Shown one piece after another: positions 1-52,077 of a DNA stretch of 52,077 bases (within the stretch, counting starts at the first letter, position 1; each line of letters starts with the position of its first letter). The notes below the pieces were generated by a model, which was not told where the DNA came from, made no database searches, and saw nothing but the letters and a program-made list of their open reading frames with translations. The stretch is from Verrucomicrobiota bacterium (GTDB lineage Bacteria > Verrucomicrobiota > Verrucomicrobiia > Limisphaerales > UBA9464), in the NCBI GenBank assembly GCA_947471985.1, contig CANIZL010000044.1, forward strand, positions 1 to 52,077. The letters run 5' to 3'. Made by a program: the position numbers and the translations under genes.

Positions 1-610
1 ACAAGGTCAGTTTCTCAACCTCCGACGCCAAAGCCCGCAGATTCGGACCGACCCGATTGACGAGTTCCGCGAGGGCTTCGTCGGCGATATCCTTGCCGGC
101 GGCCTGAATGGCCCGAATGGCTTCGCTCTCCGCCTTTCCAGCCCAGTCCTTGTCCTCCGCGGAAAGCGCGGCAAACATCTCGACCGATCCGAGCTTCGCG
201 AGGGTTTTGTAAAAGGTGCGTACGCGGTTGGGTTTGCCGCCCGAGATCAATAGACGAACCCCGTCCCAGCGGAACGTCTTCAACTCGTCCGCCAAAACAC
301 CCAATTCGGCCGTCACCGCCGCGCTCCCCGCGGTTCGTTCCTCGCCCAGAAAGGTGCAATTCTGCCACCACACCACCTTGGCGCCCCCAAAAAACGGCAG
401 CGTGTTCAGCGCTTCGCGCAGGCGGCCGATCGATTTCAGGGCCTCGTCCGTGTTCAGCGCCGTGGCATCGACGATCTCGTGGTCCATCCCGCCCAGCTCC
501 ACCGTCCAAGTGGCATACGCCTGTTTCGCCCGTTGTTTCACGGAGAAGTCATCGTCCCCGCAGATCAACAGGACGGGCGCGGACGCAGCGGTTTCAGGGG
601 CGGCAGCCAT
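1..610 (-). CDS. holA: DNA polymerase III delta subunit (clamp loader), 3' end cut by window
   Basis: Minus-strand frame opening with ATG at 608-610 and running off the left edge without a stop, giving 203 codons. The N-terminus has the family's opening strand ending LLICGDDDF, then a conserved stretch around residues 70-82 (LNTLPFFGGAKVV) that resembles the 'P-F-F...K-V-V-W' segment of HolA. The segment ending in LRALASEVEKLTL matches the domain II helices where HolA proteins carry 'D-L-R-x-L-x-x-E-I-E-K-L'. In the family the protein opens the sliding clamp ring during replication. birA lies 106 bp upstream on the same strand, so the two may be co-transcribed. The C-terminal third is outside the window. 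Identification is from remembered family motifs; delta subunits diverge strongly, so this is likely rather than certain. Confidence 0.82.
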   Translation of the reverse strand, partial: MAAAPETAASAPVLLICGDDDFSVKQRAKQAYATWTVELGGMDHEIVDATALNTDEALKSIGRLREALNTLPFFGGAKVVWWQNCTFLGEERTAGSAAVTAELGVLADELKTFRWDGVRLLISGGKPNRVRTFYKTLAKLGSVEMFAALSAEDKDWAGKAESEAIRAIQAAGKDIADEALAELVNRVGPNLRALASEVEKLTL

Positions 611-716
611 GGCACTCAGAGTTCAAAACATTTCCCGCGAACGGGACCCCGACCGCCCCGGAATATCGGGCGGACGGACGCACCCAGCCTCTGCGGTCGG
701 AAGCCCCACGTCATCC

Positions 717-1697
717 TCATTTTTCCAGGATCACATCGCCCCCCACCACGCGCTCCAGCCGACCGTGCTCGGTGCGCAAGAGGAGAGCACCCTCGTCATC
801 CAACGCTTCGGCCCGGCCGGCGACGATCCGATCGCCGACGTGCAACGTCACCCGCCGGCCGAGCGTCACGCACCGGCGCATCCATTCGTCGCTGAGTTCG
901 TGAAAATCCCCGGCCAGGAAGCGCGTATACACGGTGTCCAATTCCTGAATCAGGGCCGTGGCCAATCCCGGGCGGTCAATTGGCTCACCCGCCTGTTCGC
1001 TCAGGGAAGTCACCACGTCCCGCAGTTCCTCCGGCAGATCCGCGGAACGAAGATTTACGTCGAGACCGATGCCCAGGATCACGTGGCGGATGTGATCCAG
1101 CTCGGCGCCCAACTCCAGCAGGATGCCGGCGGCCTTGCGATCCCCGAAGACAATGTCGTTGGGCCACTTGATCCCGGGGCGGAGACCGGTGTGTTTCTCG
1201 ATGGCCCGCGCCACGGCCACCGCGGTGATCACGGTTAACTGGGTCGCCGCCTGCGGTGCGAGACGGGGACGCAGGAGCACGGAACACCACAAACCCTGCC
1301 CCGCGGGCGAAAGCCAGGTCCGGCCGAGGCGACCACGCCCTTTGGTCTGAGATTCCGCAAAAACCACAATCCCTTCCGCCACGCCATCCCGGGCCAATTT
1401 TTCCACCACGTCATTGGTCGAAGTGGTTTCGGCAAACACCCGAATGTCCCGGCCAATGCTCCGCACGGGACCGAGGCGGGCGAGCAGATCCTCGCCATGG
1501 AGGACGTCGGGGGACGCCCGCAGGACATATCCGGCGTGCGGACTCGCCTCGATATCGTAGCCAAACCGCCGCAATTCCTCGATCCGATTCCATACCGCCG
1601 CGCGCGACACGCCCAGTTCCTTGGCCAGCAGGGCCCCCGAGGCACCGTTCACGCCGCCGGCTCGGAGGGCCCGCAAGATCAATACGTCAGTATGCAC
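717..1697 (-). CDS. birA: Bifunctional biotin operon repressor / biotin-[acetyl-CoA-carboxylase] ligase
   Basis: Predicted 326 residues, close to the roughly 320 of the E. coli protein. An N-terminal winged helix (about residues 5-60, with SRAAVWNRIEEL at 31-42) precedes the ligase domain. The biotin/ATP loop GRGRLGRTW is at 120-128 and KWPND at 177-181, with the expected lysine in DRKAAG shortly after, then a C-terminal SH3-like domain. The reaction makes biotinyl-AMP and transfers biotin to the carrier protein lysine; the HTH suggests it also represses transcription. The frame stays open far upstream, but homology begins at VHTDVLILRAL, so GTG 1695-1697 is chosen; no clear Shine-Dalgarno (SD) supports it. 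It diverges from ilvE across 129 bp that must hold both promoters. Confidence 0.93.
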   Translation of the reverse strand: MHTDVLILRALRAGGVNGASGALLAKELGVSRAAVWNRIEELRRFGYDIEASPHAGYVLRASPDVLHGEDLLARLGPVRSIGRDIRVFAETTSTNDVVEKLARDGVAEGIVVFAESQTKGRGRLGRTWLSPAGQGLWCSVLLRPRLAPQAATQLTVITAVAVARAIEKHTGLRPGIKWPNDIVFGDRKAAGILLELGAELDHIRHVILGIGLDVNLRSADLPEELRDVVTSLSEQAGEPIDRPGLATALIQELDTVYTRFLAGDFHELSDEWMRRCVTLGRRVTLHVGDRIVAGRAEALDDEGALLLRTEHGRLERVVGGDVILEK

Positions 1698-1826
1698 CAG
1701 AAAGAGGGCTGATCTCTTAGCACACCCCGGACCAGTCGCCAACCTGCCACCCGCGGACCGCCCCGAAGTTTTTCCGCGCCTTGCGCCCGGGCCGGCGTAT
1801 CGCCTAGCATCCCGCCCCTTCCGTTT

Positions 1827-2699
1827 ATGAAAGTGTACATTGATGGTCAGTTCCTCGACGAAGCCAACGCCAAGGTGAGCGTGTTTGATCACGGTCTCCT
1901 CTACGGCGACGGCGTATTCGAGGGCATCCGGATGTACCACAACCGGGTTTTCAAACTCCGGGAGCACATCGAACGGCTTTACTGGTCCGCCAAGGCCATC
2001 TTGCTGGAGATTCCCATGACCCAGGAGGAGATGATCCAGGCCACGATCGAAACGTGCCGCCAGAACAATCTCCGGGACGGCTACATCCGACTGCTGGTCA
2101 CCCGTGGCAAGGGAACGCTCGGGCTCGATCCCCGGCGCTGTCCGAAGCCGTCGGTGGTCATCATCGCCGCCAACCTCCAGATGTATCCGGCCGAGCTTTA
2201 CCAAAAGGGCATGGCCATCGTCACGGTGCCGACGACCCGCAATCTGGTGAACTCGGTCAATCCCGCGATCAAGTCGCTGAATTACCTGAACAACATCCTG
2301 GCCAAGATCGAAGCGAACAACGCCGGAGTGGAAGAGGCCATCATGCTGAACAGCGATGGCTTCGTCGCCGAATGCACCGGGGACAATGTCTTCATCATCC
2401 AGAAGGGTCGCCTGATGACCCCGCCGCTGAGCGCCGGAGCGCTTTACGGGATTACCCGCAACACCGTGCTGGATTGCGCTCGAGCCGCCGGCATCCCCAC
2501 CAGCGAACCGCTGATGACCCGCTACGATGTCTACACGGCGGACGAGATGTTCCTGACCGGCACCGCGGCGGAAATGATTCCCGTCGTCAAAGTGGACGGC
2601 CGCGTGATCGGGAACGGACAAGTCGGTCCGTTGACGCTCCAGCTGCTGGCCGCGTTCCGGGAGACCACCAAGACCGCGGGCGAAATCATTTTCGCCTGA
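1827..2699 (+). CDS. ilvE: Class IV PLP aminotransferase, branched-chain amino acid type
   Basis: A 290-residue fold-type IV aminotransferase. The N-terminal segment FDHGLLYGDGVFEGIR (20-35) and the lysine-bearing IKSLNYLNN (148-156, K149 predicted to bind PLP) are diagnostic. The later ECTGDNVFI and LTGTAAEMIPV segments bind the cofactor phosphate. These enzymes transfer the amino group between glutamate and the 2-oxo acids of leucine, isoleucine and valine. D-amino acid aminotransferase and aminodeoxychorismate lyase share the fold; the overall sequence looks most like the archaeal/bacterial IlvE type, but substrate cannot be proven from motifs. Start is ATG 1827. A strong bidirectional terminator follows. 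Confidence 0.85.
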   Translation: MKVYIDGQFLDEANAKVSVFDHGLLYGDGVFEGIRMYHNRVFKLREHIERLYWSAKAILLEIPMTQEEMIQATIETCRQNNLRDGYIRLLVTRGKGTLGLDPRRCPKPSVVIIAANLQMYPAELYQKGMAIVTVPTTRNLVNSVNPAIKSLNYLNNILAKIEANNAGVEEAIMLNSDGFVAECTGDNVFIIQKGRLMTPPLSAGALYGITRNTVLDCARAAGIPTSEPLMTRYDVYTADEMFLTGTAAEMIPVVKVDGRVIGNGQVGPLTLQLLAAFRETTKTAGEIIFA

Positions 2700-2725
2700 T
2701 GCGGTAATTCCTGGGGTCCAAAAGC

Positions 2726-2766
2726 AAAAGCCGCCGCCCGTCCTCTCGGACAGCGGCGGCTTTTTT
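2726..2766. terminator. Bidirectional intrinsic terminator between ilvE and the glucosidase gene
   Basis: A perfect 12-bp inverted repeat (AAAAGCCGCCGC at 2726-2737, GCGGCGGCTTTT at 2753-2764) with a 15-nt loop. It is T-rich on the plus side and, read from the other strand, also ends in a T run. It sits between the convergent stops of ilvE (2699) and the GH63 gene (2778), as expected for a shared terminator. Confidence 0.88.
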
Positions 2767-2777
2767 GTGTCGCCGAC

Positions 2778-5534
<2,757 letters not shown>

Positions 5535-5639
5535 GGACCGGTAGTACCGGCAAACCCACCGAAAGGCAAACGCCGTCGGTGTTTCGACGGAGATCGTCGG
5601 GAGTGCGGATCGACGGGGAAAAACCGGCGCGCCGCGGAC

Positions 5640-8423
5640 TTAACGCTCGGGGAACTCGAACTCGATCTTGCCCTTGTCCTTGACCACCAGATGCGCGCTG
5701 AAGGGTTTGCCAAAGCGGCTCACGAACTGATCAAAGAGGTCCGTTTTCCCCTTGGTCACCAGTTTCTGGAACTGCTCCACGGAGATCGGCTGCCCGCTCT
5801 TCACCTTATCCAGCTTGAACGTGCATTTCCGGCTGTCGGCCTGGGTCCGCTCGCAGAGATACTGCTCGGGGCCTTCAAAGAGATTGCTGCCGCACTTCGG
5901 GCATTTGCCCAGCACCGGCAGGCCGCCGAAATCAATTTTCGGTACCACCTTTTTCTCGCCGTCCGCGCCCGCCTTGCCGGCCTTCTTCTCCCGGGGGGCA
6001 AACTCAAAGCTCACTTTGGCGCCATCCCACTTGAGAAACGCTTCAAACTTCCGGTTCGTCTTATTGGAGACAAAGCCCCGCAGCAGATCGGTCTTGCCGT
6101 CGGCGAGCAATTTCTGAATCTGAGCCGGCTCCACCGGCTGTTGCAGGATGAGTTTGCCCGTCCGAAAATCACACTTCTTGCTGCCGTCCGCGGAGTGTTC
6201 GCAGCCGTAATTCATGCCCAGGTCAAACACCCGCCCCGCACATTTGGGACACTTGCCGAGCGGCTCCTTGCCGGTGAGATCAATAACCGTGCCGCCGTCC
6301 TTGTCCTCTCCAAAGTCGAATTTGACCTCAAACTCGGGCGACAATTTCATCACCGCGGCAAACGGGCGGCCCAGGCGGGAACGGAAGCCCTGCAAGGGAC
6401 CGATCTCGTGTTTGGTCAGCAGGATCTCCGCCTCCGCGGGCTCGAACTGCCGTCCCGAAATGATCTTCCAGAAGCCCCAGTCGCACTTCTGGCACTGGAA
6501 TTTTTTGTAGTTCTCGTGCACCGGTCCGCCGCATTTCGGACAGGTCGCCTGCAATACCCCAAAGTCGCCGGGGACCGTGTCCGCCTCGTACGCCTTGGTC
6601 TGTTGAACCATGCGGCGGGTGAGTTCGCGGATCTCCGCCATGAACTCGGCCCGGGGCAGCTGGCCCTTCTCCATGCGCTTGAGCTGGAACTCCCAATTGC
6701 CCGTAAGTTCGGGCTTGGTCAGGTCCTGAATGCCCAGGCCGTTCAAAAGGGCAATCAGTGAAAACGCCTTGGGCGTGGGCTGCAGTTCGCGACCCAGTCG
6801 ATGCATGTACTGCTCGCTGATGAGACCTTCGATCGTGGCCGCCCGCGTGGCCGGCGTGCCCAGACCGCGTTCGCTCATCGCTTCGCGCAATTCCTCGTCG
6901 TCCACCAGCTTGCCCGCGCCTTCCATTGCCGACAACAGCGTGGCTTCCGTGTAGCGCGGCGGCGGCTTGGTCAGGCTGTGCTTGACGTCGATGTCCGCCG
7001 TGCGGACCACCTCGCTCGGCGTCACCGGTACCAAGCGGGGGGTGTCTTCGTTGTCGACTTCGCGGCCGTACACTTCCAGCCAGCCCAACTTGACCAGCAC
7101 CTTGCCCACGGACTTGAACGGCTCGCCCTCGACGCGCGTAATCCGGGTGGTCTCCAGAAATTCCGCCGGTGGAAAGAACACCGCCAGAAACCGCTTGGTG
7201 ACGAGTTCGTACAGCTTTTGTTCCGGCTCGGACAACGACCGCGGCACCTGCCCCGTGGGAATGATCGCAAAGTGATCGCTGATCTTGTCGTTGTTGAAAA
7301 TCCGTTTGTTGGGACGCACCCAGCCCTGCTGGAGAATCGTTTGAGCGAATCCCGCAAACGGCGTTTCCGCCATCCCCGCCAGCGTCTCCCGCACCGTGGG
7401 CAGGTAATCCTCCGGCAGATGCCGGGAATCCGTACGGGGATAGGTGAGCACCTTGTGCTTCTCATACAGCGCCTGGGCGAGCCCCAGGGTGTTCTTCGCG
7501 CTGAAGCCAAACCGGCTGTTGGCTTCGCGTTGCAAGGACGTGAGATCGTACAGCAACGGCGAGAGCTGGGTCGCCGGTTTGCTTTCCTCGGTGGCGATGC
7601 CGGGTTTGCCCAGGCATTTGGCCTTGATCTCGGCCGGCCGTTGGGAATTCCACAGCCGATCCGCCTTCAATTCCGCGTCCTTGCCGTCCCCCTTCTTGAA
7701 GGATTCGTCGAACCAAATCCCCGGATAACTGCCGGCGGCGGCATCGAACGTGGCCACCACCTCCCAGTAATCGCGCGGGATAAACTTCCGGATCTTATCC
7801 TCCCGTTCCACCACGATCGCCAGCGTCGGGGTCTGCACCCGGCCGACGGTGGTCAGTTGGAAACCGCCCGTTTTGTTGTTGAAGGCGGTCATGGCGCGGG
7901 TGCCATTGATGCCCACCAGCCAATCAGCTTCCGCCCGGCAAACTGAGGCGTCGGCCAAAGGACGCATCTCGGCATCGGTCCGCAGCTTATTGAAGCCGTC
8001 GCGGATCGATCCCTGGGTCATGGACTGCAACCACAGGCGCTTCACCGGCTGTTTCGCCGCCGTGTAGGTCGCCACATTGCGGAAAATCAGCTCCCCCTCC
8101 CGGCCGGCGTCGCAAGCATTGACCAGGGTGTCGATATCCTTCCGTTTGATCAGCTTGGCCAGGCTTTTGAGCTTATTCTCGTTCTTCTCGATCGGTCGAA
8201 GCCCGAACTGCGGCGGCAGGTGCGGCAGGGCGGCAAAGGTCCACTTCCCCTTCTTGACCTCGAACTCCTCCGGGACCGCCAACTCCAGCAGGTGGCCGAC
8301 GGCCGACGCAATGACCATGTCGTCGCGCTCAAAGTGATCGTCGGCCTTGGAGAATCCCCCCAGTGCCTTGGCGATGTCGGACGCGACGGACGGTTTTTCA
8401 GCGATGACGAGGGCTTTACCCAT
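5640..8423 (-). CDS. topB: DNA topoisomerase III (type IA)
   Basis: A 927-residue type IA topoisomerase, much longer than the 653 of E. coli TopB. The Toprim start ALVIAEKPSVASDIAKAL (4-21), the metal-binding DAGREGE (105-111) and the catalytic tyrosine Y328 in LTYPRTDS are all present, so the enzyme should be active. The extra length is C-terminal: three CxxC...C zinc-ribbon modules alternate with three topoisomerase C-terminal repeats (segments containing GFRSRLGRPF, GFVSNKTNRKF and QFVSRFGKPF). It relaxes or decatenates DNA through a transient 5'-phosphotyrosyl single-strand break. It reads divergently from folC across 156 bp. Start is ATG 8421-8423. Confidence 0.95.
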   Translation of the reverse strand: MGKALVIAEKPSVASDIAKALGGFSKADDHFERDDMVIASAVGHLLELAVPEEFEVKKGKWTFAALPHLPPQFGLRPIEKNENKLKSLAKLIKRKDIDTLVNACDAGREGELIFRNVATYTAAKQPVKRLWLQSMTQGSIRDGFNKLRTDAEMRPLADASVCRAEADWLVGINGTRAMTAFNNKTGGFQLTTVGRVQTPTLAIVVEREDKIRKFIPRDYWEVVATFDAAAGSYPGIWFDESFKKGDGKDAELKADRLWNSQRPAEIKAKCLGKPGIATEESKPATQLSPLLYDLTSLQREANSRFGFSAKNTLGLAQALYEKHKVLTYPRTDSRHLPEDYLPTVRETLAGMAETPFAGFAQTILQQGWVRPNKRIFNNDKISDHFAIIPTGQVPRSLSEPEQKLYELVTKRFLAVFFPPAEFLETTRITRVEGEPFKSVGKVLVKLGWLEVYGREVDNEDTPRLVPVTPSEVVRTADIDVKHSLTKPPPRYTEATLLSAMEGAGKLVDDEELREAMSERGLGTPATRAATIEGLISEQYMHRLGRELQPTPKAFSLIALLNGLGIQDLTKPELTGNWEFQLKRMEKGQLPRAEFMAEIRELTRRMVQQTKAYEADTVPGDFGVLQATCPKCGGPVHENYKKFQCQKCDWGFWKIISGRQFEPAEAEILLTKHEIGPLQGFRSRLGRPFAAVMKLSPEFEVKFDFGEDKDGGTVIDLTGKEPLGKCPKCAGRVFDLGMNYGCEHSADGSKKCDFRTGKLILQQPVEPAQIQKLLADGKTDLLRGFVSNKTNRKFEAFLKWDGAKVSFEFAPREKKAGKAGADGEKKVVPKIDFGGLPVLGKCPKCGSNLFEGPEQYLCERTQADSRKCTFKLDKVKSGQPISVEQFQKLVTKGKTDLFDQFVSRFGKPFSAHLVVKDKGKIEFEFPER

Positions 8424-8579
8424 GGTGAACGGCGGCTTGTGTAGACATCCCGGGGTGTCGGCGGCAAGGTTTTGTTTTGGAAGAACGCCCGGACTCCACC
8501 CCGGCCGGACCCCCTTCTTCGCACATTTCCGACGCTATTCGCATTGTTTTTCCGGAAATTCGCTCCGAATACTCCCGCT

Positions 8580-9917
8580 GTGACCGTCGCGGAGGCCCTG
8601 GCGTACCTGCATTCCCTGCAACAGTTCGGCTTTCAGCCCGGACTGGCCTCCACCCGTCGCCTGGCCGCCTTGGTCGGCAATCCTCACGATCGGCTGGCCT
8701 TTATCCACGTGGCCGGGACGAACGGCAAGGGTTCCGTCTGCGCTCTGCTGGAGAGCGTCTACCGGACCAGCGGCCGGCGCGTGGGGCTCTTTACGTCGCC
8801 GCACTTGATCCGCTTCGGCGAACGGATCCAGATCAACCGGAGCCTGTTGCCGGAATCGGAGCTGGCCCGGCTCACCGCCACCCTCCGCTCCGCCCTCGAG
8901 GCCGAGAACGCCCGGACACCCGGCGATCCGCTGACCCCCACCTTTTTCGAATTCACCACGGTGTTGGCGCTGCTGTGGTTTGCCGAACAGGGCGTCGACC
9001 TAGTGATTTGGGAAACCGGTCTCGGCGGCCGCTGGGATGCCACCAACATCGTCACTCCGCTGGCCAGCGTGATCACCAACATCGCCCTCGACCACCAACG
9101 GATCCTCGGCTCCACGACCGCGGCGATCGCCGCGGAAAAGGCCGGCATCATCAAGCCGGAGGTGCCCGTGCTCACGGCCACGGATGATTTTGACGCCCGG
9201 GCGGTGATTGAATTCCGGGCGCGGGAACTGGCGGTGCCCTGCGTGATGATCGGCCCGTCAGAAGTGGCCAATTTCCGTCACGCACTGGGCCTGTCCGGAG
9301 CGCATCAACGGGTCAATGGCGCCTTGGCGGCGGCCACGGTGCGGCTGCTCCGGGCGTGGCTGCCCGTCAGCGATGAAGCGCTGGCCGCCGGACTCGCGAC
9401 CGTCCAATGGGCCGGACGCCTGCAGCAAATTCAGCGGGGCTCCCAAACCTTCCTGCTGGACGGCGCTCACAACCGGGCCGGCATCGCCGCCCTCCAAAAG
9501 GCCCTCCCGGAACATTTCCCGGGAACCCCGCCCACGCTGATTCTCGGCATGTTGGAGGACAAGGATTGGGCGGAAATGGCGGCGGCCCTCGTACCCCTTT
9601 GCCGCCGCGTGCTGACCGCGCCGGTCGCTAGTCCCCGAACGGTCTCTGCCGAAGCTCTGCGGGATGCCTGTCGGACCGCCACGGTTGCGCGTCCGGTCAA
9701 AGCCGTCGGGTCGGTCGCCGAAGCCCTGAAGCAAAGCGCACCCGATAGCCGCGTCGTGATTACCGGGTCGCTTTATTTCATCGGGGAGGCCTTGGCCCTG
9801 CTCGAGCAGCCCGACGAATCACCGCTCAACCGCGAGGTCGATCGACGGCTCAATGATTGGTCGCCCGGCGGCTCCGGTACCGTTCCCGCAGGGTCAGAAT
9901 TGCCGGCAAGGCGGTGA
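8580..9917 (+). CDS. folC: Folylpolyglutamate synthase / dihydrofolate synthase
   Basis: Predicted 445 residues. The ATP-binding loop IHVAGTNGKGS spans about 42-52, followed by FTSPHLIRFGERIQIN, the TFFEFTT segment, WETGLGGRWDATN and NIALDHQ, all hallmarks of Mur-ligase-like FolC proteins. The C-terminal domain carries DGAHNRAG. The enzyme adds glutamate to dihydropteroate and folates in the cytoplasm. The frame is open from an ATG at 8472, but the family begins at the helix TVAEALAYLHSL, so GTG 8580 is preferred. Its 3' end overlaps the convergent MMPL gene by 68 bp. The extra tail after LALLEQ (about 35 residues, Arg/Pro-rich) lies in that overlap and is probably not conserved. Confidence 0.92.
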   Translation: MTVAEALAYLHSLQQFGFQPGLASTRRLAALVGNPHDRLAFIHVAGTNGKGSVCALLESVYRTSGRRVGLFTSPHLIRFGERIQINRSLLPESELARLTATLRSALEAENARTPGDPLTPTFFEFTTVLALLWFAEQGVDLVIWETGLGGRWDATNIVTPLASVITNIALDHQRILGSTTAAIAAEKAGIIKPEVPVLTATDDFDARAVIEFRARELAVPCVMIGPSEVANFRHALGLSGAHQRVNGALAAATVRLLRAWLPVSDEALAAGLATVQWAGRLQQIQRGSQTFLLDGAHNRAGIAALQKALPEHFPGTPPTLILGMLEDKDWAEMAAALVPLCRRVLTAPVASPRTVSAEALRDACRTATVARPVKAVGSVAEALKQSAPDSRVVITGSLYFIGEALALLEQPDESPLNREVDRRLNDWSPGGSGTVPAGSELPARR

Positions 9918-12762
9918 GGCCCGCGATCATACACGTGGCGGTTCCGGTGGCCATCACGCCGCCCAGACTCCGGATCCCCCGATGGTCGGCGATCACCAGA
10001 CAGCCGAATCCCACGATGGTGGTAAGCCCCGAAACCAGCACCGCCTTGCCCGTGCTCTTGGCCAGCAGGGAGGGATTTTTTTCCTCGGCGTACCGATTGA
10101 GGATGTGGATGCCATTGGTGACGCCGATCCCGATCACCAGTGGCAGGGTCATGATGTTGGCCAGATTGAACGCCCCCCCGGCGAACCGCATGCAACCCAC
10201 CATCCAGAGCGCGCCGACGACAACGGGAAACAACGAAAGCAAGACCGAGGAGATCGACCGAAAATGGGCGAGCACCAACAGGGTGATCGCTCCGAGCGCG
10301 TACCAAGCCGCCTCCACGTAGGAGTCCTTCAACAGTGTTTCGTACTCGTAGAGTTGTACCGGCGTGCCGGTGACATTCGGGGCCACCGAGCGCAGCTCGC
10401 GGACAAAGCGTTCCTGCGGTTCCCGCTCCCAGACGTCTTCTTTGGGATACACCTGCAGCAGGTGCTTCCCGGTGCGGCCGACAAAGCGATTGCGCAGCGC
10501 CGGCGGCAGGTCCGCCACCCGGAGCGGTCCGGAATCATCCTGGGTTTGCAGCGCTCCGATCGTCTCGCGTAAATCGCCCAGAAATGCCCGCTGAAATCCC
10601 GCCAACCTTTCGGCGTGAACCTCGCGACTGCCGGACGACACCGCCTGCAGCAAATTCCCCACTTCGGCTCCCAAGGTCATCAGATTGGTCAACAGTTGCG
10701 GATCTGGCGCATCGTTGGTCACACCCACCGCCACGACGCCCACCGGGGCATTGGTCAGCGCCTTGCGCACCTCGGCCGCCGCCAGCCCCAAATATCCTTT
10801 GAAGGCCAGCAGGTGCAGGCCCAGTCGGGCCATATCCACCGTACCCGGATCCACCGGCAGGAACTTCAGCGGCGCCAATTCGCGTTTGATCTCGTGGATC
10901 AGGGCCAGCTTGGAGACCTGATCCTCGTTCAGGAAGCGGGCCATCGAATCGGTGCTCGACACGGAGGGCAGCGCACGGACCAGCGGCTCCAGGCGCGCGG
11001 CTTCCTCCAGAGTATCGCAGCTGATGGCCGCGTAGAGCACCGACTTCTCGGCGCCCGCGATGAGTTTGTGCTCAAAGATCACCGAGGGCAGACCCTCGCT
11101 CTGCATGTGGAGCAGATTGTAATCGAAGCGCATGCCCGGCAGCGTCGCGAGGGACGCGACACATAAGGCCCCCGCAATCCCCAGCACCATCCACGGACGA
11201 TCCAACCACAACCGTTCCAATCGGGCCCGCGCATCCTCACCCGCCGGCGCCGAACCCGAGGCCACCGGAACGGCAACCGCGGACGTTGCCGCTGCTGCCG
11301 CCGCGCCCCGCCCCCGGCGGAGCAGCCAGATGGGCAGAATCGTGATCATCGGAATCAGGCACAGCACCAGGGCGCCACCCATGATCAGACCCATTTCGCG
11401 GATCCCCTTGAATTCGGTGAGAGCCATCGCAAAGAAGGCGCCTGCCGTGGTAAAACAACCGGTGAAGATCCCCTGCCCGGTATAAACCACCGCCAAACGA
11501 ACTGCCGCCTCGGGACTCAGCCCGCGCCCCGTCTCCTCCTCAAACCGAGTCACCAGGTGCACGCCAAAATCAATCGCCAAGCCGATCAGCATGGGCACGA
11601 AGGTCACCGTCAGAATGTTCAGGTGTCCCACCACCAGCGTGGTGTAGCCCATCGTGTAGCCGATGCCGATGATCAGACACGAGATCGCCTTCAGGGGCCG
11701 GGAAAACTCGTGATAACCGACCACAAAAATGACCGCCACCAGGACGAGCGACCAGATCGTCGCCACGGTGGAATCCCGGGTGGTCTGAACCATTTCGTCA
11801 TAATCGAGCACCGATTCCCCGGTGGTGCCGATATTCACCCCCGGAACCTCCCGGCTGACCTCGATCATCAGCTCCCGAAACCGCTGGATGGCCGCAGCGT
11901 TGACCTCGTCCTGTTGGGCAAAGCGCAGCAGTTCGAGGGCGGCTGGCGATGTATCCGGCGCCCGGCCCAGCAGCTGGTCGGCCCAACTCCGGGGCATGTC
12001 CGCCGCCGTCACCCGGACGACCCGGGGCTTGGCCGAAACCAGATAAATCCGGCCCTGGGAAAACGTGACATATTTCTCGCGCTCCGCCTCCGCACCCCCG
12101 CCAAAAAGCACTTCCACTCCGGGCGACGGCGATTGTCCCGGACGATCCAGACTTTGCCGGGCCAGGTGCAATAACCGCTGCAAGGCCGGAAGCGCCTGCA
12201 GAAACTCCCCTTCCTTGGCGGCATCCCGCTGACGCCCGGTGGCGCGAATCAACGCATTCACCTGACGAAAGAGGGAGGCCAGGTTGGTGGCCCCGGTGAA
12301 CTGCTCCATGAACGGCCGATAGGTCCCCAGCGCCGCCTTGAACTCCACCAGGTTGGTTTGGGGGAAAAACAACAGCGCCTTGGGCCCCATGAGCCGCAGA
12401 TCGCCCTTGAAGAAGACGTCGGTGAACAGGTTCGTCGCGGTGCGCTGCGTGGATTCCGCCTCCAGACGGGCCCCGAGGCGCTCGGCGAATTGCCGGTTCT
12501 TTTCGTGATCCTCGCTCTCGATCACCGCCACCAGATCGTCCTGGCTGGTAAACTCCCGCTTCATCGCGAGAAAATTGCGGTGGCTGGCCTTATCCTCCCC
12601 CACCAGCGCGTTGCGGTCCATGTCGAATTGCAGGCGGGTGACCGCCAGCACCGTCAGGACGACAAACAAGATCAGCTGGGGCCAGACAAAACGCGCCGGC
12701 CGGGCGATCAAGGCATCCGCCAGGCGGGATAGGCACCGCACGGCGAGTGATCCATCATGCAT
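9850..12762 (-). CDS. MMPL/RND-family exporter
   Basis: About 970 residues with the duplicated RND layout. One transmembrane (TM) helix near the N-terminus (VWPQLILFVVLTVLAV) is followed by a large periplasmic loop, then five TM helices (including FVPMLIGLAIDFGVHL), and the plan repeats with a second loop and final helices near VLSGLTTIVGFGCLVIADHRG. The DFG-containing helix 4 is typical of the MMPL branch, which includes HpnN hopanoid exporters and mycobacterial lipid exporters. Proton-driven export of a lipid or similar hydrophobic substrate is a family inference. ATG 12760-12762 is chosen because upstream codons are low-complexity and overlap the intergenic gap. The neighbouring glycosyltransferase gene ends 71 bp upstream on the same strand, so co-transcription is possible. 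Confidence 0.88.
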   Translation of the reverse strand: MHDGSLAVRCLSRLADALIARPARFVWPQLILFVVLTVLAVTRLQFDMDRNALVGEDKASHRNFLAMKREFTSQDDLVAVIESEDHEKNRQFAERLGARLEAESTQRTATNLFTDVFFKGDLRLMGPKALLFFPQTNLVEFKAALGTYRPFMEQFTGATNLASLFRQVNALIRATGRQRDAAKEGEFLQALPALQRLLHLARQSLDRPGQSPSPGVEVLFGGGAEAEREKYVTFSQGRIYLVSAKPRVVRVTAADMPRSWADQLLGRAPDTSPAALELLRFAQQDEVNAAAIQRFRELMIEVSREVPGVNIGTTGESVLDYDEMVQTTRDSTVATIWSLVLVAVIFVVGYHEFSRPLKAISCLIIGIGYTMGYTTLVVGHLNILTVTFVPMLIGLAIDFGVHLVTRFEEETGRGLSPEAAVRLAVVYTGQGIFTGCFTTAGAFFAMALTEFKGIREMGLIMGGALVLCLIPMITILPIWLLRRGRGAAAAAATSAVAVPVASGSAPAGEDARARLERLWLDRPWMVLGIAGALCVASLATLPGMRFDYNLLHMQSEGLPSVIFEHKLIAGAEKSVLYAAISCDTLEEAARLEPLVRALPSVSSTDSMARFLNEDQVSKLALIHEIKRELAPLKFLPVDPGTVDMARLGLHLLAFKGYLGLAAAEVRKALTNAPVGVVAVGVTNDAPDPQLLTNLMTLGAEVGNLLQAVSSGSREVHAERLAGFQRAFLGDLRETIGALQTQDDSGPLRVADLPPALRNRFVGRTGKHLLQVYPKEDVWEREPQERFVRELRSVAPNVTGTPVQLYEYETLLKDSYVEAAWYALGAITLLVLAHFRSISSVLLSLFPVVVGALWMVGCMRFAGGAFNLANIMTLPLVIGIGVTNGIHILNRYAEEKNPSLLAKSTGKAVLVSGLTTIVGFGCLVIADHRGIRSLGGVMATGTATCMIAGLTALPAILTLRERYRSRRATNH

Positions 12763-12833
12763 TCGAAAGCGGGATAGTGATTGAAAATCGGGCCGGACAA
12801 AAACAAACGTCGCCCGCCACCAGCAGCGCCAAT

Positions 12834-14021
12834 TCAGTCCGCGGACGCCGCTGCCCCCAAGGCGTCCCCGTACAACTCCAATACCCGCCCGTATCCGGAA
12901 GCCCAACTGAAGCGAGCTTCGGCCACCGAACGGTGGTTGCACCGCGCCTCCACCCCCGACGGAATTCCCGTCTGCTCCCGAAGCCAACCGCGAATCAGAT
13001 CGGTCCAACGACCCACATCCGCCACCGGCGCGACGTGCAGATGACTGAGGCCCAGGTTCTGGAATCCGCGGTTACCCGGACCATCACTCAACAGGAGCGG
13101 CAAATCCGCCGCCAGCGCCTCCAGGACGGCGATCGGCAGTCCCTCATAGCGCGAGGGGAAAATAAAGGCGTCCACGCCCCGATAAAACCCGGAGGTGTCC
13201 GCCAGGTAGTCCAACCGGCGCACCCGGTCCGTGATCGCCGCCGTGCGGACGATTTCGTCCACCGCCCCCGCCAACTCGCCCTGCCCCACGTGCAGCAGAT
13301 GCAGTCGGGGCTCGGCTGCCATCACCGGAGCCAGCGCCTGATAAAGGGTCAGTGGATCCTTTTGATTCGAGAGCCGTCCCACCGTTCCCAGGACCAGTGC
13401 ATCCGGCCGCCAACCGAATTCACGCCGCAACCGGGCGCGATCCGGTTCCGTTCCCGGCGTGAACACGTGCGTATCGACCGTGTTGAAAATGACCCGGCAC
13501 CGTGGGCCGCTGATCCCCAGGGATACCCGGGCCCACTCCGCTTCATCCTCAGAAACGTGAATGATCCAGCCGATCCGCCCGAGGGCGCGCTCCACCGCAT
13601 TGAAGAACCGGGTCTTGAGTCCCGCTCCCTGCCCCATGCCGTAGTAAGCATTGGGCGTGTACACGAAAGGCTGCCGTACGCCGACGAAACGGAGCGAACG
13701 GGTCAATGCACCGGCCTTCGAAGAGTGCGCGTGCACCAATTGCGGCTGCGCCTGCCGGATAAATCTCCGCAGCCGCCGGAACGCGGACACATCCGACCAA
13801 CCCGGCGCGTTGCCAGTACGGAGGTCGAGGGTCTGCCCGCCGGCTCGCTCAATCTCGGCCACCAGAACCCGCAGACGATCCGAACCCCGGACACTCGAGT
13901 AGGCCAGGTCCACGCGATGTCCTTCGGCCAACAAATACCGGCACAATCCCTCCACGTGACGAAAAACGCCATCGGCACCGGGTTCGACCACTTGCAAAAT
14001 CCGCCAGGAGGTTTTTTTCAC
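12834..14021 (-). CDS. GT4-type glycosyltransferase
   Basis: About 395 residues, GT-B fold. The acceptor domain starts RILQVVEPGADGVFRHVEGL and contains HAHSSKAGALTR. The donor domain contains GTVGRLSNQKDPLTLYQAL and the nucleotide-sugar-binding FIFPSRYEGLPIAVLEALA, where the glutamates of the E-x7-E motif sit. Such enzymes are retaining and use UDP- or GDP-sugars to build surface glycans. GTG 14019-14021 is chosen because homology begins right after it; an ATG at 14097-14099 is also in frame, has a close GGAG and would overlap the divergent ligase-like gene by 10 bp. No acceptor can be named. It lies apart from the main operon but adjoins another polysaccharide gene. Confidence 0.85.
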   Translation of the reverse strand: MKKTSWRILQVVEPGADGVFRHVEGLCRYLLAEGHRVDLAYSSVRGSDRLRVLVAEIERAGGQTLDLRTGNAPGWSDVSAFRRLRRFIRQAQPQLVHAHSSKAGALTRSLRFVGVRQPFVYTPNAYYGMGQGAGLKTRFFNAVERALGRIGWIIHVSEDEAEWARVSLGISGPRCRVIFNTVDTHVFTPGTEPDRARLRREFGWRPDALVLGTVGRLSNQKDPLTLYQALAPVMAAEPRLHLLHVGQGELAGAVDEIVRTAAITDRVRRLDYLADTSGFYRGVDAFIFPSRYEGLPIAVLEALAADLPLLLSDGPGNRGFQNLGLSHLHVAPVADVGRWTDLIRGWLREQTGIPSGVEARCNHRSVAEARFSWASGYGRVLELYGDALGAAASAD

Positions 14022-14089
14022 GATAAAATCGACTGCCTCGGGTTCCGTCTTGCCCACCACCGTACGGGCGTTGAACGTGCCCCGGAAAC

Positions 14090-15589
14090 ATGGACGCATC
14101 GCTCCGGACGCCCTCGGTTTACAAAGTATTGGATCATTTATCGGGCGCCGTCCTCGTGGCCCTCACCCTCTTTCTGGCGTGGGCCTTCGGAGTCAATGGG
14201 CTGGGGTGGGCTTTGTGGACCGTTCGCGGGCTCGGCTGGACGCTGGGATTGCTCCTCATCGCGAAGGGACTGACCGCGTACTTCACCGGTTACCGTCGTC
14301 CCTGGCATGGGCGCCCGGAAGGTTCGCGCTGGCCGGTCCGGGCTTTGGCGCTGATCACGGGGCTGATTCTGCTGTGGGTACTGGTCAGTTGGTTGAACCC
14401 GCGGGCGGATGCCACCTTTACCCGCAAGGCCACCGATTATTCGTTCGTCGTCCTCAACTATATCTCCGAGTACCGGGACTACCTGCCGCACTCCTACGAT
14501 TTGACGGCCACCCGCAGTGCCTTTTGGACCTACACCGCTTTGGCGGCGGCATTTTGGGCCGCCCGGCATTGGTTTCAGGGGTATTCGCAGCGCGAACGTC
14601 ACGCCGAGGAACCGTTTCCTCCGGGCCATCTGCCCGATCGGATGCGCTGGTGGCTGTGGCTGATCATTCTCAATACGCTCGTCTTGAGTCTTGTCGGGGT
14701 TTTACAGAAACTGGACGGCACAAAAAACCTCCTGTGGATCATGCCTTGGGGGAAGGATACCACGCTCGAAATGCCCTTCGGCCCGTTTCTCTACCGGGCG
14801 AATGCCGCGCAGTATTTCAATCTGATCTGGCCTGTCGCCCTCGGCTTCTGGTGGGTGCTCCGGCACCGGGCGCTTGAGGAACGCCCCAACCTGCCGCTCG
14901 GCAGTGACGCCAGTGTCACCCTCCTGCCGATCACCGGCATCCTCGCGGCGGCGCCCGCCGTGGCGCTCACGCGCGGCGGCACGATTCTTTCCGTGATCCT
15001 GCTGCTCACCTCGGTGGGCATCTTTGTCACCGGTCGCGCCCGACTCCGACCCGCGACGCGCATCGGCCTGATCATCACGCTGACCGGCGCCCTGCTACTG
15101 GCCCTGGTAGTGGCCGGTCGGGACCTGCGGGCCCGTTTCGAGCGCAACGACTATTCCACCATGAATGGTCGCGCCCAGATGGTGGCCGTGGGGCATCGCA
15201 TGGCCGCGGAATTCCGCTGGCTCGGCTCCGGCCCGGAAACCATCCCCGCGATCTACCATCTCTACCGCGAAACCCCCAACGACACGGATCCCAGTGAGGG
15301 TTATCTCCACAACGACTGGCTGGAAACTTGGGTGACCTTCGGCTGGCTGGGCGGGAGTCTGGTATTTGCCGGCCTGTTGCTGATTCCGATGATTTGGTGG
15401 CGGGGTACCGGCACCCCGGGCGCCGGTGTCTTCGTTCCCCAGATTCTGGCAGGCCTGGGCGGCATGCTACTCCACGCCTCCTTTGATTTCCCCTTCCAGG
15501 TAGTCGCTTTGCTGGGCACCTGGCTGCTGCTGGCCGCGCTGCTCACCTGCCTGGGCTGCCCGCCTCGCGGCGCGCAACGTCGCAGTTGA
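14090..15589 (+). CDS. O-antigen ligase / Wzy_C family membrane protein
   Basis: A 499-residue polytopic protein with about 10-12 predicted TM helices. A large periplasmic loop before the last helices contains YLHNDWLETWVTFGW, the H-x(4-5)-E motif typical of WaaL/Wzy_C proteins, and an upstream arginine-rich segment (GRDLRARFERNDYSTMNGR) that fits the conserved loop arginines. Family members join a finished glycan from undecaprenyl-PP to lipid A core or protein, or polymerise repeat units. It is the only plus-strand gene in the polysaccharide region, divergent from the 12.8 kb glycosyltransferase and convergent with the operon end. With a separate Wzy-like protein at 20.5 kb, a ligase role is plausible here. 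Confidence 0.82.
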   Translation: MDASLRTPSVYKVLDHLSGAVLVALTLFLAWAFGVNGLGWALWTVRGLGWTLGLLLIAKGLTAYFTGYRRPWHGRPEGSRWPVRALALITGLILLWVLVSWLNPRADATFTRKATDYSFVVLNYISEYRDYLPHSYDLTATRSAFWTYTALAAAFWAARHWFQGYSQRERHAEEPFPPGHLPDRMRWWLWLIILNTLVLSLVGVLQKLDGTKNLLWIMPWGKDTTLEMPFGPFLYRANAAQYFNLIWPVALGFWWVLRHRALEERPNLPLGSDASVTLLPITGILAAAPAVALTRGGTILSVILLLTSVGIFVTGRARLRPATRIGLIITLTGALLLALVVAGRDLRARFERNDYSTMNGRAQMVAVGHRMAAEFRWLGSGPETIPAIYHLYRETPNDTDPSEGYLHNDWLETWVTFGWLGGSLVFAGLLLIPMIWWRGTGTPGAGVFVPQILAGLGGMLLHASFDFPFQVVALLGTWLLLAALLTCLGCPPRGAQRRS

Positions 15590-15633
15590 GCCGGCCGCAT
15601 CAATTAGGTTTGCCGATCGCCGGGATAAACGGC

Positions 15634-16869
15634 TCATCCGCCGACGGACAAAATCCGCGCGTAGACCGCCTCCAGTTCCGTGAGGTGTCGCTCCAGATCC
15701 ATGGGCCGCTCCCAGTAGGTCGCATGGGCCGCCCGGCTCCACTGATCGACGACCGCATCGCTTCGCACAGCCTCCAACGCCTCGACGAGTGATTCCACAT
15801 TGCCCCCCCGAAAATGCCCGCCGGTAACTCCGTGCTGCACGAGTTCCCGCCCGGCACAACTGTCCGAAACAATCACCGGCACCCCGCGGGCCAAGGCCTC
15901 GGCAATCGTCAGCCCAAAAGTCTCATGCCACACGCTGGGAAACACCAGCACACGGGCCGCCGAAAGGCACGCGTTCACCGCGTCACGTTCCAGCCAACCG
16001 GTCAGCCGGATCTCGGGATACTCCCGCTGCAATCGCCCCTTCAATTCGCCATCCCCCGCCAGCAACCATCGCCAATCGCTCGGCCAGGTCCGCGACCGAC
16101 TCGCTTGCGCCAGATCCAGCACTCCCTTCTCACCCGTCAAACGGCCCACAAAGGTAATCTGCCGATTGCCGGCCGCGTCCACCCGGGGTTGCCGGGACAC
16201 GGGCACGGGATTCGTCACGCGATGACAGTGGGCCGCGGCGGGTAGGAACGGACGGATCACCGCCTCCGAGGCCTCGGATAGCGTAATGAAATGTCGGATG
16301 TTTTTAGGAACTCCGCCCGCCCACGATTGCCCCACCTGCCGCGCCACGCGCCAAAGCTTATGCGCGTACGAACGTCGATCACACTGCGTCCCCATGCATT
16401 TCCATCCCAGCGGAGCCAATCGACAAACAACATTCTCCGGATGGTGATGAAACGTGCCGTTGGGGCAGGCCAGGAAGAAGTCATGCACGGTGATGACCGG
16501 ATTAAATCCCCGTCGGCGCAGCCGCTGAAATACGGAGGCGGACAGGGCTTTGGTCCAACTGTGGATGTGCACGATGGTCGTCGACGGATCGTGAAGCTGA
16601 AGCGTCCGCTCAACCCAGTCCGCGGCCGCCCGGTCCCACAACCCCACTCGCATCGCCCGGAAGCGCGAGGGATCCTGGAGGATGTCGGACTTTCCCAGGC
16701 ACTCGACCGCCAGACCGGGAATCGATCCAAGTCCCGGATCCACCGGTCCCACCGCAAACAACGCGGTCACGGCATGGCCCCGACGCGCCAGCCCCGCGGC
16801 TTCGCTCAGCGCCACTTGATCGGCCCCACCCCGGACGGAGCCGAAATCATTCAGCAGAACAATCTTCAC
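15634..16869 (-). CDS. GT4-type glycosyltransferase, last gene of the operon
   Basis: About 411 residues, GT-B fold. It opens KIVLLNDFGSVRGGADQVAL, a glycine-rich loop usual in GT4 enzymes. HIHSWTKALS and VITVHDFFLACPNG mark the acceptor domain; ITFVGRLTGEKGVLDL and VFPSVWHETFGLTIAEALARG mark the donor-binding domain with both glutamates of the EX7E motif. GTG 16867-16869 is preferred, with AGGA about 10 nt upstream; a TTG at 16896 would instead overlap the preceding stop. It is the final gene of the minus-strand run, 44 bp from the convergent ligase-like gene. The cysteines in CRLAPLGWKCMGTQCDRRS resemble those of related GT4 proteins that have a cysteine-rich loop. Confidence 0.86.
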   Translation of the reverse strand: MKIVLLNDFGSVRGGADQVALSEAAGLARRGHAVTALFAVGPVDPGLGSIPGLAVECLGKSDILQDPSRFRAMRVGLWDRAAADWVERTLQLHDPSTTIVHIHSWTKALSASVFQRLRRRGFNPVITVHDFFLACPNGTFHHHPENVVCRLAPLGWKCMGTQCDRRSYAHKLWRVARQVGQSWAGGVPKNIRHFITLSEASEAVIRPFLPAAAHCHRVTNPVPVSRQPRVDAAGNRQITFVGRLTGEKGVLDLAQASRSRTWPSDWRWLLAGDGELKGRLQREYPEIRLTGWLERDAVNACLSAARVLVFPSVWHETFGLTIAEALARGVPVIVSDSCAGRELVQHGVTGGHFRGGNVESLVEALEAVRSDAVVDQWSRAAHATYWERPMDLERHLTELEAVYARILSVGG

Positions 16870-16892
16870 ACGACGGATCCTGCGCGACGCCC

Positions 16893-18077
16893 TCAACCCC
16901 GCCGCGCCGCCGTACCAAGCGCGAGCGCGAGCGGCGGCAGTTCATCCAGCCACGAACTATAAGTCCGGGCGCGGGCCTCCCAGGTGAGCGAGTCAAATAC
17001 CAACGGCGGCCGGGGATCCTCCCGCCGCAAGGCCCGGTCCACCTGAGCCGACATCTCCGCCAAATTGCCCGACGGATAATAATACGCCGAGGCACCAAAC
17101 AACCGTCCCACCTCACCCACGTCATTGGTGACAAGCGGGCGCCCGGAAGCGGCGTAGTGAAACGCCTTGGTCGGGCATCGGCCCAAATTCTGTTCGGTGG
17201 GCGGAAACGGAAACAAGAGGGCATCCGCCACGGCCAAATGCGACGCAAGTTCGGCCCGGGGCACAAAGCCGGGAAACTCCACGTGCGCAGCCAATCCCGC
17301 CGCCGCCGTGCGCTGCCGCCAGAACTCCAGATCGACTCCGCCACCCAACGCCAGGATCAACGGCGGATCCCCCCGCCCCTCCTGCTGCCAACGGATCGCC
17401 AACGAAAAGATCTCCTCGACCTGATCCCGGTACATGGGCGTCAGCGTGCCGACATAAAGGAGCAACCGCCGACCGCGATAGCGCCGTCGCAGTCTTTCCA
17501 TCAACGCCGAATCCTCCCGGTGTTCCTGCGGACTGATCGCCACGGGCAGATAGAGAATTTCCCGCTGAAGATCCGGGCGCACCCCGCGAACCCATTGCAG
17601 CAATGCTTCACTGGCGCAGGTAAACGCGTGTCCCTGCCGGAGCATGAACCGCTCAACCCACCCATGATACAACCGTCGCGCCAGACCGTTGCTGCGGATC
17701 GTCGACAGGTGTTCATCAAAATCATAAACCCGACGACGACGACCGCCGGGCGGGTTCCCCATCTGAAAAATTCGCACCCCTACCCCGATTGAGTGCACCA
17801 GGTTCCAGCTCCCTTCTCGAAGCAATTTCCGCTTCTGCCGGACATCGTCCCGCCAGCCCAACCACGGAAGCCAATGAATACCGGTCAGTCCAAGTTCGCC
17901 GGCCAATTTTCGATTGGCCGGCAAATCATGCAGGGCCAATTCCACCACCCGCCGACCGCCCATTCCCTGCAGCGCCTGAGCGAGAAAATACATCTTCTGC
18001 TGGCTCGCATTGTCATCAACGGAGCTGGTCCCGAGGAACAGGACGAAGGTAGTGGAAGAGGTCGTCAAAAGGTCCAA
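16893..18077 (-). CDS. GT4-like glycosyltransferase
   Basis: A 394-residue GT-B protein, more diverged than its neighbour. The N-terminal domain starts TTFVLFLGTSSVDDNASQQK; the C-terminal half holds LLLYVGTLTPMYRDQVEEIF, the GFVPRAELASHLAVADALLFPF turn and CPTKAFHYAASGRPLVTND, where the donor-phosphate loop sits. The usual EX7E glutamate pair is not obvious: the segment reads PTKAFHYAASG, with K/F where GT4 often has E. The start is a TTG at 18075-18077, for lack of a better ATG or GTG. The stop overlaps the alternative TTG of the next gene. The sugar and acceptor are unknown; position suggests one linkage of the operon's repeat unit. Confidence 0.8.
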   Translation of the reverse strand: MDLLTTSSTTFVLFLGTSSVDDNASQQKMYFLAQALQGMGGRRVVELALHDLPANRKLAGELGLTGIHWLPWLGWRDDVRQKRKLLREGSWNLVHSIGVGVRIFQMGNPPGGRRRRVYDFDEHLSTIRSNGLARRLYHGWVERFMLRQGHAFTCASEALLQWVRGVRPDLQREILYLPVAISPQEHREDSALMERLRRRYRGRRLLLYVGTLTPMYRDQVEEIFSLAIRWQQEGRGDPPLILALGGGVDLEFWRQRTAAAGLAAHVEFPGFVPRAELASHLAVADALLFPFPPTEQNLGRCPTKAFHYAASGRPLVTNDVGEVGRLFGASAYYYPSGNLAEMSAQVDRALRREDPRPPLVFDSLTWEARARTYSSWLDELPPLALALGTAARRG

Positions 18078-18140
18078 TCCCGGATTGTGCTGCGAAGTGC
18101 CGGCCGGTTTTCAACGTTGCCCGGCGCCAGTGCGAAGCGA

Positions 18141-19211
18141 TTAGCTCGCCACATTCCGCCGGGTGATCCCCTCCAGCACGGCATCGAAAATGGCGTCCAT
18201 GTTGTAGCGCGGCTGCCAGCGCGGGAAATCACGACGAAACGCGGAGGTGTCCGAAACATACCAGATGTGATCCCCCGCCCGATTGTCTTCGACGTACTGG
18301 TATTGCAAGCGCTTGCCCGTCCGCGCTTCGCCCGCCCGGATGGCTTCGAGCATCGAGCAATTGGAAAACCGTCCCCCGCCCAAATTGTAGACTGCCGCCA
18401 CCCGCGGCTGGGAGTAGAATTCCCAGAACGCCGACACGAGGTCATGGCTGTGAATGTTGTCGCGCACCTGCTTGCCCTTGTAGCCGTAAATCGTGTACGG
18501 GCGGCCCGTCACAATGCACTTCATCAAGTAGCTCAGGAAACCGTGCAGTTCCGCGCCGGAATGTCCGGGCCCGGTTAGACATCCCCCTCGGAAACAAACC
18601 GTTTTCAACCCGAAGTACCGGCCGTACTCCTGCACCAACAAATCCGCCGCCACCTTGCTCACTCCGAAAAGCGAATGCAGCGATTGGTCGATCGACATGG
18701 TTTCATCGATGCCCTCGGCATAAAACGGATGGGTCTTCGCCAGCTCATAGCGCAGTTCGCCCTCCTCCAGCGGCAGCGCGTTGGGCCGGTCCCCGTAGAC
18801 CTTGTTGGTTGACGTAAAGATGAACACCGCCTGGGGCGCATGCTGACGCGTCAATTCCAGGAGATTCAGCGTACCGTTCGCATTCACACTGAAATCCGTG
18901 TGGGGATCCTTGGCCGCCCAGTCATGCGACGGCTGCGCCGCGGTATGGATGATCAACCGCAGATCTGCGCCATACTCCTGAAACACCCGCTCCAGCGCCG
19001 CCCGGTCCCGGATGTCCACGGCATGATGCGCATATCCCGGGTACTCGCGTTGCAAACCTTCCACCGCCCAGCGCGTCGAGGCCTCCGGACCGAAAAATGT
19101 CTGACGCAGATCATTGTCCACGCCGGCGACCCGAAACCCGCGGGCCAAAAACTGCCGGCTCGATTCCGCGCCGATCAAGCCACCCGAACCCGTTACCAGT
19201 GCGACGTTCAT
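18141..19211 (-). CDS. NAD-dependent epimerase/dehydratase, CDP-paratose 2-epimerase-like
   Basis: A 356-residue extended SDR. The Rossmann glycine motif TGSGGLIG is at 7-14, the [10 protein letters not shown] active-site strand at 132-141, and [10 protein letters not shown] at 181-190. In a canonical SDR the position before GVSK is the catalytic tyrosine; here it is F182, with K186 retained. I recall the same F in related proteins of this subfamily, so it may be a lineage trait and not a broken gene. [17 protein letters not shown] and [19 protein letters not shown] are characteristic of the CDP-tyvelose-epimerase-like group. It probably makes a nucleotide sugar for the repeat unit; the actual substrate is not determined. 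It starts 68 bp after the acyltransferase stop. Confidence 0.82.
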
Positions 19212-19279
19212 AAATTAAAAAAATCCCGGACCCACTCCGAAGATCTCCCAGAGACCCCGGCCAACTCATATTCCGGCAG

Positions 19280-20515
19280 TTACCTCCGCCCGGCTCCTCC
19301 CGCCCACTTCGTCCGTGCCCAGGTTCCCAAGCGCTGCGGCCAGAGACGATCCATGCACGGACGCTCCACCAAAAGGTAAAAGAACGTGGCCACCCCAAAA
19401 GTCGCCCCGAGCAGCAGAACCCCCTGCAGGGCCACATACGCCCCATAGGGCAGACCGAGGCCCAACTTGCGGGTCAGCCCCGCGGCCATTTCCAGGAACG
19501 GCAGGTGCACCAGATAGATCGAGTAACACATGCCGCCGAGGACCGGCACGAATCCCCAGCTCATCGCCGGCTTCAACCAGGTGCCACCCGTGCAGCCCAG
19601 TATCAGCGCCAAAATCAGGCCGCAATAACCGACGGCGCCGCCGGAATAACCGGTGCGCAACAGGCAATACAAGGCCGCGAATCCTGCGATATCCAGCAGT
19701 CTCCCCAACCCGGGCTGCAGGCTGCGACTTCGCCCCAGCCATTCCTGAATCTCACCCGCCGCAAAGCCCACCAGAAAAAGTGGCAGGTAAACGGCCAGTC
19801 CATGGCGTAAGCGACTCACCTCCCAGGCGAACGGCAGGAGCCAGGTACCCGCCACTACAATCATGACCGCCAACACGCCCAAACGCGCCAGCGGATTCCC
19901 CAAGCAGCGCCGCAGCGGCCAGACGATCAACGGTGCGAGCAGATAGAACTGAAACTCGGTCTCCAGCGACCACGTCGGCGGGTTGAGTTTGGGAAAGGCG
20001 CCGTAAATCCACGTATGCGCATAACCCACGCTGGCGAAATAGCTCTGAGCCAAGGTCTGCTCGCCCGCTTGAGCAGACCGGGAATACCCGCTCTGGTAGC
20101 CGGTCAAACTCAGAAACAGAAAGATCCCGGTGATGACGAGCAGATAGGGTGGCTCCAAGCGCGTCAGGCGCCGCAGCAAATAGCGTCCATAGTCCCTCCG
20201 CACCGCCAGCCCCCGCTCCGCCGTGCGCACCAAACCCCGGAACAAAATGAAGCCGCTCAGCGCGAAGAAGAGCTGAACGCCGAAATCGCCCTGTTGAAAA
20301 AGCCAGCCCGGTGAAGGATCGAGAGCCTCCGGATAAACCGCCTGGGCCCGACGACTGACCCGCTCGTACATGTGCTGCAGGAGCACGCAGGTGATCGCCA
20401 GAAACCGGATGCCATCCACCTCCGGCAGATAGTCCCCACCGGTGGTGATGCGCGTCAGACGCTCACGCACCCACATCCAACCGGAGGTCGCTGCGCGGGA
20501 CCGAAGATCCTTCAT
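19280..20515 (-). CDS. Acyltransferase 3 family membrane protein (OafA/YrhL-like)
   Basis: About 411 residues with some ten TM helices. The conserved N-terminal block VDGIRFLAITCVLLQHM has the catalytic-type histidine, and FGVQLFFALSGFILFRGL is the second signature. NPPTWSLETEFQFYLLAPLI and the C-terminal ISLVHLPF-like segment (YSIYLVHLPFLEMAAGL) also fit. Family members O-acetylate surface sugars using cytoplasmic acetyl-CoA. The start overlaps the stop of the upstream wzy-like gene (TGATG arrangement at 20513-20517), which indicates translational coupling; a GTG one codon earlier is also possible. Its operon position suggests it decorates the polymer made by the neighbouring genes. Confidence 0.87.
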   Translation of the reverse strand: MKDLRSRAATSGWMWVRERLTRITTGGDYLPEVDGIRFLAITCVLLQHMYERVSRRAQAVYPEALDPSPGWLFQQGDFGVQLFFALSGFILFRGLVRTAERGLAVRRDYGRYLLRRLTRLEPPYLLVITGIFLFLSLTGYQSGYSRSAQAGEQTLAQSYFASVGYAHTWIYGAFPKLNPPTWSLETEFQFYLLAPLIVWPLRRCLGNPLARLGVLAVMIVVAGTWLLPFAWEVSRLRHGLAVYLPLFLVGFAAGEIQEWLGRSRSLQPGLGRLLDIAGFAALYCLLRTGYSGGAVGYCGLILALILGCTGGTWLKPAMSWGFVPVLGGMCYSIYLVHLPFLEMAAGLTRKLGLGLPYGAYVALQGVLLLGATFGVATFFYLLVERPCMDRLWPQRLGTWARTKWAGGAGRR

Positions 20516-21864
20516 CACGCCGCCCGTCGCACCGGTTGCCCCACCGGTTTATCCACGTTCCTCGGCACCGGCTGTCGCTGCCCCCCAAAGGCGCGCAACA
20601 CCCCGGCGGCCGCGAGGGTGATGAAAAACATTCCGGTGCCAAACATGGACGGAAAATACGAATAGAAGATCCCCAGCAACGGAATGGACGCGAGACTCAC
20701 GATCACCATCAGGCTGCTCAAATCCCGAAGTCGATTGTACCGGGCCAGACTCAGATACAAGCAGAGACCGATCAACGCGCAGATCAGGAGCGTTCCGATT
20801 TCCCCGAAATCCATGATGAATTCCCGCAGAAAGGTACTGAACGTCGCCCCGAAACCGCCTTCGTATTCGTAACGGGTCATCATGTCGTCGTTCACCTCGG
20901 CGATGCTGTAATCCGGGATCAAATCCAGCCGTTTGAGGAACCCGGCAAACAACGGCAGGTTCATGCCCCCGTGATAGAGCCGTTCATCGGTCCAGCGAAT
21001 GGCCCAGTAGGTATGAAAATTAACAATCCCCTGCCCGGCGTAATCCAGCATGGTGAAAAGGGTCGCGCCTTCCCGCGTCTTGACCGGGGCCGCCGAGTAG
21101 ATGTGCGTGGTCACCAGATCCCGGTTGTCGGCGACATAGTAAGAATAGCCGAACACCCCGACCAGGAAGGACAACAGGGCGACGACGATCATGAACCGGT
21201 TTCGGCGCAGGATCTGGTTGCGGCCGAAAAACATCACCACCAGAAACGTGAGCATCATCGAGTAATAGATGATGGGAGAGCGACCGCCGACGCTGAGACC
21301 GTAAGGAATCCCGCAGAGCGATCCCACAAACAGCAGGATGGTCGCCAGCGAACGACCATTCTGCAGGGCGGAAACACACGCCAGGATCAGAATCAACATC
21401 CACGCTCCGCCGGACAACATGCTCAGATTGCCCACAAAACCCCAGGTCAACACGCCGCCTTCGTTGATGATGTTACCTTCATAGACCTCGTTGCGGACCT
21501 GGCCCACGCCGATGGACAGTGCCCGGATCGAATTCCTGATGAACGACACGATGGAAAACGTGCCGAGGACCATGGCAAAAACCGCGATTCCATTGATCAA
21601 CGAGCGCTCGCGGGCGCCGTTGATCACCGGTAAGTCAAAAACGTCCGAACGGATCAACGGCCAGAGGCAGAGCAACACCCCCGTCATCATGTAAAGCACC
21701 GATTCCAAAGTCGCCATCGGAGGGTAATACGGGTAGACGGCGAGCGCGCAGCCCGACGAAAACGCGTACATGAAAAGCACGACATTGCCCCCGGTCATCA
21801 GATGCCCCTTCAGGCGCCAGCCCAGCAGGAACATCGCCGTAAAAAGCACAAAAATCAGCAGCAT
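20515..21864 (-). CDS. Wzy-type oligosaccharide repeat-unit polymerase
   Basis: A 449-residue protein with about 11-12 TM helices, starting directly with a membrane segment (MLLIFVLFTAMFLLGW). It has a large periplasmic loop after the middle helices (containing TLFTMLDYAGQGIVNFHTYW, WTDERLYHGGMN and DDMMTRYEYEGGFG) and a final helix pair. There is no strict sequence motif for Wzy proteins. The call rests on topology, the conserved family-like RSPIIYYSMMLTFL and EYEGGFGATFSTF segments, and a location between a flippase-containing block and acyltransferase. It would polymerise undecaprenyl-PP-linked units at the periplasmic face. It shares its stop with the next gene's start. Confidence 0.72.
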   Translation of the reverse strand: MLLIFVLFTAMFLLGWRLKGHLMTGGNVVLFMYAFSSGCALAVYPYYPPMATLESVLYMMTGVLLCLWPLIRSDVFDLPVINGARERSLINGIAVFAMVLGTFSIVSFIRNSIRALSIGVGQVRNEVYEGNIINEGGVLTWGFVGNLSMLSGGAWMLILILACVSALQNGRSLATILLFVGSLCGIPYGLSVGGRSPIIYYSMMLTFLVVMFFGRNQILRRNRFMIVVALLSFLVGVFGYSYYVADNRDLVTTHIYSAAPVKTREGATLFTMLDYAGQGIVNFHTYWAIRWTDERLYHGGMNLPLFAGFLKRLDLIPDYSIAEVNDDMMTRYEYEGGFGATFSTFLREFIMDFGEIGTLLICALIGLCLYLSLARYNRLRDLSSLMVIVSLASIPLLGIFYSYFPSMFGTGMFFITLAAAGVLRAFGGQRQPVPRNVDKPVGQPVRRAA

Positions 21865-21946
21865 GCGTTCGGTGACAGATTAAGGAAGTGGGGACTGGGG
21901 GGCAACCGGATCGTTGGCCAACCCGGTCCAAAACCGGCCCAGCGGA

Positions 21947-23377
21947 TCAGGAAACTGCCGGCCGTCGGGATTCGGCCAAGCTGGCCTGAATGTACTGCAC
22001 GTACCGGGCCGCGTTCTCCGGGTCCGGATTGATTTCCAATCGGGTGGCGCGATTCACCGGAACCGCCTCGCCCACGAACGTGCCGCGCACAAAGCGCCGC
22101 CAGGCCGGACGCCGCATCATGGTTCCAGGCTGGCTGAGCAGACGTTCAATCTGTTCATGCCGGATCTCCACGCCCAGCTGTTCCTCCGGCTCCAGAACAA
22201 AGGCGTGAGGCGGATGCGCGAGCACCGCCACCCGCCGACCCAGCAGTTTCGACTCCAGTGCAGCCGTTCCCGCCAGAGTAATCGTCAGATCGCATTTGGC
22301 CGACATCACGTACGGATTCACTCCGGGATGAACATACCGGACGTTCGGCATGGCCTTCAATTCCTGGAAGAAAGCGTCCGACCGGGCCCCCACCATTTTG
22401 GGGTTCTCTTTGACGAGCATCCAGACATCCGGCGGCAACGCCTGCGAAATCAAACGACACATCTCGATCTGATTCCGCAGCCACGGACTGTACATCAGGA
22501 TCGTCGCCTCCGGTTCCATGTGCAGCGGCACATAGACCGAACGGCCCGGAAAAGCCTCCACCTCGGCAGCGGTCCGCAGGTCATAGTGCGGCCCATCGTC
22601 CCGGGGGAAAAGTCGCCGCCACCGGGTTTCGAAGGATTTCCGCCAGGTGAACGAAGCCGGGCCGAAATACGAACCCGCCCGACGATCCGCCAGATCAGTT
22701 CGTACCTCCTCCAATCGTTCACGCCAGCGTCGATGCAGCGGCGGGATCGCGTCGGGTCGCATGTAGGCAATCCGCTGTTCGGGTGGCAGCGAAAGATTCG
22801 CCCGACAGGAATCGTAAAGGGCATCGGCTTCCGGATCCTCCGGCCCCTGCCACTGTTCCCACGGCGATCGCAGGGCTTGCACGCGTCCGGGCGGCATGGG
22901 CGCGCCCACAAAGGCAAAGTGCGCCCCCTGCCGCGCATTCGCCAGGCTCCCGGCCAGCCAGTAAATGAAGTGGTCGAACATCGACGAGAGGCTCAGGGTC
23001 CCCGGCTTCACGGCCGCATCGAGGACGGTCACATGGCGCCGCAGCATGTCCCGTTGCGCCAGGGTGTCGGCGGGGCGGAAGCGCTCCGCGTGGAACTGCA
23101 GCAGCAGATTGCCCATTCCCGCCTGCGCCAATTCCCGGTCGATGCGCAACAACGCGGCGTCGTCGGCCACCGCGGGATTCACGGCCGCGAGCGCCTCGGG
23201 CAAATAAACACACGGAAAGCCCGCCTCGCGCACCTCCCGCTGGGCCAGGCAGAAGAACGTGTGGAACACCAAGGGGATTCCGGGGTACTGCTGGGCCAGT
23301 TGCCGGGCCATTTCCAAATGGAGACGGACCTCCCACGGACGGGTGTAGATCAGGATTTGCGTGATGTGCGACGGCAT
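21947..23377 (-). CDS. Capsule-synthesis-family glycosyltransferase (KpsS/KpsC-like)
   Basis: A 476-residue soluble GT-B-like protein. The C-terminal half has VYVPLHMEPEATILMYSPW, MLVKENPKMVGARS and a late CDLTITLAGTAALESKLLG block, which is the layout of Pfam capsule-synthesis proteins (KpsS, KpsC, LipB-like). Some of these transfer Kdo or other CMP-activated sugars to lipid or glycan acceptors. Since this operon makes a nonulosonic acid, which is also CMP-activated, this protein is a reasonable candidate for its transferase, but that is inference. The N-terminal half (residues 1-230) I do not recognise. ATG 23375-23377 is the start; it sits 52 bp after the flippase stop. Confidence 0.68.
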   Translation of the reverse strand: MPSHITQILIYTRPWEVRLHLEMARQLAQQYPGIPLVFHTFFCLAQREVREAGFPCVYLPEALAAVNPAVADDAALLRIDRELAQAGMGNLLLQFHAERFRPADTLAQRDMLRRHVTVLDAAVKPGTLSLSSMFDHFIYWLAGSLANARQGAHFAFVGAPMPPGRVQALRSPWEQWQGPEDPEADALYDSCRANLSLPPEQRIAYMRPDAIPPLHRRWRERLEEVRTDLADRRAGSYFGPASFTWRKSFETRWRRLFPRDDGPHYDLRTAAEVEAFPGRSVYVPLHMEPEATILMYSPWLRNQIEMCRLISQALPPDVWMLVKENPKMVGARSDAFFQELKAMPNVRYVHPGVNPYVMSAKCDLTITLAGTAALESKLLGRRVAVLAHPPHAFVLEPEEQLGVEIRHEQIERLLSQPGTMMRRPAWRRFVRGTFVGEAVPVNRATRLEINPDPENAARYVQYIQASLAESRRPAVS

Positions 23378-23429
23378 GGAGAAATCTCGGGGAGTGCCGG
23401 CCGGATTGAAGGACCGGCCGGAGTTGGAA

Positions 23430-24752
23430 TTACGTCGATGGCAGAGGCTGGGTACGGGTCAGCCAGATTGCCAGGCCCACCATCCCCGCGGCATAAAAGC
23501 ACTGGGCCCAGAACCGGACCCACGCCACACCCACAATTCCCGCGCCCGCAGAAATCGCCAGCCAGCCACCCAGCCAGACCAAGGCCAAGCCGGTACCGGT
23601 GACGAGGATCAGTCCGGTGTTGCCGCGCAGGGTGGTGATCACGGCCCCCACCCCGGAGGCCGCGAAGGTCAGCATGCTCAGGCAGGTGATCTCGGCCGCC
23701 GGTACGCCCGGGAGATACTTGGGACAGAAGACGCGGGCAAGTGTGCCCATGCCGAAATAAAAGAAGAGGACCGCTGGAGCGATCGCCGCAAAGCCGACCA
23801 GCGCGCCCTGCCAGACAAATTTCCGCAGGCTCGCCGCATCACTGGTCTCGCCATAGCGGCGGGCCACGCGGGGCAGCAGGATCATACCCAGGGTATTGGG
23901 CAGCACTTGCAGCCCGGTGGCCACCAGCGACGCCAATTGGAACATTCCCAGATCCGCCTCTGACATTCGCGCCGCGACCACCGAACGGTCCGCCACATTG
24001 AACAAGCCGCCCAACTGGCTGCACACCATGATGGGAAATCCAATGCGGATCAGTTCGCCCAAGGTGGGACGATCCATGGGCACTACCGCCGGACGCGGAT
24101 TACCCCACCACCGGGGAGCGAGCACCGCCAAGGCCGTAAAGAAGTAACGACCCGCCAAGCCCATGGCCCCCCACCAAAGGGGCAAAAGACACGCCAAGGC
24201 CGACAAACCGGCGCCCACGGACATTACCCAGGTCGCACGCCGAAACTGCCGGAGACTGCGGTAGAGGACGTCGAAATGAGTCGTGAACGGCAGGCACACC
24301 AGAGTGGAAGTCATCGCCAGCGCCGCCCAGAAGTGGAGCATGGGCAAGCGAAGCCAGAGCACAACCCCAACGACCCCGGCTCCCACCGCCAGCCCAACCA
24401 GCGCCGTCCATCGTGCCATCCACCACGATGCGGCCACCTGCCGGTCCAGGCGTTGCACATCGCCCCGCCCCAATTCCAGCGGGACATTCCGTTGCAGGCC
24501 GCTGAACACGCCGAGGTGCAGCAGGGCCAGGTAATTCTGCACCAACATGAGGCGCATGATGATGCCCATGTCCGCGGGATCCACCACCCGCGCCGCCAGC
24601 AGATTACCCCCAAGGGCAATGACCGAACTGAGGAGTGCGACGACCGCAAACAGAGCCTCATCCCGCCAGGCCAGCCAGCGGCCGAATCGGCCCGGCCGGG
24701 CCCCATCCGCAGCCGGAGCCGCCCCCGCCAGAGGAAAATCAGATCGGCTCAT
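23430..24752 (-). CDS. Oligosaccharide flippase, Wzx/polysaccharide transport family
   Basis: A 440-residue integral membrane protein with about 12 TM helices, in the MOP exporter pattern. The first helix pair contains GGNLLAARVVDPADMGIIMRL and the C-half contains GFPIMVCSQLGGLFNVADRSVVAARM, the segment where flippases usually carry a conserved aspartate/arginine. It would flip lipid-linked repeat units to the periplasm. Its ATG overlaps the stop of the upstream methyltransferase (ATGA, 24749-24752), so translation is coupled. The predicted polar N-terminus (residues 1-30) is longer than usual. The flippase call is firmer than any substrate assignment. Confidence 0.83.
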   Translation of the reverse strand: MSRSDFPLAGAAPAADGARPGRFGRWLAWRDEALFAVVALLSSVIALGGNLLAARVVDPADMGIIMRLMLVQNYLALLHLGVFSGLQRNVPLELGRGDVQRLDRQVAASWWMARWTALVGLAVGAGVVGVVLWLRLPMLHFWAALAMTSTLVCLPFTTHFDVLYRSLRQFRRATWVMSVGAGLSALACLLPLWWGAMGLAGRYFFTALAVLAPRWWGNPRPAVVPMDRPTLGELIRIGFPIMVCSQLGGLFNVADRSVVAARMSEADLGMFQLASLVATGLQVLPNTLGMILLPRVARRYGETSDAASLRKFVWQGALVGFAAIAPAVLFFYFGMGTLARVFCPKYLPGVPAAEITCLSMLTFAASGVGAVITTLRGNTGLILVTGTGLALVWLGGWLAISAGAGIVGVAWVRFWAQCFYAAGMVGLAIWLTRTQPLPST

Positions 24753-25486
24753 CGAGCGGCGGAAATCGGACGCAGCAACCAGGTGACGGAGCAGGTGAAA
24801 ACTCCGGGCAGCCGGCTCTTCCAGCGTTCACCCGTGCGAAAATAATACCAGCCCGGCAAACATTGGGCATCCCAGCCGGCCTGATAGAACTCTTCCTTCC
24901 ACTGATAGTAGGTCTTCACGTATTCGTAGCGGTTGAGTTCCAGTCCCGCCCGATACTTGGCCTCCCAATCCCTCTGCAACCAGGGCTTGAGCCGTCGTTT
25001 GAAGAAATCGAGATGCCCCATCACCGGCTCGCGGATGAAAACCGCTGCGCCGCCAGGCTTGAGACAGCGCCGCATTTCATACAGGGCGCTGCGGAAATTC
25101 TCGATGTGATGCAGCATCGCATCGCCCACGATCAGGTCGAAGGCGTGATCCGCATACGCCAAACGCTCGGCATTCACGTCGCCCTGCAGGACGAGATTTT
25201 CGGGAATGTTCCCGTAGTGCCGATTGAAATCGTTCATGCGCTGGTCGGAGATATCGGTGCACGTGACGCGCACTCCCGATTGGCCGGCCAGCCACCGCGA
25301 CAGCAATTGGCTGCCGCCACCCAATTCGAGGATCTCCCCGTGAAAACGCACACCGTGCCGCTGCACCTGCTGGAGCTGTTCCAGCCAACGCTCCTGGCGA
25401 GCCCCAGCCAGGAAGCGTTCCGGATAGCCCGAATCCCCCGCCGATTCAGCGTCCCAGAATTTCTGTTGTTGGTGAGTCGGCTCCAT
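24749..25486 (-). CDS. Class I SAM-dependent methyltransferase
   Basis: A 245-residue protein with the Rossmann motif I as ILELGGGSQLLSRWLAG (about 52-68), the acidic strand end TCTDISDQRM, and motif VNAERLAYADHAFDLIVGDAMLHHIENF, which is the ubiquitin-like 'F-D' (motif II) region of small-molecule methyltransferases. The C-terminal part is rich in aromatics (YEYVKTYYQWKEEFY) and may bind a sugar. The ATG is 5 bp after the pseI stop and its stop overlaps the flippase start, so it is tightly embedded in the operon. It probably methylates a sugar intermediate or the lipid-linked glycan. Confidence 0.82.
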   Translation of the reverse strand: MEPTHQQQKFWDAESAGDSGYPERFLAGARQERWLEQLQQVQRHGVRFHGEILELGGGSQLLSRWLAGQSGVRVTCTDISDQRMNDFNRHYGNIPENLVLQGDVNAERLAYADHAFDLIVGDAMLHHIENFRSALYEMRRCLKPGGAAVFIREPVMGHLDFFKRRLKPWLQRDWEAKYRAGLELNRYEYVKTYYQWKEEFYQAGWDAQCLPGWYYFRTGERWKSRLPGVFTCSVTWLLRPISAAR

Positions 25487-25491
25487 GGCGT

Positions 25492-26544
25492 TCAGACAAT
25501 CAGGTCCCAGCTCAATGGTGTGCCGCGGACAATATCCCGCGCCGCCCGTCGACCGAGGACTTCGGGCAATTGTTTGACGGGCAGACCAAATCCCGGTCGA
25601 ATGGAACGGAGGTTTTGCGCGGTGAAGAGTTCGCCCGCACGCACGTCCGCGACCACAAACAGTGAGCGCCGAAAAATGCGGCTGGCGCCTTCCTTTTCGG
25701 TCACCGTGTAACTCACCGATCCCAGCGCCCGCTCAGTGACGCGGATGGCGTCGACCATGGCCTTCAACTCGGCCGGTTCGAGCGAGAAGGCGCTATCGGG
25801 TCCCGGCACCGCCCGGCTTTCCGTAAAATGCTTTTCCACAATGCACGCGCCCAGCGCCACCGCGGCCACCGGCACCGCATAACCGAGCGTGTGATCCGAA
25901 AGTCCGGCCGGCACGCCGAACGCTTCACCCAGGTGAGGAATGGTCCGCAGATTCATTTCTTCCGGCGGCGACGGATAAGCGCTGGTGCACTTGAGCAGGG
26001 CCAACTGCCGACCACCGGCTTCGCGAAACGCCGTCACGGCGTCATGGATCTCCGCCAGACTGGCCATGCCCGTCGACATGATCACCGGCTTGCCCGTCGC
26101 TGCCACGCGTCGCACCAGCGGCAAATCCACCAATTCAAAGGAGGCGATCTTGTGCGCCGGCACCTCCATCGCCTCCAGAAAATCCACCGCCGTGGCATCG
26201 AAGGGCGTCGAAAACAGGAGGATCCCGATCTGATCGGCCAGTGCCTTCAGGCGGGGTTGCCATTCCCACGGCGTATAAGCCTCGCCGTACAACTCATGCA
26301 GCTGGCGCCCCGCCCACAAGGTCCCTGCCCCGATCTGAAACCACGGCTGATCGCTTTTAATGGTGAGCGTATCGGCGGTATAGGTCTGCAGTTTGACCGC
26401 GTCCGCGCCACACTCCTTGGCCAGGCGGACCAGGCGGGCCGCCTGTTCATAGTCCTGCCCGTGATTGGCGGAGATCTCGGCGATGATGAAGGCCGGATGC
26501 CCGGCACCAATGCGGCGTCCGGCGATTTCCATGGTCGGTATCAT
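25492..26544 (-). CDS. pseI: Pseudaminic acid synthase (PseI/NeuB family)
   Basis: Predicted 350 residues. N-terminal NeuB TIM barrel: IIAEISANHGQ (20-30), GADAVKLQTYTADTLTI (46-62), EAYTPWEWQPRLKALA, FSTPFDATAVDFLE, KIASFELVDLPLV, VIMSTGMAS, and the metal-binding EKHF. A C-terminal SAF (antifreeze-like) domain covers about 285-350 (RRSLFVVADVRAGE through GRRAARDIVRGTPL). The EAYTPWEW and FSTPFD wording and KLQTYT favour the Pse branch over sialic acid NeuB. The reaction condenses a 2,4-di-amino-substituted 6-deoxy-altrose with phosphoenolpyruvate. ATG 26542-26544 follows the pseG-fusion stop by 10 bp; the open frame extends upstream but only into that gene. Here the incoming sugar may be N-formylated (see the fusion upstream). 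Confidence 0.93.
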   Translation of the reverse strand: MIPTMEIAGRRIGAGHPAFIIAEISANHGQDYEQAARLVRLAKECGADAVKLQTYTADTLTIKSDQPWFQIGAGTLWAGRQLHELYGEAYTPWEWQPRLKALADQIGILLFSTPFDATAVDFLEAMEVPAHKIASFELVDLPLVRRVAATGKPVIMSTGMASLAEIHDAVTAFREAGGRQLALLKCTSAYPSPPEEMNLRTIPHLGEAFGVPAGLSDHTLGYAVPVAAVALGACIVEKHFTESRAVPGPDSAFSLEPAELKAMVDAIRVTERALGSVSYTVTEKEGASRIFRRSLFVVADVRAGELFTAQNLRSIRPGFGLPVKQLPEVLGRRAARDIVRGTPLSWDLIV

Positions 26545-26554
26545 ATCAATTCGC

Positions 26555-28255
26555 TCAGTCCTTGGCCGTGATCCGGAGTTCATACCGGCGACCCTTCCAG
26601 TCAAAAAATGCCGGGTACCGTTCGTTGTCCACCACCCGCAGCAGATTGAACTGCTCGGCCAAGGTGAGTGTCGGATCCAACCGGCTGTCGGCCGCCGTGC
26701 GACGACGGTAACGACTCTCCTCCCCCAATTGCGCGCGGCCATCCGTGACACTGTCGGGGAAATGACGCACGAACTCCTCGCAAAGATCCAAGATGCGCGC
26801 CGCGAGGGGGGCCTGCAGTTCACCGATTAACTCCGTACCCCGGTATCGCACCATCGCCTGCCCATAAATCGCCCCGGCATCAATCGCTTCGACCGCTTCG
26901 AAAAGCGTCAGGGGAATCTCGTCGCGCCCCTCCAGAATTTGCCACGTTAGTGGCGACATCCCCCGGCCTTGCGGCAGCGCGCTGGCATGCACCACCAAAT
27001 TGTGCCGACTGCGGCCCAGCACGGCGGACGGCACCTTCCGCTCGCAGCTCAACAAAAAGGCCAGGTCCCCACCGGGCGGAATTTCGTCCGCCGATCCCCG
27101 GAGCCGAACCTCACCCCATTCCTTAAGGCGCTCGCACAACTGAGCCGCGTACGGGTGGAACCAGGAGTGAGGATTATCGACCACCACCGATATCCGCAAC
27201 GCCCCTCGCAGGTCGCGGCCGGATCCGCGCAAAAACGAGGCGACCCGGGAAGCGCCGCAGCCATCCACCGCCGCCCGGCCGGCTCGCGCCATGCGATCGC
27301 GCAGCTCCGGTTGGCCAGCTAATTCCTGAATGGCGCTCCGCAAGCCCGCCGCAGTGATCTCGCTGTGCCACCCAAGATCCCGCCCCGCCCCGGCCGCCAT
27401 CATGGCCCGGGCGATGGGACGTTGATTGTCCGCCAACGCCACCAGCAACGCCGGCACACCCAGGCGGCAGAGTTCCCAGCACGTACTCCCCGCCCCCACC
27501 AAGGCCAGGTCCGCCCACGCCAATTGCGCCGGCATATCCGTCACGGCCGATACCACCTCCATCGGCGTGCCCGCTGCGGCCGCCCGTTGCCGCAAGGCAT
27601 CGCCCCGGGGATTCGCCGGCCCCACCAACACGCGAACCCGAACGCCGGGCACGGGAACTTCCGTCAACGCCTGCAACACCCGGCCAGTGAGATCCACCGG
27701 ATCCGCACCGCCAAAACTCACCAGCAGGTGCGTCTCCTCGTCTGCCGCCGTGACCCGCGACGATGCGGGTCCCCGAAATTCCCGACGCAACATCGCGAGA
27801 TGCGATCCCAGGAGGAGGCGAGTACCTTCCGGGCTGCCCGCATACCAGGCGGCTTCGGCTCCGAGGTTTTGATTCAGCACGGCATCGACGTCATACGGCC
27901 CCAGCGTGCCGTCGTCGTCTAGCAGCAGAATGCGCAAACCGCCGGCGCGAAGTCGTTGACGGTACCCGGCGCCAAAATGATATCCGTCCAGCACCACCCA
28001 GATCGCTCCCATCCGCCGGGCCAAGGCACACGTGAGCTCGGCATCCTCATCGCTGCCGGCGACGGCCGCCACCGACTCCACCCCGCATTTTTCGGCCACG
28101 AGTCTGGCGTGCAACGCCTCCGGCAATTCCGCCGCGACAAACACCACATTGCCGCCCGCATCCTGCCACGCCTGCGCCAAGGCCAGGCAACGGAAGACAT
28201 GGCCGGTCCCCCGGACGGACGAGGCATCGGCCCGAATCAACAACGTGTCAGCCAT
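26555..28255 (-). CDS. PseG hydrolase fused to a sugar N-formyltransferase-like domain
   Basis: Predicted 566 residues, about twice a normal PseG. Residues 1-345 are PseG: RADASSVRGTGHVFRCLALA carries the catalytic-type histidine H19 in GTGH, and ALVGAGSTCWELCRLGVPAL (251-270) is the UDP-binding donor half. Residues about 353-566 are a second domain: ISVVVDNPHSWFHPY, then NLVVHASALPQGRG (419-432), AIDAGAIYG with D459, and the tail SRLDPTLTLAEQFNLLRVVD, ERYPAFF. That is the methionyl-tRNA formyltransferase fold with H423 and D459 kept; the position of the usual catalytic Asn, two before His, is V421. The fold suggests N-10-formyl-THF-dependent N-formylation. The second domain's predicted native start is a TTG at codon 353. 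ATG 28253-28255 is chosen. The gene lies between an SDR and pseI, so formylation should happen on the nucleotide sugar or the freed altrose. Confidence 0.88.
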   Translation of the reverse strand: MADTLLIRADASSVRGTGHVFRCLALAQAWQDAGGNVVFVAAELPEALHARLVAEKCGVESVAAVAGSDEDAELTCALARRMGAIWVVLDGYHFGAGYRQRLRAGGLRILLLDDDGTLGPYDVDAVLNQNLGAEAAWYAGSPEGTRLLLGSHLAMLRREFRGPASSRVTAADEETHLLVSFGGADPVDLTGRVLQALTEVPVPGVRVRVLVGPANPRGDALRQRAAAAGTPMEVVSAVTDMPAQLAWADLALVGAGSTCWELCRLGVPALLVALADNQRPIARAMMAAGAGRDLGWHSEITAAGLRSAIQELAGQPELRDRMARAGRAAVDGCGASRVASFLRGSGRDLRGALRISVVVDNPHSWFHPYAAQLCERLKEWGEVRLRGSADEIPPGGDLAFLLSCERKVPSAVLGRSRHNLVVHASALPQGRGMSPLTWQILEGRDEIPLTLFEAVEAIDAGAIYGQAMVRYRGTELIGELQAPLAARILDLCEEFVRHFPDSVTDGRAQLGEESRYRRRTAADSRLDPTLTLAEQFNLLRVVDNERYPAFFDWKGRRYELRITAKD

Positions 28256-28312
28256 GCCGTAGTTTTTCCAATTCCCGCCGCCCACTGCGACCCGGTGCCT
28301 TCGCGCCCGCGA

Positions 28313-29128
28313 TTACCAGGAGGTCCAACCGCCGTCCACCGGCAGGTTGGCGCCGGTGATATACGAGGCGGCGTCCGATGCCAAAAACAGCGCGGGCCCC
28401 ACCAATTCCTCCGGCTGACCGATGCGACCCAATGGATTCCGCTGACCGAGACGTTGAATGAAATCCGGCGATTGCTCCTGCACTGCGGTGGAGGGAAATG
28501 GTCCGGGACTCAGCGCATTCACACGAATTCGACGAGGCCCAAGGACCACGCCCAAATGCCGAGTCAATTGCAGCAACCCGGCCTTGGCCGCCCCGTACTC
28601 CACCGGATTGGGCGGGAAATTCTTTCCGTAGAGCGACGGATCGGGACTCACCACGCCGTACATGGACGCCATGTTGATTACCGACGCTCCCCCGGGATTA
28701 CGCGCGGCGGAAGTGGCCAGCAATCCCAGACTGTCCTCGATCAGATCATTCGCGGCCACAACTCCCACCTGATACGATCGGGCAAAATCCCGCGGTTCAA
28801 AGACCGCCATGGCATTGTTGATCAGAATGTCCAACCGGCCGAACTGCTGTTGCACCCAGGCCAGGGCGGCCAATCGGGCTGCAGAGTCAGTGACATCGAA
28901 CGCGAGAGGCAGCGCCTGCCCGCCGGCGGCAACCAATTCGTTGGCGAGCGCTTGGGCTCGGGAGCTCGAACGCGAGTTCACCAACACCACCGCCCCAGCC
29001 AGGGCAAATCCCCGCGCGAGGATTCGCCCCAAATATCCAGTGGCACCGGTGAGCAAAACCACCCGATCCCTAATATCAAACACGGAATTCATCGATATTT
29101 CAGAGGTAAAACCACACCCAGAAAACAT
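28313..29128 (-). CDS. Short-chain dehydrogenase/reductase, PtmA-like
   Basis: A 271-residue classical SDR. The NAD(P) loop is TGATGYLG near the N-terminus, NNAM at the usual NNAG site, and the catalytic set is S in INMASMYGVV, with the Y-x3-K motif as EYGAAKAG. The C-terminus DGGWTSW is standard. The ASMYGVVSPDPSLYG run resembles SDRs I remember beside nonulosonate genes (PtmA type). The role may be oxidation or epimerisation at a side-chain carbon of the sugar or its precursor; this is inference. ATG 29126-29128 has a GGGGA 8 nt upstream and directly follows the methyltransferase stop; an ATG at 29090-29092 is a shorter, also possible start that fits the family better. Confidence 0.83.
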   Translation of the reverse strand: MFSGCGFTSEISMNSVFDIRDRVVLLTGATGYLGRILARGFALAGAVVLVNSRSSSRAQALANELVAAGGQALPLAFDVTDSAARLAALAWVQQQFGRLDILINNAMAVFEPRDFARSYQVGVVAANDLIEDSLGLLATSAARNPGGASVINMASMYGVVSPDPSLYGKNFPPNPVEYGAAKAGLLQLTRHLGVVLGPRRIRVNALSPGPFPSTAVQEQSPDFIQRLGQRNPLGRIGQPEELVGPALFLASDAASYITGANLPVDGGWTSW

Positions 29129-29821
29129 TCATCCATTCCCCATCGGCCCGCGACTCCACGGGTTGACGGGCCACGCTTCCGGCCCATTTTTGGTCAACCA
29201 GGTCACCGCAATTCGATCGTCCGGATTCAGCCCCGGACCTCCACCGTGCCCGCACATCCGCTTTTCTCTGAGTTGATATTGCGGATGTCCGAGAAAGAGC
29301 CGGCCAAAATCCATTTTATAGGAATACAATCCCGGCTTGTGGGCATAGGGATTGCGATAGGGAAACGGCGGATCAAAATCCAGCACACAGAGCTGCCCGG
29401 AGCAGGCCAGGACCCGATCCGCCTCGGCGACGATGCGGAAATAATCCGACGGATCGCAGAGGTAGAGACAGAAGCCAAAAATGACGAGATCAAAACTCGC
29501 ATCCGGAAAAGGGAGTTGATCCGCCGTGCCCACCTGCAAATCCAGTTCGGGATAGGCCCGACGCCCGGCGGCCACCGCCCCGGCACCCGGATCAATCCCT
29601 TGCAATTTTACGGCACCCAACGCCCGCACCCGATCCAGACGCCAGCCATTGGCACAACCGATCTCCAGGACGCGCGCCGGAAACGGACTCCACGTGGACA
29701 GGAGCGCGAGCAGTGGGTCGGTCGCAGCCAATTGCCCGTCCGGGATCAGGGACTGCTGATTACGCTGAAAGAAGGCATCGCCCTCGGTCCGCAAAAACTC
29801 GCTTTTCTGAGATGGCTTCAC
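29129..29821 (-). CDS. Class I SAM-dependent methyltransferase, second copy-type in operon
   Basis: A 230-residue protein, not closely alike to the other methyltransferase. Motif I is VLEIGCANGWRLDRVRA (about 51-67), then IDPGAGAVAAGRRAYPELDL and the acidic post-motif LPFPDASFDLVIFGFCLYLC. The tail has YRNPYAHKPGLYSYKMDFGRLF, reminiscent of methyltransferases that follow nonulosonate or sugar-amine genes. The start is GTG 29819-29821, with only 25 bp to the preceding stop. Acceptor unknown; O- or N-methylation of the special sugar is the most economical guess. Confidence 0.8.
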   Translation of the reverse strand: MKPSQKSEFLRTEGDAFFQRNQQSLIPDGQLAATDPLLALLSTWSPFPARVLEIGCANGWRLDRVRALGAVKLQGIDPGAGAVAAGRRAYPELDLQVGTADQLPFPDASFDLVIFGFCLYLCDPSDYFRIVAEADRVLACSGQLCVLDFDPPFPYRNPYAHKPGLYSYKMDFGRLFLGHPQYQLREKRMCGHGGGPGLNPDDRIAVTWLTKNGPEAWPVNPWSRGPMGNG

Positions 29822-29846
29822 GGTGGTTAAGCGATTGCGTAAACGT

Positions 29847-31925
29847 TTAGCGACGGACCTGGAAAACGGCCTGAATCATCGGTCCCTCGAGAAACCGCTG
29901 CGGATTTGGATCCGCCAGCCAGCCCGCCAACGTCTTAAAAACTGCCGCGTAGGCCTCGAGGGTTTTCTCCACCGCCGCCGCATCGTGCGCCGCCGTGAGA
30001 TTGTGGGTGACCAGCTGCAGGATGCCGCGTTTCACGACTTCCTGTTGCCAAAGGCTTCGCTCCAGGAGGCTGTCCTGTCCGGCCGCATTGCGGAACTTGA
30101 GCAGCGACCACACCGGGAAGCCCACACATTCCAGCCGGGGATACAAACCCGCCTGCTGCGACAGCGCATTGAAGCCGTCCTGCAATCGACGCCCATTCCC
30201 GTTCATCTGCACGTACGCGTCCGTGGTCTCCATGATTTCCAGCACCTTGAGACAGGCGGCAAACGAGGCCACCTCGCCACCGAAGGTGAAGCTGAAAAAC
30301 ACCTCGTCGAAAATGTCCATCAGATCGGCGCGTCCCACCACGCAGGCGATCGGAAACCCGTTGCCCATGGCCTTGCCGAAACACGCCAGATCGGGAACCA
30401 CACCCAATAATTTCTGCGCGCCCCCCAGACCCAGGTGAAAGCCGGTGCAGATTTCATCGAAGATCAGCAACGCCCCGTGGCGCTGAGCCAGCTCCTTGAC
30501 GCCCGCCAAATATCCCGGCGCCGGCGAACTAAAATTCACCGGTTCCAGAATCACCGCCGCAAATTCCCCCGGATGCTCACTCAGCAATCGATCCAATGCG
30601 CCGAGATCATTATAGGGAAACGGATGCGTGAGCCGGCGCACCGCCTCCGGTACTCCGCGACTGCGGGTGGTGCTGCCGATGAACCAATCCTGCCACCCAT
30701 GGTAACCACAGCAGGCAACCCGATCCCGCCCGGTAAGCGCGCGCGCCGCGCGAATCGCCCCCGCCGTGGCGTCCGAACCGTTCTTGCCAAAACGCACCTT
30801 TTCAGCACACGGAATCAAGGCCACCAACCGTTCCGCCAACTCCACTTCCAAAGGATGCGGCAGGGAAAAACTGTGACCTTGCCCAAGCTGAGCCACCGCC
30901 GCGGCGTTTACCTCCGGATGGGCGTATCCAAGAATGTTCGGCAACAGGCCCTGCACATAATCCACATACTCGTTGCCATCCACGTCCCACACCCGGCAAC
31001 CCTGCCCGCGCTGCAGGAATACCGGGGAGACTCCCTGCACATATTGGGAGACGCTCTTGCTGAAGGTCTGCGCGGCCCCCGGGATCACCCGACGGGAACG
31101 CGCGAGCCAAGTCTGTGAATTCGCGACCGACCGCGGCGGTGCCGAGCCCGCAACCGCCTGTTGATACAAGGATCGATAATACCCTTCGTTCATGATTGCC
31201 TTCCCCTGGAGTCCATTTATATCCGGATTTTCCTGCAGCAGGCGCACAATGTCCTGCCAACCGAAATCGGACCGCTCACCCAGCCGGTGGTAAATTGCCC
31301 GCGCAAATTCCAAATCCGACGGCTCATCCACGGTCCACCGCTGCAGCGCCAGTTCCGGCCCCAGCCCGCATTCCACATTCGCGCGCCGAAACCCCTCGGA
31401 ATGGCGCAGATACGGGGTCACATGCTCCCGTTCGGACGGCTTGGTGGCCGATTGCCAAGCCGTCGTCAGCGCGGCCAGCGTGAAAACTTCGACATCCAAT
31501 CCATCAGGAAACGTGGCCGGCGCGATATTCGACGCGTAATCCGCACCGTCGCGCTCCCGCGCCGCGATCACCTGATCCATCACTCCGGGATCGATGAACG
31601 GGCAATCCGCGGTAATGCGCACGATGCTATCCGCGCCAACCGTCCGTGCCGCCTGATAAAACCGATCCAGAACGTCCAGCTCACTGCCACGAACACACCG
31701 GATCCCGCGGAGGCGGCAGAAGGCCTCAATGGCGTCGTCGGCCGGGGCCACCGAGGTGGCGACACAAATCTCCGAAACGCGCGATGCTCGCGCCACCCGC
31801 TCCGCCACCCAGCCCAACATCGGCTGCCGACCAATGGCCGCCAACACCTTGCCGGCCAGCCGGGTCGAACCCATGCGGGCCTGAATCACCACCAGAGTTC
31901 GTGGGGTGCCGGTCGTATCACTCAT
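29847..31925 (-). CDS. SpsF-like cytidylyltransferase fused to class III aminotransferase (GSA-aminomutase-like)
   Basis: About 692 residues with two full enzymes. Residues 10-240 are an SpsF-type nucleotidyltransferase: IQARMGSTRLAGKVL (14-28), RGSELDVLDRF, RITADCPFIDP (103-113), FPDGLDVEVF and RWTVDEPSDLEFAR, all motifs intact. Residues about 250-692 are a class III PLP aminotransferase close to glutamate-1-semialdehyde aminomutase: KNGSDATAGAIRAAR, IFDEICTGFHLG (D490) and the PLP lysine K518 in CFGKAMGNGFP. Both sites look functional. ATG 31923-31925 is used; an internal ATG at residue 245 has its own strong SD site (separate entry). It is placed after pseC and a second SpsF fusion, so it may form a CMP-activated nonulosonate or related sugar and transaminate a keto/aldehyde intermediate. 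Confidence 0.85.
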   Translation of the reverse strand: MSDTTGTPRTLVVIQARMGSTRLAGKVLAAIGRQPMLGWVAERVARASRVSEICVATSVAPADDAIEAFCRLRGIRCVRGSELDVLDRFYQAARTVGADSIVRITADCPFIDPGVMDQVIAARERDGADYASNIAPATFPDGLDVEVFTLAALTTAWQSATKPSEREHVTPYLRHSEGFRRANVECGLGPELALQRWTVDEPSDLEFARAIYHRLGERSDFGWQDIVRLLQENPDINGLQGKAIMNEGYYRSLYQQAVAGSAPPRSVANSQTWLARSRRVIPGAAQTFSKSVSQYVQGVSPVFLQRGQGCRVWDVDGNEYVDYVQGLLPNILGYAHPEVNAAAVAQLGQGHSFSLPHPLEVELAERLVALIPCAEKVRFGKNGSDATAGAIRAARALTGRDRVACCGYHGWQDWFIGSTTRSRGVPEAVRRLTHPFPYNDLGALDRLLSEHPGEFAAVILEPVNFSSPAPGYLAGVKELAQRHGALLIFDEICTGFHLGLGGAQKLLGVVPDLACFGKAMGNGFPIACVVGRADLMDIFDEVFFSFTFGGEVASFAACLKVLEIMETTDAYVQMNGNGRRLQDGFNALSQQAGLYPRLECVGFPVWSLLKFRNAAGQDSLLERSLWQQEVVKRGILQLVTHNLTAAHDAAAVEKTLEAYAAVFKTLAGWLADPNPQRFLEGPMIQAVFQVRR
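31191..31207 (-). promoter_or_regulatory. Internal ribosome-binding site and ATG at the cytidylyltransferase/aminotransferase junction
   Basis: On the minus strand AGGGGAAGG (31207-31199) precedes an in-frame ATG (31193-31191) with a 5-nt spacer. This is codon 245 of the fusion, exactly where the aminotransferase domain begins (MNEGYYRSLYQQAV). It resembles a leftover start of a once separate gene, and could still give a free aminotransferase besides the full fusion. Confidence 0.6.
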
Positions 31926-32024
31926 GGAAGGGTACAGGAAAGGTCCATCGAGGCCCGCGCAAGCAGGTCTTGAGTGGGCGGACGGAGAGCCCAGCGATCC
32001 CACTTAAACGCGCCGCCACCCACT

Positions 32025-33659
32025 TCATTGGCCTGACCGCGCAGGCCAGAGCGCCGGGTTCAACAAGCCTTCCGGCAGGCCCGCAAATTCGGCCGCTAAC
32101 TCGGCACCTACCGCCTTCGGAAGCGACGCGCGTCGGAAATGGCCAATGATTTCTAGCAGTTGCAGCGACGAATCCACCCCCACCACCACCCCGTGAATCC
32201 ACGGCTGCGAGCGAACATAGGCCAGACACAAATCCATGCGATCCTGTCGCCCCAATCGACTCACCCCATCGTCCAACCGGGCCAGCAGATCCGCCGGATC
32301 CACGCCGGGAATGCTCGGCCAGAACTCTGCGGAATTGAGCAACAAGCCCTGCAAAAACACCGATCGAACGTGAATCGCCACGTCCGGGCGTTGTCGGGCG
32401 AGTTCATCAATCCCGGCGGAACGCCAGCGGTGATCCAATAGATTGAAGGGAAATTGCAGGTGTTGAATCGCCGCATCAGCCAAGGCTGCGGCCGCCTCGG
32501 CGGGCGTCGAAACAGAGGCGCCGAGGCGCTCAATCACCCCGGCCGTTTGCAATTCCACCAGACGTTCCCAGACCGCGCCCTGCCAATCGTTCCGATGACT
32601 CCAGCGATGCAGCAGCACGACCGGCAGAACGTTTCGGCGCAATTCCCGGCAGGAACGAAACACACTCGCCTCCACGGCGATACGCACCGCGTCACGTCGG
32701 TCCTCCGGTTTAAGCTCCGCCAATGGGTCCAGTTTGGTGATCAACCGCGGCGAGCTTCCCAATCCCACCACGGCCGCACCCAGCAATTCCTCCGCCTCGC
32801 CGTAAGCGCGCGCCGTATCAAATTCACGCACGCCGTGGGTCACCGCGCCGCGCACCAGCTGGAGGGCCGATGTACGCGGAAGTTGTCCCGTGCGATTGGT
32901 GCGCCCGTAATGGGGCAGGCCCAGTTGAGCGCTGCCCAGGACCAAGGTCGGCTCGCCACATGCCGATCGCAGCTGGGGCTCCGGATAGTTCCGCTCCAAG
33001 CGCTGCAATAGTTCAGCCCAGGAAACCCGCACCGGATCCTCAACGCCAGCCAGGATCGCCACCGCGCGTTGATAATCGTCGTAACTGTCCACCGTGCAGC
33101 GCAGGTGACTAAAATCCCCCACCAATTCCCCGGGGCGAAACGGCGTCGTGCCGCGTCGCAGTGAAACGGTCACATGCTCCCGGTCGGCGGCGTCAGCCCC
33201 GGCCGCAGCGATTCGACGCAAGGCCCCCAGGCGAAACACTTCGGCACTCAATCCATAGGGCAGGCCGTCGGCCGGCGAATGCGTGCCCAGATAGTCCCCG
33301 CCCTGTTGCTGAAATCGGGCGCATAATTCCTCCACGAAACGGCCGTCGGGAAAAACATTATCCGCCGTCAATCGCACGATCTGCGTCGCATCATCGCACT
33401 CATCGGTGGCTCCCAGAAAACGTTCCAGCACGTTCTCCAACGAGCCCCGTACGCAACGGATCCCCGCCTGTTCCACCGTTGCGGCCAGGCACTGATCCTC
33501 GGCGGTATCAGAGGTGGCCACCACGACCGACAATCCCGTATTGGCCGCCCGCCGCGCCGCCAATACCACCAGCGGCAGTCCTCCCACTGGGAGCAGAACT
33601 TTGGCCGGCAGCCGCGTGCTTCCCGTGCGGGCCTGCAAGATAACTCGCGTCGTGGTCAC
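32025..33659 (-). CDS. SpsF-like nucleotidyltransferase fused to an aldo/keto reductase
   Basis: About 544 residues. Residues 1-225 resemble SpsF, but several signature positions are altered: QARTGSTRLPAKVL (M to T, G to A), RGSLENVLERF (D to N), RLTADNVFPDG where the intact copy has ADCPFIDP, and GLSAEVF for GLDVEVF. Residues about 236-544 are an aldo/keto reductase with the tetrad D281 and Y286 (FDTARAYGEAE), K309 (LITKLD) and H351 (VLLHRW), so the reductase looks active. The start GTG 33657-33659 has AGGAAG 7 nt upstream; ATG 33702-33704 is also in frame. The reductase acts on carbonyls with NAD(P)H, and here could reduce a keto sugar in the pathway. Whether the first domain still transfers nucleotides is uncertain. 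Confidence 0.83.
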   Translation of the reverse strand: MTTTRVILQARTGSTRLPAKVLLPVGGLPLVVLAARRAANTGLSVVVATSDTAEDQCLAATVEQAGIRCVRGSLENVLERFLGATDECDDATQIVRLTADNVFPDGRFVEELCARFQQQGGDYLGTHSPADGLPYGLSAEVFRLGALRRIAAAGADAADREHVTVSLRRGTTPFRPGELVGDFSHLRCTVDSYDDYQRAVAILAGVEDPVRVSWAELLQRLERNYPEPQLRSACGEPTLVLGSAQLGLPHYGRTNRTGQLPRTSALQLVRGAVTHGVREFDTARAYGEAEELLGAAVVGLGSSPRLITKLDPLAELKPEDRRDAVRIAVEASVFRSCRELRRNVLPVVLLHRWSHRNDWQGAVWERLVELQTAGVIERLGASVSTPAEAAAALADAAIQHLQFPFNLLDHRWRSAGIDELARQRPDVAIHVRSVFLQGLLLNSAEFWPSIPGVDPADLLARLDDGVSRLGRQDRMDLCLAYVRSQPWIHGVVVGVDSSLQLLEIIGHFRRASLPKAVGAELAAEFAGLPEGLLNPALWPARSGQ

Positions 33660-33718
33660 AGTATGCTTCCTGCGATCAATGAAACCGGTCCTGTGGCGCC
33701 GCATCGCCCCCCGGCGAT

Positions 33719-34873
33719 TCAGCTCAGGATTCCGCTCAGAACCGCCACCACCTGATCCTGCTGCGCGTCCGTGAGGTCCGCATACAAGGGCAGACTGATG
33801 GCCTCCTGATAATAGGCTTCCGCCACCGGGAAATCGCCCGATTGAAATCCCCGATCCCGGTAATACGGCTGCAAATGCACCGGGATGTAGTGCAACTGCA
33901 CCCCGATCCCCTGCGCGCGCAATTCCTCGAACACCTGTCGATGTGTCCGGCGGATGCGCCCCAGTTGCAGGCGGATGACATACAAGTGGAACGCCGATTC
34001 GGTATCGGGGTGCTGCCAGGGAAGTTCCACGGGCAGCGGCGCCAGCAACCGACCATACCGCTCCGCCAACTGCCGACGCCGTTGGACAAACGTGCCCAGA
34101 CGCTCCAGCTGGCTCGCTCCCAAGGCCGCCTGCAGGTCGGTGAGACGATAATTCCAGCCGAGTTCCTGCTGCTGATAATACCAGGGCCCGTGCGTGGGCT
34201 CGGTCATGGCTGCGGGATCGCGCACCATGCCATGACTACGGAGACGCGCCACCCGGGCAGCAAGTTCTGGATTTCGCGTGAGGATCGCCCCGCCTTCACC
34301 GGTGGTGATGATCTTGACCGGATGAAAACTGAAGATCGTGAAATCCGAGTGTTCCCCGCAGCCTACCGGCTGTCCCTGATAGCGGGCCCCCACGGCGTGC
34401 GAGGCATCCTCGATCACCCGAAATCCATACTCCCGCGCCAATCGCGCCAAGCCGACCAGATCGGGGGCCTGCCCGGCAAAATGCACCGGCACCACCACTT
34501 TGGGCCGACGAGCCGCCGGCGTCGCCGCGAGCTTCTTCGCCAGCGCCGTCACGTCGAGATTGTACGTGCGGGGATCGATATCGACGAAGTCGACCTCCGC
34601 CCCGCAATACCGCCCGCAGTTGGCCGAGGCGAGGAAGGTATTGGGCGAGGTCCAGAGCGCGTCCCCCGGTCCCAATCCCAGCGCGAGACACGCGAGGTGC
34701 AGCCCGGCGGTGGCGTTCGCCACGGCCACGGCATGTGGCGCATCGCACGCCTGGGCCAGCGCCCGCTCGAACCGCTCGACGGCCGGTCCCTGGGTCAGGA
34801 AATCCGACCGCAATACCGCCACCACCGCTGAAATGTCGGCCTCGGAAATCGATTGGCGTCCGTAGGGTATCAT
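33719..34873 (-). CDS. pseC: UDP-4-amino-4,6-dideoxy-N-acetyl-beta-L-altrosamine transaminase
   Basis: A 384-residue DegT/DnrJ-type PLP aminotransferase. It opens IPYGRQSISEADI; LTQGPAVERFE is the substrate-entry segment. NATAGLHLA, EDASHAVGARY (155-165) and the PLP lysine K187 in SFHPVKIITTGEGGA follow in order, and the C-terminal LHYIPVHLQPYY binds the UDP-sugar in this subfamily. It matches PseC, which converts UDP-4-keto-6-deoxy-L-AltNAc to the 4-amino sugar using glutamate. ATG 34871-34873 is taken (a TTG three codons earlier is possible). Direct upstream neighbour is pseB, 34 bp away, giving the expected PseB-PseC order. Confidence 0.93.
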   Translation of the reverse strand: MIPYGRQSISEADISAVVAVLRSDFLTQGPAVERFERALAQACDAPHAVAVANATAGLHLACLALGLGPGDALWTSPNTFLASANCGRYCGAEVDFVDIDPRTYNLDVTALAKKLAATPAARRPKVVVPVHFAGQAPDLVGLARLAREYGFRVIEDASHAVGARYQGQPVGCGEHSDFTIFSFHPVKIITTGEGGAILTRNPELAARVARLRSHGMVRDPAAMTEPTHGPWYYQQQELGWNYRLTDLQAALGASQLERLGTFVQRRRQLAERYGRLLAPLPVELPWQHPDTESAFHLYVIRLQLGRIRRTHRQVFEELRAQGIGVQLHYIPVHLQPYYRDRGFQSGDFPVAEAYYQEAISLPLYADLTDAQQDQVVAVLSGILS

Positions 34874-34907
34874 GGGAAACAAAGTCCGGCGGGCGACTTC
34901 CTCCGGC

Positions 34908-35921
34908 TTACAAGGGCTGAAACCCCGCGTCGCAGTGTTGCCGGATCAGCGACCGCAATTGCTCCACCGACAGCCACTCGGCATTCGTCCCGCTGTTATA
35001 CCGGAAGCCATACTCACACTTCCTTCCGTTGAATTGCTTCCGATACGCCTCGGCATCCCAGAACGGCATGCTGGGCAGGATCACAAAATACTTCTCGAAC
35101 TCCAGGGAGTTCAATCCGTCCGTCTCGGTAATCATCTCCTCGTGCAATTTCTCGCCCGGTCGAATGCCCACGATTTCGCGACGGGCGGACGGGGCCACCG
35201 CCTCGGCCACATCATTGATTCGATAACTGGGAATCCGCGGCACAAATATTTCGCCACCCCACATGTGCTCCATGGCGTATTGCACCAACTGCACGCCGTC
35301 CTCGAGGGTGATGTTGAAACGGGTCATGCGCTCGTCCGTGATGGGCAGCACGCCCTGATGCCGTTGTTGGAGGAAGAACGGGATGACGCTGCCGCGGGAG
35401 CCCAGGACGTTGCCGTAGCGCACCACGGAGAACTTGATCGGATGCCGCCCGCGGATCCCGTTGGCAGCGGTGAACAACTTGTCCGAGCACAATTTGGTCG
35501 CGCCGTAGAGGTTGATAGGCGCTGCCGCCTTGTCGGTACTCAGGGCCACCACGGCCTGCACCCCGGCATCAATGGCCGCTTCAATCACATTCTGAGCCCC
35601 CAGGACGTTGGTCTTGATGGCTTCGAAGGGATTGTACTCGGCCGCCGGCACCTGTTTCAAGGCCGCCGCATGAACCACCGCCTCCACCCCCTCGAACGCG
35701 CGACGTAGGCGGGCAGCGTCCCGTACGTCGCCGATAAAATAACGCAGCTGGGGATGCCGGGAAGGCGGGAACTCCTGCTGCATTTCATACTGCTTCAATT
35801 CATCCCGCGAAAAGATCACCAACCGCTCCAGATGCGGCAGCTCCCGCAGGAGAGTTCCCACGAATTTTCGGCCAAAAGAACCGGTCGCGCCGGTCACAAG
35901 ATACGAACGATAAGGCATCAT
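34908..35921 (-). CDS. pseB: UDP-N-acetylglucosamine 4,6-dehydratase (inverting)
   Basis: A 337-residue extended SDR. TGATGSFG is at 10-17 and the catalytic residues appear as LSTDKAAAPINLYGATK, giving D130, K131, Y139 and K143, which match the Asp-Lys-Tyr set of PseB/FlaA1. RYGNVLGSRGSVIPFF and GEKLHEEMI are strongly conserved in the family. The enzyme dehydrates and epimerises UDP-GlcNAc at C5, giving the L-arabino 4-keto sugar that starts pseudaminic acid synthesis. Two ATGs are adjacent (35919-35921 and the next codon). A GGAGG lies farther upstream than usual. It follows the EpsI-like gene by 24 bp. Confidence 0.94.
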   Translation of the reverse strand: MMPYRSYLVTGATGSFGRKFVGTLLRELPHLERLVIFSRDELKQYEMQQEFPPSRHPQLRYFIGDVRDAARLRRAFEGVEAVVHAAALKQVPAAEYNPFEAIKTNVLGAQNVIEAAIDAGVQAVVALSTDKAAAPINLYGATKLCSDKLFTAANGIRGRHPIKFSVVRYGNVLGSRGSVIPFFLQQRHQGVLPITDERMTRFNITLEDGVQLVQYAMEHMWGGEIFVPRIPSYRINDVAEAVAPSARREIVGIRPGEKLHEEMITETDGLNSLEFEKYFVILPSMPFWDAEAYRKQFNGRKCEYGFRYNSGTNAEWLSVEQLRSLIRQHCDAGFQPL

Positions 35922-35945
35922 AACGGTACAGAAATTTCCTCCAAA

Positions 35946-36800
35946 TCAGGGCTGGTGGTCCCGGCTGAGGGTTCCCGGTCGGGACGCTTCCGAGACCAGC
36001 TCCAGCGTCAGCCAAGCCGCGCCGAATCCCCGCAGGCGCTCCAGGGCGCCCGCCCAGTCCGATCCCTCCACCGTGGTGGAGAGCCGCACAAACTGCTTTT
36101 CACCGGTTCCGGGAACCCGCTCCCGGACCGCATGGAGAAATTGGTTCCCACCCACGCGACGACCCGCGGCGACCTTCGCTTGAGCGGCATCGGCGACCGA
36201 AGTACCCCTGGAAACCGTCGGACCGGCCGGCGCGAACCGGTACGCCTCCCCATAGACCTGCCCGTTTACCAGGGTGCACCACAGGGTTAATTCCCGCTGA
36301 TTGGGGCGCAGTTCGAAAACCCGGCATTCAAACGGCGCACTGGCACCACCCAGATTCAATTCCACCCAACCGGGCTGTCCGAGTGCCACGGGCACGGCCC
36401 CGGCCCCGACCCAGCAGACATCCGGCGTATGCATCACCACGCTCATCTCCTTGGCCGACCGCGCCGACCATCCGGCGTAAAAGACACTATACCGACCGTT
36501 ATCACGTCCATTGCCGCGAGCTGTCCGTCCACCCGACGGCTGAAAAACGCCGCTCACGAGATCGTTGGTGGAAACCGCCAGCATATCCAGCACGTCCGGC
36601 GTCACGAGATCGTTGGTGAAGGAATAGCCGGTGACACTGGGGCGAACCGACAATCGCATCCGGGTGGTGAAGTTCCGTGGAAACCAGTGAAACCAACCCC
36701 AGGCACCGACCACCGCGAGGATAAACAAGGCGAAAACCCCGGTCGTCAGCCCACCCAATCGGCGTTGCGGTCCCGACACGTCTTTAAAATCCTGGCTCAT
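35946..36800 (-). CDS. EpsI-type exosortase-associated protein
   Basis: About 284 residues: a single TM helix at about 17-38 (TTGVFALFILAVVGAWGWF), then a periplasmic domain. The strand YSVFYAGW and the segment VVMHTPDVCWVGAGA, with a single cysteine, resemble the 'H-x-P-x-x-C...G' signature of EpsI/DUF3485 proteins that accompany exosortases. In other bacteria EpsI partners the exosortase that anchors PEP-CTERM proteins together with an exopolysaccharide. No exosortase is visible in this window. The open frame continues upstream but only the ATG at 36798-36800 begins a plausible membrane protein. Identity rests on the motif and membrane layout, so moderate confidence. Confidence 0.62.
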   Translation of the reverse strand: MSQDFKDVSGPQRRLGGLTTGVFALFILAVVGAWGWFHWFPRNFTTRMRLSVRPSVTGYSFTNDLVTPDVLDMLAVSTNDLVSGVFQPSGGRTARGNGRDNGRYSVFYAGWSARSAKEMSVVMHTPDVCWVGAGAVPVALGQPGWVELNLGGASAPFECRVFELRPNQRELTLWCTLVNGQVYGEAYRFAPAGPTVSRGTSVADAAQAKVAAGRRVGGNQFLHAVRERVPGTGEKQFVRLSTTVEGSDWAGALERLRGFGAAWLTLELVSEASRPGTLSRDHQP

Positions 36801-36847
36801 GAAGAATTCGACCGGCAGAGCGCCGACGCTGTGGCCGTACCGACCCG

Positions 36848-37369
36848 TTACAGAAGCTTTTCCGCCAGGGGAAGCCATTTCACCAGGCGATCCCGCATCC
36901 GGCCCACCGACTCCAGACGTTCCCGACAAAATTGAAACTCCTCCCGATTCAACGCACCCGCCTTGCGGTCGGCTTCCAAGGCGGCCAGCAGCGAGTCCAG
37001 TCGCCGCTCCACTTTCCCCAGCTTGGGCTTGCAGGCATCCATGTAAATGGCGCGCAACGCCTCCCGCAGATCGGGTTCGGCCGCGTAGTAGTCGCGCCGA
37101 TCGCCCGCCACAAAAACCTGCTGCACCACGTGCCAGGAAACCAACTCCCGGACCCCGGTGCTGACACTGGCCTTGGAAATCGACAGACGTTCGGCAATGA
37201 CTTCCAGCGACAACGCCTCGGGCGACAGATACAGCAGCCCGTAGATCTGTCCCGTCGACTTCGGCAGGCCCAGCATCAAGGCCACCTTGGCCATGGTATC
37301 CACCATTTCCGTACGGACCAGGGAACCGGCGGCTGCCGGAGGGCGCGAGGCTGTGGAAGACGGTGTCAT
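36848..37369 (-). CDS. GbsR/MarR-family transcriptional regulator
   Basis: A 173-residue winged-helix protein. The HTH lies at about 55-90 (LSLEVIAERLSISKASVSTGVREL), preceded by PKSTGQIYGLLYLSPEALS, a sequence characteristic of the GbsR branch. A coiled C-terminal helix (KVERRLDSLLAALEADRK) probably dimerises it. It is the first gene of the minus-strand polysaccharide run, and its promoter region holds two perfect inverted repeats, so autoregulation and control of the whole operon are likely. ATG 37367-37369 is the start, with a second possible ATG near codon 22. The inducer is unknown. Confidence 0.85.
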   Translation of the reverse strand: MTPSSTASRPPAAAGSLVRTEMVDTMAKVALMLGLPKSTGQIYGLLYLSPEALSLEVIAERLSISKASVSTGVRELVSWHVVQQVFVAGDRRDYYAAEPDLREALRAIYMDACKPKLGKVERRLDSLLAALEADRKAGALNREEFQFCRERLESVGRMRDRLVKWLPLAEKLL

Positions 37370-37422
37370 AGGGCCAGGAACAGGGAGATTCGACGGTGCC
37401 GCGGGGACGCTTCGCGCCGGTC

Positions 37423-37440
37423 ACTTCGCAATCGCGAAGT
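37423..37440. promoter_or_regulatory. Inverted repeat, candidate operator 1
   Basis: Perfect 7-bp arms ACTTCGC and GCGAAGT around AATC. It lies 54 bp upstream of the GbsR gene. The 4-nt spacer matches that of operator 2, as expected for one dimeric regulator family, but the arm sequences differ. Confidence 0.45.
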
Positions 37441-37473
37441 TAGCATCGGAACTCGGCTGCGGAGCATCCAGTT

Positions 37474-37493
37474 CGTTCAATCGGCATTGAACG
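37474..37493. promoter_or_regulatory. Inverted repeat, candidate operator 2
   Basis: Perfect 8-bp arms CGTTCAAT and ATTGAACG around CGGC. It immediately precedes TATAAG (37494-37499), a good -10 match on the plus strand, so binding here would block plus-strand transcription toward the kinase. MarR-type dimers typically bind such 16-20 bp palindromes, and the divergent GbsR gene makes it the obvious candidate ligand. Confidence 0.5.
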
Positions 37494-37501
37494 TATAAGA
37501 T

Positions 37502-37523
37502 GCTTGCCACAGAACCGGCAAGC
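37502..37523. repeat. Inverted repeat, third palindrome in the regulator/kinase gap
   Basis: Arms GCTTGCC and GGCAAGC with an 8-nt centre, just downstream of the TATAAG -10 candidate. It may be an operator or a hairpin at the start of the kinase transcript. Confidence 0.35.
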
Positions 37524-37669
37524 TCGCAGTTGCGGACTCGCACCATTGTGAAGAAAACCGGATGGGGCAAGGGGCGCGAACACAGGTACCTGAAGGGCAT
37601 CGCTGCCTGCGGGGCGCCCGGTGCAGATTCTCCTTGGGAAATCCGCCGCCCCCCCGGTAACATCGGCGG

Positions 37670-38806
37670 ATGGTTCCGTTGGAAGCGTCCCGGCTCGCCC
37701 GGCACCTCTCAGTTGCCGAGCAGCAGTTCCTGCAGGAGCACCTCCGCCCCCAGCAGCACGCCGCGGGCGAACGGCTTTTCGCCGAAGGCGATGTCGGTGA
37801 CGGACTCTACGTGGTGCTGGAGGGCCAGATTGAAATCGCCGCCCGATCGGTGCCCGGCCGCGAACACCGGCTCGCCGTGATGGATCCCGGCGATTACTTC
37901 GGTGAAATGGCCCTGTTCGACGGCGGCGGGCGATCCGCCTCGGCCACCGCTATCGTCGATTCGGTGGTGGGATTCCTGACCACCGAGGTCGTCCGGGAAT
38001 TGCTGGAACGTTCCCCGCTGCTGGCCGCGGCGCTCGTCCGCGACGGCTCCCTGCGCATGCGGGAATTCAACCGCCGTTTCCTCCAGGAATCGCTGAAGGC
38101 CGAGCGGCTCGCCTTGGTGGAACGGCTGGCGCGGACCATTGTTCATGACTTTCGCAACCCCCTGAATGTCGTGGGCATCGCCGCCGACATCGCCGCCGAG
38201 GAGCGAACCCCACTCGCGATGCGGCAAAGCGCACGGGATCGGATTCGCCGGCAGGTGGAGGTGATGAACCAGATGATGCAGGAGTTGCTTGATTTCACTC
38301 GGGGATTCACGATTTCTGTCAGTCTCCCCCGGGTGCGTTTGAGCGTGCTTCTCGCCGAAATCGTCTTTGAATTGCGAGCCGAAGCCGACCGGCGGGGCAT
38401 GATCCTCTGCGCGGAAGGTGCGCCCCCGGAGGTGGAATTGCGGGTCGATCCCCCGCGTCTGCGCCGCGTTTTCACCAATCTGGCCCAGAACGCGTTCGAC
38501 GCCCTGTCCGGCCGGCCAAACCCCACCCTCACCCTTCGTTCGGCCGTCACCGCCGAAGGCGTGGTATTGGAGGTGGCTGACAACGGACCAGGTATCCCGC
38601 CGGAAATCCTGCCGCAGGTCTTTGAACCCTTCGTCACCTATGGCAAAGCCCACGGCACCGGCCTCGGCCTCGCCATTGTGGAACGGATCATCGCCGAACA
38701 CGGCGGGCGGATCTCGGTCACCAGCATCCCGGAGTGTGGCGCGACCTTTCGCATCGTGATTCCCCCGGCGCGCCCGGGCGAAACCGACCGCCTGCCCAGG
38801 AAATAA
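37670..38806 (+). CDS. Soluble histidine kinase with N-terminal cNMP-binding-type domain
   Basis: A 378-residue cytoplasmic protein without TM helices. Residues about 10-125 form a cNMP-binding/CRP-like beta-roll (EGDVGDGLYVVLEGQIEI, PGDYFGEMALFDG). Then come a dimerisation helix with the phospho-acceptor H159 in IVHDFRNPLN, the N box NLAQNAFDAL, the G1 box DNGPGIPPEIL and the F/G2 region FEPFVTYGKAHGTGLGLAI. It should autophosphorylate and pass phosphate to a response regulator; none is adjacent. In the family the N-terminal domain senses cyclic nucleotides or similar small ligands. The roll's phosphate-binding arginine (RSA) appears retained in GGGRSASATA. ATG 37670 is the start. Whether it belongs to the polysaccharide control system is unknown, but it shares the regulatory gap with GbsR. 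Confidence 0.88.
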   Translation: MVPLEASRLARHLSVAEQQFLQEHLRPQQHAAGERLFAEGDVGDGLYVVLEGQIEIAARSVPGREHRLAVMDPGDYFGEMALFDGGGRSASATAIVDSVVGFLTTEVVRELLERSPLLAAALVRDGSLRMREFNRRFLQESLKAERLALVERLARTIVHDFRNPLNVVGIAADIAAEERTPLAMRQSARDRIRRQVEVMNQMMQELLDFTRGFTISVSLPRVRLSVLLAEIVFELRAEADRRGMILCAEGAPPEVELRVDPPRLRRVFTNLAQNAFDALSGRPNPTLTLRSAVTAEGVVLEVADNGPGIPPEILPQVFEPFVTYGKAHGTGLGLAIVERIIAEHGGRISVTSIPECGATFRIVIPPARPGETDRLPRK

Positions 38807-38908
38807 GCCCGCCAATGACCTCCCCCCGGGGCCCCTGCCCTCAATCCGCCCCGTAAGGAGCACGGCAACTGGCGCACCATGCCTTTGTTCGCCTAGGGTG
38901 TTGGTCTC

Positions 38909-40795
38909 ATGTTGACTGTTTCCAACGTGGCCAAGTCGTACGGCAGCAAAACGCTGTTCGAAGACCTGACACTCCAGATCAACCACGAGGACCGCATCGG
39001 TCTCGTGGGACCGAATGGCGCGGGCAAATCCACCCTGTTCAAGCTGATCCTCCAGCAGGAGGAACCCGACGCCGGCGAGATCACCTTCCAACGCGGCATC
39101 ACCGTCGGATTCCTACCCCAGGAAAGCGCTCCAGCGGGCGACGAAACCGTCATCGAGCTCACGACTGCCTTTCCCGGCTCGGATGGCTCCGCGATCGCCA
39201 AAGCCAAGCGGATCCTGAAGGGTCTGGCCTTTCGCGACTCGGATTTTGATCGACCGGCCCGGGAGCTGTCCGGCGGCTGGGTGATGCGGGCGCATCTGGC
39301 CCGCCTGCTGACCCAGGAACCGGACCTGCTGATGCTCGACGAGCCCACGAATCATCTGGATCTGGAATCGCTGCTCTGGTTCCAGGAGTACCTGGAAAGC
39401 TACCCCGGCGGCATCCTGATGATTTCCCATGACCGGGAATTCCTCAACCGGCTGGTCAATCAGATCCTGGAGATCCGGAGCAGCGCCCTGCACCGGTACG
39501 TGGGCAATTACGACAATTTCCTCACCCAACGCGCCGCCCGCGCCGGGCAGCAGATGGCCGCCTTCAAGAATCAACAGCGCGAGATCGCCCGTCTGCAGGA
39601 GTTTGCGGATCGCTTCCGCGCCAAGGCCAGCAAGGCGTCCCAGGCGCAGTCCAAGCTCAAGCAGATCGAGCGGATGGAAAAGATCGAAGCGCCGGAGGCC
39701 GAGGAAGCCGTGGTGAATTTCTCCTTCCCGCAACCTGAGGCCAGCGGTCATCGCATCATTACCTTGCGCGATCTCGGGTTCTCCTACGGGACGCATCGCG
39801 TCTACGACCGCGCCAATTTCGAGGCCGAACGCGGCCAGCGGCTGGTGCTCGTCGGTCCCAACGGCGCGGGCAAATCCACGCTCCTGAAACTGATGGCCGG
39901 GGTTCTGACTCCTGACCAAGGGTCCCGGGATCTGGGGCCGAAGGTCAAAGCCGGTTACTATTCCCAATACCGGACCGAGATGCTTCAGGCCGAGCGCAAC
40001 GTCCTTTCGGAGGCCCTCGACACCCCGGCGCGCGTGACCGAACTGGCCGTGCGTTCGCTGCTGGGTTGCTTCCTGTTCCGCGACGACGATGTCTTCAAAA
40101 AAGTCAGTGTGCTGAGCGGTGGCGAAAAAAGCCGTCTGGCCCTGGTCAAGCTGCTGCTGGATCCGCCGAATTTCCTGTTGATGGATGAGCCCACCACCCA
40201 TCTCGACATGGCCAGCATCGATGCCGTGGTGGCGGCCTTGAAAGCCTACACCGGCACCCTGATCTTCATCAGCCACGACGTCTATTTCATCCGGGCACTG
40301 GCCACCAAGGTGCTGCATGTGAATGCCGGACGGCTCACGCCGTATGCCGGCGGCTACGATTACTACCTCGACAAGACCAAGGCTGGCTCGGCCCGAGCGG
40401 CGTTGACGGCCGGACTGGGTACGGGCCTGGGAAACGCCCGTCCGGGTGAAGCTCCGGCCGGCAAGCCCGCGGCCGCTCCCGGACTGAATCAGAAGGAACG
40501 CAAACAGCAGGCCGCCGAGGCCCGCAAACTCGTGGCGCTGCAACAACGCATCGTTACCGAACTGGAACAAAGCATCGCTGCCCTCGAGAAGGAACAGGCG
40601 GAATTGGTCGCCGCCCTGGAAAATCCGGAGACCTACAAAACGCCCGGACGCGGTCCTTTGCTGAATGCCAAAATGATCGATCTCACCCGGGATCTCGCCG
40701 CCAAAAATGCGGCGTGGGAATCGGCGGCCCAAAAACTAACTGCGGTCAAAGCCGTCGATGGCGCCGGTGACGAGCCGGATCCGGCCGACTCATAA
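38909..40795 (+). CDS. ABC-F family ATPase (EttA/Uup-like)
   Basis: A 628-residue protein with two fused nucleotide-binding domains and no membrane part. Walker A motifs are GPNGAGKST at 34-42 and again near residue 318; ABC signatures LSGGWVMRAH and LSGGEKSRL precede Walker B motifs LMLDEPTNHLD and LLMDEPTTHLD. The inter-domain linker (about 200-260) is the usual charged P-site tRNA-interaction motif region (FADRFRAKASKASQAQSKLK). The C-terminal ~60 residues form a predicted coiled coil (LQQRIVTELEQSIAALEKEQ). ABC-F proteins act on ribosomes, as translation regulators or antibiotic-protection factors; this one most resembles housekeeping Uup/YdiF types. It lies 102 bp after the kinase. Confidence 0.92.
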   Translation: MLTVSNVAKSYGSKTLFEDLTLQINHEDRIGLVGPNGAGKSTLFKLILQQEEPDAGEITFQRGITVGFLPQESAPAGDETVIELTTAFPGSDGSAIAKAKRILKGLAFRDSDFDRPARELSGGWVMRAHLARLLTQEPDLLMLDEPTNHLDLESLLWFQEYLESYPGGILMISHDREFLNRLVNQILEIRSSALHRYVGNYDNFLTQRAARAGQQMAAFKNQQREIARLQEFADRFRAKASKASQAQSKLKQIERMEKIEAPEAEEAVVNFSFPQPEASGHRIITLRDLGFSYGTHRVYDRANFEAERGQRLVLVGPNGAGKSTLLKLMAGVLTPDQGSRDLGPKVKAGYYSQYRTEMLQAERNVLSEALDTPARVTELAVRSLLGCFLFRDDDVFKKVSVLSGGEKSRLALVKLLLDPPNFLLMDEPTTHLDMASIDAVVAALKAYTGTLIFISHDVYFIRALATKVLHVNAGRLTPYAGGYDYYLDKTKAGSARAALTAGLGTGLGNARPGEAPAGKPAAAPGLNQKERKQQAAEARKLVALQQRIVTELEQSIAALEKEQAELVAALENPETYKTPGRGPLLNAKMIDLTRDLAAKNAAWESAAQKLTAVKAVDGAGDEPDPADS

Positions 40796-41169
40796 GCGTC
40801 ACCGGGAGTGCAAAAAATCGCGTACTGACGGCCCAATCACCGCCACTCTTATCGAAAAAAGTGTTGCGCTTTGCTGCGATTTTGGTCTTCTAGTGGCGTT
40901 GGTTCTCATGAGGAATGGCCCTGCGGCTGCAACGGCCGAAAGACGTTCTTCTGGTGGCCCGTGAGGGCTGCTAAAGGAGGCTTAGTTTGGTTGTTTGGGT
41001 TAGGCGGGCGCCGCAAGGCGCCCGCTTTTTCGTGCCGTAATCCGGCGGCTCCGTTGCGACCCTTGCTTTCTCCCTGGCGTTCGGACAGAAACCATGACCA
41101 ACCTCGCGATAAAAAGTTTCACGCGTTTTTTACCGATCCGCCGATTTCACTCCCCCCACCCAACGGCGC
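40796..41169. other. Non-coding region after the ABC-F gene, with structured RNA-like elements
   Basis: No CDS is supported here. On the plus strand the segment 40953-40972 can form an 8-bp hairpin with a GTGA (GNRA) loop (GGTGGCCC / GGGCTGCT with two G-U pairs), followed directly by a perfect SD-like AAAGGAGG (40973-40980) and a possible tiny TTG ORF (40987-41040, 17 codons), overlapping a strong terminator. This could be a 3'UTR, a leader-like element or an unannotated small RNA. The remaining ~130 nt to the convergent acyltransferase show nothing recognisable. Confidence 0.45.
41004..41030 (+). terminator. Intrinsic terminator (GNRA-loop hairpin plus T5)
   Basis: Perfect 9-bp stem GCGGGCGCC/GGCGCCCGC (41004-41012, 41017-41025) with a GCAA tetraloop, followed by TTTTT at 41026-41030. 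It ends plus-strand transcription either from the ABC-F gene or from an element just upstream. Confidence 0.85.
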
Positions 41170-42294
41170 TCAACGCCGCACCCAACGGAGGATCGGTTTT
41201 TCCACCGCGTGATGCCACACCACGCCGGCCAGCACCACCAGCGCGATTAGCCCAAAGCCCGTAACCAGGGACGGCACCGCCCCCTGCCGATCCATTTTTT
41301 TCAGCACGACCCCGGCGACCACCAGCAGCGGATAGTGCACCAGATAGATGGAATACGAGGCATTTCCGATCGCGGCCAACGGCGCCAAAAAGATGGGCAT
41401 GCTACGTCGCGCATCCCGTGACGCCTCCCATCGGAGCAGCACCGCGAGCACCCACAACCCTGCCCCACCCACGACGACCGCCCGCGCCAAGGAAGGTGGA
41501 AGTGCGGTCAGCAACGCCGACTGAAGTCGGGCCCAAGTCGCCAGAATGCCCAACGCCGGCAACAACAGCAGGAGTCCCCACGGTCGCGCAGGAAGTTCGA
41601 TCGACAACGACTTCGCCCCCTCCCCTGGCCGACGCAGCCAGCCGCCCAGCGCGCAGCCCGCGACAAATTCCAAGTTCAGCGGGTTGAACAGAAAGGCGAG
41701 CCACAACGGCGGCAAGGTCGAATCGGACTCCAGCGGCCACCGGCCGGCATTCACCGTCGCCCCCGCAATCAAGGTACCCGTCAACCAAACCGTCCAGACT
41801 CCCCATCGACCCGCTCTCGGCAGGGCAATCAACAGCCCGAACATCAGATAGAAAAAGACCTCGTGGCAGAGCGTCCAGGCCACGCCGAGCAAGGGCAGAC
41901 CGCGGATGGGCAGTAGCAGCCAGGATCGGATCAACACGTCGATACTCCGCTCGCGGTCCGTGGCAAATTGCGGAATGAGGAACGCCACCAGCGTCGCCGG
42001 CAGCAGCAGTGACCAGTACAGCGGGTAAATCCGTTGCGCCCGTTTGCGAAGATAGGCACCAAGCCTCTCCGGCACGCCCACCTCACCACCATGGATCCAG
42101 GCCATGATGAAGCCACTGAGGACGAAAAAGAGGTCCAATCCGCACCAACCAAAACGAAGAGCGCCCCCCAGAAAGGACTGTCCCAAGCGATTCTCCATCT
42201 GCTCACTGACATGAAACCCCACCACGAGCAGGGCCGCCAGGCCCCGAACATATTGCAGGGACACCCACGTGCGCGGCGTTTTCGTCGCGGTCAT
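41170..42294 (-). CDS. Acyltransferase 3 family membrane protein
   Basis: A 374-residue protein with about 10 TM helices. The signature block is SLQYVRGLAALLVVGFHV at 12-29, with the usual Arg and His; GLDLFFVLSGFIMAWIHGG follows, then RIYPLYWSLLL and a late SYSIYLVHYPLLVV. It should acylate a sugar or lipid in the membrane. It begins 60 bp downstream of the FkbM methyltransferase gene on the same strand, so both likely form a small operon separate from the large polysaccharide run. Confidence 0.88.
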   Translation of the reverse strand: MTATKTPRTWVSLQYVRGLAALLVVGFHVSEQMENRLGQSFLGGALRFGWCGLDLFFVLSGFIMAWIHGGEVGVPERLGAYLRKRAQRIYPLYWSLLLPATLVAFLIPQFATDRERSIDVLIRSWLLLPIRGLPLLGVAWTLCHEVFFYLMFGLLIALPRAGRWGVWTVWLTGTLIAGATVNAGRWPLESDSTLPPLWLAFLFNPLNLEFVAGCALGGWLRRPGEGAKSLSIELPARPWGLLLLLPALGILATWARLQSALLTALPPSLARAVVVGGAGLWVLAVLLRWEASRDARRSMPIFLAPLAAIGNASYSIYLVHYPLLVVAGVVLKKMDRQGAVPSLVTGFGLIALVVLAGVVWHHAVEKPILRWVRR

Positions 42295-42354
42295 GCCTGA
42301 AGCCAGCCAGCCGGCCCTGTTGGAGAATGTCGATTGCCCCCCATGAAGTACCCG

Positions 42355-43098
42355 TCAGCGCCGTTCGAAGAGCAGATCGCACGAGACCGGCTTCCCGGTC
42401 TGGGGAGACAGGAGCAAATCCGCCACATCCAACAGGCGATAGCCCAGCGGTTCCAGATACCGCCACAGATCGGCCAAATCAGGGGCTTCCCGATACAGTG
42501 GGACGAGACTGATTTCCACCTGGAGCAGCGGTGTGCGTTTCAAGGTTTCCGTCGCACCCCGAAACAACTGTAATTCGAATCCCTGAACGTCGGCCTTCAA
42601 AAAATACGTCCCCGACACCCCTTGGGCTTTCAGGTAATCATCGAGTTTCCAAACCTCGACATCGATGACACTGGAGGGGGCGCTCGAGGGCCAATGTTCG
42701 ATATGGGCCGGATTCATCGGCAGCAGGGAATTGGCCTCGTGAAAGGCGCCCACGTTCATCTGCAATCGGCCAGGCTCGGCTCCGAGGGCGATCCGCACCG
42801 GCGAAATTGCCGGCACCGAGCGGCACCGGGCCACCATTCGCGCGTGGGTTTCCGGTACGGGCTCAAAACAGAGAGACGAAGTGTCCGGGCAAAGGGTCTG
42901 CCAGGCCCGGGCAAACGAGCCCTCGTTCGCCCCGGCATCGAGAAGATGCGTTACCCCGGCAAAATACCCGGCGCGCTTCCAGGCCTTCATGCGGGCCAGC
43001 AGGTGAAGATTCGTCCCTTCGCGCCAGCGATGCCACGCACAGTCCGGATTCAACAGGGCCAGCAGCAGCGTCTCCAGTTTCGCCGGTAGCGGGATCAT
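42355..43098 (-). CDS. FkbM family methyltransferase
   Basis: A 247-residue protein with VTHLLDAGANEGSFARAW (SAM motif I, about 49-66), SLCFEPVPETHARM, then SVIDVEVWKLDDYL and FLKADVQGFELQLFRGA, a set diagnostic for FkbM enzymes, which mostly O-methylate sugars. The N-terminal 45 residues are an extra helical part. It pairs with the downstream acyltransferase, suggesting joint decoration of a surface glycan. The region 43099-43369 upstream is a divergent promoter area with no gene. Confidence 0.85.
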   Translation of the reverse strand: MIPLPAKLETLLLALLNPDCAWHRWREGTNLHLLARMKAWKRAGYFAGVTHLLDAGANEGSFARAWQTLCPDTSSLCFEPVPETHARMVARCRSVPAISPVRIALGAEPGRLQMNVGAFHEANSLLPMNPAHIEHWPSSAPSSVIDVEVWKLDDYLKAQGVSGTYFLKADVQGFELQLFRGATETLKRTPLLQVEISLVPLYREAPDLADLWRYLEPLGYRLLDVADLLLSPQTGKPVSCDLLFERR

Positions 43099-43369
43099 GG
43101 TTGGAATCGATCAGCCACACGCTCAGCTTCGGCTGCACTCCCCGCTGCCGACCGATCCCCGGCCGCCAAACCCAGCCGGGTGGGCCCGCGGACGAAGAAC
43201 ACACCTGCGCCTAAACCGTTTATCACAAACCATCTTGAGCAGACTGCGACAGGTGTCAAGCGTCAGACGAACTGGGCGCAGGCGCCACCGAAAGTCAGGG
43301 GAATGAAAGTGGCGGCCCGATGCTGCCCAACCCTTGCCCACCCAAATAGTTGTGTGCCAGCATTCCCCG

Positions 43370-44173
43370 ATGTCCCGAAAGACTTCGGCTCCGAGGAGTG
43401 GCCTCACCTGTTTCGGTGTCGGCGAAGGATGGCCCTGCGCGGACCGGAACCATTCCTCCTTTCTGTTCCGGTTCGGCGACCTTCATTATCTCTTCGATGC
43501 CGGTGACGGCTTGAGTTCCACCTACAAGGCCAGCGGTCTCAGCTACGACCGCATTGATCGGGTTTTCATCTCTCACATGCACAGCGACCACGTGGGTGGG
43601 TTCTCGCTGTTTGTGCAGGGGCTTTGGTTGGAAAAGCGCCGACGGGCGTTGCCGGTTCATATGCCCGGGCAGGGCATCCCCGCCATGCGCGCCTGGCTTC
43701 AGGCCACCGGTCTGTTCGAAGATCTGGTCGGATTCCCCATCTATTGGGAACCCTTGGCGGAAAACATTCCCATCCGCGAGGCCGGGATGACCATCCTGCC
43801 GTTCCACACCTCCCACCTCGACTCGCTTCGACAGGCGTTTCAAAAGAAGCACAAATCTACCTGCTTCGAAGCGTTCAGTTTTTTGATCGAAGGGCACGGC
43901 AAGCGAGTGGCGTATACGGGCGATATCGGTCGGGCCAGCGATCTGGATCCACTTTTGAAGGAGCCTTTGGACCTCCTTCTCTGCGAGGCCTCGCACATCC
44001 CACTGCCGGAACTCCTCGCCAAATTGCGCGGCCGGCCAATTCGCCAGATCGTCTTCACCCATCTGGAGCGCGAATTGTGGTCCGATAAAAGCCGCATGCT
44101 TCAGGAAACCAAGGCGGCCCTGGGGGACATTCCGTTTGTCATCGCCCGCGACGGCGACGAGTACACGTTCTAA
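43370..44173 (+). CDS. MBL-fold metallohydrolase, tRNase Z-like
   Basis: About 267 residues with the metal-binding signature HMHSDH at 69-74 (ISHMHSDHVGG), a third histidine in PFHTSHLDSL (about 146-149), D185 in VAYTGDIG, and a late histidine H231 in IVFTHLERE. This is the beta-lactamase-fold pattern of RNase Z-like and related phosphodiesterases or hydrolases, with two zinc sites likely. Substrate cannot be stated. The ATG at 43370 is preferred over earlier TTG/GTG codons, since the first secondary structure begins soon after. It is convergent with the CPBP gene, 45 bp away, and divergent from FkbM. Confidence 0.85.
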   Translation: MSRKTSAPRSGLTCFGVGEGWPCADRNHSSFLFRFGDLHYLFDAGDGLSSTYKASGLSYDRIDRVFISHMHSDHVGGFSLFVQGLWLEKRRRALPVHMPGQGIPAMRAWLQATGLFEDLVGFPIYWEPLAENIPIREAGMTILPFHTSHLDSLRQAFQKKHKSTCFEAFSFLIEGHGKRVAYTGDIGRASDLDPLLKEPLDLLLCEASHIPLPELLAKLRGRPIRQIVFTHLERELWSDKSRMLQETKAALGDIPFVIARDGDEYTF

Positions 44174-44218
44174 GGCCCGCGCACCTACGAAGCGGCGCAT
44201 GGGGCGTCTGCCCTCGGC

Positions 44219-45142
44219 CTAGGGACTCAGTCGTTTCGCCAATTCGTCGAGGATGGGCTTGTAAGCGTCCGGCGGAATGCCCGCCCGCGTCAGCCAGTCT
44301 TCCATCAAGGAACGATCTAGGATGACCCGCAACATCAAAAAGGTGGAGGCGTCAAAGAAGCCGTGGGCGATGACCGCCTCCCAGAGGGACGACCGCAGGA
44401 CCATGATCAGTCCGAGCAACAGTCCGAGCACCCCGGTTAGCACGACTCCACCGAAACCTTGGGTCAGGTGTCCAAGTCCGAAGATCACCGCCGCAAACGC
44501 CACGGCGAGCACTTCGCGCGAACGCTTGCTCCATCCCGCGGGAAGCAAACTCGCCAGGGCAAAAATCATACCGGCCCGCCAGAGCTCCTCACGCAGACCG
44601 GCCACCACAAAACTCACGACCGTGCAGACCGCCAGCAAATACACCGGATCCTTCAACGCGCCCAACCGGAGCAGGTTTTGAATCTTCGGCTGAAACTGCT
44701 CCAGGGCGGCGGGATCCGCCGTCTTCTGGAAGAGCTGCATCACGATGGCCACCCCGGCCAACAGCGCCCCGAGACCAAACCGCAGGGCCAGCGACCAGAG
44801 GAAACCAAAGAACCAGCGGGCGGGTGTCGGCCCATGATTGACATACAAGTCGGTTCGCCGAGGGCGCCCGAGGACACACGCGATCACGAACAGTACGGCG
44901 AAAAAACCGAGGTCCAGCGCCAGCATCGACAGCATCTCCCCCGTCGTGTCCGGCAAGGCGGGCCCGTCACCCGCCACCGGGCCACGCCGAAAGAGGATCG
45001 CCAGCAGGTAGCTCATCAGCAGCACCAACATCGCGAGGCGGCGGATCCACCCCGCGCGGGGAACCGTCGGATCAGGAGGCAGGACGGGCGGGACCCCTTC
45101 AGTGGGCACCATGGGGCCCGTCAGGTTGACGTACGCACTCAT
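44219..45142 (-). CDS. CPBP-family intramembrane metalloprotease (CAAX protease Rce1-like)
   Basis: A 307-residue protein with about 7-8 TM helices. The catalytic motifs are REELWRAGM (E-E-x3-R type), FGLGHL and VIAHGFFDAS, where the two histidines and two glutamates of the ABI/CPBP family coordinate zinc. An N-terminal polar segment of ~30 residues precedes the first helix. Family members include prenyl-protein proteases, bacteriocin maturation or immunity factors and regulators. No substrate gene is evident. It starts 69 bp after the MarR gene stop on the same strand, so it may be under MarR control. A weak SD (AAGGAG) sits about 12 nt upstream. Confidence 0.87.
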   Translation of the reverse strand: MSAYVNLTGPMVPTEGVPPVLPPDPTVPRAGWIRRLAMLVLLMSYLLAILFRRGPVAGDGPALPDTTGEMLSMLALDLGFFAVLFVIACVLGRPRRTDLYVNHGPTPARWFFGFLWSLALRFGLGALLAGVAIVMQLFQKTADPAALEQFQPKIQNLLRLGALKDPVYLLAVCTVVSFVVAGLREELWRAGMIFALASLLPAGWSKRSREVLAVAFAAVIFGLGHLTQGFGGVVLTGVLGLLLGLIMVLRSSLWEAVIAHGFFDASTFLMLRVILDRSLMEDWLTRAGIPPDAYKPILDELAKRLSP

Positions 45143-45211
45143 CGCAAGACAGCGCTCCTTGAATACCGACAGGCGGTTTCCCTTTGGGACGAGATGGGTT
45201 TCATGCGGACA

Positions 45212-45778
45212 TCAGATACCGGAACGAGGCGGGCTCCGTGGCGTCTTGCGACGGTCGGGGCGGGCTCCGACCGGGGCCGTTTCGTCCTCGACTATCCGAC
45301 CCGGCCGGGGCGATTCCTCGGCCGCCTCCCGGCAGGAAGCCGAAACAATTTCCAACTGCTCCAGGAAGCGCTCGCGCTCGCCCGGGGGCAAGGGTTGCAA
45401 GACTTCCTTCTGCAAAGTCACCGCAACGGCCAGACATTCTTCATAGAGTTTGAGGCCCCGCGGGTGCAGGCGCAGGCGATACGCGCGACGGTCCCGCTCA
45501 TGCGGCCGCCGCTCCACCCAACCCGCGGCGGTCATCCGCTCCAGCAGCGATGCCACAGTATTGGGATCACTCGACATGGCCTCGGTGAGTTCCCGCTGGG
45601 TCAGTCCCACGGAGGAACCTTCGAGAACGGTGCGGAGAACCGTGTATTGATCCGGCGTGACTCCGGTATGGGCTATGCGCCGGCGGAAAGCCTGGTTCAA
45701 GCCGTACCAAGCCCGCCGCAATAGCGGTGGCAGGCGACGGGGTGTTCCATTCAAAAGTGGGGCGGCACGCTCAGACAC
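45212..45778 (-). CDS. MarR-family transcriptional regulator
   Basis: About 188 residues. The winged helix covers SVGLTQRELTEAMSSDPNT through ERRPHERDRRAYRLRLHPRG, with the D-x-R wing. GTG 45776-45778 is chosen because an SD of AGAGGA sits 9 nt upstream; the frame continues upstream into the metalloprotease's 3' region. The C-terminal 40 residues are charged and low in conservation. MarR proteins are dimeric repressors often released by phenolic or oxidant ligands. Likely targets are itself and the CPBP gene downstream. The upstream metalloprotease gene stops 77 bp before it. Confidence 0.86.
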   Translation of the reverse strand: MSERAAPLLNGTPRRLPPLLRRAWYGLNQAFRRRIAHTGVTPDQYTVLRTVLEGSSVGLTQRELTEAMSSDPNTVASLLERMTAAGWVERRPHERDRRAYRLRLHPRGLKLYEECLAVAVTLQKEVLQPLPPGERERFLEQLEIVSASCREAAEESPRPGRIVEDETAPVGARPDRRKTPRSPPRSGI

Positions 45779-45854
45779 GACGTTCCTCTGTAGAACGCCA
45801 TTGCCGCATTGCCAATGGGGACCGCGCCGTTCCCGCACTCCCCTCCCGGAAGCG

Positions 45855-48800
45855 TCACGGCGACCAAGCCCGGAAAAATCGGTTGGCCCCCGCCCCACCC
45901 TCCGTTGGCAGCACCACAAAGCGCTCCCCCGATCCGTCCTCTCCCACCAACACCGGGGCCTCCCCCACCCAGAGGTGCAAATCCGCCGAAGATTCCAACC
46001 GATAATTCCTTCCCGGAGTTCCTTGCAGGCGCAGACGAATCCCGGCGGGCTCCACCGTCACCGCGGTAAAAGTCGGTGCCACCGCCGGAGCGAGCACCGT
46101 CAAGCGAACCGGTCCCGCACTGACCGACCCGACCCGATTGGAAACGGATACCTGATAATCCCCCGCGTCGCCCAAGGTTGCGCTGGCGAGGGCGAACGTG
46201 GCGAGAGTCGCGCCGGGCAGATCGGCCCCATCGTGATGCCATTGGTAGGTAAGGTCGGTACCCGTTGCCACCACCCGAAACTCCACCGCGGTACCAGCAG
46301 TCACCGTTGGGGAGGTCGGAGGCGTAATAATCTGCGGCGGATCCTGGATCACCAACTCGAAGGGATCACTCGTCACCGAACCCACCGGGTTCTGCACCCG
46401 CACCTGGTAGGTGCCCGAGTCCGACGGTTGCACCGCTGCTCGCGGCCAGACGGCGGCCTGCGGGGCAGCGGCCACCTCCACACCACCGCGCAGCCAGTGA
46501 TACTCACGCGGTTCACTGCCCGTCGCCACGACCTCCAGAAGCACCTCCGCACCGGTGGCCGCGACCAGCGAAACCGGCGCCCGGACAATCACTGGCGGGG
46601 ACGCCACGGTGAGCTGCGCCGGACTGCTTTCCACCGACATCGCAGTGTTGCGGACGACGACCGTGTAGACGCCCGCATCCGCCGCCAGCAACGCGGGAAA
46701 GACCAACGTGGCATTGGTCGCCTTGAGCAAATCCACGCCGTCGCGCCGCCATTGGTAGCGCAATGGGCCGTCCCCGGTGGCGACGACTTGGAGCGTAAAG
46801 GGCCGGCCGGCCACCGTGTTGGTTCCAATCGGTGGCACCTGGATCGAAATCGGTACGCCCACCGTGAGGGAGGCGGGACTGGAAGCAACGGAGCCGGCGA
46901 GGTTGGCCACCGTAACCGTGTAACTGCCCACCTGCGCCGCCGTCACGGCCGGCAGGAGCAAGGTGGTGACGTTGGTCCGGATGGCGACCGTCAAACCATT
47001 GCGGCGCCACGTAAAGGTCAACGGCGCGGTGCCCGTGACGCCCACGCTGAATTCCGCCGCCGCACCGGCGGCCACCACGATTGCGGCCGGCTGGCGGGTG
47101 ATCGTGGGTTTGACGAAAACTCGAACGACTGCGGGTGCACTGGTCACGGCTCCGTAGAGGTTGCGAGCGATGATTCGATACTCCCCGGAATGGCTCTCCC
47201 CGACGGCGTGCAAGCGGAGATTCGATTGGGTTTCCCCTGCCAGCTCCACCCCATTCTTGAGCCATTGATAGGACGCCGGGGTTTCGCTCGTCACCAACGC
47301 AATTAATGTACGATCGACTCCGGCCACCAAATCCGCGCCTTGCGGTTGGATCACAAACTGCGGGCCAACCCCCACCACCACGACGGCCGGCGTCGATTCA
47401 ATCGTTCCTTTTCGATTACTGACCCGCACCGAGTAGTTGCCCGCCATCGCCAGCGTGGCGGGTCCGATATTCAATTCGGAATCGGTGGCACCGCTGATCT
47501 CCGTTCCATCCTTGAGCCATTGCAGCGTCGGAGTCGGGAAGCCCGCAGCCGCCACGCGCAGGGTGGTGGTCGCACCCACGAACAAAGTCGCATCCATTGG
47601 AGGGATCACGATAAACGGCGCCGTGTCGATGCCGGGATCCAGCACGTGAATTTCCGCGGGGGACGAAACCACGCTACCCGCCGGATTCTCCGCCCGCACG
47701 GTGTATCGACCGGTGTCCGCCAGCTGCAGGGACGCAAACAACAGCACGGCCTGCGTGGCTCCGGGAATCGGCTGATCATCCTTGAACCACTGCCACTGGG
47801 GCGCCGGGGCGCCGCTCGCAACCACCTCGAGTTTCCCGCTTTCACCAATCAGCCCGACGAATCCTGTCGGCGCGCTCACGATGCTGGGCGCAACCCAGAT
47901 CGTCAGGCTCGCCTCGTTGGTCACGGATCCGGAAACGCCCCCCACCGAGACCTGATACCGACCACCATCGGCGAGCACGGTGGCAGGAATCTCCAACCGG
48001 TCACCCGTGGCACCCGGCAGCAGGACACCGTCGTGCCACCAGCGATAGGTCAGCGGCGGCGTGCCGCCCGCCCGCACCTCAAACTGGGCGGGTTGTCCCA
48101 ACACCACCGCCAAATTGGTCGGCGCCACGGTAATGACCGGCCCGGAATTCACCGTAACCAGGACCGGAGCGCTGGTAACACTGCCCGCCACATTGCGGAT
48201 CAGAACCTGAAATTCCACGCTTCCGGGCACCGCCGGCAGGCCACTGACGTTCAGCGTGGCATTGGTTCCACCAGCAATGGGAACGCCGGCCTGGCGCCAT
48301 TCATAGAGCAGCGGAGCCGCTCCGGTCGCCACCACGGAAAGCACAAACGGTGCCCCCGCCAGCACCGTGCGATTGCCCGGCGCCTGGGTAATGCGCGGTC
48401 GTTCCAACACCATCAACAGTGCGGGATTCGAAGTCACTGTTCCCTGCGCGTTGCTGACGCGTACCCGGTAAGTCCCCGTCGCCAGGGGCGTCACCGCGCT
48501 CAGCAACAAGATGGCATTGATCGCACCCGCAATGGGGGCATCGTTCTTCAGCCATTGATACTGCAGCGGCCCCGCACCCACGGCGGCGACCGAGAACTGC
48601 GCATCCGCTCCTTCATTCACCGATCGATCCTGTGGTTGCGTTACCACTTCAGGTGTCGCCAGCACCGTCACCGCAGCCCGGCTGCTCAGAACGTTTCCTC
48701 CCGCATTGCCGACCTGGCACCAATACTCGCCGGCATCCGCGGATTGCCCACCGACGAACGTCAGTACCGACTGAGTGGCGCCAGGAACCGCGACACCCCC

Positions 48801-51110
48801 GTGCAACCATTGGAACGTCAGGGGTTCGGTGCCGGTGGCCTCCACCCGCAGGGCGCCGGACTGACCGGACGTCAACGACAAAGGTTCCGGTTGCCCCACG
48901 ACACGCACCGGCACGAGTACGTCGTCGCGGGTCAATCCCTGCAATTGCAGTTCCATTCGCAAGTCGACGTCCGTCGGCCGCCATTGATGCAACTCCACGG
49001 CCACGACATTGGTTCCCGTCAACCAGGCCGCGGAATTCAACACCGCCACCGAGAATTGGTGGGCCTCCGTCTCCGTGGTTTCGCCTCGTGGCAGGGTCAG
49101 AAAATTCACGGGTCCATCGGGCAGATTTCGCCGCCACACTTCCTGCCCGTTGAGGTAGACCACCGCCGCATCATCCACCTGCATCGCCAGTCGGGCGCCC
49201 AGGAAATCGGCGGGATTATCGACGAGGAATTGCCGACGAAAATAAGTGGTGATCCAGCGCCCCGATGGATTCGGCCCATACCGGACTACTGTGCCCAAAT
49301 CGGCATAGCCATAGCCCAAGGGCGCCGGCCCACGCCCCCAACCGGCGTCCGAATAAGCCACCGACCGCCAGTCCGCCGGGGGATTCGATCCGTCGTCGTG
49401 AAAACGCCAACCGGCTCCCGTTGGCACCAAGGTGACCGACCGCAGGCCCGCCACGTCGTAAAAGGTGAAATCAGCCACCGTCCCGGTCCCGGTCCCCGCC
49501 AGCTGGATTCCCCGTTCAGAGGGATCGACCAAGCCGGCTTCAGCGAGCGGACGGACGGTATACGAACCCGCGTTCGCACCGGTGAAAACATATCTCCCCG
49601 TCGCATCGGTAAGGGTTGATTGATTTGCCCCCAACGTCACCCACACGCCCCCAACGCCCAGTCCGTGGCTATCCCGGATAAATCCCGCCAGGCGGCCGGT
49701 GTTGACGGCCCCCACGGCCACGATGGTTTGCACCACCGCGATCCCACCTTTGCCATCGGAGACCGTGCAGCGAACGAGGTAGTCACCCTCCGCCGAAAAG
49801 GTTTTGGCCACCGCGGCGGCATCCGGTCCGAAAGTACCGTCACCAAAGTCCCAGGCGTAGCTCAAGAAATCCGCATCGGCGTCGGCCGCCGTCACGGTGA
49901 AGTTCAGCGGCGAATTCACGGCGGCGGTGGACGCCGCCGGGGCGAGGCTGGCGGTGGGTGGATGGTTCCCGGGGAAGTTGCCCAGCTGAATCTCCACGTC
50001 CAACGACGCCGGAACACCCGCCGCGGCTGGATGCAGCCCGCGGTTCCGAAAATGCAACCCGGCGGCACGATCACTGAAGGTCCACCCCGGCTGCAATGCC
50101 GCGTCGCGGAAGGCACCACGTGAGCCTGGCGTGGTATCCAGCAGCAAGGTGGGACGGGCATTGTCCTCCGCCCATCGAATGGCCAATGAATTGGTCCAAC
50201 CCGGGATATTCACCAGCTGTTGACGCAATTCCAGCCAGTAATTGGTGAGGGAACTGCGGGCCAGCACCAGCGCGCGAGGCCCCGGCGCCGCCGTGATGAC
50301 GTCATCGGCGTAGACGCGGTAAACGCCACTGGTCTCTACTCGACGCACTTCGTCCGCGGTCAGCCAGCCGAGTTGGGCCTTCTTCTGCGCGTTGAAATGG
50401 TGGGTCAATCCCGTGCTGCGACTCATCGAGTCCGAGACATCGGCATATTCCAACTCCTGCCCCGCCCCGGTCGGCGGCCCACCGGCCGTATCCCAGGCGT
50501 TGGCGTGATTTAGACCGAAATTGTGTCCCAATTCGTGCACCAGATTGCCCGGCTCCAGAAACGAATCCCGCAACCAGGCACCCCGGGAACCGACGTTGGC
50601 GAACCCGGAAAAATTGAAGGCCGGCCCGTTCGCCGGTCCGAAACAGATCACGTCGAGATCAAAACCACTGGGATCAAACCCCGCGGCGCCGGCCGCCAGC
50701 AGCGCGTCGTCCCGGAGTCGACCGACCCCGGCAATGCCATAGACTGATGCCGGCAGCGGCAGGCGCAGCACGGGGGTCACGGCGGAACCACCCGCAGTCA
50801 GCGGGGCCAGACGAAGCCGTCCCACCGACATCTCCGCAAACATCTGGTCCGCTCCCTGCACCAAGGACGTCGCGGTACCCTCATCCAGGGGACTCCCCGG
50901 CAGGTCGGAAAAATCCACGCGCACCATCAGCAATCGCAGCGTTCCCTGGGCTGGGAGGGCCGCCGGCCGGGCGCGCTGGCGGGCCCACTCGGCCGCGGCC
51001 ATCGCCGGCGGCGACGCCACACCGCAATGCCAAATTCGCTCCTGGGCCTGAACGAGCGGTAGTCCGAGCCAAAGAAACAGTAAGTAGATCGGTGGAAGGT
51101 GACGGACCAT
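45855..51110 (-). CDS. Secreted multi-domain metalloprotease with PKD and eleven Ig-like modules
   Basis: A 1751-residue exported protein. Signal peptide about 1-22 (hydrophobic PPIYLLFLWLGLPLVQA, cleavage near A22). Peptidase domain about 50-370: the zinc motif is HELGHNFGLNH at 192-202 and a Met-turn-like YADVSDSM follows at 222-229, as in gametolysin-type (M11/related) proteases. Then PKD-like 383-467 (YAWDFGDGTFG), a carboxypeptidase-regulatory-like module about 470-553, a carbohydrate-binding-like domain about 555-730, eleven Ig-like repeats 735-1675, and a C-terminal 76-residue domain with YRLESSADLHLW, a tail I associate with verrucomicrobial secreted proteins. The role is probably extracellular degradation or adhesion to proteinaceous or glycoprotein material. 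ATG 51108-51110 is the only start preceding a signal peptide. Confidence 0.9.
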   Translation of the reverse strand: MVRHLPPIYLLFLWLGLPLVQAQERIWHCGVASPPAMAAAEWARQRARPAALPAQGTLRLLMVRVDFSDLPGSPLDEGTATSLVQGADQMFAEMSVGRLRLAPLTAGGSAVTPVLRLPLPASVYGIAGVGRLRDDALLAAGAAGFDPSGFDLDVICFGPANGPAFNFSGFANVGSRGAWLRDSFLEPGNLVHELGHNFGLNHANAWDTAGGPPTGAGQELEYADVSDSMSRSTGLTHHFNAQKKAQLGWLTADEVRRVETSGVYRVYADDVITAAPGPRALVLARSSLTNYWLELRQQLVNIPGWTNSLAIRWAEDNARPTLLLDTTPGSRGAFRDAALQPGWTFSDRAAGLHFRNRGLHPAAAGVPASLDVEIQLGNFPGNHPPTASLAPAASTAAVNSPLNFTVTAADADADFLSYAWDFGDGTFGPDAAAVAKTFSAEGDYLVRCTVSDGKGGIAVVQTIVAVGAVNTGRLAGFIRDSHGLGVGGVWVTLGANQSTLTDATGRYVFTGANAGSYTVRPLAEAGLVDPSERGIQLAGTGTGTVADFTFYDVAGLRSVTLVPTGAGWRFHDDGSNPPADWRSVAYSDAGWGRGPAPLGYGYADLGTVVRYGPNPSGRWITTYFRRQFLVDNPADFLGARLAMQVDDAAVVYLNGQEVWRRNLPDGPVNFLTLPRGETTETEAHQFSVAVLNSAAWLTGTNVVAVELHQWRPTDVDLRMELQLQGLTRDDVLVPVRVVGQPEPLSLTSGQSGALRVEATGTEPLTFQWLHGGVAVPGATQSVLTFVGGQSADAGEYWCQVGNAGGNVLSSRAAVTVLATPEVVTQPQDRSVNEGADAQFSVAAVGAGPLQYQWLKNDAPIAGAINAILLLSAVTPLATGTYRVRVSNAQGTVTSNPALLMVLERPRITQAPGNRTVLAGAPFVLSVVATGAAPLLYEWRQAGVPIAGGTNATLNVSGLPAVPGSVEFQVLIRNVAGSVTSAPVLVTVNSGPVITVAPTNLAVVLGQPAQFEVRAGGTPPLTYRWWHDGVLLPGATGDRLEIPATVLADGGRYQVSVGGVSGSVTNEASLTIWVAPSIVSAPTGFVGLIGESGKLEVVASGAPAPQWQWFKDDQPIPGATQAVLLFASLQLADTGRYTVRAENPAGSVVSSPAEIHVLDPGIDTAPFIVIPPMDATLFVGATTTLRVAAAGFPTPTLQWLKDGTEISGATDSELNIGPATLAMAGNYSVRVSNRKGTIESTPAVVVVGVGPQFVIQPQGADLVAGVDRTLIALVTSETPASYQWLKNGVELAGETQSNLRLHAVGESHSGEYRIIARNLYGAVTSAPAVVRVFVKPTITRQPAAIVVAAGAAAEFSVGVTGTAPLTFTWRRNGLTVAIRTNVTTLLLPAVTAAQVGSYTVTVANLAGSVASSPASLTVGVPISIQVPPIGTNTVAGRPFTLQVVATGDGPLRYQWRRDGVDLLKATNATLVFPALLAADAGVYTVVVRNTAMSVESSPAQLTVASPPVIVRAPVSLVAATGAEVLLEVVATGSEPREYHWLRGGVEVAAAPQAAVWPRAAVQPSDSGTYQVRVQNPVGSVTSDPFELVIQDPPQIITPPTSPTVTAGTAVEFRVVATGTDLTYQWHHDGADLPGATLATFALASATLGDAGDYQVSVSNRVGSVSAGPVRLTVLAPAVAPTFTAVTVEPAGIRLRLQGTPGRNYRLESSADLHLWVGEAPVLVGEDGSGERFVVLPTEGGAGANRFFRAWSP
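46086..48908 (-). repeat. Tandem array of eleven Ig-like domain repeats (coding)
   Basis: Eleven modules of 84-89 codons each, with the recurring pattern P...V..G....V.ATG..PL.YQW...G..I.GAT...L....  ...GxYxVxVxN..GSV.SxPA.LTV. Amino-acid similarity is evident but nucleotide identity is moderate, so these are old duplications and not a recent amplification. The first copy alone carries a cysteine in YWCQVGNAGG. Confidence 0.88.
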
Positions 51111-51251
51111 ACGACACGCGAAGCTATACCGGCGCCCCCGGGTACAGCCACCCCGATTCACCGCGCGATCGCCGCCCCATGCAGGCGCAAAGTGCATCGG
51201 GTGCGAGACAAAAATCCTCGAGTCGCTGGATTTCGCCTTTCTGATAAATAA

Positions 51252-51269
51252 TATCTATCATGCTAGATA
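51252..51269 (-). promoter_or_regulatory. AT-rich palindrome, candidate operator/promoter of the metalloprotease gene
   Basis: Inverted repeat TATCTA-N6-TAGATA in the only AT-rich patch of the area (51241-51275). On the minus strand TTAACT (51282-51277) and TAGATA (51259-51254) are 17 nt apart, a poor but possible -35/-10 pair upstream of the metalloprotease start, about 140 nt away. A dimeric regulator such as the MarR protein would fit the palindrome. Confidence 0.35.
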
Positions 51270-51302
51270 CATTAAGTTAAATCCTCCTCCAAAGAATAGC
51301 TT

Positions 51303-51540
51303 CTGTCGGAACTGAGCCAGATCGGCTCCAGGGAGAAGGGTAAGCTCTGTGCCTGCCCCCATTGTTCCGGCACTGCGGAAGCGGGCTACAGTGGCTGCAG
51401 TACTGGGAGACGGGCGCACTGTTTCCCGTCACGTAACAGCGGCGGAGGTCCCCGCTCTCCCGGAAGCCATCGCGGGGTATCAGCGAGTCCGCGAACTCAC
51501 CGAGCAGTACCTCGACCGTTTCGTCGCCGAGACCCTGCCG
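51303..51540 (+). pseudogene. Frameshifted DUF6788-like small ORF, transposon-associated
   Basis: Three frames carry consecutive pieces of one recognisable sequence. First LSELSQIGSREKGKLC (from 51303), then after a shift GLQWLQYWETG (about 51387-51419), then after another shift DGRTVSRHVTAAEVPALPEA and AIAGYQRVRELTEQYLDRFV (about 51412-51525). Joined, they look like the ~110-residue proteins I know as DUF6788, commonly found beside transposases. At least two frameshifts break it. It is a decayed relic; the family assignment is from memory of the motif. Confidence 0.45.
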
Positions 51541-51894
51541 CTCTCCCCCTCGGGCGGCGGTTGGGAAATTTCCGTCCCACATCCTCTCCCAAAACCGGTG
51601 CCAACCTCCCTATTCGCCCGGCGCAGCGATCGTGCCAGGTTCGCTATCTTCGCCGGATCGGGAGCCAGCCTCAGTATCTTGCGCCGCGGCCTCCGACGGC
51701 GATGCCGCGGCCGGCGGCGTGAACTTTGGGCGGTGGAATTGGACCAGGATGGGTGTTTGGGCGGGCGCTCAGCTCACTTTTGAGCTTTGTGAGGCCCCGG
51801 GCGGCCCGAGGAGGTCGGCGATCGGCAGAGCTCTACCGTTCCGGCGCGGGGATTTCGCCGGTTCGGCCGGTTTGGGGTTGGGTTCTTTGAGGCG

Positions 51895-52077
51895 TCAGCC
51901 GATGGCGTCGACGCGGAGGTCGCGTAGGACGCTGATTCCGGGGAGTGGGACGCCCCGGATGGGGCGGGCCCCATCCTTCCGCTTCGGACTGAAGCGGTCC
52001 CGAAACCGCATGAACTGCTGATCCACGAACTCCCGCGAACCCAGGACTACCCCATCGCTGAAATGCCGTATCCGTAG
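51895..52077 (-). CDS. RAYT/IS200-like transposase, 5' end outside window
   Basis: Sixty codons to a TGA at 51895-51897; the rest lies beyond the right edge. The tail reads HFSDGVVLGSREFVDQQF, then RFSPKRKDGARPIRGV and SVLRDLRVDAIG. This is the conserved C-terminus of REP-associated tyrosine transposases (HUH family), as I remember them in Verrucomicrobiota. The catalytic HUH and tyrosine parts would be off the window, so activity cannot be judged. It sits next to a decayed transposon-linked ORF, which fits a mobile-element-rich junction. The nucleotides just past its stop contain a GTAG-type palindrome, see findings. Confidence 0.68.
   Translation of the reverse strand, partial: LRIRHFSDGVVLGSREFVDQQFMRFRDRFSPKRKDGARPIRGVPLPGISVLRDLRVDAIG

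Follow-up and report, generated by a model that had tools for sequence, protein, structure and literature searches.

The locus described here raises the question of which enzyme acylates the 4-amino sugar in a pseudaminic acid (Pse) operon that has no acetyltransferase of the PseH type. The window, by which we mean the whole 52,077-nucleotide (52 kb) stretch that was analysed from a 6.38 Mb verrucomicrobial genome, contains a Pse operon in which PseG is joined in one protein to a domain of the formyltransferase fold, denoted here FT2. An initial annotation had proposed that this domain takes over the role of PseH and that the pathway ends in a 7-N-formylated Pse.

The operon and the PseG-FT2 fusion protein

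The operon lies on the minus strand, and its genes follow one another in the order listed, with the parts of the fusion protein given beneath it.

34908..35921, minus strand: PseB, UDP-GlcNAc 4,6-dehydratase (inverting); TIGR03589, 502.6 bits, cut-off 407.75
33719..34882, minus strand: PseC, C4 aminotransferase; TIGR03588, 554.6 bits, cut-off 423.5
32025..33704, minus strand: CTP_transf_3 (SpsF-like) domain fused to an aldo/keto reductase (AKR); PF02348 and PF00248
29847..31925, minus strand: second CTP_transf_3 domain, fused to a class III aminotransferase; PF02348 and PF00202
29129..29821, minus strand: methyltransferase; PF13649/PF08241
28313..29092, minus strand: SDR-family oxidoreductase; PF13561
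26555..28255, minus strand: PseG-FT2 fusion protein, 566 aa; reading frame, profile matches and models
27227..28255, minus strand: PseG domain, residues 1-343, predicted UDP-sugar hydrolase; TIGR03590, alignment with 3hbm, fold match to 3hbm/3hbn
27200..27226, minus strand: short linker, residues 344-352; alignment A3, and a pLDDT block of 81 at residues 341-350
26558..27199, minus strand: FT2 domain, residues 353-566 (214 aa), formyltransferase fold; PF00551, alignment A2 and fold
26987..26989, minus strand: His423 of HASALP, His71 of the FT2 domain; invariant in 70 of 70 sequences
26879..26881, minus strand: Asp459 of IDAG, Asp107 of the FT2 domain; invariant in 70 of 70 sequences
25492..26580, minus strand: PseI, pseudaminic acid synthase (provisional start codon); TIGR03586, 476.9 bits, cut-off 340.25

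No PseF scored above its cut-off in the window operon. Three of the enzymes in this one operon are fusions, namely the two SpsF-like proteins and PseG-FT2. The surrounding polysaccharide genes encode a Wzy_C ligase, two group 1 glycosyltransferases, an epimerase and acyltransferases, and a flippase-like protein near the operon barely reaches its Pfam threshold. A protein of 1780 residues encoded near the cluster (45855-51197) contains ten Ig_3 stretches and one PKD domain.

The continuous 566-codon frame of the initial annotation holds at its coordinates on the minus strand, a strand that had been left unstated: the ATG is at 28255 and the stop codon at 26557-26555, while a plus-strand reading of 26555-28255 is interrupted by stops. 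The motifs by which the two domains had been recognized are all present (GTGH at residues 16-19, HASALP at 423-428 and IDAG at 458-461, as well as GSTCWE), and both domains score above their cut-offs. The PseG half matches TIGR03590 with 185.2 bits against a curated cut-off of 153.55, residues 4-284 covering positions 2-279 of the 280 in the model. His19 (28201-28199), in the GxGHxxR motif, aligns with His17 of Campylobacter jejuni PseG (3hbm), the residue that we take to be catalytic in PseG. A model of the full-length fusion protein, based on 49 aligned rows, has a mean pLDDT of 93.7 and a pTM of 0.85; its Foldseek matches include Campylobacter PseG 3hbm and 3hbn (TM-score by target 0.81 and 0.83, respectively) as well as MurG and formyltransferases. 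Where the FT2 domain begins, a TTG is preceded by GAGGGG (27199-27210, minus strand), which could mark an internal start, either still in use or a relic. The possibility that the fusion arose from misassembly or a frameshift was considered and rejected, since the same domain order is found in one open frame in three other genomes.

Fold and active site of FT2

The FT2 domain matches PF00551 (Formyl_trans_N) over residues 397-471 with 28.7 bits against a gathering score of 26.1. The family is matched at E 0.001 by all 70 rows of alignment A2, which comprises the window sequence and 69 of the 71 loci described below (L102 and L126 were left out). Being of the PF00551 fold, the domain is not a PseH of the GNAT type (TIGR03585). 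The model of FT2, calculated from the 70 rows, has a mean pLDDT of 97.1, and the best matches among solved folds include 1zgh (Z 20.8), HypX (19.3), WbkC (19.2) and ArnA (18.5). Identification of FT2 as a methionyl-tRNA formyltransferase or as ArnA was rejected, as the window domain scores far below the NCBIfam cut-offs (48.9 versus 777 bits for ArnA, 45.4 versus 201.5 for Fmt and 47.1 versus 316 for PRK06988). At E 1e-5, FT2 rows are matched by five NCBIfam models, each a general model of formyltransferases.

The active site of classical N-formyltransferases is an Asn-x-His...Asp triad. Measured against the ArnA/PseJ type this triad is incomplete in FT2, which keeps the histidine and the aspartate. 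Alignments with ArnA and 1zgh place Val421 of the window protein where ArnA has asparagine, and throughout the 70 sequences the position two residues before the histidine is hydrophobic (valine in 63, isoleucine in 5, leucine in 2) and never asparagine. Asparagine aligns at this position in ArnA, WbkC and PseJ, valine in 1zgh, and isoleucine in the hydrolase domain of 10-formyl-tetrahydrofolate (10-formyl-THF) dehydrogenase. Since the classical asparagine is missing from every member, we infer the activity and the 10-formyl-THF donor rather than reading them from the active site. The missing asparagine is not taken as fatal, because 10-formyl-THF dehydrogenase handles 10-formyl-THF without this residue.

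FT2 loci in other genomes

A collection of genome contigs was scanned with a three-sequence alignment and two peptide patterns, and 71 of the 166 matching stretches were kept as FT2 loci; these form a sample and no census. L067 coincides with L033 in genome G056, and one protein is shared by L081 and L130. In 55 of the 71 loci FT2 occupies the slot of PseH, directly between PseG and PseI. Its next upstream neighbour is PseG in 60 loci and its next downstream neighbour is PseI in 60, with matches to PseI on 66 and to PseG on 64 of the 71. Sixteen loci depart from the PseG-FT2-PseI order, some of them because they are cut by contig ends. By the profiles used, four FT2 loci (L072, L093, L116 and L120) have no Pse gene; in L106 and L113 a second formyltransferase follows FT2.

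The complete order PseB-C-F-G-FT2-I occurs in 31 of the 71 loci, and 27 loci are tight operons of this order, with every gap between neighbouring matched domains below 400 bases. From what is known of the pathway, a tight operon of this kind leaves one free amine, that of the PseC product. Where PseG and FT2 are separate genes, 31 of 58 pairs overlap, and in 21 the overlap is 4 bases, as counted from match starts and not from mapped start codons.

The labels on the FT2 tree span ten bacterial phyla and one archaeal assembly; for the Acidobacteriota and archaeal members, no Pse context was found on the locus DNA examined. Within the phylum of the window, 8 of 387 genomes have an FT2 match above 200 bits, three of them fused to PseG (the window, G438 and G400) and one to PIG-L (G056). 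Among the 38 genomes of nearest kin, an FT2 close to that of the window occurs only in its own genome, and the next matches have E values of 1.4e-9 or worse.

FT2 and PseH-like acetyltransferases

The initial annotation had seen no PseH-type acetyltransferase in the operon, and this extends to the whole window: a broad GNAT profile that also matches ordinary GNATs found none in frames of at least 80 aa, so that a PseH elsewhere in the window was rejected. Elsewhere in the genome, where a PseH homologue would bear directly on the proposed replacement, nothing exceeds the TIGR03585 cut-off of 93.1 bits; the two weak matches score 35.7 and 25.5 bits, and they read like ordinary GNATs, with 67 and 100 bits against the broad profile. 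TIGR03585 is a weak test of absence: it misses divergent PseH proteins and gives a PseG-GNAT fusion in genome G242 only 29.6 bits, so the low scores in the source genome are no proof that PseH is absent. For this reason the GNAT profile was built, from PseG-GNAT fusions and annotated PseH sequences; it became broad after iteration. Among the 71 genomes of the FT2 loci, PseH exceeds the TIGR03585 cut-off in two (1 of 50 and 1 of 21): G299, from which L124 comes, and G270, where the frame has a length that agrees with the FT2-GNAT fusion in L095.

The expectation that PseH would be consistently absent from operons with FT2 was not borne out. A GNAT is found in the PseG-PseI slot in 2 of the 71 loci, or 2 of the 66 with PseI, namely L067 (a PseG-GNAT fusion) and L095 (an FT2-GNAT fusion). 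Over a span from about 5.5 kb upstream to about 1.3 kb downstream the count rises to 6 of 71, and anywhere on the locus DNA examined to 17 of 71. Some of these genes lie beside PseC (L084, 4459-5043; L121, 3047-3757) and others about 4 kb after FT2 (L083, L096, L098 and L099), and some GNATs in or near FT2-type Pse clusters adjoin a further DegT-type aminotransferase.

As a control, 60 PseI loci with 1.5 kb flanks were taken, consisting of the best 30 matches in the window's own phylum and the best 30 in the family of Aeromonas bivalvium; the set includes the window itself (L172) as well as L157, L163 and L191, which are identical with L067, L034 and L079, respectively. Upstream of PseI a GNAT was found in 28 of these, and FT2 in 6 (plus one weak match, L149). 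The two never coincide there, and 25 loci show neither of them; in L157, one of the six, a PseG-GNAT fusion lies just outside the flank. A GNAT thus occupies the slot in 2 of 66 FT2 loci, compared with 28 of the 53 PseI loci that have no FT2 upstream (p 1.6e-10, a value that ignores kinship, with a few genomes shared between the two sets). L169, from the genome of L134, was counted as having no FT2 despite a PseG-FT2 fusion about 4 kb upstream, which weakens the contrast and does not help it. Between PseG and PseI of related loci, FT2 and the PseH-like GNATs are mostly alternatives to one another, and the exclusion of acetyltransferases by FT2 is not absolute.

Fusions and exchange of acyl modules

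A search for the same fusion in other genomes found three more PseG-FT2 proteins in a single frame: L122, from a Legionellaceae assembly, and L134 and L137, from two genomes of the same class. All four fall in one 13-member clade (100/100) of a 76-row tree, within which they do not form a single group; the best tree, whose bootstrap had not stabilized, requires three changes, two of them forced by starred branches, and the fusions may have had one origin or several.

In 10 of the 30 best PseI matches of the window's own phylum, PseG and a PseH-like GNAT form one protein, so that the window protein looks like a fusion of this type in which the acyl module has been swapped. A Priestia plasmid cluster, with PseC, a spore-coat-type (SpsF-like) gene, AKR, SDR, PseG, PseH and PseI, comes close to the backbone of the window operon and has PseH in the place of FT2; the class III aminotransferase is not listed there. 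In a gammaproteobacterial assembly (L095, 8989-10203), FT2 and a PseH-like GNAT share one frame, so that both acyl modules are in one protein.

A comparable exchange can be read from published islands. According to PMC7874193, the Aeromonas islands IA, IB and IC share one gene order, and the gene between pseG and pseI is PseH in IB and a 'glucuronic acid dehydrogenase' in IC, the group that includes A. bivalvium. In the A. bivalvium locus L079 (8995-9645) this slot gene encodes an FT2 protein of the formyltransferase fold; the published name probably derives from an ArnA-like annotation.

Proposed role of the fusion protein

We consider it likely that the window protein is a bifunctional Pse enzyme in which FT2, in place of PseH, adds a formyl group to the C4 amine that PseC has made, after which PseG removes UDP. 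FT2 sits where related clusters usually keep the acetyl-adding enzyme, and therefore the finished sugar probably bears a formyl in place of an acetyl group. The acceptor would be UDP-4-amino-4,6-dideoxy-L-AltNAc and the donor most likely 10-formyl-THF; the PseG domain would then strip UDP from the formylated sugar, and PseI would condense the resulting 4-formamido sugar with phosphoenolpyruvate to 5-acetamido-7-formamido-pseudaminic acid, which an SpsF-like cytidylyltransferase probably activates. The tether would link two consecutive steps of the pathway; that it also channels the intermediate, as the initial annotation proposed, is conjecture. Of the original proposal, the replacement of PseH stands as most likely, the slot being very likely and the formylated product probable; formyl as the acyl group, its transfer from 10-formyl-THF, the UDP-sugar acceptor and the final product are what we infer from fold and context. 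Because GNATs occur on 17 of the 71 FT2 loci, our confidence in this reading is slightly lowered, and the class III aminotransferase in the operon, which could make another amine, also speaks against it.

That aminotransferase leads to an alternative in which FT2 formylates a different amine, either N5 after deacetylation or the product of the class III aminotransferase, while C4 is acylated by another enzyme. Some FT2 loci (L067, L113 and L117) do carry a PIG-L deacetylase together with a second formyltransferase, FT1; PIG-L also stands beside the fusion in L137 and after PseI in the genome of L134 (L169), and in the window the class III aminotransferase is itself fused within the operon. However, PIG-L occurs in only 4 of the 71 FT2 loci, the 27 tight six-gene operons leave no room for a further enzyme, and the window has neither PIG-L nor an FT1-only frame, which together make this alternative unlikely.

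We regard as rather unlikely that an unlinked GNAT supplies the PseH activity and that FT2 is accessory to it, which would give mixed acyl groups at N7. The two GNAT matches elsewhere in the genome could be such enzymes, the clusters of L067 and L095 each contain both types, and the GNATs on other FT2 loci point the same way; against this, the two matches fall far short of the PseH cut-off and resemble ordinary GNATs, and the genome has a single match each to PseI and to the fusion protein. That FT2 transfers no formyl group to an amine, acting instead as a 10-formyl-THF hydrolase or with another acyl donor, would agree with the hydrophobic residue that replaces asparagine in all 70 sequences, as in the hydrolase domain of 10-formyl-THF dehydrogenase, but is very improbable given the invariant histidine and aspartate, the strong conservation, the operon slot of an N-acyltransferase and the ability of the dehydrogenase to handle 10-formyl-THF without asparagine.

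Relation to known systems

A 7-N-formyl route to Pse is not new. The FT2 profile matches the PDB entries named 'formyltransferase PseJ' (6ci2, 6ci4, 6ci5 and 6edk), presumably from Anoxybacillus kamchatkensis, and PseJ reportedly formylates the PseC product en route to 7-formamido CMP-Pse. PseJ, which the PDB names as a formyltransferase in the Pse series, is a short, one-domain protein and is collinear with FT2 over about 150 residues. However, PseJ scores only 37 bits against the FT2 profile (E 1.6e-8 and 2.3e-8), whereas 1zgh reaches 82 bits and ArnA as much as 73; it keeps the asparagine (I-N-L-H) that FT2 lacks, and its chains in the PDB, 192 and 217 aa long, include no PseG.

The sugar N-formyltransferases ArnA, WbkC, VioF, FdtF and Rv3404c share the fold of FT2 (Z 17-19), and the histidine and aspartate of ArnA are aligned with those of FT2; unlike FT2, ArnA and WbkC have the asparagine, and these enzymes act on other NDP-sugars. 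The closest match by fold (Z 20.8) and by profile (82 bits) is 1zgh, a 'methionyl-tRNA formyltransferase' of Clostridium thermocellum, which likewise lacks the asparagine but belongs to the FT1 family (224 bits), found beside PIG-L. The nearest counterpart in architecture is the PseG-PseH chimera of A. caviae Sch3N, cited in PMC7874193, in which PseG is followed in one chain by a 4-N-acyltransferase of the same pathway, as in the window. Chimeras of the PseG-PseH type were also found here (L005, L007-L010, L033 and L035), with a GNAT and not a formyltransferase fold as the acyl module.

7-Formamido Pse itself is described from the marine Pseudoalteromonas distincta KMM 638 and from the pilin glycan of Pseudomonas aeruginosa 1244. 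The excerpted text of PMC5109656 gives Geobacillus islands of type III with fmt2 and without PseH; types II and IV also lack PseH, and fmt2 is named there for type III only, so that a missing PseH alone implies no formyltransferase. In PMC6137143, an N-formyltransferase is proposed for 5-N-formyl-legionaminic acid in Halorubrum. None of the literature searched describes PseG joined to a formyltransferase, treats FT2 as a family, reports the biochemistry of any FT2 member or uses names of the Pse5Ac7Fo type. What is new is the PseG-FT2 fusion and the widespread, unnamed family to which its second domain belongs, while the 7-formamido route varies one that was already known.

Implications for pseudaminic acid clusters

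A module of FT1 (the family of 1zgh) and PIG-L was observed in several Pse clusters, alongside PseG-GNAT or FT2, at the following places.

L035, 9808-11210: FT1/PIG-L module
L113, 9617-10997: FT1/PIG-L module
L117, 10687-12058: FT1/PIG-L module
L067, 7364-9651: FT1/PIG-L module

This pairing suggests that the N5 acetyl group is removed and a formyl group put on, with Pse5Fo7Ac or Pse5Fo7Fo as predicted products. A broader reading, to which we give an even chance, would take FT2 as a large, unnamed family of N-formyltransferases without the asparagine that replaces PseH across many phyla. 7-N-formyl-Pse would then be a common bacterial surface sugar, and would have escaped notice through annotation of the gene as ArnA-like or as a 'glucuronic acid dehydrogenase'; PseG would have been fused repeatedly to GNAT or FT2, and the operon, together with PIG-L and FT1, would form a readable code for the acyl groups at N5 and N7.

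The family poses the mechanistic question of how a formyltransferase fold would function without the asparagine. Pse clusters are usually read as pointing to the diacetyl sugar. Should FT2 signal formylation at N7, product predictions would change for Aeromonas, Vibrio, Halomonas, Devosia, Marinobacter and others, and the change would touch flagellin glycosylation, phage receptors and serotyping.
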